Source: a virus. From it: a stretch of 39,227 nucleotides of DNA. The position numbers and the translations under genes were made by a program. The notes below the pieces were generated by a model. The model was not told the DNA's origin, searched no databases, and saw only the letters and a list, made by a program, of their open reading frames with translations. Positions 1-39,227 of this stretch are shown here, one piece after another. The stretch's first letter is position 1. Every line of letters starts with the position of its first letter. The stretch covers positions 1 through 39,227 of IMG/VR virus record IMGVR_UViG_3300008450_000124. One strand, written 5' to 3'.

Positions 1-2865
1 CACGTAGCGACCGAGGACATCAATCGTCTGGTGGCCTCGATTGATCTGGTGCGCGCGTTCGAGGAACAGGGTGCCGTGGTCGAGCGGGCCGGGGCCTTGC
101 ACAAGTGCAACTGCCTGTGGCACTCGGAGACCTCGCCCTCCTGCTGCATCTACCCGGCCGAGGATCGCGCCCCGCCGCACTACCACTGCCACGCCTGTGG
201 GGCGCACGGCACGGTGATCGATCTACTTGAGGACAAGGCCGGCCTGACCTTTGAGCAGATCCTGGTCAGACTCGCCGAGCGCGCTGGATGGTGGCCGGAA
301 GGCCTGACCAAGGACGGATTCAAGAAAGCACCACCGAAGACCAGCGGAAGCGATCAACGAGCGGAATGGACGCCCATCGTTCCGGTGCCGGACAAGATCG
401 TGGCCGAGTGGATGAAGCCTGAGCAGTTCAAGACCTACAAGTCCGGCCGGCTGCCCGTGCGGATGCACGTCTACCGCAACGCCGCTGGCAAGGTCCTGGG
501 CCTGATCAACCGCTACCTCACGCCCGGAGACCCTGAAAAGAACATCAAGCCAGGCAAAGAGCCCCTGCCGTGGACGTTCTGTGAGAACAGCATCACCCAC
601 CAGTCGGAGTGGCGCTGTCGTCGGTGGGAATCACCGCTGCCGCTTTACGGCCTGGATCGCCTGGCTGCTGCCCCACCGGATGCCCCGGTCTTCGTCTTCG
701 AGGGCGAAGGAAAAGCCGACGACACGCAGGCCCGCAGCCTGTTGCCGGGTCCATGCCTGTCCTGGTGTGGCGGATGCAAGGCCGTCAAAAAGAATGACTG
801 GTCACCGCTCGCCGGGCGCACGGTCTACATCCTGCCCGACACCGACCAGGCCGGCCTCGATGCCCAGACCACCGTGGCCGGCATCCTGCACGGACTTGGA
901 TGCAAGGTCCACTGCGTCCGCACCATCGACTACGCCGACCTGCTCGGAACCCAGCGCCAGACCCTGGTCGAGGCAGCCAAGGCCCAGGCCTCGCGCTGGG
1001 GCGAGGACCTCGACAAGTGGATCTTCACTGTCGCCGACGGCATCGACATGCCCGCCGGATGGGACCTGGGTGATGCTCCCGCAGAGTGGACCGCCGCCAC
1101 CGTCCGCCCCCTGATCGATCGCGCCCTCCCCGTGCTGGATGCGCCTGCCGCCATCTCGGCCGCTCCCACCGACGAATCCCTGGAAAAACACTGCGCCGCC
1201 ATACCCCTGCATGCGGTGGGATATGCTCAACGCCTGATCGCCCGCTTCGGGGCCGACCTGCGCTATGACTTCAGCCGCCAGCATTGGATCACCTGGACCG
1301 GCACGCATTGGTCCCCAGACCGTGATGGTGCCGCTATGCGCGCGGCCATCGCCACCGCCGAAGCCCTCCGCGGTGAGGTCAAGCATCGCCCTCCGCACGT
1401 TCACCCGGACCTATACGCGGAACGATACTATACCCTCATCGGCCGCACCGCCCGGCTCAACATGCTGGACGATTCACGCGCTTTGCCCGGCGTGACCATC
1501 CGCGACAAGCGCGACTTCGACCACGATCCCTACCTGCTCAACACCCCATCGGGCACCTACGACCTGCGCACCTTCGCGCGCCGGCCTGCCCGGCGGGAAG
1601 ATCTCGGCTTGGCCATCACCACCTGTGCCCCGGCCGCATCCGATGCTCCGCTGCATCCGATCCTCGACAAAGTCCTGGCCAGTCTGACCGGCGGCAGTGC
1701 CCCGATCATGCACTACCTGCAAACCGCCCTGGGCGCCTCGCTGGTGGGCGGCAACCGCAGCCAGCACCTCTACGTGCTGATCGCCCCGGGCGGGTGCGGC
1801 AAGACCCTCCTGCTCGAAGGCCTGCACGCCATCCTGGGCCAGGACTACAGCGCCGCGGTCAGCCAGACCACGCTGCTCCCATCATCGCAAGACAAGATCC
1901 GCAGCGACATCGCCCGTCTGGATGGCCCCCGTCTGGTCTACTGCGACGAGGTCAAGGACGGCATCTTCCTGGATGAATGGCTCATCAAGTGGCTGACCGG
2001 TGGCGCCTCCATCGTGGCCCGCTTCCTCAACGAGAACGAGATCGAGTTCCGACCACGCTGCACCCCCTGGATCATCGGCAACGGCCTCCCGCGCGTCCGT
2101 GGCGATGACAGCGGCATCCAGCGACGCCTGGTCCTGATCGACCTCCGGCACCATGCCCGTCCGCCTGCAGACCGGGATCCCGCCCTCATGGAATCCATGC
2201 GCGACCCCACCCAGGTCGGCCCCAGCCTCCTGGCCTGGGCCATGGAAGGCGCCCGCCGCTACCTGGCCGCCGGCTGCCGCATCGTGGCCCCGCCCGAGAT
2301 CGCCCAGCCCACCGCGGACTACCTGGTCCAGAACGACCCCCACGCCAGCTTCCTGGCCGACCAGCTCCGCTTCGATTCCGACCGTGAGATCTCCCAGGCC
2401 GACCTGCGCCGCGCCTACGAGTCCTGGTGCCACGACGAAGGCCTGGAGCCCCTTATGGGCCAGCGCATGGGCGAACGCCTGCGCCAGCGTGGGGCCACGG
2501 TCGGCACCTCCTGGATCCAGGTCAAACACGATGACGGATCCTACCGCAATCGCAAAGTCAAGATCTGGAAAGGGGTTGGACTCGTTCGCACGACCGATCC
2601 CGAAGCCGCCGACCCAGCCCAACCCACCATCCCTTGGAACCGTGGAACCGATGGAACCGAGGAATCCTTACGTTCCGGACTTTCTCCAGAAAACTCACCG
2701 CGCGTGCGCGCGCGCATAGAAGAGGCGGTACACACCGCGGGCGCGCACGCGCGCGCGCAGTGTGATTCTCCCTCTCTCACGTCACACGAGGAAAGACAAG
2801 GTTCCATCGGTTCCAAGGTTCCAACCGACCTCGATATCCACCCCGACGACCTGGCGAGATTCTAG
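1..2865 (+). CDS. Phage primase-helicase (CHC2 zinc finger, TOPRIM, SF3 helicase), 5' end probably outside window
   Basis: Replication protein that makes primers and unwinds phage DNA. Numbering from GTG 31: a CHC2-type zinc finger spans residues 26-57 (Cys28-x2-His31, Cys53-x2-Cys56). The TOPRIM primase core has Glu224 in FVFEGEG and the metal pair Asp270-x-Asp272 in PDTDQAG. The C-terminal half is a D5-like superfamily 3 helicase with Walker A APGGCGKT at 585-592 and Walker B VYCDEV ending near 641. The frame is open to base 1 and the codons before GTG 31 (TEDINRLVASIDLV) already read like a primase N-terminus, so the start probably lies just upstream of the window; GTG 31 has no ribosome binding site. 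The last ~75 residues are low-complexity and carry origin-like repeats. It heads the early operon; the next gene starts 3 bases after its stop. Confidence 0.9.
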   Translation, partial: HVATEDINRLVASIDLVRAFEEQGAVVERAGALHKCNCLWHSETSPSCCIYPAEDRAPPHYHCHACGAHGTVIDLLEDKAGLTFEQILVRLAERAGWWPEGLTKDGFKKAPPKTSGSDQRAEWTPIVPVPDKIVAEWMKPEQFKTYKSGRLPVRMHVYRNAAGKVLGLINRYLTPGDPEKNIKPGKEPLPWTFCENSITHQSEWRCRRWESPLPLYGLDRLAAAPPDAPVFVFEGEGKADDTQARSLLPGPCLSWCGGCKAVKKNDWSPLAGRTVYILPDTDQAGLDAQTTVAGILHGLGCKVHCVRTIDYADLLGTQRQTLVEAAKAQASRWGEDLDKWIFTVADGIDMPAGWDLGDAPAEWTAATVRPLIDRALPVLDAPAAISAAPTDESLEKHCAAIPLHAVGYAQRLIARFGADLRYDFSRQHWITWTGTHWSPDRDGAAMRAAIATAEALRGEVKHRPPHVHPDLYAERYYTLIGRTARLNMLDDSRALPGVTIRDKRDFDHDPYLLNTPSGTYDLRTFARRPARREDLGLAITTCAPAASDAPLHPILDKVLASLTGGSAPIMHYLQTALGASLVGGNRSQHLYVLIAPGGCGKTLLLEGLHAILGQDYSAAVSQTTLLPSSQDKIRSDIARLDGPRLVYCDEVKDGIFLDEWLIKWLTGGASIVARFLNENEIEFRPRCTPWIIGNGLPRVRGDDSGIQRRLVLIDLRHHARPPADRDPALMESMRDPTQVGPSLLAWAMEGARRYLAAGCRIVAPPEIAQPTADYLVQNDPHASFLADQLRFDSDREISQADLRRAYESWCHDEGLEPLMGQRMGERLRQRGATVGTSWIQVKHDDGSYRNRKVKIWKGVGLVRTTDPEAADPAQPTIPWNRGTDGTEESLRSGLSPENSPRVRARIEEAVHTAGAHARAQCDSPSLTSHEERQGSIGSKVPTDLDIHPDDLARF
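2634..2824. repeat. Origin-like inverted iteron array around a CG-alternating tract
   Basis: Two 25-base arms (2634-2658 and 2800-2824) are inverted copies with one mismatch. Each arm holds three iterons: GGAACC at 2636, 2644 and 2653, and GGTTCC at 2800, 2809 and 2817. Between them lie two CG-alternating stretches (about 2699-2715 and 2741-2758) that are roughly complementary, and a short GTGTGA...TCACAC inverted repeat. This falls in the low-complexity tail of the primase gene. Phage origins often lie inside their replication gene, as in lambda gene O. The repeats are seen directly; origin function is inferred. Confidence 0.5.
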
Positions 2866-2868
2866 GCC

Positions 2869-3525
2869 ATGAATCTTCCCACCCAGACATCGCTGATCAC
2901 GCCACCCACCACCGCCCCGGTGGACGCCCGTCAGGCCTACCTCGACCTCGCCCGCCAGGCCGTCAGCCGTCAGGCCCTGGGCCAGCGCCTGAGCCGCGAA
3001 GAGATCAAGGCCATCCGCGAGGCCGCCCTGCTGCAGGCCACGGACACCCACTGGAGCGACCGCGCCGCCTGCGCCGCTGACATGGGCCTGGCCGCCAAGA
3101 AGATCGAAGCCCTGGCCGCCGCCGGCTGTCCTTTACCCCCGCACGCGCCCATCCCGATGGTCCCGGTCTTCCGCTGGCTGCGCCTGCATGAATCCACCAC
3201 CCCCACGCCTACCGACCCGCTGGAGGCCGCCCGCAGTCTGGGCGATGCGCAAAGCGCCGAAGACCTCCGCTTCCGCCGGCTTAAGAACGACCGCATCGAG
3301 GGTCGGCTGATCGCCGAGGCCGAAAGCGCCGCCCTGACCGCCCTGGCCGAGATGGTCCGCACCCTGCGCAGCGAACTGTTGCACGCCCTGCCTGACCGCG
3401 CCGCCGATGCCCTGGCCGAGTGCAACGACCGCAAGGCGCGCCTGCGCTGCCTCCGCGACCAGATCCAGACCGCCCTCGCTGACTGCGCCCGCCGGGCCGG
3501 CGTAGGGGCGGAAGAAACCACCTGA
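2869..3525 (+). CDS. Nu1-like DNA packaging protein (possible small terminase), tentative
   Basis: A 218-residue protein, alanine- and arginine-rich and mostly helical. The C-terminal half (from about residue 137, RLKNDRIEGRLI, through a leucine/alanine-rich helix with LHALPDRAADALAE) has the layout seen in phage Nu1-type small terminase proteins: a charged helix with a 'G-x-L-I' turn, then a segment ending in LP and further helices. A central part (WSDRAACAADMGLAAKKIEAL) could be a DNA-binding helix-turn-helix. It sits 6 kb before the large terminase, unlike the usual adjacent arrangement, so it may instead be a replication-linked DNA-binding protein. Start ATG 2869 is 3 bases after the primase stop. 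Confidence 0.4.
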   Translation: MNLPTQTSLITPPTTAPVDARQAYLDLARQAVSRQALGQRLSREEIKAIREAALLQATDTHWSDRAACAADMGLAAKKIEALAAAGCPLPPHAPIPMVPVFRWLRLHESTTPTPTDPLEAARSLGDAQSAEDLRFRRLKNDRIEGRLIAEAESAALTALAEMVRTLRSELLHALPDRAADALAECNDRKARLRCLRDQIQTALADCARRAGVGAEETT

Positions 3526-3538
3526 ACGGGAATGCACC

Positions 3539-3796
3539 ATGCCTGACCCCACCCCCACCTGTCCCGTCTACGCCAGCCCCGCCGAGGAAGCCCTCCTGCG
3601 CCTATCCACCAGCCCGTCCGTGCTGGATGCCCTGCGCGCCGATCCCAGCACCCAGGCCGCCGTCCACGAAGCCCTGGACCTCCTGCGCAGCCAGGCCGTC
3701 AGCTTCGCCCTGCGCGCCGGCTTCCGCGTGGTCGAGATCCGCAGCACCCGCCTCCCCCATCCCACACTAGCCCGTTACGAGGTCCCCCATGCCTGA
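3539..3796 (+). CDS. Hypothetical protein, 85 residues
   Basis: Not recognised. A small helical protein with a middle part (SPSVLDALRADPSTQAAV) that looks like an amphipathic helix pair and a basic C-terminus (FRVVEIRSTRLPHPTLARY). No cysteine cluster or membrane segment. It lies 13 bases after the Nu1-like gene, and its end overlaps the start of the ParB-like gene by 8 bases, so the three are very likely co-translated. Confidence 0.65.
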   Translation: MPDPTPTCPVYASPAEEALLRLSTSPSVLDALRADPSTQAAVHEALDLLRSQAVSFALRAGFRVVEIRSTRLPHPTLARYEVPHA

Positions 3797-4850
3797 ATCA
3801 GACCGCACCTCCACCCACACCGATCTGCCCGTGTCCGACCTGGACACCACCCTGGCCGACAAGACCCGCTGCAAGCGCGACCCGGCCACCATCGAACGCT
3901 ATGCCGCCATCCTGGATGACCTGCCGCCCATCGAGGTCTACCAGGTCGGCACGCGCCTCCTGGTCACCGATGGTGCCCACCGCGTGGCTGCAGCCCAGGA
4001 GTGCGGACGCACCACCCTGCCGGCCCTGCTGCTCACCGGCCGCACCGAGCACGAGGCCTGGCTTGCCGCCATCACCGCCAATCAGGAGCACGGCCTCCCG
4101 CTCAAGGCCGCCGACCGCCGAAAGATCCTGAGCCTGCTCCTGGATGACCCCCGCCTGCGCAAGCGCAGCGACCGCTGGCTGGCCGACCTGATCGGATGCT
4201 CCCCGACCACGGTCGGCGACCTGCGCCGCGAACGCGAGCAGATCGGCGCCATTCCCACCGAACCCGAGCGCACCACGCGCGACGGCACCACCATCCACGT
4301 CCCCACCCCGCAGGCCCCGGCCACGGTGGGCGACCCCGTCCAGCCTACCGATGCCTGCGCCGATGCCGATCTGTTTGCGGGCGATCACGCCGTAAACCCC
4401 AACGTCCAGGTGGTCGTCCGCGATAACACTGGATCGATCGGCAACACGGGCGGCATAGCCGTGGAGAAAACCCTCCCCGGCGACACCAGCCGCACCCACG
4501 CCCTGACCCGCGCGGTGCGATCTCTCATCGCCGAGCAACTGCGCACCGGAGCCTCCTGCATCGCGCCCATGGCTGCCCTCCAGGCCCTGGCCCTGCGCTG
4601 GGGCCTCACTGCCAGCACCCGCTGCCACGACATCTGCCGTCAGGTCCTCCTGCGCCGTGGCATGGCCCTTGACCAAACTGAGGAACTGACGCACACCTTC
4701 GCCTCGGCTGTCGCCTGGTCTTTGGCCGATGCCCTGGAATCCCCCGCCGTGTCCACCAGTGACCTGATCGACCTCGACCAGATCGCCATCTGGTGGGGTC
4801 TGGATCCCGAGGTCTTGCGCATCCATGCGGCCAAGAGCGTGCCGGCATGA
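3789..4850 (+). CDS. ParB/RepB/Spo0J-like nuclease-domain protein
   Basis: The N-terminal domain matches the ParB/Srx fold: ERYAAILDDLPPIEVYQVG, then VTDGAHRVAAAQECG near residues 57-73 (the DG-x-HR-x-A-A motif that binds nucleotide in this family), then an alanine-rich helix. Residues ~100-150 (PLKAADRRKILSLLLDD..., RSDRWLADLIGCSPTTVGD) form the helix-turn-helix seen in phage and plasmid ParB proteins. The C-terminal third is unrecognised. No ParA is visible, which favours a DNA-binding or nicking role in replication or gene control over partition. Its stop overlaps the next start as ATGA. Confidence 0.8.
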   Translation: MPESDRTSTHTDLPVSDLDTTLADKTRCKRDPATIERYAAILDDLPPIEVYQVGTRLLVTDGAHRVAAAQECGRTTLPALLLTGRTEHEAWLAAITANQEHGLPLKAADRRKILSLLLDDPRLRKRSDRWLADLIGCSPTTVGDLRREREQIGAIPTEPERTTRDGTTIHVPTPQAPATVGDPVQPTDACADADLFAGDHAVNPNVQVVVRDNTGSIGNTGGIAVEKTLPGDTSRTHALTRAVRSLIAEQLRTGASCIAPMAALQALALRWGLTASTRCHDICRQVLLRRGMALDQTEELTHTFASAVAWSLADALESPAVSTSDLIDLDQIAIWWGLDPEVLRIHAAKSVPA

Positions 4851-5455
4851 TCCGCACCGTCCTCTCCCGTGCCGATGCCGAGTCCTTACCCATCCTCTGG
4901 CGGGAGGGTTCCGTTCTGGCTCGCTTGGCCCATCTGATGGACTACTGGAAAAATCTATGTGTGCCCCATGTCTACCTGGGCACCAGCAGTCGCGAGATGG
5001 ATATGGCCGTCGTCACCCCAGCCAGGCGATTGTGGTGCATCGAAGTCAAACTCAGCCTGGCCGATTGGAAACGAGATCTCACCAAGCAGGAGTATCCCGC
5101 CAGCGTGCGCCCCACCCGGTTCTATTACGCCGCTCCAGCCTCCCTGGTGACCTGGCACGATGATCCCGTGCGCCCCTGGCGATCCTGTCCGGATCTGCCC
5201 GACTGGATCCCCGCCCACGCCGGCATCCTGTGGCTGACCAACGAACGAATCATTACCACCGGCGACAACGGTCACTGTCAGGTGGAAGATCGTCCGCATC
5301 CCAGTGGCGCCATCCGTCCTGCGAAAAGCCTGCACCGCCAGCCATTGTCCGATCGCCACTATCTCGAACTGCTGCAAAAGCTCGGCAACCAGTACTGGCG
5401 TCACGTCGCGGAGCGCGACACCCCCACCCCCTTGCGCGTGGAGTTGACCCCATGA
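4847..5455 (+). CDS. MmcB-like PD-(D/E)XK nuclease
   Basis: A 202-residue protein with a PD-(D/E)XK catalytic pattern: Asp52 (SREMDMAVV) and Glu66-x-Lys68 (IEVKLS). The text after it (LADWKRDLTKQEY, then RFYYAAP) follows the layout of MmcB-type DNA repair nucleases, which read E-x-K, S/T-x-x-D-x-x-x-D-x-K and then an aromatic strand. ATG 4847 is preferred because it gives the ATGA overlap with the ParB-like gene; an in-frame upstream ATG at 4793 would only add codons shared with that gene. Likely a single-strand or structure-specific nuclease used in replication or recombination; substrate unknown. Confidence 0.65.
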   Translation: MIRTVLSRADAESLPILWREGSVLARLAHLMDYWKNLCVPHVYLGTSSREMDMAVVTPARRLWCIEVKLSLADWKRDLTKQEYPASVRPTRFYYAAPASLVTWHDDPVRPWRSCPDLPDWIPAHAGILWLTNERIITTGDNGHCQVEDRPHPSGAIRPAKSLHRQPLSDRHYLELLQKLGNQYWRHVAERDTPTPLRVELTP

Positions 5456-5529
5456 CCACCACACCCCCACCCGCCTGCGCCCGCCTCGCCGCCGCCAACC
5501 TCCCACCCGTCCAGGAGGCCCGCGCATGA
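5452..5529 (+). CDS. 25-codon mini-ORF linking two genes
   Basis: It starts at ATG 5452, overlapping the nuclease stop as ATGA, and ends at TGA 5527-5529, which overlaps the next ATG in the same way. The peptide (MTTTPPPACARLAAANLPPV...) has no known function. Its 3' end carries the ribosome binding site of the next gene (AGGAGG about 10 bases before ATG 5526). It may serve only for translational coupling. Confidence 0.4.
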   Translation: MTTTPPPACARLAAANLPPVQEARA

Positions 5530-5750
5530 CCCGCCTCCTGGGCGACCCCGCCAACCGCATCCGCACCGTCCGCAAGGTATTGCGCGGACTCGCCCAGGCC
5601 CAGGCCGATGGCACCGCCGCCATCTGCCAGCACTGCAAGCGCCCCTTCCGCCCCGCCCTCGCCGATCGCGCGCTGGGCGCGACCTACTGCTGCGTCACCT
5701 GCTTTGAGTCCGACCAACAGAAACCCCCGTCCACGAAAGGGACACCATGA
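5526..5750 (+). CDS. Small zinc-finger protein
   Basis: A 74-residue protein with a four-cysteine zinc site: Cys34-x2-Cys37 (CQHC) and Cys55/56 with Cys59 (CCVTC), 18-20 residues apart. The N-terminus is a basic helix (RIRTVRKVLRGL). Probably a DNA- or RNA-binding accessory protein. It starts by an ATGA overlap and ends in an ATGA overlap with the next gene. Confidence 0.6.
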   Translation: MTRLLGDPANRIRTVRKVLRGLAQAQADGTAAICQHCKRPFRPALADRALGATYCCVTCFESDQQKPPSTKGTP

Positions 5751-6466
5751 CCATCACCATCAACTTGGACTTCGCGTCCATTGTCAGCGAAGCCGTCCAA
5801 CCGGAGCGCATCAAGCCCCTGGTGGAGAACGCCATCCGCGACGCCATCAATGCCGCGATCCAGCATGCGACCTCCTACAAGAGCCGATTCCAGGAGGAAT
5901 TGATCGCACAGTTGTCCGAGGCCCTGCCGCATGGGTTGGCCATCGACGACATGTCCAAGTTCCAACATGTCCTTAACGCTGCAATAAATGAAGCCGTCCA
6001 CGGCCAAAATGCCAAGACCGTGCAGACCGCACTGGCGGTCGCCGCCAAGAAAGTCATGCCGGACGTTCCCACCCGCATCAAACTGTCGGAGCTGATCGCG
6101 GCAGCCCGCGCAGGATTGCACGTGAACGAAGGCGAAGAGTTCTATGCAGAACTGGAAATGAACGAATATGGCGGCCGTTTATTCCTCGACGATGACGCCT
6201 GCAAACGTGAACGCAAATGGGGATCCGACATCATTCTGGCCTTTACCAAGGAAGGCGAGGTCTTTTCCCTACGCCTAGATGGCCGGGACATCACTAGCGC
6301 TGGCGACCTTTTCCTGGGTGATGCCGATCCGAAAAGCATTCCGGATGCCTGCGGCCGATTCGATGGCTTGCTGTTGTCCATGTACGTGGGCCGTACCTCG
6401 ATCGAGATCGATGGCGATGCCGACGATGTGGAAACATGGGCAGAACCGAAGGACGGTGAACCATGA
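5747..6466 (+). CDS. Hypothetical protein, 239 residues, with an antisense copy of a head gene segment
   Basis: Not recognised. Residues 1-110 are helical (SIVSEAVQPERIKPLVENAI), and residues ~120-239 are acidic and strand-rich (EFYAELEMNEYGGRLFLDDD, IEIDGDADDVETW). AAAGGG before the ATG provides a ribosome binding site. Residues 184-194 are encoded by 33 bases (6296-6328) that are an exact reverse complement of part of the decoration protein gene at 18629-18661, so this mRNA could pair with the late mRNA. Its stop overlaps the next ATG. Confidence 0.7.
   Translation: MTITINLDFASIVSEAVQPERIKPLVENAIRDAINAAIQHATSYKSRFQEELIAQLSEALPHGLAIDDMSKFQHVLNAAINEAVHGQNAKTVQTALAVAAKKVMPDVPTRIKLSELIAAARAGLHVNEGEEFYAELEMNEYGGRLFLDDDACKRERKWGSDIILAFTKEGEVFSLRLDGRDITSAGDLFLGDADPKSIPDACGRFDGLLLSMYVGRTSIEIDGDADDVETWAEPKDGEP
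6296..6328 (+). repeat. 33-base exact inverted copy of 18629-18661
   Basis: AGCGCTGGCGACCTTTTCCT starts a 33-base block whose reverse complement occurs exactly at 18629-18661 in the decoration gene. Beyond it, three mismatches are followed by six more matching bases (GACATC) in the same register. Both genes are on the + strand, so their transcripts are complementary here. Confidence 0.9.
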
Positions 6467-7332
6467 AAAACAGTCGCATCGAATGGACCGATCACACGTT
6501 CAACCCCTGGATCGGCTGCACCAAGGTTTCTCCGGGGTGTGACCACTGCTATGCGGAACGGCTGATGGATCACCGCATGCATAAGGTGTCGTGGAATGGC
6601 GCCCGCGTGCGCACGTCGTCCTCCTACTGGCGGCAGCCGTTGCGCTGGGACAAGGACGCCGCTGCGTCCGGAACCCGCCCTCGCGTCTTCTGCGCCTCGC
6701 TGGCCGATATCTTCGACGGACACCCCTCCATCACCAGCGGATGGGTCGGAGATCTCTGGCATCTGATCCACAGCACCCCGCATCTGGACTGGCTGCTGCT
6801 GACCAAGCGCCCGCAGAACATCGCCCATATGCTCCCAGAATCCTACGGCATGCCGGCGTGGGGCTATGGATGGGACAACGTCTGGCTAGGTACCTCGATC
6901 GAAAATCAGGGAACGGCAAACCTGCGCTCCGTTGAACTGCGCATAATACCAGCCCGCCATAGGTTTATCAGTTGCGAACCCTTACTGGGTCCGGTGGAGA
7001 TCCATCTTGACGGAAGGCTCCACTGGGTCATCGCCGGTGGTGAATCCGGACCGCAGGCCCGCCCGCTGCATCCAGACTGGGCGCGATCACTGCGCGATCA
7101 GTGTGTGTACTCCGGAACCCCTTTCTTCTTCAAGCAATGGGGAGAATGGGCTCCCTGGGATGACGACAACTGGTCGCTGCCCGCAGGAGCCGATGACGTG
7201 ATCGCCCACGATCACGCCATCACCCTGGACGGCGTCGAGTTTCTACGGGTCGGTAAAAAGCGTGCCGGCCGCTGCCTGGATGGTCTCACCTGGTCGCAAC
7301 TGCCCGCAGAGATGCGAAAGTCCACCCCATGA
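6463..7332 (+). CDS. DUF5131 (phage Gp37/Gp68) family protein
   Basis: The N-terminus IEWTDHTFNPWIGCTKVSPG and the cysteines Cys19, Cys26 and Cys29 (CDHCYAE) identify the Gp37/Gp68 family (DUF5131), widespread in phages. The cysteine spacing suggests an iron-sulfur or radical-SAM-like centre. Further family marks are LLLTKRPQNI, WLGTSIENQ, RFISCEPLLG and WVIAGGESG, followed by FFFKQWGEW near the C-terminus. At 289 residues it is about full length. The biochemical role of the family is not settled. ATG 6463 overlaps the previous stop and follows a GGTGAACC spacer. Confidence 0.9.
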   Translation: MKNSRIEWTDHTFNPWIGCTKVSPGCDHCYAERLMDHRMHKVSWNGARVRTSSSYWRQPLRWDKDAAASGTRPRVFCASLADIFDGHPSITSGWVGDLWHLIHSTPHLDWLLLTKRPQNIAHMLPESYGMPAWGYGWDNVWLGTSIENQGTANLRSVELRIIPARHRFISCEPLLGPVEIHLDGRLHWVIAGGESGPQARPLHPDWARSLRDQCVYSGTPFFFKQWGEWAPWDDDNWSLPAGADDVIAHDHAITLDGVEFLRVGKKRAGRCLDGLTWSQLPAEMRKSTP

Positions 7333-7556
7333 CCGACACCCCACACCCGGGCGAAATCACCTTCCCCCGCTGCCCGATCTGTCAGGCCGAAATCCGCGGC
7401 ACGCCACAGGTGATCTGGATCGACGGCAGCCGGCAGTCCACCGGCCCCTGTTGTTCCGTCCATCATGCCCAGTCCCGCGCCATCCATCAACTGACCGATC
7501 TGGTCCAGCGTCTGCGCGCCCAGCAGGACGGGATCGAAGGAGATGATCATGCCTGA
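7329..7556 (+). CDS. Small zinc-binding protein
   Basis: A 75-residue protein with Cys15-x2-Cys18 (CPIC) and Cys41/Cys42 with His45/His46 (CCSVHH), a plausible zinc site, followed by a helical tail (SRAIHQLTDLVQRLRAQQDG). It is ATGA-coupled to the DUF5131 gene. Function unknown; one of several small metal-binding proteins in this operon. Confidence 0.6.
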   Translation: MTDTPHPGEITFPRCPICQAEIRGTPQVIWIDGSRQSTGPCCSVHHAQSRAIHQLTDLVQRLRAQQDGIEGDDHA

Positions 7557-7845
7557 TCCTGTCCTGGCCCAGCGCATCCAATCGGTCATGGCTGACCATC
7601 ACGTCAGCATCTACGACCTGCTCATGGATCCCATTTTTACCGATCGCACCTACCCCGAACTCGCCCGCATGGTCGAACGCGGCATGGTCAGCCTGGCCGA
7701 TCTGCGAGATCTCTCCCAGGCCATCGGCTGCACCATGGCTGACCTCTGCGGCACCACCCGCCCCGTGCGCGTCTCCTGCCATCTCGACGGCCGGGGCTGC
7801 ATCCGCGAAGTCCAATCCACCGACGGAACATGGAGCCGCGCATGA
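7549..7845 (+). CDS. Hypothetical protein, 98 residues, Cro/XRE-like features
   Basis: Start ATG 7549 is preferred over ATG 7543 because AAGGAG ends directly before 7543, giving six bases of spacing to 7549. The text MVERGMVSLADLRDLSQAIG followed by CTMADLCG resembles part of an XRE-type helix-turn-helix (a 'sl..l..la.alg...adL' pattern). A short strand-rich tail (RVSCHLDGRGCIREVQSTDG) follows. A small DNA-binding regulator is possible but not certain. It overlaps the upstream gene by 8 bases and the downstream gene as ATGA. Confidence 0.6.
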   Translation: MPDPVLAQRIQSVMADHHVSIYDLLMDPIFTDRTYPELARMVERGMVSLADLRDLSQAIGCTMADLCGTTRPVRVSCHLDGRGCIREVQSTDGTWSRA

Positions 7846-8150
7846 GACTCTGGAAATACCATAGCGAGACGGGGACCGTCACGTCGATCGAAGGCACACC
7901 CTATCCAGGCACCGATGCCGATGGTGAAACCTGCTACGACAATACGCACTTCCATACCGAGGACGAAGCCTGGAAACACATGATCGAGGATGTCAGGGCC
8001 GGCGTGAGCCTCGCCGGAATGGCAGTGATAAGCACCAGAAAATCACTGACCGCAGCGGAACACGAGGCGGGACAGGCGTGCAAACGCTACAGCATCGTCA
8101 TGAAAAACCTGCCGAAACACATGCAACAGATGATGAGGAGCGAACCATGA
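7842..8150 (+). CDS. Hypothetical protein, 102 residues
   Basis: Not recognised. Start ATG 7842 gives the usual ATGA overlap. The N-terminal half is strand-rich (MRLWKYHSETGTVTSIEGTP, then YDNTHFHTEDEAWKHMIED); the C-terminal half is helical and basic (RYSIVMKNLPKHMQQMM). Base composition drops slightly toward its 3' end, where the lower-GC island of the next kilobase begins. Confidence 0.6.
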   Translation: MRLWKYHSETGTVTSIEGTPYPGTDADGETCYDNTHFHTEDEAWKHMIEDVRAGVSLAGMAVISTRKSLTAAEHEAGQACKRYSIVMKNLPKHMQQMMRSEP

Positions 8151-8245
8151 CCCCCACCACCCAAAAAGCTGACGTGGCGCCCGCGTCGGGCGCTCACGTC
8201 CAGCGCGTTGTTGGGCAGACCGAGCCACAGGAGATGAAGCCATGA
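8147..8245 (+). CDS. 32-codon mini-ORF covering an attC-like hairpin
   Basis: ATG 8147 overlaps the previous stop, and TGA 8243-8245 overlaps the next ATG. GAGGAGCG lies just before the start. The peptide (MTPTTQKADVAPASGAHVQR...) is not recognised, and most of it is encoded by the imperfect inverted repeat at 8159-8216, so the DNA structure rather than the peptide may be what matters here. Confidence 0.35.
   Translation: MTPTTQKADVAPASGAHVQRVVGQTEPQEMKP
8159..8216 (+). repeat. Integron attC-like imperfect hairpin, site 1
   Basis: The right end is GTTGGGC (8210-8216), fitting the attC core GTTRRRY; the left end is ACCCAAA (8159-8165), which pairs over five bases. Inner arms are GCTG/CAGC, ACGTG/CACGT and the 7-bp stem GCGCCCG/CGGGCGC around loop CGT. 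Single unpaired bases at 8194 and 8200 fall on one arm only, as extrahelical bases do in attC. An unpaired spacer separates outer and inner arms. The 58-base length is within the attC range. Confidence 0.45.
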
Positions 8246-8508
8246 AACAATCCTATGTCGTGATCCGTGACGTTCTGCGAGTCCACGGATCGCAGACTTT
8301 CTGCGTCGAGGCTGAGTCTTACGAGGAAGCCGCCGCGCTTGTTTACGCCGGGAAAGGTGAGCTTGATTATGAGGAAATAGAGGTACAGGAGTTGTCCGAC
8401 CATTGCGATGTATCTTTGCCGGATGATCGTAAATCGACGCGCATTGATGGTAGGAAGGCCCGTATTCACAACCCCACAGATCACCGGGCCGGCGAAGGAA
8501 AGCCATGA
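8242..8508 (+). CDS. Hypothetical protein in a cassette-like unit, 88 residues
   Basis: Not recognised. The protein is acidic, with a strand-helix-strand start (QSYVVIRDVLRVHGSQTF, then CVEAESYEEAAALVYAG) that could be a small alpha/beta domain, and a polar basic tail. AGGAG lies 9 bases before the ATG. Its codons are markedly more AT-rich than neighbouring genes. It lies between two GTTGGGC-ending sites 343 bases apart, as a gene does in an integron cassette. Confidence 0.6.
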   Translation: MKQSYVVIRDVLRVHGSQTFCVEAESYEEAAALVYAGKGELDYEEIEVQELSDHCDVSLPDDRKSTRIDGRKARIHNPTDHRAGEGKP

Positions 8509-9146
8509 ATAACATAAATCAACCCACGTCGCCGGCTCCGGTGCAACGCGTTGTTGGGCGGCTTTCTAGTGAAGTGCTGACCATTGAGAGACAATTAGAG
8601 AAATTAAAGGCTTTATATGTAGAAATGGTTGCAACCATATCACTTGAGGGGAATAGCAATGAGCCTGTCTACAAATTGCGCAAGTGCGTGCAATTTAACA
8701 TCAAGCACGCAATTGAAGCTTGCGATATGCCGGAATTAGTTGGATTGCTACTTGATCCGCCCAACACCGCCATCACCCTCAAGCACATGAAGCTCACCCC
8801 CGTGCCGAAGTCCAAGAAACCCCAACCCGCTGAACCCCTCCCCGACCGCCTCGCCGACTGCACCGTCCCTGAACTGGTTATGGCCATCGGCTCCATCCTG
8901 CCTCCCGGCGACTGCGCCAAACTCCTGCACCGCTGCCGCACCTACCGCCTCGACACCCAGCAGGCCGTGCTCCAGGCCCAGATCCACGCCCACCTGGAAG
9001 AAATCGCCAGCGCCGCCCGTGTCCTGGATGATCCGCAGTCCACCCCCACCGCTCGCGCGGATGCGCACCGGCACTGGCTGGCCGCGCACGATGCCCTCAC
9101 CCACCGCTTCGCCGAATCCCTGGATCTGCAATCCCGCACCCCATGA
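8505..9146 (+). CDS. Hypothetical mosaic protein preceding the terminase, 213 residues
   Basis: Not recognised. The start ATG 8505 follows AAGGAAAG and overlaps the previous stop. The first ~85 codons are AT-rich and encode a coiled-coil-like helix (VLTIERQLEKLKALYVEMVA). From about base 8759 (GCCCAAC) the DNA turns abruptly GC-rich and encodes a basic/proline linker and a helical domain (LHRCRTYRLDTQQAVLQAQI). The break suggests that a native phage gene received a foreign 5' part together with the cassette-like unit upstream. Confidence 0.65.
   Translation: MNNINQPTSPAPVQRVVGRLSSEVLTIERQLEKLKALYVEMVATISLEGNSNEPVYKLRKCVQFNIKHAIEACDMPELVGLLLDPPNTAITLKHMKLTPVPKSKKPQPAEPLPDRLADCTVPELVMAIGSILPPGDCAKLLHRCRTYRLDTQQAVLQAQIHAHLEEIASAARVLDDPQSTPTARADAHRHWLAAHDALTHRFAESLDLQSRTP
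8544..8559 (+). repeat. attC-like core, site 2
   Basis: CAACGCGTTGTTGGGC differs by one base from the site 1 end CAGCGCGTTGTTGGGC (8201-8216). A weaker imperfect hairpin precedes it: CAAC 8520-8523 can pair with GTTG 8550-8553, around an inner CCGG/CCGG stem. The folding is much poorer than at site 1. Confidence 0.35.
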
Positions 9147-9152
9147 CCCCCA

Positions 9153-11351
9153 ATGACCCCCGCCGACTACCTGCGCATCGCCTGGCGCATCCTGGCCCCG
9201 CCGCCCGGCGGAACTATCTGGGACTGGCTCTGCCGCCACGGCCGCATCCCCGCCAGCGAATCCGGCCGGCCGGGCCCGTGGATGCCGGGCCAGGCCACCC
9301 TCTTTCGTAAGCCCTTGTCCATCGCCTGGGCGCGCCTGACCCTCTCCGATCTCCCCACCGACCCCCACGCCCGCCACGCCGCCGCGATCCTGGTCTGCGC
9401 GCCCAGCCAGGTCGGCAAGACCAAGTCCTTCCTGCACGGCGTCCTGGCCTATGCCATCGACGTGATGCGGACCAATGTCGCCTTCATCACCCACAAACAA
9501 AAACAGATCAAGCAGCACCTCCGGATCCGCCTGCTGCCCATGTTCGAGTCCACCCCGCGCTTGCAACGCTACCTACCCACCACCGAGGCCCTGCGCCGCG
9601 AACGGTTGGGCGGAAGTCTCTGGCAACTAGAAGGCGCCAACCTGCACGCCATCTGTGGCAACGTGGCCAGCGACCTACGCGAGTACTCCCACCAGATCGG
9701 CATCAGCGACGAGATCGAGGCCTACACCGACGACGTTGATGGAGAAGGCGACCCCATCACCCTGTTCCTGGATCGCCAGAAACGCTACGAAGACACCAGC
9801 CTCTTCGCCGCCGCGTCCACCCCCAACCGCGTCGATGGCCATACCTGGTCCAAACTCTGCCAGGGCACCCATGAGCGTCTGCTCATCCGCTGCCTGGCCT
9901 GCGGTCAGGACCAGGACCTCAGCCCGGACCACCTGGTGGCCCTGGATACCGCCCTGACTCCGGACGAGATCCACCGCCGCGATGCCGCCGCCTACGCCTG
10001 TCCCGCGTGCGGGGTCCTGCATCGCACCGACGCCAAGGACCGCATGGTCGCCGAAGCCATCGCCGCCGATCGTTGGGTGCCGGGTACCTGGCAGATCGAC
10101 GACGCGCATCCCTCCGGCCACTGGACCCCGGCCACCGCCTGGCGTCTGACCGCCAACGGCAAGCAAGAGGTCGTGGACCTGGGCACCTGGACTGCGAAGG
10201 GTGACAATCCCCGCTGGCAACTGGCGTCCTGGACCGCCCCGCTCAACGCCTGGCGCACCTTTCAGTTTAACTATTTACACCATCCGGAATGCGCCTGTGG
10301 ACGCTTTCTGGCCCACGAACTCAAGGCCGCGCTGGGCCGGGCCGAAGAATACCACGGCCACGTCACCGGCTGGCGGGCTGAGCCCTACCTCACGGCCGGC
10401 ACCGCCCTGACCACCGATGCCGTCACTGCCGCCATCGGCGCGCCGTATCGCCTGGGCGTTGGCCCGGTCACCCCGCGATGGCTGATCGTCACCGCCGACC
10501 AGCAGGGCAACAGCGTCTCCACCTGCTGGTTCGCCTTTGAGGTCCGCGCCGTGGCCCCGGGTGGCGAATCCTGGTTAGTGGATACCGGCACCGTCCACGG
10601 CATGGCCGGCTTGCGTGAACTGGAGCAGCGCACCTACCTGTGCGGCGGTGTATCCACCCGGATCGCCCGCATCGCCGTGGACGGATCCAACGGCAACGTC
10701 TGGCGCGCCCTCCGCGCCTGGGCCGCAGAATCCTATCAGGCCCTGCGCGTAGCCGGGGCTAGCCCTGATGCCGCCAAGGCCGGAGTCCGGCGCATCCTCC
10801 TGGAGGGCGACGCCAGTCTGGCCGCAGACACCCCCTGGCGCGAACGCGTCCCCGGCAAGCGCGACCTGGCCCACATTCCCGAAGGCTGCCGGATCTTCCG
10901 ATGGAACAAGACCTGGTGGAAAGACCACGCCGCCGCCCGTCTCGCCGGCCAGGACGGTCATCCGCCGTTGCACTTGCCCACCGATGACCCGGAGATGCCC
11001 AAGGCGCTCAAGGTCTACCTATCCAGTCTCACCAGCGAAGAACGGGTGGTAGCCCGCATCGGCGCGCCCGGTGGCCGCAAGCGCGATGCCATTGTCTGGC
11101 AGGAACGCCTGGTGAAGGATCCTACCGGCCGCGAACACCAGCGCACGGATACCCACTGGTGGGATGCCTGTGTGATGGCTGACGTCCTCAGCGACCTGAT
11201 CGGCGCCTTCCGCGTCGAGGCCGCCGGCCCCGATTCCGGGCCCACCCCGGATCCAGTCACCCCCACCACGCGCCCCGCGCCGCCACCACCCACCCCAGGC
11301 CGCCCACGCCTGACCCGGCGCTTCTCCCGCCTCGCTCGCCGAAAGGTATAG
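9153..11351 (+). CDS. Terminase large subunit, lambda GpA family
   Basis: DNA-packaging motor and nuclease, 732 residues, close to the usual length for GpA-type proteins. The ATPase has a Walker A-like loop APSQVGKT at 83-90 and Walker B/catalytic carboxylates in ISDEIEAY (Asp186, Glu187), followed by SLFAAASTPN. A zinc-binding insertion follows (IRCLACGQ and YACPACGVLH). The nuclease half has an acidic strand (LIVTADQQGN), IAVDGSNGNV and a late Asp in HWWDACVMADVL. It starts 6 bases after the previous stop and opens the head module. Confidence 0.92.
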   Translation: MTPADYLRIAWRILAPPPGGTIWDWLCRHGRIPASESGRPGPWMPGQATLFRKPLSIAWARLTLSDLPTDPHARHAAAILVCAPSQVGKTKSFLHGVLAYAIDVMRTNVAFITHKQKQIKQHLRIRLLPMFESTPRLQRYLPTTEALRRERLGGSLWQLEGANLHAICGNVASDLREYSHQIGISDEIEAYTDDVDGEGDPITLFLDRQKRYEDTSLFAAASTPNRVDGHTWSKLCQGTHERLLIRCLACGQDQDLSPDHLVALDTALTPDEIHRRDAAAYACPACGVLHRTDAKDRMVAEAIAADRWVPGTWQIDDAHPSGHWTPATAWRLTANGKQEVVDLGTWTAKGDNPRWQLASWTAPLNAWRTFQFNYLHHPECACGRFLAHELKAALGRAEEYHGHVTGWRAEPYLTAGTALTTDAVTAAIGAPYRLGVGPVTPRWLIVTADQQGNSVSTCWFAFEVRAVAPGGESWLVDTGTVHGMAGLRELEQRTYLCGGVSTRIARIAVDGSNGNVWRALRAWAAESYQALRVAGASPDAAKAGVRRILLEGDASLAADTPWRERVPGKRDLAHIPEGCRIFRWNKTWWKDHAAARLAGQDGHPPLHLPTDDPEMPKALKVYLSSLTSEERVVARIGAPGGRKRDAIVWQERLVKDPTGREHQRTDTHWWDACVMADVLSDLIGAFRVEAAGPDSGPTPDPVTPTTRPAPPPPTPGRPRLTRRFSRLARRKV

Positions 11352-11353
11352 CC

Positions 11354-11560
11354 ATGCCCCAACCCTACCACCTGCGCTACGTCTACCCCAAGCGATCGCG
11401 CTGTCCCGCCTGCCAGTCCCGTGAGTGGTCCTCGGCGGGACGCTCTGGCGCCACGGAATACCGGCGTTGCCAAGCCTGTCGAAAAACCTACAAGGTCCGC
11501 GCGCTGGCCGAGGAAATCGAGGCGGGTCTCCCCACCAGTTGTTTGCAGCCGGTTTCCTAA
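11354..11560 (+). CDS. Small zinc-ribbon protein
   Basis: A 68-residue protein with Cys17-x2-Cys20 and Cys39-x2-Cys42, a zinc-ribbon pattern, and basic residues around it (YPKRSRCPACQSREW; EYRRCQACRKTYKVR). It follows the terminase directly and could be a packaging accessory protein. Its stop leads straight into the AT-rich motif at 11565. Confidence 0.65.
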   Translation: MPQPYHLRYVYPKRSRCPACQSREWSSAGRSGATEYRRCQACRKTYKVRALAEEIEAGLPTSCLQPVS

Positions 11561-11564
11561 TCGC

Positions 11565-11577
11565 AAACATTTTTTGA
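11565..11577 (+). promoter_or_regulatory. Conserved AT-rich motif AAACATTTTTTGA, copy 1
   Basis: The same 13 bases occur at 17398-17410, and a related AAACATTTGACA occurs at 33133-33144. Each lies just after a stop codon and 46-50 bases before the next gene start. The 5' flank is also similar in copies 1 and 2 (GGTTTC, TAA, CG). No convincing -10 box follows copy 1. Possibly a phage-specific promoter or an RNA processing site. Confidence 0.4.
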
Positions 11578-11622
11578 GATCGGCCCATGGACCGCCTCGT
11601 CCTGCGGGCCACGATCTGCCCC

Positions 11623-11898
11623 ATGGCCTGGACCTACGCGGACTGGGAAGAGCAAAGCACTGACGACGCGCGGCTCACCCGCCTGCGCCAGTGGCGCACC
11701 GAACTGCGCCAGGCCCTGACCCTGGAAGTGGACGGCACCGGCCATCGCGTGGCCGCCGCCCAGATCCGCCAGGCCCTGGCCGATAGTCAAGTCGATCTGG
11801 AACGCTACGAGGCCAAGGTCGCTGCCGCTTCCGCGACCTCGCGCCCGCTTTTGGTCAGCACGCGCACCCGCACCCCGCTGCGCAGCGGAGGGTACTGA
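11623..11898 (+). CDS. gpW-like head-tail joining protein, tentative
   Basis: A 91-residue protein placed between terminase and portal, where lambda carries gpW. Text: WTYADWEEQSTDDARLTRL, then QALTLEVDG and a helix (RQALADSQVDLERYEAKVAA), consistent with the small alpha-beta proteins found here in related phages. An in-frame ATG at 11587 is possible, but the extra residues look unnatural, and the 46-base distance from the AT-rich motif fits the other two copies of that motif. No strong ribosome binding site precedes either start. Confidence 0.55.
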   Translation: MAWTYADWEEQSTDDARLTRLRQWRTELRQALTLEVDGTGHRVAAAQIRQALADSQVDLERYEAKVAAASATSRPLLVSTRTRTPLRSGGY

Positions 11899-11899
11899 C

Positions 11900-13543
11900 A
11901 TGGCCACCTCCCGCGCCCTGGCCGTGCGTGCCTCGGCTCGACCCCTCATCCGGGCCGGCTTGACCAGTTTCCGGGCCACCGAGAGCAGCCGCAGCCGGTG
12001 CCGGGTCTCCGGCAGTTCTGGCGACACGCACGCCGATGACCGTACCCGCCAGGTCCTGCGCGATCTGTCCGGCGATCTGGAGCGCAACGCCGAAGGCTAC
12101 CAGATCATGATCCACGCGGCGGCTCGGCTGATGGGGGCGCCCACCCCGCGACCGCTCGTTGGCCCGCAGGACTGGCGCGAACGGGTCGTGGCCGCCTGGA
12201 GGTCCAAGGCCTCGCGCACCCGGGGCGGGTTCGATGCCCGGGGCATGCTCGCCTGGCCGGCCCTGTGCCCCGCCTGGTGGCGGGCAATGTGGCTCGACGG
12301 CGACATCGGCGTGATACCCCGCTCCGATGGCACCCTGGCCTCGATCGAAGCCGATCTCATCGCCGGGGGACGCAGCAAGAACCAGCACGCCCGCGTGGTC
12401 GGCGGCGTGGCCTACGACGGTGCCCAGCAGGTGATCGGCTATTACGTCTGCCCGCGCACGGCTGCCGGAACCCCGCAGGAAAGCGCCGCCCAGTTGGTGG
12501 GTGCCGAACAGATGACCTTCCTGGCGCACCTCTGGCGGTTGAGCAATTCCCGCGGCGTGCCTTTGATCTCGGCCGGACTGGACAACGCCGAGCGTGTCGA
12601 TGCCCTGGTCGAAGCCGAAGTCATCAGCGCGGAACAGGCGTCCAATCTGTACGGCGCCATGCAGCGCCAACCCGCTGCCGGTCAGTTTTCTCCAGCCGTG
12701 CCCCTGGCAGACGCCGCCGCTGCCCCGGCCGCGTTGCGCAGCACCGATGGCACCAACCCCGCCCTGATCGATTTCCCGGCCGGCACCTACTGGGATCTAC
12801 CGCCCGGCATGGAGTGGAAGCCCTACAGCCCGACCCGGCCCAACCTCAACGTGGTGGAAATGCTGCGGCAGATGCTGCGGCAATCCTGCGCGCATCTGGG
12901 CATCCCCTTCTCGGTGCTGTTCGCCGACTTCACCGGTGTGAACTGGAGCGGCAACCGCGGTCTGGTCAGCCTCACCCGCGATGCCCTCACATGGTGGCGC
13001 GGTGGCCTCCTGGAACCATTCCTGGCCCCGATCTGGTCCTGGTGGATCGGACGCGAGTTGGCCAGTGGACGCCTACCTTGGCCGACCGACAACGGCCGCC
13101 GCATCGACCCCGCGCTGCTCCTGACCTGTGCCTGGGACTGGCCTATGCCCGAGTGGCCGGATCCCAGCCGCGAGGCCGAAGCCCTCGACCTGCGCCTGAC
13201 CCAGCAGACCACCAGCCTATCCCGCACCATCGGCCCGGACTGGCCGCTGATCGTCGCAGAGCGCGAGCGCGAGCAGATTCTACAAGACGCCTCGTATATC
13301 CGGCGCTGCCAAGAGGCTCACAAAGCCGTGGATCAAGCAGCTATCCCCGGCCTGACCTGGCGCGAAGTAGTCAACCGCGATGCCTCAGCGAACACGATCA
13401 CCACCATACCTACGGATCCGAAGTCCGCGGCTGACGAGACGCAGGACCAGGACGACCATGATGATCCCAAGGCCTCCGACCGCGCGGTCGCGATGAGCTA
13501 TGACAGTTTCGGACACCTGATCCGCGCGGAGAAGACCCCATGA
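11900..13543 (+). CDS. Portal protein, lambda GpB family
   Basis: Forms the dodecameric gate through which DNA enters the head. The 547-residue length fits lambda-type portals. Family marks: DLERNAEGYQ near the N-terminus, a WLDGDIGV segment, QQVIGYYVC, the conserved stretch WKPYSPTRPNLNVVEMLRQM, and LGIPFSVLFADFTGVNWSGN, where the family has 'LG(I/V)P...l..D.s..NYSS'. A C-terminal acidic tail (ADETQDQDDHDDPK) could contact scaffold or terminase. Its stop overlaps the next ATG. Confidence 0.92.
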   Translation: MATSRALAVRASARPLIRAGLTSFRATESSRSRCRVSGSSGDTHADDRTRQVLRDLSGDLERNAEGYQIMIHAAARLMGAPTPRPLVGPQDWRERVVAAWRSKASRTRGGFDARGMLAWPALCPAWWRAMWLDGDIGVIPRSDGTLASIEADLIAGGRSKNQHARVVGGVAYDGAQQVIGYYVCPRTAAGTPQESAAQLVGAEQMTFLAHLWRLSNSRGVPLISAGLDNAERVDALVEAEVISAEQASNLYGAMQRQPAAGQFSPAVPLADAAAAPAALRSTDGTNPALIDFPAGTYWDLPPGMEWKPYSPTRPNLNVVEMLRQMLRQSCAHLGIPFSVLFADFTGVNWSGNRGLVSLTRDALTWWRGGLLEPFLAPIWSWWIGRELASGRLPWPTDNGRRIDPALLLTCAWDWPMPEWPDPSREAEALDLRLTQQTTSLSRTIGPDWPLIVAEREREQILQDASYIRRCQEAHKAVDQAAIPGLTWREVVNRDASANTITTIPTDPKSAADETQDQDDHDDPKASDRAVAMSYDSFGHLIRAEKTP

Positions 13544-13971
13544 AAATCCCCGGACTCGGCCTGGACTTTTTGCGCCTGCTGCTGGACCAGCGCATCCCCG
13601 ACTGGCAGAAACTCCCCAGCCTCTACCTCTCGCTGCACACCGCCCAGCCCAAGGGCCAGGACGATGCCGAGACCACCTATCCCACCTACGCCCGCCTGCC
13701 GGTGGCTCGACAGGGCATCTTCCGCTTCGAGATCATCACCGAGGCCGGCCGCGACAGCGCGCGCGCGACCCTGACCGCGACCCTGTCCTGGCCGCGGGTG
13801 CCGGCCCTGGTGGCCGCCCTGCCCCGCATCACCTGGGTGGCCCTCGGACAAGTCGCCACGGGGACGGGTCGCATCTTCTATCCCATGGCCTTACGCACGC
13901 CTGGCATCGACGTGGTGGAAGGCCTGATCCCTGAAGTCCAACCCGGCGACCTGCGCATCGACGAGGCCTAG
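13540..13971 (+). CDS. Phage structural protein, 'slHTA' family
   Basis: A 143-residue protein with LYLSLHTAQPKGQDDAETTY followed by YARLPVARQ. This pattern (LYLSLHTADP ... YARQPV) is common in small virion or tail-fibre-associated proteins of high-GC phages. The rest is strand-rich (WVALGQVATGTGRIFYPMAL). Exact role unknown. ATGA overlap with the portal gene. Confidence 0.65.
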   Translation: MKIPGLGLDFLRLLLDQRIPDWQKLPSLYLSLHTAQPKGQDDAETTYPTYARLPVARQGIFRFEIITEAGRDSARATLTATLSWPRVPALVAALPRITWVALGQVATGTGRIFYPMALRTPGIDVVEGLIPEVQPGDLRIDEA

Positions 13972-13974
13972 GCC

Positions 13975-16875
13975 GTGACCACCCGCACCAAGTCCATCCC
14001 ATTTGCGTTGGGCAATACACAACAGACTGACCACAAAGTCGGCAAGTGCTGGACCTATATTGCCTCGGCCTTTTTGGATGAGACGACCGACATCAACAGC
14101 ACCGCCACCAACGACGTGCCCCTAGGTGGTACGGCGGACGATTACATCGCCTTTGGCTGCGAGAGAACCTTCGACTCCATCAGTTTCGACACCCAGACAA
14201 CCCCTGCCGGAGGTTCCCAGGCGATTGAATACTGGAACGGCGCCTGGGTCACACTGACCACCAGTGGCACCGTCACCCAGGCTGACAATACTACCTTCTA
14301 CTGGGATACGCCAACAGACTGGGCCACCACTACCCTCAATAGCGAGGGGGACGGACCCTGGTATTACATCCGGATCCGAGTGGCCACCAACCGGACCACG
14401 GCCGGCGCACTCCATGCCGTCAATCTGGGCGTGCAGATGAAATGGGCGAACGCCCGGTCCATCACCATCCCGGAAACAGGCGTCACCATCCGCCACGCCT
14501 TCGTGCACCTGGTGTGGGATTCGTCCGCGACGACAGGCATCGAAAACAAAAACGTCCGAGTACGGTTCAACGCTGCCTCATTTACAGCGGGTGTCACCCG
14601 CTGGACCACCACCAACGCCTGGACGCACGGAGAGGCCTGGAAGCATACCTGCACGTTCGATGTGACCGCACTGCTGAGCACCGCCTACGGTGCAGGAGCC
14701 ACCTTTACCGTCGATGGGGAACTCTCTTGGGTCTATCGCGGCATAGGATCAACCTACCAGTCACACTGTCATGCGATCCTCTGGGTGACCTATGACTATG
14801 ACGATACCAGCACCACCCAACTGAACTTTGCCGCCTTGCCAGTGGACAGTCTGACCGGAGCCATCGGCACCAGCCAGGCCACCATCGGTGGCACCGGAGG
14901 CATCCGACAACTGACCGGAGCGGGCGGAATCATCCAAGAAAACAGTCCATCGATCGTCGATCTCTGGATGCACTATGCCGGCAACGCCGGAGAGGCCGGC
15001 ACCACCGACTATGATGTATATGGTCAGATCGACAGCGAGGCAGAAACCCTGCTGGCCAACTACGACGCCGCCAATCAAAGCGACTATAATCGGGAAATCA
15101 TCTGGCGCCGCACCGACCTGACCACCTCCGCTGCGCATGACCTCAAGGCTCGCGTCACGTCGGCTACCGGGGCTACCTGGTCCAACGTCGGAGCTACGGT
15201 CTGGGTGGTTTGGTCCTTCACCGAGTCCGGGACCACCGTCCGCACCGGGCAGATGATGCTGCCCACTCAAATATCCCTGGGCCTGGCCGAAGGCACGGCC
15301 GCCACCGCGCGGGATGTCTACAACCAGGACTTCTGGATCGAGGGAGCCAATGCCGCATTGCTCCATGGTGGGTCCGTGGTCCACTGGACCCAGATCGCTG
15401 ATCCGGGCAATCTGCTCTATGCCTTCGGCGGACAGACCGCCAGGTCCTATTCCTGTTCCGCCTCGAATACCTCCACCACGCTGACCCTGTCGCAGCGATT
15501 CGACAGCGGTGCTCAGGCCGGGTCAGGCGTCACCTTTGCCCGTGGCAATGTCACCCTGCAACACAACGTCTATGCCGACACCACCCCGGCCAACGTCGGC
15601 AGCATCTCGGCGATGACCTATGTCACCTTCGCGTACGATGCCACGGCCGGCAAACGGCATTCCTTCGCGATCTTCCCGCTCTTCTATGCCACCACCTTTG
15701 CCGTCGGCACGGTTCGTCTGACCGGCAGCGTGCAGTTTCTCATCCCGGAAGCGTCGCATTGGATTGCTGGGTGTGGCTATGAAATGACCGAGAACGCCGC
15801 CATAGTGGGATCCACCCGTGGGGTCCGGACTGCCCTCGGCAACAACCTGGGATGGGTAGATACCTGCAAGGGTGTCTTCTTGCCAGATGCCAATGACGGT
15901 GCGCGCGTATGTCATTTTAACGGCAATGACTGCATTAAAAAATCCCCCACGTTTCTGGGAACCAAATTCGACCCCGTCTCTGCCAGTCGCGTCATCCACA
16001 GCGACGGCACTATCTCGCGGCTCACCTCCTGCATGGCGTTCGTCAACTGGCACGACTATACCTATCAATCAACCCTGACCATTGCCGGAAGCGCGGGAGG
16101 GACGGTCAGCGTCGAAGTGCGCGACAAAGCCACGTCGGAGGCGCTGATCCAAACCTCCCGCACGGGTGACGGTACTGTGGCCGTGACGTGGTACGACAGT
16201 GCCCGCGACGTGGTGGCCACCGCCTTGGAATCGACTACCCGCGCCGGTCAAAGCCTGGCGTTCGTGTTCGGGTCCAACCTCACCCTGCCCGTCGTGGCCG
16301 GCATCAGCACCGATCCGGGTGAGGCCACGGTCAAGACCGGCACCGCATACACCTTCGACGGTGCTGCTAAGACGGGGTCCTATACCGGCAGCGACCGCTG
16401 GACCGATCCCGGCGAGGACAATGTGCGGAGCGCCACGGCGTACAAAGCCAACAGTCTGACCAACAATAAGACGGGCTCCTGTGCCGTCCCCGCCGCAGGA
16501 AATGTCCTGGCAGGCGTAGCGGTCGATGCCACCACCGGCACCTTCGACGAATCCGCTCGCAACACCGACCCCGGCGTGGCGAATGTCGCCGATGGTGTGA
16601 CCTATAAAATCCAGAATGTCAGCAAGACGGGCACCTACGATCCAGGGGGTGCCGTCTATACAGATCCGGGTGTAGCCAATGTCAAGGACGGAGTCTCCTA
16701 TACGTTTAACGACCTCCCCAAGGTCGGCACGTACGATCCCATCGTTGATCCCGCGGATGTCACCGCGGCCACGCAAACCCTGGTCACCTTCCCCCCCACG
16801 ACCTTTCCGCCGGCCAGCGATCCTCCGACCGCCAGCGACTATGTCCGCGCCGTGTTGTCGGCAGCCATGCCATGA
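13975..16875 (+). CDS. Large beta-rich virion protein with C-terminal DPG repeats, 966 residues
   Basis: Start is GTG 13975, three bases after the previous stop. Almost the whole protein is short strands rich in Thr, Ser, Gly and Ala, as in head-fibre or decoration proteins. Residues ~780-925 hold about five degenerate ~30-residue repeats of the form 'tDPG-x-ANV-x-x-G-x-x-Y ... KtGtYd' (near 780, 809, 837 degenerate, 863 and 895). Such repeats occur in phage fibres and surface appendages. Its place between portal and prohead protease suggests a head or portal appendage rather than a tail fibre. No enzyme motif seen. Confidence 0.75.
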   Translation: MTTRTKSIPFALGNTQQTDHKVGKCWTYIASAFLDETTDINSTATNDVPLGGTADDYIAFGCERTFDSISFDTQTTPAGGSQAIEYWNGAWVTLTTSGTVTQADNTTFYWDTPTDWATTTLNSEGDGPWYYIRIRVATNRTTAGALHAVNLGVQMKWANARSITIPETGVTIRHAFVHLVWDSSATTGIENKNVRVRFNAASFTAGVTRWTTTNAWTHGEAWKHTCTFDVTALLSTAYGAGATFTVDGELSWVYRGIGSTYQSHCHAILWVTYDYDDTSTTQLNFAALPVDSLTGAIGTSQATIGGTGGIRQLTGAGGIIQENSPSIVDLWMHYAGNAGEAGTTDYDVYGQIDSEAETLLANYDAANQSDYNREIIWRRTDLTTSAAHDLKARVTSATGATWSNVGATVWVVWSFTESGTTVRTGQMMLPTQISLGLAEGTAATARDVYNQDFWIEGANAALLHGGSVVHWTQIADPGNLLYAFGGQTARSYSCSASNTSTTLTLSQRFDSGAQAGSGVTFARGNVTLQHNVYADTTPANVGSISAMTYVTFAYDATAGKRHSFAIFPLFYATTFAVGTVRLTGSVQFLIPEASHWIAGCGYEMTENAAIVGSTRGVRTALGNNLGWVDTCKGVFLPDANDGARVCHFNGNDCIKKSPTFLGTKFDPVSASRVIHSDGTISRLTSCMAFVNWHDYTYQSTLTIAGSAGGTVSVEVRDKATSEALIQTSRTGDGTVAVTWYDSARDVVATALESTTRAGQSLAFVFGSNLTLPVVAGISTDPGEATVKTGTAYTFDGAAKTGSYTGSDRWTDPGEDNVRSATAYKANSLTNNKTGSCAVPAAGNVLAGVAVDATTGTFDESARNTDPGVANVADGVTYKIQNVSKTGTYDPGGAVYTDPGVANVKDGVSYTFNDLPKVGTYDPIVDPADVTAATQTLVTFPPTTFPPASDPPTASDYVRAVLSAAMP

Positions 16876-17393
16876 CGACGGTCGCGGAATACATCGCCAC
16901 CCTCAGCGGCCTGTCCGGGGCCACCTTCCCGCAGCATGTGTCCGCCCTTTCCGGTGCCACCGGCAGCACGATTGCCGAGGCATTGGCCGCCTATTCTGGC
17001 CTCGCCAGTGCCACCCTGCCGGAACACCTGGCGGCATCCCCGGTGCCATCGCCAGTTTCCATCACTGTACAGGGCGGATATGGCCGCGAACAGCGCGTGC
17101 CGCTCTCACTGCGGGCGCGTGGCATCGGCACCGCGTCGTGCATGGTCACCCAACGTCGCTGCCTCGATGCCCAGGTGCAGGGCCAATCGACGGGCATGAT
17201 TTCACCCACCCAACGGCGTGTGTTATCAGCCATGGGACGGGGTGAATCCGCGATCCATTTCCAGCCGACGCATCGACTGATCTTCTCAGCGCACTGCGAC
17301 CACACCGCCGAGCAGCGTTACCAGCGCGATCTGGAACGCATGTCCGAAGCCCTGCGCGCCGAGGCCCTGGCCCTGCGCATGCTCGGTTTCTAA
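16872..17393 (+). CDS. Hypothetical virion-associated protein, 173 residues
   Basis: The N-terminus has three degenerate repeats of a 'lSGlsgaTfpqHvsA' type (about residues 8-55), then a proline break and a strand-rich middle. The C-terminus is a charged helix (YQRDLERMSEALRAEALALR). ATGA overlap with the large beta-rich protein suggests that the two work together. Not recognised further. Confidence 0.6.
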   Translation: MTTVAEYIATLSGLSGATFPQHVSALSGATGSTIAEALAAYSGLASATLPEHLAASPVPSPVSITVQGGYGREQRVPLSLRARGIGTASCMVTQRRCLDAQVQGQSTGMISPTQRRVLSAMGRGESAIHFQPTHRLIFSAHCDHTAEQRYQRDLERMSEALRAEALALRMLGF

Positions 17394-17397
17394 ACGA

Positions 17398-17410
17398 AAA
17401 CATTTTTTGA
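17398..17410 (+). promoter_or_regulatory. Conserved AT-rich motif AAACATTTTTTGA, copy 2
   Basis: Exact copy of the motif at 11565-11577, again just after a stop codon and about 50 bases before the next start (17460). It separates the appendage genes from the protease/capsid genes. No clear -10 box follows. Confidence 0.4.
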
Positions 17411-17459
17411 TAAGACGCATTTGCAGGGTCGCTGGTGCTTGACTACGTTGACCGGAGTC

Positions 17460-18449
17460 ATGACCCAGCCCCGTTGCCTCACCCCTGGTTTGCGCTGTCT
17501 GGCCACCGCCATCTCGGTGACCACGGGCGCCACCAGCAACGCCGGCCGCTGGCGTCTGTATTCGGGCGCGGTGATCCAGCAACTGTGGGATCTGGGCGAC
17601 AAGCGCGGGGGCTTCCAGGCCGTTGATGTCGTGGTGGATCTGTCCACCGTGCGCCTGGCCAAGCCGGCGATCCCGGCCCTCTACAACCACTGGTCCGATG
17701 CCATCGTCGGCTGCTGGAAGGATGGCGACGTACGCCCCACCGGCGAAGACGCGGGCATCTATGCCAGCCTGGATCTGTACCGCACCGGCGAAGGTCACCT
17801 GCCCGAAGCCGACCGCGTGGCCGCTCTCCTGGATGCCGGCCATCCCTGGGAAGCCTCCATCGGTGGCGATGAGCGCATCGGCTTTGATCTGGAAGAGATC
17901 AAGGCGGGGACAACGGTGTCCATCAATGGCCGCACCGTGCAGGCCTCCAGCGACCGGCCCCTCTTCATCGCCCGCAACGTCACCCTGCGCGAGGCCAGCA
18001 TCGTCCCCTTCGGTGCGGATGGCCAGACCGGACGCATCGCCGCTGCCCTCGCCGCCCGACCCATGCCCACCTCGACCCGTCAGGAGAACCCCATGGCCGA
18101 CCTCAAGGCCCTGCTCGCCCGTCATCCCGCCGTCCATCACGGCCTGATCGCCAGTCTCGTTGCCGCCGACAAGCCGGAAGCCGAGATCGATGCCGCGGTC
18201 ACCGCCGCCATCATCGCCACCAAAGACGCCGAGATCACCGATCTTAAGGCGCAGGTCAAGGCCGCCCAGGACCAGATCACCGTCCTCAAGGCCGGCAAGG
18301 GCAGCGAGACCACCCCGAACACCACCGGCGGCGACGGCACCGCACAGCCCAAAACCCGCCTGGAAGCGCACGCCCTGTTGCGCGCCGACGGATTCAAGGG
18401 TGCTGTCCTGGTGTCCGAATGCCGGAAGCGGTGGCCGACTCTCGTCTGA
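17460..18449 (+). CDS. Prohead protease with fused C-terminal scaffold
   Basis: Matures the procapsid. Start ATG 17460 is chosen because CGGAG lies just before it; an upstream TTG 17421 is less likely. The protease domain has His77 (ALYNHWSDAIVG) and Ser133 (HPWEASIGG), the pair expected of the Mu/S78-like prohead protease group, followed by NVTLREASIVPFGADG. After residue ~200 comes an internal Met with AGGAG upstream (ATG 18092, QENPMADLKALL), then a coiled coil (EITDLKAQVKAAQDQITVLK). That layout suggests a scaffold made both fused and separately, as lambda C/Nu3 are. Confidence 0.8.
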   Translation: MTQPRCLTPGLRCLATAISVTTGATSNAGRWRLYSGAVIQQLWDLGDKRGGFQAVDVVVDLSTVRLAKPAIPALYNHWSDAIVGCWKDGDVRPTGEDAGIYASLDLYRTGEGHLPEADRVAALLDAGHPWEASIGGDERIGFDLEEIKAGTTVSINGRTVQASSDRPLFIARNVTLREASIVPFGADGQTGRIAAALAARPMPTSTRQENPMADLKALLARHPAVHHGLIASLVAADKPEAEIDAAVTAAIIATKDAEITDLKAQVKAAQDQITVLKAGKGSETTPNTTGGDGTAQPKTRLEAHALLRADGFKGAVLVSECRKRWPTLV

Positions 18450-18514
18450 GTCGATACCGCAACCGACAGCGTCTGATCCCCTCCCCGCTTACCCATTGAC
18501 TGAAAGGCCACCCC

Positions 18515-19363
18515 ATGGCCACCCAGACCGACCTCCCGTCCATCAGCATCCTCGCCGGCGAAGCGCTGGAAGCCTATCGCATCGCGCAGCGGGACGGCAC
18601 CTACGCCGACGCCCTCAGCCGCAATGCCATCGGCATCACCCAGGAAAAGGTCGCCAGCGCTGACGATGTCGCCGTGCGCATGCCGGCCGCCGGTACCAGC
18701 AAGGTGACCGCCGCTGCCGCCGTCCTCATCGGGGCCATCGTCGTGAGCGCCGATGACGGCAAAGTGCAGCCGATCCCGGCCACACCCGGCGTCTACATCC
18801 AGCGCGGCATCGCCATGCAGGCGGCCTCTGGCAACGGCAGCATCTTCGAGATCGCCCCCATCGGCTGGGGTCAGATCATCAACCTGGCCAACCAGGCCGC
18901 ATCGGCTGCGGTGACCGCCACCACCACGCCGACCTCCTTCGACAAATCGTTCACCTTCCCGGCCAACAGCCTCAAGGCCGGCGACCGCATCCGGTTCCGC
19001 GCCCAGGTGATCGCGAGCGCGACCAACAGCACCGACACGCTGACCCTCAAGGCGCTGCTGGGCTCCGATGAACTCGCGGCCACCGCCGCGGTGGACGTGG
19101 CCAACGGCGACATCGGGTACATCGAAGGCGAGATCGTCGTCCGCACCGCCGGGGCCAGCGGCACCGCCGTGGCGGCTGGCAGCCAGGCGCTGGGCGTGCC
19201 CGGCACGGTGACCGCCAAGCCGTTCCTCAAGGCCAGCTTCACCCTCGACACCACCGCCACCAAGGAACTGGCCATTCAGGCCACCTGGTCCACGAACAAC
19301 GCCGGCAACTCCTGCCGCCTCGACGTTCTGGATGTCGAACTGCTGCCGGCCGGCGCCGGCTGA
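18515..19363 (+). CDS. Head decoration / capsid accessory protein
   Basis: A 282-residue protein just before the major capsid gene. The N-terminal part (SILAGEALEAYRIAQRDGTY, IGITQEKVASADDVAVRMPA, LIGAIVVSADDGKVQPI) is like DUF2190-type capsid decoration proteins. The C-terminal half (from about residue 145) is a Thr/Ala-rich beta domain (FPANSLKAGDRIRFRAQVIA) like outer head proteins. Residues 39-49 are encoded by the 33-base segment that recurs inverted at 6296-6328. Confidence 0.65.
   Translation: MATQTDLPSISILAGEALEAYRIAQRDGTYADALSRNAIGITQEKVASADDVAVRMPAAGTSKVTAAAAVLIGAIVVSADDGKVQPIPATPGVYIQRGIAMQAASGNGSIFEIAPIGWGQIINLANQAASAAVTATTTPTSFDKSFTFPANSLKAGDRIRFRAQVIASATNSTDTLTLKALLGSDELAATAAVDVANGDIGYIEGEIVVRTAGASGTAVAAGSQALGVPGTVTAKPFLKASFTLDTTATKELAIQATWSTNNAGNSCRLDVLDVELLPAGAG
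18629..18661 (+). repeat. 33-base exact inverted copy of 6296-6328
   Basis: This segment, bases 115-147 of the decoration protein gene, is the exact reverse complement of 6296-6328 in an accessory early gene. Flanking bases differ except for a further six matching bases three positions away. Confidence 0.9.
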
Positions 19364-19421
19364 TGTAACTGCCTGACCACCATCCCCACCCCCTCCCCAT
19401 CGATCACCAGGAACCGCCCCC

Positions 19422-20441
19422 ATGACCATCAACAACGCCACCGTCTACCCGCGCCCCGACCTGCCCCTGTTGGTGGTCGAGGACATGCCGGACCTCGCTG
19501 GAGGCTTCATCGCCCACGAAGTCCTGCCCATCCTGCCGGTGGCCATCTCCACCGCACCGGTGCCCAAAAGCCTTCGCGGCGCCACGGCCAATATCCACCG
19601 GACCAAGCGTCCGAAGTATGGTGCATACCCTACCATCCAGAATGTGATCTCCAGCGATGCCATCTACAACTGCGAGGACAATGGTATCGAGATTCCGCGC
19701 GATGCCAAGGATATCGAGATCCACGGCGGTCAGGACAAGGCTGACCTGCTCTTCGGTGCCCAGGCGCTGCGCTCGGCCCTGCTGGTACAGGAATACGCCG
19801 CGGCCAGTCTGCTCTTCACCACGGCCACGTTCGATAGTGGATACAATGCCGCTGCCGCTGCCGTCTGGGATCACGCCACGGATGGCAAGCCCCTGAACGA
19901 CATCGCCAACGCCAAGGCCGCGATCCAAAAGGCCTGCGGCATGAAGGCCAACACGGTGGTCATGGGGTACGGCAGCTATGTCGCCATGTGCAAGTGCCCG
20001 CAGGTCCAGACCGCGATCCGCAACATCCTGGGCATCAATACCCGGGGCGATGCCGCCATCGAAATCCCGCTCAGCACCCTGTCCATGATTCTCAACGTCG
20101 CGCGGATCCTGATTGGCGAGGCCACCTACAACACCGCCAACGAAGGCCAGACGGCGGTGATGGCCAACGTCTGGGCCGACAACTGCCTCGTCTGCTACAC
20201 CGACACCAGCAGCGCCGGCCTGATGCCTGGCCTGGGCCGCACCTTCGTGTGGGAAAATGGCCTCTCCGGTCTGTCGGCCGCCGATGTCCAGGCCATGCCC
20301 GCGCCCCTGCGCCATGTTATGCTCGAACTGGTCGGCACCACCGACAACTACGAGAAAATGCGCGCCCGCACCTACCAGGACCAGTTGGTGCTGAACAAGG
20401 GTGCCGGCTACCTGATCACCAACACCGAGGCCGAGGCCTGA
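19422..20441 (+). CDS. Major capsid protein
   Basis: A 339-residue protein in the position and size range of lambda GpE-type and related major capsid proteins: after decoration protein, before head completion genes. Features: KSLRGATANIHRTKRPKYG, YNCEDNGIEIPRDAKDIEIH, then helix-rich ADLLFGAQALRSALLVQEYA, NTVVMGYGSYVAMCKCPQVQ, and TYQDQLVLNKGAGYLITNT at the end, matching the 'y.d.lv.....a.li.n..' ending of this family. Followed by a strong RNA hairpin. Confidence 0.85.
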   Translation: MTINNATVYPRPDLPLLVVEDMPDLAGGFIAHEVLPILPVAISTAPVPKSLRGATANIHRTKRPKYGAYPTIQNVISSDAIYNCEDNGIEIPRDAKDIEIHGGQDKADLLFGAQALRSALLVQEYAAASLLFTTATFDSGYNAAAAAVWDHATDGKPLNDIANAKAAIQKACGMKANTVVMGYGSYVAMCKCPQVQTAIRNILGINTRGDAAIEIPLSTLSMILNVARILIGEATYNTANEGQTAVMANVWADNCLVCYTDTSSAGLMPGLGRTFVWENGLSGLSAADVQAMPAPLRHVMLELVGTTDNYEKMRARTYQDQLVLNKGAGYLITNTEAEA

Positions 20442-20454
20442 TCCAAGGCACAAG

Positions 20455-20500
20455 GCGCCGGGCCGGCAGGGCTTCCCCTTTCTCCCTGCCGGCCCGGCGC
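20455..20500 (+). terminator. 17-bp perfect hairpin after the capsid gene
   Basis: GCGCCGGGCCGGCAGGG (20455-20471) and its exact reverse complement (20484-20500) enclose a 12-base pyrimidine-rich loop. It has no following U run, so it may act as an attenuator or as a 3' stabiliser that keeps capsid mRNA abundant while reducing downstream expression. Confidence 0.65.
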
Positions 20501-20518
20501 TGCGTCCGAAAGGGACCC

Positions 20519-20950
20519 ATGCTTGCCTGCCTGTTGACGCCCCTGCACGGGCTCCCCTTCGCCGCCCTGGTGGCGATTCAGTGGGATCCGCAGTGCATCA
20601 CCGATGAAGCCATGGCCACGCGCAACCTGATCGCCGGGGCCGTGGGATCGCACCTGCTGGTCAAGCGCATCAACGCCAAGCGCGCGGCCCTGGTCGCCAA
20701 GTACAACACCACCTGCACCGGTGCCCATGCGCGCGAGGGCCAGACCGTCGCCTTTCTGCTGGCCCAGGAAGAAGGCGACCTGCCCGCCCTGGCCGCCGAC
20801 CTGATCGCCGGAGATCTGCTGGATCAGATCGCCCTCGGCCCTCTGGAAGACCCGCCGCCGGCCCGTTCGCGCAAGGCCAAGAGTGAACCGCCCGCCGATG
20901 CGGGCGATCTCTCCTCCACCGATCCCACCACCCCACCGCCCCTGGCCTGA
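20519..20950 (+). CDS. Hypothetical head-region protein, 143 residues
   Basis: AAAGGG lies 5-6 bases before ATG 20519. The first ~105 residues are helical (ATRNLIAGAVGSHLLVKRIN, AREGQTVAFLLAQEEGDL), followed by a disordered tail of basic, acidic and proline residues (ARSRKAKSEPPADAGD...). Follows the capsid gene and hairpin; likely head completion or capsid-associated. Not recognised further. Confidence 0.6.
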   Translation: MLACLLTPLHGLPFAALVAIQWDPQCITDEAMATRNLIAGAVGSHLLVKRINAKRAALVAKYNTTCTGAHAREGQTVAFLLAQEEGDLPALAADLIAGDLLDQIALGPLEDPPPARSRKAKSEPPADAGDLSSTDPTTPPPLA

Positions 20951-20953
20951 TCC

Positions 20954-21688
20954 ATGACCATCCGCGCCGGTGACACGCAGACCGCGATCCTCGTCATCAC
21001 CGACGCGTCCGGTGCGGTCGTCACCACCGCGGTCATCGGCGATCTGACCATCACCGCCCGCTTCAACGCCGCCAGCCACACCCTGGGCGGCACCGCCCTG
21101 ACCCATCTGGGCAGTGGTGTCTATCAGTTCACCTACACCGGGCCCAGCACCGCCGGCAGCCTGGCCGGGCGCCTCAGTCACGCCACCTGGACGATCAGTC
21201 CCGATGGGTTCACCGACACCGTCGAGGTCTACGACCTGGACGCCATCGCCGCCCTGGCCACCACCACCGCCACCCTGACCGCCAGCGCCATCGTCCTGCA
21301 GGAAGTGGATCTGGGCCAGGTGGTGGTGGGTGATTCCTGGCGCTCGGCGGTTCTGACCGTCAGCCAGACCCTGCTGGATGCCTGGGGCCTGAGCAATCTC
21401 TCCGGCTACACCGGCAAACTCAGTGCAGCCGTCCGCACCGGCCCCACCGATACCGACCAGGATGTCGTCACCGTCACCGAGGTGGATCTGGCCGCCAATC
21501 AAGTCCGCCTCTCTTGGATCACCTGGCCCGCCGGCATCACCCTGGCCAGCGGGGTCACTGAACAGCCGCTCTACCTGGACCTGCAACTGGTCGATCCCAC
21601 CGCCACCACCACACCCAAGGTCCTCACGCTGGGCCGCTATACCCTGACCGCCCTCTGGCAGCGCGACACACGGACGAGTCTGACATGA
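20954..21688 (+). CDS. Hypothetical beta-rich virion protein, 244 residues
   Basis: A Thr/Ala-rich beta protein (GDLTITARFNAASHTLGGTA, GVYQFTYTG) with an Ig-like flavour, probably part of the baseplate, neck or head decoration. Codons 4-15, just after the start, are encoded by the 36-base segment that recurs inverted at 33451-33486. Start ATG 20954 is 3 bases after the previous stop and has no good ribosome binding site, so translation may depend on coupling. Its end overlaps the next ATG. Confidence 0.6.
   Translation: MTIRAGDTQTAILVITDASGAVVTTAVIGDLTITARFNAASHTLGGTALTHLGSGVYQFTYTGPSTAGSLAGRLSHATWTISPDGFTDTVEVYDLDAIAALATTTATLTASAIVLQEVDLGQVVVGDSWRSAVLTVSQTLLDAWGLSNLSGYTGKLSAAVRTGPTDTDQDVVTVTEVDLAANQVRLSWITWPAGITLASGVTEQPLYLDLQLVDPTATTTPKVLTLGRYTLTALWQRDTRTSLT
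20963..20998 (+). repeat. 36-base exact inverted copy of 33451-33486
   Basis: Starts 9 bases after the A of the ATG of the 20954 gene. The 36 bases (beginning CGCGCCGGTGACACGCAG) are the exact reverse complement of 33451-33486. The + strand transcript from 33.4 kb could therefore pair with the translation start region of this mRNA. Confidence 0.9.
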
Positions 21689-23073
21689 CCTGGTTCAAGC
21701 ATACGCTGACCCCGTTGCAGATCGCCCAGCAGTGTGGACTCAATCTGCTGGATGAACTGGCCGCCGGAGATCTGGATGGTGCCGCGGACTTCCTGCTGGT
21801 GCATGACACCACGGCCGGAACCAGGAAGAAGTACAAGCCGGCCGGGCTGACCACTGCGCTCAATCTGGTGACGGCGGCAGCCGCCTTCGCCACTGATAAC
21901 CGCCTGCTGTCCAGCGACGGAACCGGGAGAGGGGCGAAAGTCACCTCGGTCCAGATCTCTGGCGACAATGTCACCATCGTCGGCAACCTGACCGTCAGCG
22001 GAACCACCATCACCTTCGATACGGAAACCGTCACCGTCGAAGATCCTCTCATCAAGCTGGCCAAGGCCAACAGCGCGGACATTTTGGATATAGGGTTGTA
22101 TGGACTCTACAACGATGGGACGGCCCGATATGCTGGACTATTCCGTGATGCTACCGACGGCAAGTTCCGATTGTTCAAAAACCTGACCGTTGAGCCGACC
22201 ACGACCGTCAACATCGGCGATGGGTCGTTCCAGTTGGCTCCGCTGGTGATCGGAGATCTGACCGCGGATGCGATGGTGGGGGATTCGCTTGTGCTGGGGA
22301 CGGATCCGACGGGGTCGGAATTGCTGAGGGTGGGCGGGGCAATAAAGCTCGGTTCAGTGACAGTATTCACGTCTCACGCACTTACATCGTCAACACAGGG
22401 AGATATGCTAAAATGGGCTGAGTTTGGATATGGCAATTATTCTGCCTTGAGGCTCGGCCTATCGGACCGCGACATTGCCTTGGGTGTAAACCCGGCAAGC
22501 GTAGCAGGCGGGTCATTCAGCGGTAATGGAACGGAAATGTTAGTAAACCGAAATATAAAATTTTTGCAGCCAAATGCGGGAAGCACGGATTGGGAAATGG
22601 CGTCTATTGTTGTTGGAGGCATACGGATAGGAGCAGACCCCAGCGGTACTGAGGAACTACGAATCACGGGCGCGATTCACAACACTGGTATCATCAAGTG
22701 CGACAATACCACCGACGCCACCGGCCCAACTGACACCAGCGCCTCGATCAATACGGCGGGCGGCCTGGCGGTTGCAAAAAAGATATTCAACGGAGATACC
22801 ACCAACGCCACCGACAAAGACACCGGCGCCCTCGTCACCGAAGGCGGAATTGCTGCTGAACAGTCCATCTTCGCCGGTGGCGACCTGCAATGCTCCGGCG
22901 TCCTCAAGATTGACGGCACCCAGGTCGTCAAAGAGCAGCAAGCCGCCGTCGCTGATGTCTCCACCGCAGACGCCACCGACCTGACTACGGTCATCGCTCT
23001 GGCCAATGCTATCAAGTCTACGCTCAACACCGTCCTGGCCCGTAAACGTGCCCACGGCCTGATCGCAACATGA
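21685..23073 (+). CDS. Tail fibre / receptor-binding-like protein with swapped central module
   Basis: A 462-residue protein, Thr/Gly/Ala-rich and repetitive (TVSGTTITFDTETVTVEDPL, then LIKLAKANSADILDIGLYGL), like phage fibre proteins that end in a trimerising helix. A conserved motif occurs twice: LGTDPTGSELLRVGGAI (residues ~203-219) and IGADPSGTEELRITGAI (~313-329). The DNA between them (about 22350-22620) is clearly AT-richer than its surroundings. The C-terminus (LTTVIALANAIKSTLNTVLA) is a helix suitable for oligomerisation. ATGA overlap with the previous gene. Confidence 0.65.
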   Translation: MTWFKHTLTPLQIAQQCGLNLLDELAAGDLDGAADFLLVHDTTAGTRKKYKPAGLTTALNLVTAAAAFATDNRLLSSDGTGRGAKVTSVQISGDNVTIVGNLTVSGTTITFDTETVTVEDPLIKLAKANSADILDIGLYGLYNDGTARYAGLFRDATDGKFRLFKNLTVEPTTTVNIGDGSFQLAPLVIGDLTADAMVGDSLVLGTDPTGSELLRVGGAIKLGSVTVFTSHALTSSTQGDMLKWAEFGYGNYSALRLGLSDRDIALGVNPASVAGGSFSGNGTEMLVNRNIKFLQPNAGSTDWEMASIVVGGIRIGADPSGTEELRITGAIHNTGIIKCDNTTDATGPTDTSASINTAGGLAVAKKIFNGDTTNATDKDTGALVTEGGIAAEQSIFAGGDLQCSGVLKIDGTQVVKEQQAAVADVSTADATDLTTVIALANAIKSTLNTVLARKRAHGLIAT

Positions 23074-23083
23074 GGACAGCACC

Positions 23084-23374
23084 ATGGCCTTCGACGATCC
23101 CATCACCACCCCCACCGCCGCCGACACCCGCCTCGCCGGTCTGGAGCGTGTCTGCGTGGTCATCCAGCCCGGTGGCGACGACATCGAGGTTTACTACGGC
23201 ATCGTCCCCACCACCGCCACCGGCGAGGTCTGCGGCGACGTGACCCGCCGGCATGCCTCGACCCGTCTGGCCAAGTTCAAGGACCTCGTCTTCGACGGCA
23301 TCACCGTCGCCCAGGCCGTCGCCACCCTCAAGAAACTCGGCAAGAAAATTGCCAAGGACAAGGAAAGCCCATGA
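23084..23374 (+). CDS. Hypothetical protein, 96 residues
   Basis: Not recognised. An alpha/beta protein with a beta part (LERVCVVIQPGGDDIEVYYG) and a basic helical end (AVATLKKLGKKIAKDKES). It lies between fibre and lysis-like genes. ATGA overlap with the next gene. Confidence 0.6.
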   Translation: MAFDDPITTPTAADTRLAGLERVCVVIQPGGDDIEVYYGIVPTTATGEVCGDVTRRHASTRLAKFKDLVFDGITVAQAVATLKKLGKKIAKDKESP

Positions 23375-23577
23375 GCAAGAAACCCGCCGCGCCTACTGCC
23401 GCACCCGCGCAGGCCACCGGCTCCTACACCGTCCGCGATCCGGTCCTGGCAAAACTCACCAAGGGCATGATGGACGCCCTGGTCTTCGCTCCCGACCTCA
23501 TGCGCGAGGGTGCCACCCTGATCGTCGCCAATCTGGTCAAGGACATCGACGCCCGTCTCCATCCCAAAACCCCCTGA
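23371..23577 (+). CDS. Hypothetical protein, 68 residues
   Basis: Not recognised. A Pro/Ala-rich start is followed by an amphipathic helix (DPVLAKLTKGMMDALVFAPD) and a second helix (GATLIVANLVKDIDARL). No membrane segment long enough for a holin. Confidence 0.55.
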   Translation: MSKKPAAPTAAPAQATGSYTVRDPVLAKLTKGMMDALVFAPDLMREGATLIVANLVKDIDARLHPKTP

Positions 23578-23597
23578 TACGCCCACAAATCATTGCC

Positions 23598-23912
23598 ATG
23601 CCGACCCGCTGCGCCCTGCGCCCCCAGTCCATCGATCCCCACGCCGAGACAGAAGCGCTGGTCAAGGTGGACAAGATGTCCTGGATCCAACGCATCTTGT
23701 GCTTTCTGCGCTGCCCGCAACTGCGGGCCTTCCTGTATGTGCTGGCCAGCATTGGTCTGGTCCTCGGATCCTGGGCATGGGCGGAAGTGTCCGGCCTGGA
23801 CAAGCGATGCTCGGCACTGGAGCGCAAGGACGCCGCCACCGAGGAACGCCTCAAGGCCATCGACGACAACGTCCGATCCCTGGTCCACTATCTGCTGCCC
23901 CCCAGGAAGTGA
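23598..23912 (+). CDS. Membrane/coiled-coil protein (i-spanin- or holin-like), tentative
   Basis: 104 residues: a basic N-terminus, one transmembrane helix (AFLYVLASIGLVLGSWAWA, ~44-62), then a charged coiled coil (LDKRCSALERKDAATEERLK). That is the topology of inner-membrane spanins and of XhlA-like proteins. The next gene encodes a lipoprotein, as an outer-membrane spanin would be. Start ATG 23598 lies 20 bases after the previous stop with no clear ribosome binding site. Confidence 0.5.
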   Translation: MPTRCALRPQSIDPHAETEALVKVDKMSWIQRILCFLRCPQLRAFLYVLASIGLVLGSWAWAEVSGLDKRCSALERKDAATEERLKAIDDNVRSLVHYLLPPRK

Positions 23913-23914
23913 TC

Positions 23915-24547
23915 ATGCGCATCCTCTGGCCCCTCCTGTGCCTGATCCTGGTCGCCTGCGGCGAGACCCGCGCCCAGAAACAGCAACTGGCCCAGGCCTG
24001 TTCCGACCTCATCGCCGCGAAAGCCCAGCAACCCGCACCAGACCTCGGGAAGCTGATCGCTGCCGCCCTCGATCGCATTGAGGCCTTCGCGGCCGGGACG
24101 GGCATGGACCTGCCCGCTCCAATCACCCCCGCCGAGCACCTCACCACGCCGTCCGCCATCCAGTCCGAATTCGACGCCGCCGCCCAGGCCCGGCGCGATC
24201 CCCCGCGCGGTGGATGGTCGTCCGTGTGGCTATGGCTCACCGCGACCGGTGCCGTGGCCTTCGCCGTTGCTCGACAGATCGCGCCCAAACTCGGACCCCT
24301 GGGTGGCCTGTGGTCAAAAGCGGCTGATGGTGCATGGCGCCTGTTGGCCCACCGGGGACAGCGCACCGATGACCTCTTGGCCCAGCGCGCCCTGGCTGCC
24401 GCGCCTATCCTGATCATATGGGCTCAGACCGTGTGCCAGGACGATACTTTGTCCGCGATGATCCCGCCCGAGCAGGTCCAAACCCTGATCGATCTGGCTG
24501 CCTGGAATCCCCAGCGCGATCCGTACCCCGGCACGGTGCCGACGTGA
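23915..24547 (+). CDS. Lipoprotein with a second membrane segment (spanin-like partner), tentative
   Basis: Signal peptide MRILWPLLCLILVACGETRA with lipobox LVAC, so Cys15 would be lipidated. A helical domain (QKQQLAQACSDLIAAKAQ) is followed by a second hydrophobic segment (VWLWLTATGAVAFAVARQI, ~108-126), which a simple o-spanin lacks. It follows the membrane/coiled-coil protein by two bases, so the pair may span the envelope and act in lysis. Another reading is a membrane-linked virion accessory protein. Confidence 0.5.
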   Translation: MRILWPLLCLILVACGETRAQKQQLAQACSDLIAAKAQQPAPDLGKLIAAALDRIEAFAAGTGMDLPAPITPAEHLTTPSAIQSEFDAAAQARRDPPRGGWSSVWLWLTATGAVAFAVARQIAPKLGPLGGLWSKAADGAWRLLAHRGQRTDDLLAQRALAAAPILIIWAQTVCQDDTLSAMIPPEQVQTLIDLAAWNPQRDPYPGTVPT

Positions 24548-24930
24548 CCCTGGCAACGGACAGTCTGATCGCCGGCCGCGCCGCCCTGCTCGATCACGTC
24601 GGCATTGCTGCTTCCTACCTCGACGACACCGTCGGTCCGGTCAGCCTGTCCATCCTGATCGCCGCCGATGCCAACGATACGCCGTTGCTGGTGGCCGATG
24701 AAGTCACCCGCCAGTTCGCGCTGATCACCATCGTCCACACGGCAGTCACCACCCCCAAGCGCGAAGCCCTTGTCACCATCGCCAGCGGTCAATGGTCCGG
24801 CACCTGGCGCATCACCCGCGTGCAACCTTTGACTGGTGGCGGTCACGATTGCCGGGCTGAAAAGGTCACCGCCAAGGCACCTACCATCCCACGGGCCGGC
24901 CCGCTGCGACCCATGGAGGTGCCGTCATGA
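24544..24930 (+). CDS. Head-tail connector-like protein, 128 residues
   Basis: Start GTG 24544 overlaps the previous stop as GTGA. Alpha/beta protein: a helical start (DSLIAGRAALLDHVGIAASY), then strand-rich text (ALITIVHTAVTTPKREALVT, SGTWRITRVQPLTGGGHDC). Size and position, before the 24927 and 25613 genes, fit a head-tail joining protein. ATGA overlap with the next gene. Confidence 0.5.
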   Translation: MTLATDSLIAGRAALLDHVGIAASYLDDTVGPVSLSILIAADANDTPLLVADEVTRQFALITIVHTAVTTPKREALVTIASGQWSGTWRITRVQPLTGGGHDCRAEKVTAKAPTIPRAGPLRPMEVPS

Positions 24931-25616
24931 GTCGAGCCCGCATCGCCCTGGAGCAGATCGCCCGTCAGTCCGCGCGCGTACCGGCCCTGGCCATCGCGTC
25001 CAGTGTGGCCGACCGTGCCAGCGGCACCTGGCCGTACATCCACACCGTGCTGCGCTCGGGCGATCTGCTCATCACCTGGACCGGCACCGCCGTCTACACC
25101 GCCACCACCGCCGGCAGCGGCACCGTGCAGACCACCATCACCCTGGCCGATGGCCGCAGTCTGCTGCTGGTGACTGGCTGCACAGCGACCAATACGGTCA
25201 CGATCAGCCGCACCAGCGGCAGCGCCGTGTCCGCGATCTATGAAGGCGCCGATGTAGCGGATCGGGTGGTCCAGGTGCAGTCAGCGTCCGGCAAGACCTC
25301 CCCCGTGCTGATCCTGGACGTTCCCGAGGTCGATCGGGGCCTGATCGCGGTGGGCGCGCGCGAATCCACCGCCACCTTGGAAGCCCTGCTGCTGTCGCCC
25401 GCGACCTCCCACACCAATCCCGGCGAGGATTACCTCACCGCCGCCGATCTGGCCGAGCGCCTGATCGAGGACGTCGAGGTCCTGACCGTCGCCTTCGGCG
25501 AACCCTGGCAGGTGGTCGGAAGCCGCATCTCGTCCGGCATCCGCCAGGATCCCTGCGAACACCGCCCGGGCGAGATCCTGATCGCCCTGGCCTGGATGCT
25601 GGAGGCGCACGGATGA
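24927..25616 (+). CDS. Hypothetical neck/tail completion protein, 229 residues
   Basis: The N-terminal ~110 residues are a Thr-rich beta domain (VYTATTAGSGTVQTTITLAD, a common phage virion type), and the C-terminal part is alpha/beta (AADLAERLIEDVEVLTVAFG, EILIALAWMLEAHG). It could be a joining or tail terminator protein. ATGA overlaps on both sides place it firmly in the joining module. Confidence 0.5.
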   Translation: MSRARIALEQIARQSARVPALAIASSVADRASGTWPYIHTVLRSGDLLITWTGTAVYTATTAGSGTVQTTITLADGRSLLLVTGCTATNTVTISRTSGSAVSAIYEGADVADRVVQVQSASGKTSPVLILDVPEVDRGLIAVGARESTATLEALLLSPATSHTNPGEDYLTAADLAERLIEDVEVLTVAFGEPWQVVGSRISSGIRQDPCEHRPGEILIALAWMLEAHG

Positions 25617-26299
25617 CCACCGGATCAGTCCAGATCGGCGGCCGGGTGTCCCCCATCCGCGTCACCGTGGAGCGCATCGAACGCACCACCGCCGGCGAGA
25701 TCAATTGGTTCTCCAAGATGGACCGGCGCCGCTGGCTGGTGCAGGCCTTCGACCGTGCCGGATGGCAATGGATTGCCGAATATCTGCCGTTGCGGTTCAA
25801 CCGTGGATATGCCACCACTCGCTTGGGCTATCGCCTCGGTGGCAAGGTGCCGTTCTACGATACAGGCCTGATGGCCAAGGTCGCCTTGAGCAAGGCCCAC
25901 GCCACCGGCATGATGGACCGCAACATCGGCCCCAAGGTGGTAATCCGCATCCCCACCCCGGAATACGTCAACAAGAATGCCGCGGTCATCGCCGCCTTCC
26001 GGGTGGTGCCGGAGTCGGAAGTCCGCTGGTTTGCCAAGATGATCGAGCGTGAACTCAAGGTCGGCCTGGCCATGGCCACCACCAAGACCGCCACCCGCGG
26101 ACCCACGGCTGGCCAGACCACCACCCGCTTGGGCACCAACAAGGCCACCGCCTGGGACGCCGACCGGGCCGCCGCCCTGCGCGGCAATCTCAACGGCACC
26201 TTGAAACTCCGCAGCCGTAACCTGCGGTCCTTCGTCCATGCCCGGGTCCAATCCAACCAGACCCCGTTCGCTGACAAACCCACCACCCCCGCAGCCTGA
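25613..26299 (+). CDS. Tail completion / HK97 gp10-like protein, tentative
   Basis: A 228-residue basic protein. The region DRRRWLVQAFDRAGWQWIAE through YLPLRFNRGYATTRLGYRLG resembles minor tail or virion morphogenesis proteins in which a helical start is followed by RF..., an aromatic/basic stretch and a loop with PFYDTGLM (compare 'pL..TG.L' in gp10/virion morphogenesis proteins). It lies directly before the tail tube gene, the usual place for tail completion proteins. Confidence 0.55.
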   Translation: MTTGSVQIGGRVSPIRVTVERIERTTAGEINWFSKMDRRRWLVQAFDRAGWQWIAEYLPLRFNRGYATTRLGYRLGGKVPFYDTGLMAKVALSKAHATGMMDRNIGPKVVIRIPTPEYVNKNAAVIAAFRVVPESEVRWFAKMIERELKVGLAMATTKTATRGPTAGQTTTRLGTNKATAWDADRAAALRGNLNGTLKLRSRNLRSFVHARVQSNQTPFADKPTTPAA

Positions 26300-26311
26300 C
26301 AGGAGAATCCC

Positions 26312-26758
26312 ATGCCCGCTGCCGCCTCCAAGAACTATCAAGTAAAGTCGGTGTCGTTTACGCCCACCGGCGGATCCATCCAAACCAAGACTGACGAAGT
26401 AGTCAACGTCGAGCACTCCGTGAATGGCGAAGTGGTAGACTGGTCCGGTGGCGGTGCCGTCGCCGTCCAAGGCCACAACGTGGAGAACATCAAGGGCTCC
26501 GTCGTCGTGACCCTGCTGGATCAGAGCATGGTCTCCGATGCCAGCTGGAAGGTCGGCGTGGCGGGCGTACTGGTGACGACCTACCAGCAACGTAAGGACG
26601 GATCCGGTGCGGTGAGCGGTGGCGACAAGACCGTCACCGGCACCTCGTCCGTGGTCACCAACGTGAGCCAAGGTCTGCCGCATCGCGGCCAGGGTACCAT
26701 CCAGATCTCCTTTGAAGTGGTAGATGCCTCGGGCGTCTACCCCTTCAGCTTCGGTTGA
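26312..26758 (+). CDS. Tail tube (major tail) protein
   Basis: A 148-residue beta-rich protein (SVSFTPTGGSIQTKTDEVVN, ENIKGSVVVTLLDQSMVSDA, QGTIQISFEVVDASGVYPF). Size, composition and position before the tail assembly chaperone and tape measure genes identify it as the probable tube subunit. AGGAG lies 9 bases before the ATG. Confidence 0.7.
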   Translation: MPAAASKNYQVKSVSFTPTGGSIQTKTDEVVNVEHSVNGEVVDWSGGGAVAVQGHNVENIKGSVVVTLLDQSMVSDASWKVGVAGVLVTTYQQRKDGSGAVSGGDKTVTGTSSVVTNVSQGLPHRGQGTIQISFEVVDASGVYPFSFG

Positions 26759-26760
26759 TC

Positions 26761-27450
26761 ATGTCCTACCTGCTCCCCGGCGTCCATGCCGCCGATGCCC
26801 TCGCCGATCCCCGCCTGGCGCGCCTGCGCCGGGCCTGCGCGCGGTGGACCGCCATACCGCATCCGGATGGCGCCCTGCTGGTGCCCACCCCCGAGACGGG
26901 TGCCGCCCGGCCCCCGACCATCCGCGCGTGGCGAGACACCGACGACGGCCTGCGCTACGGCACGCCGGATCCCCTGCCCACGATCGGCGATCTGGCCCGC
27001 CGGCATTGCCCACCCTGCACCGACGTGGATCTGGTCTGCGGGGCATCCGTCTCGTTGGCGCTGGGGGCCGCCGCCCCGCGCCGGATCCGTCTGGCGGCCA
27101 CGTCCATCCGACTGGACGAATACGCCACCCCCCTGGGCACCCTCAGCCACCACCTGCGCTGCCGCACCGTGGCCGGAGAATCCGTCCCCGATGAGGAAAC
27201 CGCCCGGCTCATCTTCCTGGCCTTGCAGGCCTGCTATCACCTCACCGAAGAAATGGCCGACGATCTCGCCCTGCTGACCACGGCCGATCTCATCCCCTGC
27301 TTGGTCGCTGTGTGGGGTGGCGACCCAAAAGCCGCCGCCGGCGGTGGGCCTATCTCACAGCAGCCGCCGCCGGCCTCATCCGCGATCCCGTCCTGTGTCC
27401 CCTTGAACTCGAATCCATCGCCGACCACGCCGAAAAACGCCTTGCCCTGA
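26761..27450 (+). CDS. Tail assembly chaperone, G-type product
   Basis: Start ATG 26761 lies two bases after the tube stop; an in-frame TTG at 26755 is less likely. The 229-residue product has Cys-rich IGDLARRHCPPCTDVDLVCG and a helical C-terminal half (EETARLIFLALQACYHLTEE). Placement between tail tube and tape measure genes is that of lambda G. The zero-frame end after codon 190 is low-complexity, whereas the -1 frame from the slippery site encodes an orderly helical extension, so ribosomes probably make two products. Confidence 0.75.
   Translation: MSYLLPGVHAADALADPRLARLRRACARWTAIPHPDGALLVPTPETGAARPPTIRAWRDTDDGLRYGTPDPLPTIGDLARRHCPPCTDVDLVCGASVSLALGAAAPRRIRLAATSIRLDEYATPLGTLSHHLRCRTVAGESVPDEETARLIFLALQACYHLTEEMADDLALLTTADLIPCLVAVWGGDPKAAAGGGPISQQPPPASSAIPSCVPLNSNPSPTTPKNALP
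27324..27348 (+). promoter_or_regulatory. Programmed -1 frameshift site CCCAAAA with downstream hairpin
   Basis: CCCAAAA at 27324-27330 fits X-XXY-YYZ in the correct phase (zero-frame codons CCA and AAA). One base later CCGCC (27332-27336) and GGCGG (27340-27344) can pair around loop GCC. Such a slippery site with a stem is the classic signal in tail chaperone genes. Confidence 0.85.
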
Positions 27451-27458
27451 TGCGATAA
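27330..27458 (+). CDS. Frameshift extension of the tail assembly chaperone (GT product)
   Basis: Reading -1 from base 27330 gives 42 residues: SRRRRWAYLTAAAAGLIRD..., then PLELESIADHAEKRLALMR and stop TAA 27456-27458. This ends 3 bases before the tape measure ATG, as lambda GT does before H. The fusion would be 190 + 42 = 232 residues, almost the same length as the 229-residue G-type product, so the frameshift swaps the C-terminus rather than adding a long domain. Confidence 0.8.
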   Translation, partial: SRRRRWAYLTAAAAGLIRDPVLCPLELESIADHAEKRLALMR

Positions 27459-27461
27459 CCC

Positions 27462-28559
27462 ATGAGCACCGAAGCCAAGATCGTCTTTTCCGGCAACAGC
27501 ACCGGCGCCGAAGCAGCGGCAACCAAGGCTGCCGCCGGACTGAAAAAGATTGAGACCGCTGCCCGGTCTGCGGGTGCGGCTGCCGATAACCTCGGGGCCA
27601 AGATCCAGAAGATCAAAGGCCCCACCGCGGCCGAAGGAGCCCTACGTGCCATCAGCCGTGGCGGTGGCGTGGTCGGCAGCACCGCCGGCCGGGTCGCCGA
27701 AAGCATCCAGGCCGGCGGCAAGTTCGGCGGTGGGATCATGGCCCTGGGTCTGGCCGCCACCGCTGCCAGCCTGGCCCTGCACGCCCTGGTCGCGGCCAGC
27801 GACCGGGCCGCGGAACAGGCAGGACGGGTTGCGGAGGGTATGCTCACCCTGGACCGGGCGCGCAAGTCAGCGGTGGGCGCAGCGGATCAAGCCGCCCTGG
27901 AGAAGACCGAGATTCTGCGCGGACTGCTCGGGATCGGCGGTCAAGGCGCGGTGGATATGGCCACCAGCCTGGAAAAGCAAGGAGTCCTCGGAGCGTCCGA
28001 AGGTCTGACCACGCTGTATCGCGCCAACATGGCCAGCCCTGCCGCGATCAACGCCGCCCGCCGGGCCAGCCAGACTGGACAGATGGGCTTTGAGACGGCG
28101 GCCGGGATCATCACGCAAGGCACGTCCCTGACGGGTTCCGTGGATGAAGACGCCATGCGCATCCTGCGTAATGGCAACATCGCCACCCAACACCGCAGCA
28201 TATCCCAGATGGTGAGTGCTGCCGCAGGCGCATCAGGAGTACTCGATCGCATCCGGACCGGCCAAGGCGAAACCACAGCAGCGGCCTTGGTCCGGGGGCA
28301 GAATCAGAACTTGCCCTATAGTGATCCATTGCGCGATGCCTATGCCACTGTGGCGCATCCGGAACTGGTGGCGCGGCAAAAGGTCAATGAAGCCTTGGAA
28401 GAACAAGAACGAGTCCTGCGCGCCCAGACCGATGCGGCTTGGCTGTTCGTGGAGGTTCTCAAGGAAATGGGGTCCTGGGTAGGCATGTCTGATGGATCAA
28501 AGACCATGCAGCTCAAACGGCACGTCGAGGTCCGTCGTCAGGTTGTTGGTGGAGGATAA
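27462..28559 (+). CDS. Tape measure protein, short
   Basis: A 365-residue protein directly after the chaperone gene. The N-terminus (GAEAAATKAAAGLKKIETAA and following) is the Ala-rich helical start typical of tape measure proteins. A hydrophobic stretch (FGGGIMALGLAATAASLALH, ~90-110) could enter the host membrane during DNA delivery. Residues ~151-265 (LRGLLGIGGQGAVD ... DEDAMRILRNGN ... QMVSAAAGA) form a domain also found in the membrane-anchored gene at 35718-36395. The short length predicts a short tail, tens of nanometres. The role of length in tail measurement is established; the estimate is inference. Confidence 0.8.
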   Translation: MSTEAKIVFSGNSTGAEAAATKAAAGLKKIETAARSAGAAADNLGAKIQKIKGPTAAEGALRAISRGGGVVGSTAGRVAESIQAGGKFGGGIMALGLAATAASLALHALVAASDRAAEQAGRVAEGMLTLDRARKSAVGAADQAALEKTEILRGLLGIGGQGAVDMATSLEKQGVLGASEGLTTLYRANMASPAAINAARRASQTGQMGFETAAGIITQGTSLTGSVDEDAMRILRNGNIATQHRSISQMVSAAAGASGVLDRIRTGQGETTAAALVRGQNQNLPYSDPLRDAYATVAHPELVARQKVNEALEEQERVLRAQTDAAWLFVEVLKEMGSWVGMSDGSKTMQLKRHVEVRRQVVGGG

Positions 28560-28562
28560 ACC

Positions 28563-28973
28563 ATGCCCACCCCTCAAATCGGCACTGTTGCCTTCGCCGT
28601 TTGGCAGGGACCACCCCTGCCCCAGTTCCTCACCGTGCATCAGGCCACCCACCGGATGGGAGAGCAAGGCGAGATTATCGAAGCCTACGGCAGCCAAGCC
28701 CCGCCCATCACCGTGGACCTGCTGACGTATAGTCAGACCACCGCCGACAGGGATGCGCGCGTCCAGGCAATCAGCGCCCTGCATGGAACCGTGGTGGAAT
28801 GCCGCGACTGCCTGGATCAGACCGCGTATGCACTGGTGCGTGTGGCCAGGCCGCCGCACGCACGCGCCTGCCCCGTCGGCTTTGGCATCCCCGTCAACGG
28901 CACCCTGGTCCGCACCTCTTGGCAGATCACCTGCCAAGTCGAACTCATCAGACAACCGACACCCACCCCATGA
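28563..28973 (+). CDS. Minor tail protein, 136 residues
   Basis: Lies 3 bases after the tape measure gene. A strand-rich protein (PPITVDLLTYSQTTADRDAR) with Cys/Asp-rich VECRDCLDQTAYALVRVARP and a beta end (TSWQITCQVELIRQP). Position fits a distal tail or tail-tip protein that follows the tape measure. ATGA overlap with the next gene. Confidence 0.6.
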   Translation: MPTPQIGTVAFAVWQGPPLPQFLTVHQATHRMGEQGEIIEAYGSQAPPITVDLLTYSQTTADRDARVQAISALHGTVVECRDCLDQTAYALVRVARPPHARACPVGFGIPVNGTLVRTSWQITCQVELIRQPTPTP

Positions 28974-31459
28974 CCCTCCCCTGCTATGCCTGGCTCTGCA
29001 CGCCGGTCGGCTCGGTGCCGCCCTACGCGTTCCCCTTCTCAACCGAGATAGGCCAATGGCGTCGCTGCCCTCGTCTGATCGTGGAATCCTATACGATCGC
29101 GGCCCGTGGCCGAGGATCCGCATCCTTTCAACTGTTACACAACCACTACCGAGAACCGGGCCACAGCCCCGTCATCGACGTGGATCCGATTGTGGCCGGA
29201 CAATGGGTCATCATCACCGAAGGCGCTGAACTCCAAACCAATACCATGGTCTGGCTGGGCCGCATCTCGGCCGTGTTAGAGGCCCCCTTGGCTGCGGAAC
29301 TGCACGGGACCGGCACCGTGACAGCCGAAGGCATGAACGAGGCCTGCTCGGCCATGCGGTTGGACACCTGGGTCTGGGACAATCCAGATGCCGCCTACGG
29401 CAATCGCGTCATGACCCCGCCCACTGCCAATTTCCAGCGCGGAGATGGGGTTATCGTGGGAAATGCCAAGGCATTCACAGACAACGGGCTCCCGCCCGGT
29501 CTGACCTCGGTCTATGTTTTCGCACGCAAGGCCTCAGAGTGCGGAACCGCTGCCGGCAAGATATTCACCCGCAAGCGACTGCTCGATCATGTCCTGCGCT
29601 ATGCGTTCCAAGGTGCAGTGCAAAGGGAAGGCAGCGATGCAAGCGAATTGATCCTGCCCAGACCTGAGTTGATCTATCAGGTGGCAGACATTGCAACGGT
29701 CATCGATGATACCACGCACCCAGAAGTTTTCCCCCTGATCGACCTGACCCTCACCGATCTTCTGGACATGGTCGCCCCGGAATCCCTCGGCCTGTCATGG
29801 GACATCATCCCTAGCATCACGTCCGGGCAGATAGGCTGGACCATCGTTCCCTCCTGTACCACCACCACCCCCTGCTTTGCCGATGTGCCAGGCTGCAAGG
29901 CCGACGTGGTGTCCGTCACCACCACATCCGATGAACTCACGGGATACGAACTCTCCGAGGTCATCGGCGACTGCTGGGATCAAGTCGTGGTACGGGGTGC
30001 GCCGATCGTGTTCGGGGTGACGGTTGGCTACAAGGACCGGAACTTCCAAAAAGTGTGGTCAGATGCGCTACAAACTGATTTCAAGGATGCCAAGGGAGAA
30101 ACCGCAACCGTCAACGCAAACCGCCAGGAACGGGCCTTGCCCAAATACGCCGCGGTGGGACGCCGGTTTGTGGTCACCAGTACCCATGAGTGGGACATCC
30201 GCTCACAAGCGGAACCGATCAGTGGGTCGGTGGATTTATCCAGTGGCATCGAATACGGGACCGGCGTGGTGCCCTTGATCCCACGGGTGGTCTACGGATC
30301 GACCTCTGGCAGCCATGATGCCGTGATCAGTCTGGCCGGAACATCCTACACAGCGTTCAAGATCGACCCCGCTACCAGCCGTGCTCCGTATCAACCCCTG
30401 TCGCGACTGCTGCCAGACCTCCCCTGGCCCAAAGGCATGACGATCGGGACATCGGGTGTGATCCTTGATAGCCGCACCGACGACGAAAAAGCCCGCCCCT
30501 GTTGGCTAGAACCGCGTCTGTTTCGGTATGTCACCGCGACCACCACCTGGACCGATCTGCTCAGGCAGGACCAGACCGAACGGCCGCAGATGCGGGCCGA
30601 TGATGCCGGATTGATCCTCGACATCGACTACAGCGACCAAGAGTACCTGCTCCGGAACCGGATCACCAGTTGGTATGGACTGCTGCAGCCAGTCATCGAC
30701 TGGCAGGAACTGGCTCTCACCCTGGCCCTCGAATCCGACCAGCGACTGGAATCCGTGCGCTATCGTCTCGGCACCCGCGCTGACACGTCGCCCTCCCGCG
30801 TGTTGATCATCGACCGGCAGGACCTCTGCACCTGGATCCTGCGCAAAGGCGCGGTTATCGGCTTGAAAGACGACGGAACCCCGGCCCGCAACACCAGTTT
30901 CGACATCATGGTCCGGGATGACTATCCCATCGCCGACCGCCTCTGTGCCGCCATCGCCGCCGCCGTGTTTTCAACCCGACGCGCGGCAACGCTCCGTGTC
31001 CGCGGCGATCGCAAGCCAACGTGGATGGCCCTAGGGCAAGGAATCGACAAGATTATTGATAAGATACGCATTGCCGGAACGACCGTAACCGGTTTCAGTA
31101 ACGCTGCCACCGATACCATCGACGCGAGTGGACACGGGTACAGTGATGGGGATTCCATCGTCTTTTCTGAACCCCCGCCAGGACTGAACGCTGGGACTAC
31201 TTATTATGTCACCAATGCAAGTTATGGTCATTATCAGGTGAGTTCGTCACCAGGAGGAGAACCTTTACCCATGGTGAATGGAGCCGTCAGTTCAGATCGG
31301 GTTAAACAGGCCAGTCACGAGATCGGCACCGTCATCGTCGAGATCCAGCGCACCTGCCAAGGTCGTCCGGGATGGATCGTCCGCACCCAGGCCGGCACCG
31401 CCATGCCCACCACCCCCCGCCGCACAGGTCCTGACCGACCCTGGAATCTCGTCCCATGA
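28970..31459 (+). CDS. Tail tip / tail-associated protein, 829 residues
   Basis: Start ATG 28970 gives an ATGA overlap. Much of it is alpha/beta with conserved-looking segments (FARKASECGTAAGKIFTRKR, VRYRLGTRADTSPSRVLIID), consistent with a tail hub/tip protein after the tape measure gene. Residues ~700-765 (about 31070-31265) form a module, DASGHGYSDGDSIVFS with AGTTYYVTNAS and a beta end, resembling the small FCCH-like beta inserts common in phage fibre and tip proteins. That stretch is AT-richer than its surroundings. Confidence 0.6.
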   Translation: MTLPCYAWLCTPVGSVPPYAFPFSTEIGQWRRCPRLIVESYTIAARGRGSASFQLLHNHYREPGHSPVIDVDPIVAGQWVIITEGAELQTNTMVWLGRISAVLEAPLAAELHGTGTVTAEGMNEACSAMRLDTWVWDNPDAAYGNRVMTPPTANFQRGDGVIVGNAKAFTDNGLPPGLTSVYVFARKASECGTAAGKIFTRKRLLDHVLRYAFQGAVQREGSDASELILPRPELIYQVADIATVIDDTTHPEVFPLIDLTLTDLLDMVAPESLGLSWDIIPSITSGQIGWTIVPSCTTTTPCFADVPGCKADVVSVTTTSDELTGYELSEVIGDCWDQVVVRGAPIVFGVTVGYKDRNFQKVWSDALQTDFKDAKGETATVNANRQERALPKYAAVGRRFVVTSTHEWDIRSQAEPISGSVDLSSGIEYGTGVVPLIPRVVYGSTSGSHDAVISLAGTSYTAFKIDPATSRAPYQPLSRLLPDLPWPKGMTIGTSGVILDSRTDDEKARPCWLEPRLFRYVTATTTWTDLLRQDQTERPQMRADDAGLILDIDYSDQEYLLRNRITSWYGLLQPVIDWQELALTLALESDQRLESVRYRLGTRADTSPSRVLIIDRQDLCTWILRKGAVIGLKDDGTPARNTSFDIMVRDDYPIADRLCAAIAAAVFSTRRAATLRVRGDRKPTWMALGQGIDKIIDKIRIAGTTVTGFSNAATDTIDASGHGYSDGDSIVFSEPPPGLNAGTTYYVTNASYGHYQVSSSPGGEPLPMVNGAVSSDRVKQASHEIGTVIVEIQRTCQGRPGWIVRTQAGTAMPTTPRRTGPDRPWNLVP

Positions 31460-31911
31460 CCACCCTGCGCACGTCCCGCGATCTGATCCAGCGCCGCGAT
31501 GATCGCGCGCGCTTGGTATTGCCCGGAAAACTGCGGCAACAGACCATCACCACCATCATCATCGCCCAGGGCAATAAGATCCTGGACGCCGACGCCTGTT
31601 ACGGGACCATTTATGGCGGCAAGAACGCCGCTGCTGCGATCACCACGGTGCCGTCGGCCTCGCCGTCACTGTCGGCCGGCGGCACCTATACCGACGGTCT
31701 GTGCGCCGGATCGCTGCTGGAGTCCGGATCTACCAGCCCGGTATGGGTGGCAAATAAAGTCAACCTAGGCGGCGGCGGCCCTGACCTGAGCGATACCACC
31801 GGCACGCTGATCGAGGGCATGCTCATCATGTCCCGCTATCGGGTGCAACTGCCAATTTCTGGTGGCGGTGGTGCCGTGGCTGATGTTTTCCTGCCATGGT
31901 ATATCGGGTAA
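31456..31911 (+). CDS. Hypothetical tail protein, 151 residues
   Basis: ATGA overlap with the tail-tip gene. A basic helical N-terminus (TSRDLIQRRDDRARLVLPGK) is followed by a Ser/Thr/Gly-rich beta part (GGTYTDGLCAGSLLESGSTS) with PISGGGGAVADVFLPWYIG at the end. Probably a fibre-attachment or chaperone-like protein; not recognised. Confidence 0.55.
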   Translation: MTTLRTSRDLIQRRDDRARLVLPGKLRQQTITTIIIAQGNKILDADACYGTIYGGKNAAAAITTVPSASPSLSAGGTYTDGLCAGSLLESGSTSPVWVANKVNLGGGGPDLSDTTGTLIEGMLIMSRYRVQLPISGGGGAVADVFLPWYIG

Positions 31912-31915
31912 CATC

Positions 31916-33118
31916 ATGGCTACTGTACTGTGGGCCAATGTGGCCGGAACCCCACCAGACCCGCCTCGCTTGGTGGCCTATTTCGATCCATCGGATGAAC
32001 CGCCGCGGATCTACCGACCGTCGATGGTGCAGCCATTTTTTCGCAACGATTGGGCATGGCAAATAGCACAAGCATTACCGTCTCCCAGCGTGTCCGTGGA
32101 TGCCATATCACGATCCACCGGACATAGCAGGATGCGAGGCTTCCGCGTGGTCACGGATCCGACCACCGCGCCGACCTATACCATCGCCACACTGTGGGGG
32201 GACCCTGTCTGGCATCGAAACGGCTCCGGGCTTATTGACTACCCTGACGGTCCCGCCGATTACCAGATCGACACAGCGATCTATGGCGGCGGTGGCACCA
32301 TCACCTATTTCGGTCTGGACGCTACCCGTAAATCGCTGCTGGGTGGCTATTTCTATCCGGCCCCGGACGCCGTAGGACATGATATGGCCACGGTCAACAT
32401 CGGCGATGTTTTGGCCGGATCCGGACATGCCTGCGACGAAAGGTGGGCGCGACTGCTGACACCCCTGCCGACTGCGGTGCCGACCTACCAGACCAGAGGT
32501 GGTGTCATGGACCGTGGAAATGGTCCAGAAAGGTGCAGAATCATCCGTGGACCAGCCAACCGACAAAATTATCTCGGCTACTCGGGCTATACCCAGACCA
32601 TCATCCTGCCCGTGGATGCTCCGCAAGACTTATACACCGTCGAACCAGCCATTTTGACCGGCACGAGAAAACAGGGAACGCAGGTTGGTGGAACCACTTA
32701 TAATCATACCCATTTTGGCCTGCCCCCGAGCGTGCATGCTAAGATGGCCAGATCAGTCACGGCTGGACAGCCTGCCCCGGAATATCGCCTCACCCTGCGT
32801 CTGTGGCTCTCCGCCGATGACTTTTTTAGCCCTAGCACGACCCATACCCTGGCCAGCGGAACCATGACCAAGGACGGGACCGCGCTGGGAACCGACTACT
32901 ATTATGCACAAGAAATACAATCCTTGTCGGGATACAGCGTCGGGAACCACCTGTATTTTTCACTGCAAGGCGAAACCCGAGAATCAGGCGGATCCTGGTC
33001 AGACGCCAACGTGGCATTGAGGCATACGGCACCTTGCGGATGGCCGTACTGGGCAATCGGAGAGGACCAGGACATGGGCCTTCCCTTCATCCCCACGCCG
33101 ATCTTCAAGCGGGATTAG
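31916..33118 (+). CDS. Distal tail / receptor-binding protein candidate, 400 residues
   Basis: Start ATG 31916, four bases after the previous stop. Tyr-, Thr- and Gly-rich beta protein (LGGYFYPAPDAVGHDMATVN, NYLGYSGYTQTIILPVDAPQ, EYRLTLRLWLSADDFFSPST, SVGNHLYFSLQGETRESGGS), as in tail-tip or spike proteins. It is the last large gene of the tail module, a usual place for receptor-binding proteins. Codon use is less GC-rich than in the head genes. Confidence 0.55.
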   Translation: MATVLWANVAGTPPDPPRLVAYFDPSDEPPRIYRPSMVQPFFRNDWAWQIAQALPSPSVSVDAISRSTGHSRMRGFRVVTDPTTAPTYTIATLWGDPVWHRNGSGLIDYPDGPADYQIDTAIYGGGGTITYFGLDATRKSLLGGYFYPAPDAVGHDMATVNIGDVLAGSGHACDERWARLLTPLPTAVPTYQTRGGVMDRGNGPERCRIIRGPANRQNYLGYSGYTQTIILPVDAPQDLYTVEPAILTGTRKQGTQVGGTTYNHTHFGLPPSVHAKMARSVTAGQPAPEYRLTLRLWLSADDFFSPSTTHTLASGTMTKDGTALGTDYYYAQEIQSLSGYSVGNHLYFSLQGETRESGGSWSDANVALRHTAPCGWPYWAIGEDQDMGLPFIPTPIFKRD

Positions 33119-33132
33119 TCGCCGATAGAAAA

Positions 33133-33165
33133 AAACATTTGACATAGGCCCAGCGGGCCTATGCT
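33133..33165 (+). promoter_or_regulatory. Promoter-like site with embedded palindrome (AT-rich motif copy 3)
   Basis: AAACATTTGACA resembles the AT-rich motifs at 11565 and 17398. TTGACA (33139-33144) and TATGCT (33160-33165) are -35/-10-like boxes with a short 15-base spacer. The perfect palindrome ATAGGCCCAGCGGGCCTAT (33143-33161) fills the spacer. A regulator bound there would block the promoter. The next gene starts 50 bases after TTGACA. Confidence 0.5.
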
Positions 33166-33193
33166 GGCGCTCATCACCCGCGGGAGACAGACC

Positions 33194-33559
33194 ATGACCA
33201 CCACCATCACCCCAGACCAAGTCATCGCAGCCTGCCCGCTGCCGGTTGACCACCCCGCCCGCGCGGCGTTCGAGCATGCGGTCAAGATCGTGGTGCCGCT
33301 GCTATCTTCTGCGCACCCGGACGCAGACGTGAAGAAACTCACCTCGTGCATGGTCGGGGTGCTGAAAGCTGCTCGTCTGGTGCAGAAGTGCCCCGAGTCG
33401 CTGACCTGGCCCAAGGGTAGCGAGCAGCACCCTCTCGCTACTGCCGTTTGGATGACGAGGATCGCGGTCTGCGTGTCACCGGCGCGTTTGTCAAGCGTAC
33501 CGAGAATCGACCCCAAAGAGGTGCTGACGCTCGTCGCACAAGGACCAGTGATACCATGA
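33194..33559 (+). CDS. Hypothetical protein with an antisense copy of a virion gene start, 121 residues
   Basis: Not recognised. Start ATG 33194 follows GGGAGACAG. A helical protein (TPDQVIAACPLPVDHPARAA, TSCMVGVLKAARLVQKC). Codons ~87-98 (MTRIAVCVSPAR) are encoded by the 36-base exact inverted copy of 20963-20998. First gene of the small right-hand operon. Its opening codons are nearly the same as those of the 33867 gene. ATGA overlap with the next reading frame. Confidence 0.6.
   Translation: MTTTITPDQVIAACPLPVDHPARAAFEHAVKIVVPLLSSAHPDADVKKLTSCMVGVLKAARLVQKCPESLTWPKGSEQHPLATAVWMTRIAVCVSPARLSSVPRIDPKEVLTLVAQGPVIP
33451..33486 (+). repeat. 36-base exact inverted copy of 20963-20998
   Basis: Exact reverse complement of codons 4-15 of the 20954 gene; matching stops sharply at both ends. 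It lies inside the 33194 gene and would be transcribed antisense to the virion gene mRNA start. Confidence 0.9.
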
Positions 33560-33612
33560 CCACCGCCACCGACCCCAGCCCCACCACCGCCAGCCCCAGG
33601 AGACAGCCATGA
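33556..33612 (+). CDS. 18-codon mini-ORF
   Basis: ATG 33556 overlaps the previous stop and TGA 33610-33612 overlaps the next ATG. The peptide (MTTATDPSPTTASPRRQP) has no recognised function. Its last codons contain the AGGAGAC ribosome binding site of the next gene, so it may serve translational coupling. Confidence 0.35.
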   Translation: MTTATDPSPTTASPRRQP

Positions 33613-33821
33613 CCACCATCACCATCATCGGACATCCACCCGCAGTCGCAGCTATGGTACGTGACCTGCTGTCACGCGCCCCCGATGCCCGACAGGATGA
33701 GACCGCGCTCCAACGGCTCGGCATCTGGGAGCGGATCCGTGCATCGTACTGCTATGTGTCCGCTAGGAGCAATTTGCTATGTGATCTCCGAGCCGAGTGT
33801 CAGCGACTCGGAGTCTGGTAG
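33609..33821 (+). CDS. Hypothetical protein, 70 residues
   Basis: Not recognised. Starts after AGGAGACAGCC. Short beta start (MTTITIIGHPPAVAAMV), then charged helices (RAPDARQDETALQRLGIWER) and RSNLLCDLRAECQRLGVW at the end. The 3' end forms a CCGAGT...ACTCGG stem (about 33790-33810) without a U run. Confidence 0.5.
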   Translation: MTTITIIGHPPAVAAMVRDLLSRAPDARQDETALQRLGIWERIRASYCYVSARSNLLCDLRAECQRLGVW

Positions 33822-33866
33822 ACCTGACCGACCCAACCCCACCCCCCAGCCCCCAGGAGACCAGCC

Positions 33867-34154
33867 ATGACCACCACCATCACCCGCGACCAGATCATCG
33901 ATCAAATGCTCGCCCGCTCGATCGAGATCGGTCAGGACGACGAGTCAGGACCATACTACACCGCCTGGGCGAACGACAACGACGTCAACCGAGAGACCCA
34001 GCCAGGGGACTATGACTACATCATACAACCCGCGATCGACGCCGGACTGGACCGTGACGATGCCGGTGAGCTTTTCTGCAAAGAGAAGATGCACCGCGAA
34101 ATATGCCGCGCGGCGCGTGAAGCGTTCCCCAACTACAAAGCAGAAGAATGCTAG
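33867..34154 (+). CDS. Hypothetical acidic protein, 95 residues
   Basis: Not recognised. Starts after AGGAGACCAGCC, and its first ten codons nearly repeat those of the 33194 gene. Rich in Asp and Glu (IEIGQDDESGPYYTAWANDN, AGLDRDDAGELFCKEKM), so its negative surface could bind or mimic something, but this is not shown. Overlaps the next gene by 7 bases. Confidence 0.55.
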   Translation: MTTTITRDQIIDQMLARSIEIGQDDESGPYYTAWANDNDVNRETQPGDYDYIIQPAIDAGLDRDDAGELFCKEKMHREICRAAREAFPNYKAEEC

Positions 34155-34354
34155 TAACTCCCGATCCAGTACCCCCGACCTACCTGCGCGACCTATGCGT
34201 GCAGGTAGGGGGTCAGCGGCAGGCAGCACGGATGCTGCATGTCGATGAGCGCACTGTGCGTAAATGGGTCGCAAAAGAGCGTACCTGTTCCTGGGCCGCG
34301 GCCGAACTTCTCAGACGCCTAGCAGCCGAAACTCACCCCGCCCCCACCCACTGA
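34148..34354 (+). CDS. Small helix-turn-helix regulator (YdaS/Cro-like)
   Basis: A 68-residue protein with YLRDLCVQVGGQRQAARMLH followed by VDERTVRKWVAKE and AAELLRRLAAETH. This is the GGQ..AA..L.v..rTVrkW pattern of small phage helix-turn-helix proteins. It is the last gene of the right-hand + strand operon and runs convergently into the integrase, overlapping its 3' end by 44 bases. Could control the palindromic promoter at 33139-33165 or the integrase. Confidence 0.7.
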   Translation: MLVTPDPVPPTYLRDLCVQVGGQRQAARMLHVDERTVRKWVAKERTCSWAAAELLRRLAAETHPAPTH

Positions 34355-35423
34355 CCGCATGCCGGTGCAGCACGGTCTCCCGTGCATACCGCCCAGTGGT
34401 ATCCGCCACCCGATGCCCGGCCGCCATCTGTACGGAGATCGACGGTTCACCCGTGGCCAGCATCCACGCGATCCAGGTGTGCCGCAGGCAATGATAGGTC
34501 CGGCCGCGCGGCTCGATCTGGCACAACCGCAGATGCTCAGCGAACAACCGCTGCCGCTGCCGGCAGATCATGCCTGCCACCGCAGGCACCACTTGGCCGA
34601 TTGCCTGCCGGCGTGGCTCCAGGAGACCCGCCAGTTCGGCCTGATACGGAACGATCCGCTCCCAACTGCGCTTGAGCCGCCAGGTCTCGCCCGCATCCCG
34701 GCGGATCAGAATCCGCTGCGCCGGCTGATCCAAGCGTGTCCAGGTCAGGTTCGCCGCCTCATCCGATCGCAGGCCAGCATACAGCCCGATGGCCACCCAG
34801 AGGCCATAGTCTGAAGCGGTGGCCGCTACCACCAGGCGCCGGCCTTCCTCCACGCTGAAAGTCTCCCGCAGACCCTCGACCGGCACGGCGACGGTCACCC
34901 CGCGCAGGGGGTCTACCACGCCTTCGGCCCCTGGCTGGCGCAGCGCCCAGTGGACGCACGATCGCAACGTCCGCAGGTGCTGGGCACGGGTGGAGGCGCT
35001 GATCTGTTCTAGGGTGCCCTTGCGCACCGGTCGCAGGCCATCCAGCCACGCCCGGGTCATCGCCGCGAAGCCTGCCGCCTGCCGCAGATCCGAGCACCCG
35101 GCCGCGATCGCGGACCGCACCTGTCGCTCCGCCTCGGCCCGATAGGACTCCACCCGGCCCTGCCGCCGCAGATCCTCAGCCCAGGGACCGATCAATCGAT
35201 CAAGCAGCAACAGCGTCTCTGGCTGCCCCGCCGTCGCCACCTGAGCCGCCCGCTGGATGGCCCACGCCTTGGCATCATGAGCCTCGCCGAAGCTCCGCTT
35301 TTCATACCCGCCGGCCGCCCGGACCCAAGCCTGATACCGCTGCGGTGTCTTCGGCCTGACCCCATCCCGCACCGCCTTTTCCTTCCACCGATCCACGATC
35401 CGCCACCCGACATGCCGCCCCAT
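34311..35423 (-). CDS. int: Tyrosine recombinase integrase
   Basis: Site-specific recombinase for insertion into tRNA-Leu. Start ATG 35423 is chosen for the AAAGGA nearby upstream; the longer frame to 35519 has an unlikely Trp/Cys-rich start. The N-terminal part is an arm-binding type (KTPQRYQAWVRAAGG, AKAWAIQRAAQ), then a core-binding helical domain. The catalytic domain shows the Arg in GLYAGLRSDEAANLTW, His311-x2-Arg314 (HCLRHTW), His337 (AAGHRVADTTG) and the nucleophile Tyr346 (GRYARE). Length 370 residues is normal. It reads away from the attachment site, which lies 159 bases upstream of its start. Confidence 0.95.
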   Translation of the reverse strand: MGRHVGWRIVDRWKEKAVRDGVRPKTPQRYQAWVRAAGGYEKRSFGEAHDAKAWAIQRAAQVATAGQPETLLLLDRLIGPWAEDLRRQGRVESYRAEAERQVRSAIAAGCSDLRQAAGFAAMTRAWLDGLRPVRKGTLEQISASTRAQHLRTLRSCVHWALRQPGAEGVVDPLRGVTVAVPVEGLRETFSVEEGRRLVVAATASDYGLWVAIGLYAGLRSDEAANLTWTRLDQPAQRILIRRDAGETWRLKRSWERIVPYQAELAGLLEPRRQAIGQVVPAVAGMICRQRQRLFAEHLRLCQIEPRGRTYHCLRHTWIAWMLATGEPSISVQMAAGHRVADTTGRYARETVLHRHAVSGWGRGEFRLLGV

Positions 35424-35581
35424 GGGGTAGTTTCCTTTCTGGGGGCACTTTCGGAGATACTTTCCCGTGCACAACCAGGAACACCAGGATACACCCGTCC
35501 AGCCAGCCAGGACGAACACCGGTAGATCTGATCATCACAACATTGCAGGAAAAATGCACTTTTTACAATGCTTTTGAGCCA

Positions 35582-35633
35582 TAGCCGGGGCGGGAGTCGA
35601 ACCCGCACGATCTTGCGATCACTGGATTTTGAG
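35582..35633 (-). other. 3' half of tRNA-Leu(CAA): attachment site core
   Basis: On the minus strand: anticodon loop CTCAAAA (anticodon CAA), the 3' anticodon stem TCCAG, a long variable arm with GATC-GCAA-GATC, the T arm GCGGG-TTCGACT-CCCGC, the 3' acceptor strand CCCGGCT and discriminator A at 35582. The 5' half is missing: bases upstream (CTGTT) only partly match the needed CTGGA. This is how phages that integrate into tRNA genes restore the tRNA. Its 3' end points at the integrase gene. Confidence 0.85.
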
Positions 35634-35717
35634 AACAGAGACAAGACGAGCAATAATAATGGTTTATGACGTTTGGAGGCAATTTTGGAGAGTGTTTTAT
35701 ATTAAATTGACGTAGAA

Positions 35718-36395
35718 TTATTGAGAAAGGTATTCAATAATATCTGCAATATCACTTCCGTTTTTAATCAAAATAAGTTCCAAAGATCGATTCGCACCTG
35801 CCGCATCATTAATCATCTGCGCGATTGTACGATTTTGACCAGCATAATCATTACCCCTAAGAATTTTCATTGCGTCATCATCAATATTACCAGAAAAACC
35901 GCACAGAGGAAGTATACGAACTGCCTGCATCATAGTAACAATCCCAGTCTTGACCGCACGAGCCACCGCATCTCGGTGCATTTTCTTGGCAGTATCTTGT
36001 TGATACATAATAGTTAGTCCATCCAAGGCATCCATAACACCGTCCCGATACCAGGATACAGCTTGATCAACTGCTGGTTGACCACCTATTCCACGTAATT
36101 TTCTCAAAGCATCAGCGAAGATCTTTCGATCATTAGGACTCATAAGGCGCACGAGTTGTTCGCCATTGCTGAGAACGCGGCCTGGGATGTAATTTGGTGA
36201 ACTTACCGGCACGGTTTTCACGGAAACAGAAGATTCCGGCACGGTTTTTATGGAAACAGGCAACGATGGAGCAGTGGGTTGCCTACGATACTTGAAAAAA
36301 AGCAAAAAACCAACGACACCGACAGAGAGTAAAATGATAGACGTAAAAACTGCAAAAGAATACAATGATGTGTGTTTTTTGATACTTCGTATCAT
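35718..36395 (-). CDS. Membrane-anchored protein homologous to the phage tape measure protein (superinfection exclusion candidate)
   Basis: 225 residues from ATG 36395, which has AAGGA five bases upstream; an ATG two codons earlier (36401) is the alternative. A basic start is followed by one transmembrane helix (SFAVFTSIILLSVGVVGFLL, ~13-32) and a linker with a tandem repeat (IKTVPESS/VKTVPVSS). Residues ~95-208 align with tape measure residues ~151-265 with about 45 identities by eye (GIGGQ-x-AVD, DDDAM-x-ILR, QMI...AAGA). The DNA is strongly AT-rich compared with the rest. It has its own promoter-like boxes and lies next to the attachment site, so it would be at the prophage edge. Expression in the lysogen and blocking of related phage entry are inferred. 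Confidence 0.75.
   Translation of the reverse strand: MIRSIKKHTSLYSFAVFTSIILLSVGVVGFLLFFKYRRQPTAPSLPVSIKTVPESSVSVKTVPVSSPNYIPGRVLSNGEQLVRLMSPNDRKIFADALRKLRGIGGQPAVDQAVSWYRDGVMDALDGLTIMYQQDTAKKMHRDAVARAVKTGIVTMMQAVRILPLCGFSGNIDDDAMKILRGNDYAGQNRTIAQMINDAAGANRSLELILIKNGSDIADIIEYLSQ
36206..36259 (-). repeat. Tandem 30-base repeat in the linker of the membrane-anchored gene
   Basis: 24-base units beginning CCGGCACGGTTTT at 36206 and 36236 (30-base period) differ at two positions. They encode the repeated KTVP segments between membrane helix and soluble domain. Confidence 0.7.
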
Positions 36396-36422
36396 GTTCA
36401 TCCTTTTTCATCTAAGGAGGGA

Positions 36423-36451
36423 ATGGTAAACGTCAATCATGGTGGTATCAA
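36423..36451 (-). promoter_or_regulatory. Promoter-like boxes for the membrane-anchored gene
   Basis: On the minus strand TTGATA (36446-36451) and TACCAT (36423-36428) are separated by 17 bases, placing a transcription start close before the ATG at 36395/36401. This would allow expression independent of the repressor gene just upstream. Confidence 0.45.
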
Positions 36452-36458
36452 GGAGCAT

Positions 36459-36950
36459 TTATGCCCGCTCGTTCTTCCCGCCCCGCTTCCGTGCTGCCCT
36501 TGGTCGATCTGGTCCAGGAGATGCGGCATCGAGTTCAGCAGCATAGGCGCTGGCTTCGTCGCCTGACCAGGCGTCTGGAGGAAGAGCGTCGGCGACGCGA
36601 CGACCTTGGACAGGGGGAAGGACGGCGTTCGCCATAAGTTCCGCCGTTTCCTGCTCTTTTTGTATCGCGAGCGTGTCACGATACAGGCCGATCAAGGCAT
36701 GGCAGAGGGCCTGGATATCTTCCGGAGCCTTGGCACTGAGAGCGAGCATCCACATCTCGGCCCGGTCTTCGGGCTTGAGCCGGAGACGCTCCGCCCATTG
36801 GTCGAGTTGCTTGGGCGGGGGAGGGTATTTTCCAGACATCGCGGCATGAAGAGTGCCATGGTTGGTCCCTAGTATTTTGGCTATTTCTCGCAATGAAAGA
36901 TTGCGAATAAGCGGCAATTCTCGCAAAAAACTACTGAAAGATTGATGCAT
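36459..36950 (-). CDS. CI-like repressor, helix-turn-helix, no protease domain
   Basis: 163 residues from ATG 36950 (the frame runs further upstream but without support). The N-terminal XRE-like domain: FLRELPLIRNLSLREIAKIL, GTNHGTLHAAMSG, then PPPPKQLDQWAERLRL. The middle is helical (DIQALCHALIGLYRDTLAIQ), probably for dimerisation, and the tail is disordered and basic. No Ala-Gly cleavage site or S24 peptidase is visible, so induction must differ from lambda CI. It faces the early operon across 123 bases with operator-like repeats. Confidence 0.7.
   Translation of the reverse strand: MHQSFSSFLRELPLIRNLSLREIAKILGTNHGTLHAAMSGKYPPPPKQLDQWAERLRLKPEDRAEMWMLALSAKAPEDIQALCHALIGLYRDTLAIQKEQETAELMANAVLPPVQGRRVADALPPDAWSGDEASAYAAELDAASPGPDRPRAARKRGGKNERA
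36461..36637 (+). CDS. Possible small basic protein antisense to the repressor 3' end
   Basis: ATG 36461 has a near-perfect ribosome binding site, AAGGAG at 36450-36455, five bases upstream. The 58-codon frame encodes a very basic helical peptide (MPARSSRPASVLPLVDLVQE, then RHRVQQHRRWLRRLTRRLEE). It lies wholly opposite the C-terminal part of the repressor gene. The reading frame may be a by-product of repressor codons, so this is tentative. Confidence 0.25.
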   Translation: MPARSSRPASVLPLVDLVQEMRHRVQQHRRWLRRLTRRLEEERRRRDDLGQGEGRRSP

Positions 36951-36959
36951 GTCACCGGC

Positions 36960-36988
36960 AATATACACCCAAAGTTTATCAATCGCAA
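36960..36988 (-). promoter_or_regulatory. Promoter-like boxes for the repressor
   Basis: On the minus strand TTGCGA (36983-36988) and TATATT (36960-36965) with a 17-base spacer, ending only ten bases before the start codon of the repressor, so its mRNA would be nearly leaderless. Confidence 0.45.
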
Positions 36989-36997
36989 AAAAAAGCC

Positions 36998-37052
36998 TTG
37001 CTGTCAAGGTTTCCTTTCCATAGGCTTTTGTCGCTGTCAAGGAATCCTTGAC
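36998..37052. promoter_or_regulatory. Operator region between repressor and early operon
   Basis: GCTGTCAAGG occurs at 37000-37009 and 37033-37042, 33 bases (about three helical turns) apart. The second is part of the perfect palindrome GTCAAGGAATCCTTGAC (37036-37052). TTGCTG (36998-37003) and TAGGCT (37021-37026), 17 bases apart, are weak boxes for rightward transcription. Binding of the repressor here would shut off the early operon. AAGGAAAGG before 37074 is the ribosome binding site. Confidence 0.6.
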
Positions 37053-37073
37053 GACGCAAGGAAAGGGAACCCC

Positions 37074-37289
37074 ATGCGCATCTTCATCACCGGCCGCTTC
37101 ACCGCTCCGCGCTGTGAGGTGGCGATCTATCTCGAAGCCCGTGGCCACACCGTGGTCCGGGATCGGGTCAACCGCCGTGACGTAGACATGGTCCTGTGCG
37201 GTGCCGATCCGGGCAGCAGCGTCCTGGTCGCCCGCGTCTTGGGCCTCCCGGTCGTCAGCGATCTCGCCGCGGTGCCCTGTGTCCGCTGA
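37074..37289 (+). CDS. Mini BRCT-domain-like protein
   Basis: A 71-residue protein that resembles the minimal BRCT domain of bacterial DNA ligase: MRIFITGRFTAPRCEVAIYL with a Gly-His turn, then VNRRDVDMVLCGADPGSSVL and ARVLGLPVVSD. These correspond to 'TG.....R.e....ie..Gg', 'k.tdylv.g..pGsk' and 'A..lgipvi'. It stands alone, first in the rightward early operon. Likely a DNA-end or protein-binding adaptor; target unknown. Overlaps the next gene. Confidence 0.6.
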   Translation: MRIFITGRFTAPRCEVAIYLEARGHTVVRDRVNRRDVDMVLCGADPGSSVLVARVLGLPVVSDLAAVPCVR

Positions 37290-37545
37290 GACGGTCGCAG
37301 CCCTGCTTTCGTCAGTCCTGGCGGATCGGGACTGGAGTCTGAACCGCCTGCGGACGGTGCTGGGATGCGCCCACACCACGGTCGACCGGTGGTGCCACGG
37401 CATCACCCTGCCGCGCGAAATCGAACTGGACGGCATCGCCGACCGGCTCGGTATCGATCGCGATGTCGTGCGGTCGTCGTGGCAGGAATCGAGGCGACGT
37501 GCTGGGCTCATGCAGCCACATCATACGATGGGGGGTGCAGCATGA
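37279..37545 (+). CDS. Cro-like helix-turn-helix protein
   Basis: Start GTG 37279, overlapping the BRCT-like gene by 11 bases. 88 residues with LLSSVLADRDWSLNRLRTVL, GCAHTTVDRWCHGITLP and LDGIADRLGIDRD, the layout of an XRE/Cro DNA-binding domain (helix-turn-helix around 'lg.s.tTVdrW..G'). Second gene after the operator region, the place of cro or cII in lambdoid phages. ATGA overlap with the next gene. Confidence 0.65.
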   Translation: MSAETVAALLSSVLADRDWSLNRLRTVLGCAHTTVDRWCHGITLPREIELDGIADRLGIDRDVVRSSWQESRRRAGLMQPHHTMGGAA

Positions 37546-37988
37546 GTGCAGCGCCTCAAACGGCTGCCGCTGCGCGGTCGATCCTGGCCCGTGCGCTGGC
37601 CGAAACCCTGGCCGATCACAGCCACCGGAGCCTCGGCGACGTGCTGGGCGTCGCCGGCACCACCATTGATCGCCGCGGGGCTGATCTGCATGCCTGGCCG
37701 CTCTCCGAGGCGGTCGATCTGGCGTGGCATGATAGCACCCTGCGAGAGGCCTTCCGCGCCGTGTTTGTGGAAGCACCGGCGTCCGGCAGCGCCCTGGCGG
37801 CACCTTCGGATCTGCGCGACCTGTGTGCCGAGGCCGCGGGGTCCATCCAGGCGGTGCTGCTCGCCCTCAAGGATGGCCGGATCATCGCCGCAGAGGCCAC
37901 GCACATCCTGAATCGGGTCTGCTCCATGGAACGGTCCATCCGCAAGGCCAAGGCCGACCTCAAGGCCCTGCTGGAGGCGAGCCGATGA
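37542..37988 (+). CDS. CII-like phage regulator
   Basis: 148 residues from ATG 37542. The N-terminal part (RALAETLADHSHRSLGDVLG, VAGTTIDRRGADLHAWPLSE, AVDLAWHDSTLREAF) matches the general layout of phage CII-like regulators, with a helix-turn-helix followed by 'r..dl.awpl.eal.la..D..l..ai'. The C-terminal part is a long helix (AAGSIQAVLLALKDGRIIAA, ERSIRKAKADLKALLEAS), suited to oligomerisation. ATGA overlaps both ways. Confidence 0.6.
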   Translation: MSAAPQTAAAARSILARALAETLADHSHRSLGDVLGVAGTTIDRRGADLHAWPLSEAVDLAWHDSTLREAFRAVFVEAPASGSALAAPSDLRDLCAEAAGSIQAVLLALKDGRIIAAEATHILNRVCSMERSIRKAKADLKALLEASR

Positions 37989-38266
37989 GCGACCCGACCC
38001 TGATCGATGTGTTGAAGGCTGTGCGCCGGCTGGAGCAACAGGTGCGCAATTTGGAGATGCGGCAGGGGAAACGTCCCACCAGTCGGGCCGAGATGCTGAG
38101 TCTGCGCCAGGTGGCGCGCGAGTGTCGCCTCAGCCCGTCCCGCGTCTCGCAGGACATCCAGGAGGGACTGCTTCCGGCGACCCGTAGGCAGCGCGGCGCC
38201 CGGCAGGTCTTTCTCATCCGCCGCAGTGATGCGTGGTCCAGATACCTGCCAGGGAACGCCGTATGA
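37985..38266 (+). CDS. Excisionase/AlpA-like helix-turn-helix protein
   Basis: 93 residues from ATG 37985. A short coiled coil (LKAVRRLEQQVRNLEMRQ) precedes a winged-helix part: MLSLRQVARECRLSPSRVSQ, DIQEGLLPATRR, then QVFLIRRSDAWSRYLPG. The order 'sl.eva...g.s...v...i..G.lpa.r.g....i...d...yl' is that of MerR/AlpA/Xis-type DNA-binding domains. Could be the excisionase that directs the integrase. ATGA overlaps both ways. Confidence 0.6.
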   Translation: MSDPTLIDVLKAVRRLEQQVRNLEMRQGKRPTSRAEMLSLRQVARECRLSPSRVSQDIQEGLLPATRRQRGARQVFLIRRSDAWSRYLPGNAV

Positions 38267-38487
38267 TCATCACCTCAATACCCGGCCGTGGCACCATCGA
38301 ACGGCAGATCAAGGCCCGCTGCTGGCACAAAGCCTTCCGCCGTGGTCAGGTCCTACGCCAGCGCGGCATACCGATCCCCCCCGCCCTGGCCGACGCATCG
38401 CCGAAATCCAGCGCCCTGCTGCGCGGATGGACCTGGCAGCCGTGCCACCTCGACGACATCAACGCCAGCATCCGGAGGCGCGCATGA
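38263..38487 (+). CDS. Hypothetical basic protein, 74 residues
   Basis: Not recognised. Start ATG 38263 (ATGA overlap). Arg/Lys-rich (RGTIERQIKARCWHKAFRRG, QVLRQRGIPIPPALADAS) with Trp near the end (LLRGWTWQPCHLDDINASIR). Possibly binds nucleic acid. Confidence 0.55.
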   Translation: MIITSIPGRGTIERQIKARCWHKAFRRGQVLRQRGIPIPPALADASPKSSALLRGWTWQPCHLDDINASIRRRA

Positions 38488-38654
38488 GCGACCAGGAACT
38501 GCATCTCCTGCTGATGCTGCGTGCCGACCGCCGCTACATGGAATCCCGAGAGGCTGATCGCTGGGCATCGGCAGGCCTGCTGCGCTACGTGACCGTGATC
38601 GCCCTGGCTTGGGACATCGCTGCCACAGGGATCTATCTGTGCATCTGCGGCTAG
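38484..38654 (+). CDS. Small protein with a C-terminal hydrophobic helix, 56 residues
   Basis: Not recognised. Start ATG 38484 (ATGA overlap). An acidic/basic helical start (MSDQELHLLLMLRADRRYME) then a hydrophobic segment (YVTVIALAWDIAATGIYLCI) broken by one Asp, which could insert in the membrane. Last residues are Cys-Gly. Confidence 0.5.
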   Translation: MSDQELHLLLMLRADRRYMESREADRWASAGLLRYVTVIALAWDIAATGIYLCICG

Positions 38655-38671
38655 ATCCCGCCGTTCATTGC

Positions 38672-39034
38672 ATGGTCTGGGTCAGCAGCGATCTGCGCAT
38701 CTGGCCCATCCCTGAGCACTGCGAGACCTGCCAGGCACGATGCCTGGCCAGAGACGTTGCCCAGGTAGATGACGATGACCTGGCGCGCACGTATCGCCGC
38801 CTGGATCCACGCTGGCTGGCCTGGCTGCACCAGCGCATGCAGCGCGCACAACAGGCGGCCAAGGCAGGCGACCTACCGGCCGACGCCTGGGAGCGCCTGC
38901 GCACCACCTACAACGCTCTCTGGGTCTGGGTCAAGGCCCGATACCCCGACTGGCTGCGCGACCTCGCTAACCAATCGCTGCATGGCTACACCCCGCCACT
39001 AGCCGCACGCGAACTGCTCCGGAGGCCGGCATGA
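38672..39034 (+). CDS. Hypothetical protein, 120 residues
   Basis: Not recognised. Start ATG 38672. Two cysteines early (PEHCETCQARCLARDVAQVD) could bind metal. The rest is helical and Trp-rich (RRLDPRWLAWLHQRMQRAQQ, AWERLRTTYNALWVWVKARY, PDWLRDLANQ). Ends in an ATGA overlap with the frame at 39031. Confidence 0.55.
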   Translation: MVWVSSDLRIWPIPEHCETCQARCLARDVAQVDDDDLARTYRRLDPRWLAWLHQRMQRAQQAAKAGDLPADAWERLRTTYNALWVWVKARYPDWLRDLANQSLHGYTPPLAARELLRRPA

Positions 39035-39227
39035 TCCGAACCTCCGCATTTGCCCGTAGACGCATCCTCCCCCCACCCCCACCTTCCGGAGGTTTCGACC
39101 GCCGATCGTGCGCCTACGCGCCCGCACGCCCCACCAGCGTTGTGCCAGGACAAGGGGCCCCACCCCCCCCGGCGACGGGTCCTTCCCCCGGGGGGCCAGC
39201 CAACAGCCCGGGGCAAAGCCCCTCCGA
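39031..39227 (+). other. GC-rich window end; possible partial reading frame
   Basis: A frame opens at ATG 39031 (ATGA overlap) and runs off the end with Pro/Gly/Ser-rich, low-complexity codons (RRRILPPPPPSGGFDRR...). If the ends of the window are joined, it would stop at TAG (bases 7-9). The DNA has runs of C and G, and GGGGC-AAA-GCCCC is a short stem near the end. It could be a tail of a gene, a regulatory or packaging-site region, or noncoding. Nothing firmer can be said. Confidence 0.3.

What the first reader, a model, noticed from the sequence alone, without database searches (positions are those of the whole stretch)
35718..36395. Membrane-anchored homologue of the phage's own tape measure protein at the prophage edge
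The protein has one N-terminal transmembrane helix, a repeat linker and a soluble domain that aligns with tape measure residues ~151-265 (GIGGQ, DDDAM/DEDAM, ILR, AAGA; about 45 identities in ~115 aligned positions by hand). The gene is AT-rich, runs on the minus strand, has its own promoter-like boxes and lies next to the attachment site, where lysogenic conversion genes often sit. Known exclusion proteins such as HK97 gp15 are membrane proteins that act against the tape measure/entry step, but they are not described as copies of the tape measure domain. A decoy that blocks entry of related phages is the inference.
Basis: partly seen in the sequence, partly recalled or inferred. Interest (0 to 1): 0.85.

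Follow-up and report, generated by a model that had tools for sequence, protein, structure and literature searches.

The report
Membrane-anchored copy of phage tail domain
A temperate phage of unknown host carries, beside its repressor and integration genes, a small membrane-anchored protein whose soluble part is a clear relative of a domain in the phage's own presumed tape measure protein, and it may let a lysogenic cell jam DNA entry by related phages.

Summary
The gene at 35718-36395 (-) encodes 225 aa: one N-terminal hydrophobic helix, a linker holding a 30-nt repeat, and a domain 41% identical over 122 residues to residues 152-273 of the presumed tape measure protein (27462-28559 +; E = 3e-23; score 205 against a maximum of 58 in 1000 shuffles). 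The likeness is at protein level; third codon positions are nearly randomised. The gene has the lowest G+C of the window's genes. It lies 63 nt downstream of a repressor-like gene on the same strand, with a tRNA-Leu fragment (presumed attP core) and the integrase beyond. Tuc2009 (Sie2009) and TP-J34 (Ltp) carry exclusion genes in the same order, int(-)/sie(-)/repressor(-)/cro(+). Sie2009, Ltp and HK97 gp15 show no likeness to their own tape measures; this protein does. Exclusion of related phages at DNA entry by mimicking a tape measure domain is the best reading, but it is inferred: no relative was found in the collections searched, the host is unknown, structure models are poor, and the tape measure is assigned by position and composition. 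I file it as a new variant of membrane-anchored prophage exclusion proteins.

The parts
35718..36395 (-). Gene X: 225-aa membrane-anchored protein; helix about residues 12-34, linker about 37-93, tape-measure-like domain about 97-217
36199..36258 (-). two tandem 30-nt copies in the linker (VSIKTVPESS / VSVKTVPVSS)
27462..28559 (+). presumed tape measure protein, 365 aa; hydrophobic stretch 88-113, shared domain 152-273
   Evidence: helical throughout in a low-confidence model; lies between tail-tube-like and hub-like genes
27915..28280 (+). segment of the presumed tape measure gene that encodes the shared domain
35584..35632 (-). 3' part of a tRNA-Leu (CAA anticodon loop, variable arm, T arm); presumed attP core
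   Evidence: sequence reading; variable-arm and T-arm stems fold; host site not found
34311..35519 (-). tyrosine integrase
   Evidence: PF00589 E = 1.8e-10, phrog_1 E = 4.6e-26
36459..36950 (-). HTH repressor-like protein, 63 nt upstream of X on the same strand
   Evidence: phrog_2328 E = 1.7e-4, HTH_31 E = 2.6e-5, below the curated cut-off; start
36423..36451 (-). weak promoter-like boxes upstream of X
   Evidence: 9 of 12 consensus positions
37000..37049 (.). pair of 17-nt repeats (GCTGTCAAGGnnTCCTT) on the divergent side of the repressor gene; presumed operators

Best explanation
X is a prophage exclusion protein expressed with, or next to, the repressor in the lysogen. It sits in the cytoplasmic membrane and displays a relative of a helical tape measure domain. 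When a related phage injects, its tape measure enters the envelope and needs that domain, either to bind a host membrane partner or to bind its sister subunits; X already occupies that partner or joins the subunits, and DNA passage stalls. Shown: the homology, the hydrophobic anchor, the gene position. Inferred: that the partner is a tape measure, expression in lysogeny, display on the right side of the membrane, and the block at entry. Which of the two binding modes applies is open.
For: Domain homology far above chance. Conserved at protein level while third positions are near random (codon-position identity 52/60/25%; 19% expected by composition for third positions), so both copies have been kept as proteins. 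Same order of parts in both proteins: hydrophobic stretch, then linker, then domain. Same gene order and strand as int/Sie2009/repressor/cro in Tuc2009 and int/ltp/../CI/cro in TP-J34, and the Sie2009 layout of basic N-terminus, one helix and low-complexity linker. Known exclusion proteins act on the tape measure: Ltp (PMC3952083); HK97 gp15 is escaped by hybrids with another phage's tube and tape measure genes (PMC10883804). SNIPE, a membrane defence protein, associates with tape measure proteins, and some homologues carry a tail-needle-like region (PMC13190303).
Against: No relatives were found in the collections searched, so co-occurrence and conservation cannot be tested. The tape measure is assigned by position and composition only. 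Helix flanks do not decide the topology. The low G+C and saturated third positions show that X did not arise as a recent copy of this phage's own gene. No expression or phenotype data.
Confidence: 0.5

Rival explanations
1. X blocks virion assembly rather than entry: it binds newly made tape measure or its chaperone in a superinfected cell, as Tab and Tai do.
For: Tab acts on the tape measure during tail assembly (PMC10884400); Tai inhibits tail assembly (PMC11364771); the shared domain could join tape measure oligomers.
Against: The membrane anchor fits an envelope-stage block better; a temperate phage would also block its own assembly on induction unless X is shut off or countered.
Confidence: 0.15
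2. X is a lysogenic conversion protein of another kind. Its domain and the tape measure domain are related because both bind the same envelope component, and X alters the host envelope without excluding phages.
For: AT-rich gene beside the presumed att site, a usual place for conversion genes; nothing in the sequence by itself shows exclusion.
Against: Position and layout match exclusion genes; relation to a presumed DNA-entry protein of the same phage points to entry.
Confidence: 0.2
3. X is a remnant of another phage's tape measure gene, joined by recombination to a signal-anchor sequence and without function.
For: Foreign base composition; no relatives found.
Against: Intact frame with a well-spaced ribosome-binding site, conserved first and second codon positions, and a complete domain with an anchor and linker.
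Confidence: 0.1
4. X is a virion or late-stage accessory protein that works together with the tape measure.
For: Shared domain with a presumed tail protein.
Against: It lies in the lysogeny cassette on the opposite strand to the structural genes.
Confidence: 0.05

Closest known systems
Sie2009 of lactococcal phage Tuc2009
   Same: Gene order int(-)/sie(-)/repressor(-)/cro(+), 60-nt gap to the repressor (63 nt here); one N-terminal helix, Ser/Thr-rich linker, soluble domain
   Different: No sequence similarity to X; no similarity to its own tape measure
Ltp of Streptococcus thermophilus phage TP-J34
   Same: Lysogeny-module position; tethered outside the membrane; targets the tape measure (PMC3952083)
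   Different: Lipoprotein anchor; HTH repeat domains; no similarity to its own tape measure or to X
HK97 gp15
   Same: Small single-helix membrane protein that excludes at DNA entry; escape goes with tube and tape measure genes (PMC10883804)
   Different: 62 aa, encoded in the tail operon beside the tape measure; no clear similarity to the tape measure or to X
SNIPE
   Same: Membrane protein that associates with tape measure proteins; some homologues carry a region like the P22 tail needle (PMC13190303)
   Different: Nuclease and DUF4041 domains; no Pfam or PADLOC match for X
Tab and Tai tail-assembly blockers
   Same: Encoded by prophages or satellites; act on tail assembly, Tab through the tape measure (PMC10884400, PMC11364771)
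   Different: Act at assembly, not entry; no match of X to PADLOC models

Membership tests
Membrane-anchored prophage superinfection exclusion proteins (Sie2009 / Ltp / HK97 gp15 kind) | single N-terminal membrane anchor | tested here: met
   hydrophobic helix at about residues 12-34, comparable to Sie2009 and gp15; prediction only
Membrane-anchored prophage superinfection exclusion proteins (Sie2009 / Ltp / HK97 gp15 kind) | located in the lysogeny cassette between repressor and integrase (Sie2009, Ltp) | tested here: met
Membrane-anchored prophage superinfection exclusion proteins (Sie2009 / Ltp / HK97 gp15 kind) | expressed from the prophage | not testable with these tools
   only weak promoter-like boxes
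Membrane-anchored prophage superinfection exclusion proteins (Sie2009 / Ltp / HK97 gp15 kind) | blocks DNA entry of related phages | not testable with these tools
   no phenotype data
Sie2009, Ltp or gp15 sequence family | sequence similarity to one of these three proteins | tested here: not met
   scores inside the shuffle range
Homologue of a domain of the phage's own presumed tape measure | significant sequence similarity | tested here: met
   41% over 122 aa, E = 3e-23; 205 against a maximum of 58 in 1000 shuffles
Tape measure protein (identity of 27462-28559) | match to a known tape measure family or protein | tested here: inconclusive
   no Pfam match and no significant PHROG match; weak, compositional likeness to HK97 and TP-J34 tape measures; assignment rests on position, helical prediction and composition
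SNIPE | GIY-YIG nuclease and DUF4041 domains | tested here: not met
   no Pfam or PADLOC match

The most novel reading that the evidence does not exclude
A prophage anchors a copy of an entry-machine domain in the membrane as a dominant-negative decoy, so that any phage with a matching tape measure is stalled during DNA passage: exclusion by molecular mimicry of the invader's own part rather than by an unrelated binder.
Probability: 0.35. Interest if true: 0.8.

Novelty: new variant of a known kind. Interest (0 to 1): 0.6.

Why it matters
How small membrane proteins stop a tape measure from delivering DNA is not settled for most exclusion systems. A protein that carries a relative of the tape measure's own domain points to the interface concerned and predicts who is excluded: phages that share the domain. 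It also suggests a simple test in laboratory phages, anchoring pieces of their tape measure in the membrane. None of the three known exclusion proteins tested here, and none of the papers found, shows an exclusion protein homologous to its phage's tape measure; that literature search covered open-access papers only.

Tried and rejected
Relatives of X, of the presumed tape measure, of the hub-like protein, terminase, primase and major head protein were sought in viral contigs by peptide patterns; none was confirmed. tblastn in phages and plasmids gave nothing significant for X, and in phages nothing for the tape measure. Genome contigs gave nothing for the domain or for the tRNA-like core, so the host stays unknown. 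Kin could not be drawn for a virus record, and an E. coli locus could not serve as a centre. Structure models were poor (mean pLDDT 43 and 52), and fold searches with the X model gave no match at E <= 0.001. Similarity of the 365-aa protein to HK97 and TP-J34 tape measures is weak and looks mostly compositional. A host-derived gene at the record's edge was rejected because phage genes lie on both sides. Recent duplication was rejected because third codon positions are near random and base composition differs.

Full report
What was checked. The window is the whole of a virus record of 39,227 bases with no host name. The gene in question runs from 36395 to 35718 on the minus strand. It encodes an N-terminal basic stretch, one hydrophobic helix, a linker with two similar 30-nt units and a domain of about 120 residues.

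The homology is real. blastp of the protein against the 365-aa product of 27462-28559 gives 50 identities in 122 columns and E = 3e-23. A Smith-Waterman score of 205 compares with a maximum of 58 in 1000 shuffles, and the next best frame of the window scores 51. Codon positions 1, 2 and 3 are identical in 52, 60 and 25% of 123 aligned codons; 19% is expected for third positions from composition. So the likeness is old and held at protein level. GC3 is 0.34 in X and 0.71 in the matching part of the presumed tape measure gene. X is the outlier of the window, the mean GC3 of 38 genes being 0.75 and the next lowest 0.55. X is therefore not a recent copy of this phage's own gene; acquisition from a phage of different composition is likely (inference).

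Is the partner a tape measure? The 365-aa protein has no Pfam match above threshold and no significant PHROG match. It follows a short tail-tube-like protein and a 231-aa protein and precedes a long hub-like protein (these labels are my reading of the sequences and their order), is predicted as helices throughout in a low-confidence model, and has a hydrophobic stretch at residues 88-113. These are tape measure traits, but the assignment is an inference. A tape measure of this length would mean a short tail (own knowledge).

Surroundings. The order is integrase (34311-35519, minus), a tRNA-Leu 3' fragment (35584-35632; CAA loop, variable arm and T arm read from the sequence, stems folded), X (minus), an HTH repressor-like gene (36459-36950, minus), a pair of 17-nt repeats at 37000-37049, then rightward genes. 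Since phage genes lie on both sides of the fragment, the record shows the attP form, and X would lie at one end of the integrated prophage. The tRNA fragment was not found in genome contigs, so the host and the att site are unproven. The gap between the repressor gene and X is 63 nt, and the promoter-like boxes there are weak; co-transcription with the repressor is possible.

Comparison with known exclusion systems. In Tuc2009 the order is integrase, Sie2009, repressor on one strand and cro on the other, with 60 nt between Sie2009 and the repressor. TP-J34 has integrase, ltp, a metalloproteinase-motif gene and CI on one strand and cro on the other (PMC3952083). Sie2009 has the same layout of basic N-terminus, one helix, low-complexity linker and soluble domain. 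I compared Sie2009, Ltp and HK97 gp15 with their own tape measures: no score stands clear of the shuffles (249, 91 and 11 of 300 shuffles reach it), while X against its presumed tape measure lies far above them. X is not related in sequence to any of the three. Ltp binds the tape measure (PMC3952083); [quoted passage not shown] SNIPE associates with tape measure proteins at the membrane, and some SNIPE homologues carry a region like the P22 tail needle (PMC13190303). So membrane proteins that act on the tape measure are known, and borrowing an entry part has a near precedent, but a membrane-anchored relative of the phage's own tape measure domain was not found in the papers searched (open-access papers only).

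Mechanism. I favour exclusion at DNA entry by mimicry: X presents the domain in the membrane and either occupies a host partner needed by the incoming tape measure or joins its oligomer. In both proteins a hydrophobic stretch precedes the domain, so X may resemble a tape measure already in the membrane (inference). In the TP901-1 tape measure the first hydrophobic region is essential, though its role in membrane insertion was not shown (PMC5099701). The topology of X is undecided, as basic residues stand on both sides of the helix. Rivals are a block of tail assembly (as Tab, PMC10884400), a conversion function unrelated to exclusion, and a functionless remnant.

Limits. No relative of X, of its domain or of any of the phage's major proteins tested was confirmed in viral contigs or, for the domain, in genome contigs; tblastn against phages and plasmids gave nothing for X, and against phages nothing for the tape measure, while terminase has only distant phage relatives. 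The contig searches used short peptide or DNA patterns, so diverged relatives could have been missed. Structure models are too poor to use. The finding rests on one genome and has no functional evidence.

Noticed in passing
6463-7332 (+): Strong match to the PADLOC candidate-defence models PDC-M41B (E = 4.5e-58) and PDC-M30B; the sequence reads like the phage Gp37/Gp68 family (own knowledge).
   Followed up: no
37000-37049: Two 17-nt repeats GCTGTCAAGG(TT/AA)TCCTT, 33 nt apart start to start, beside the repressor gene start; look like operators.
   Followed up: no
whole record: The phage is isolated: the listed terminase hits in 50,697 phage records are about 21-26% identical and peptide-pattern scans found no kin in IMG/VR.
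   Followed up: partly
39058-39227 and 1-2865: Reading from the record's end into its start keeps the primase frame open, so the record may be a nearly complete circular or permuted genome cut near the primase start.
   Followed up: partly
35540-36450: An AT-rich island (local G+C down to 0.29) spans the presumed att core and X in a phage of about 0.65 G+C.
   Followed up: partly
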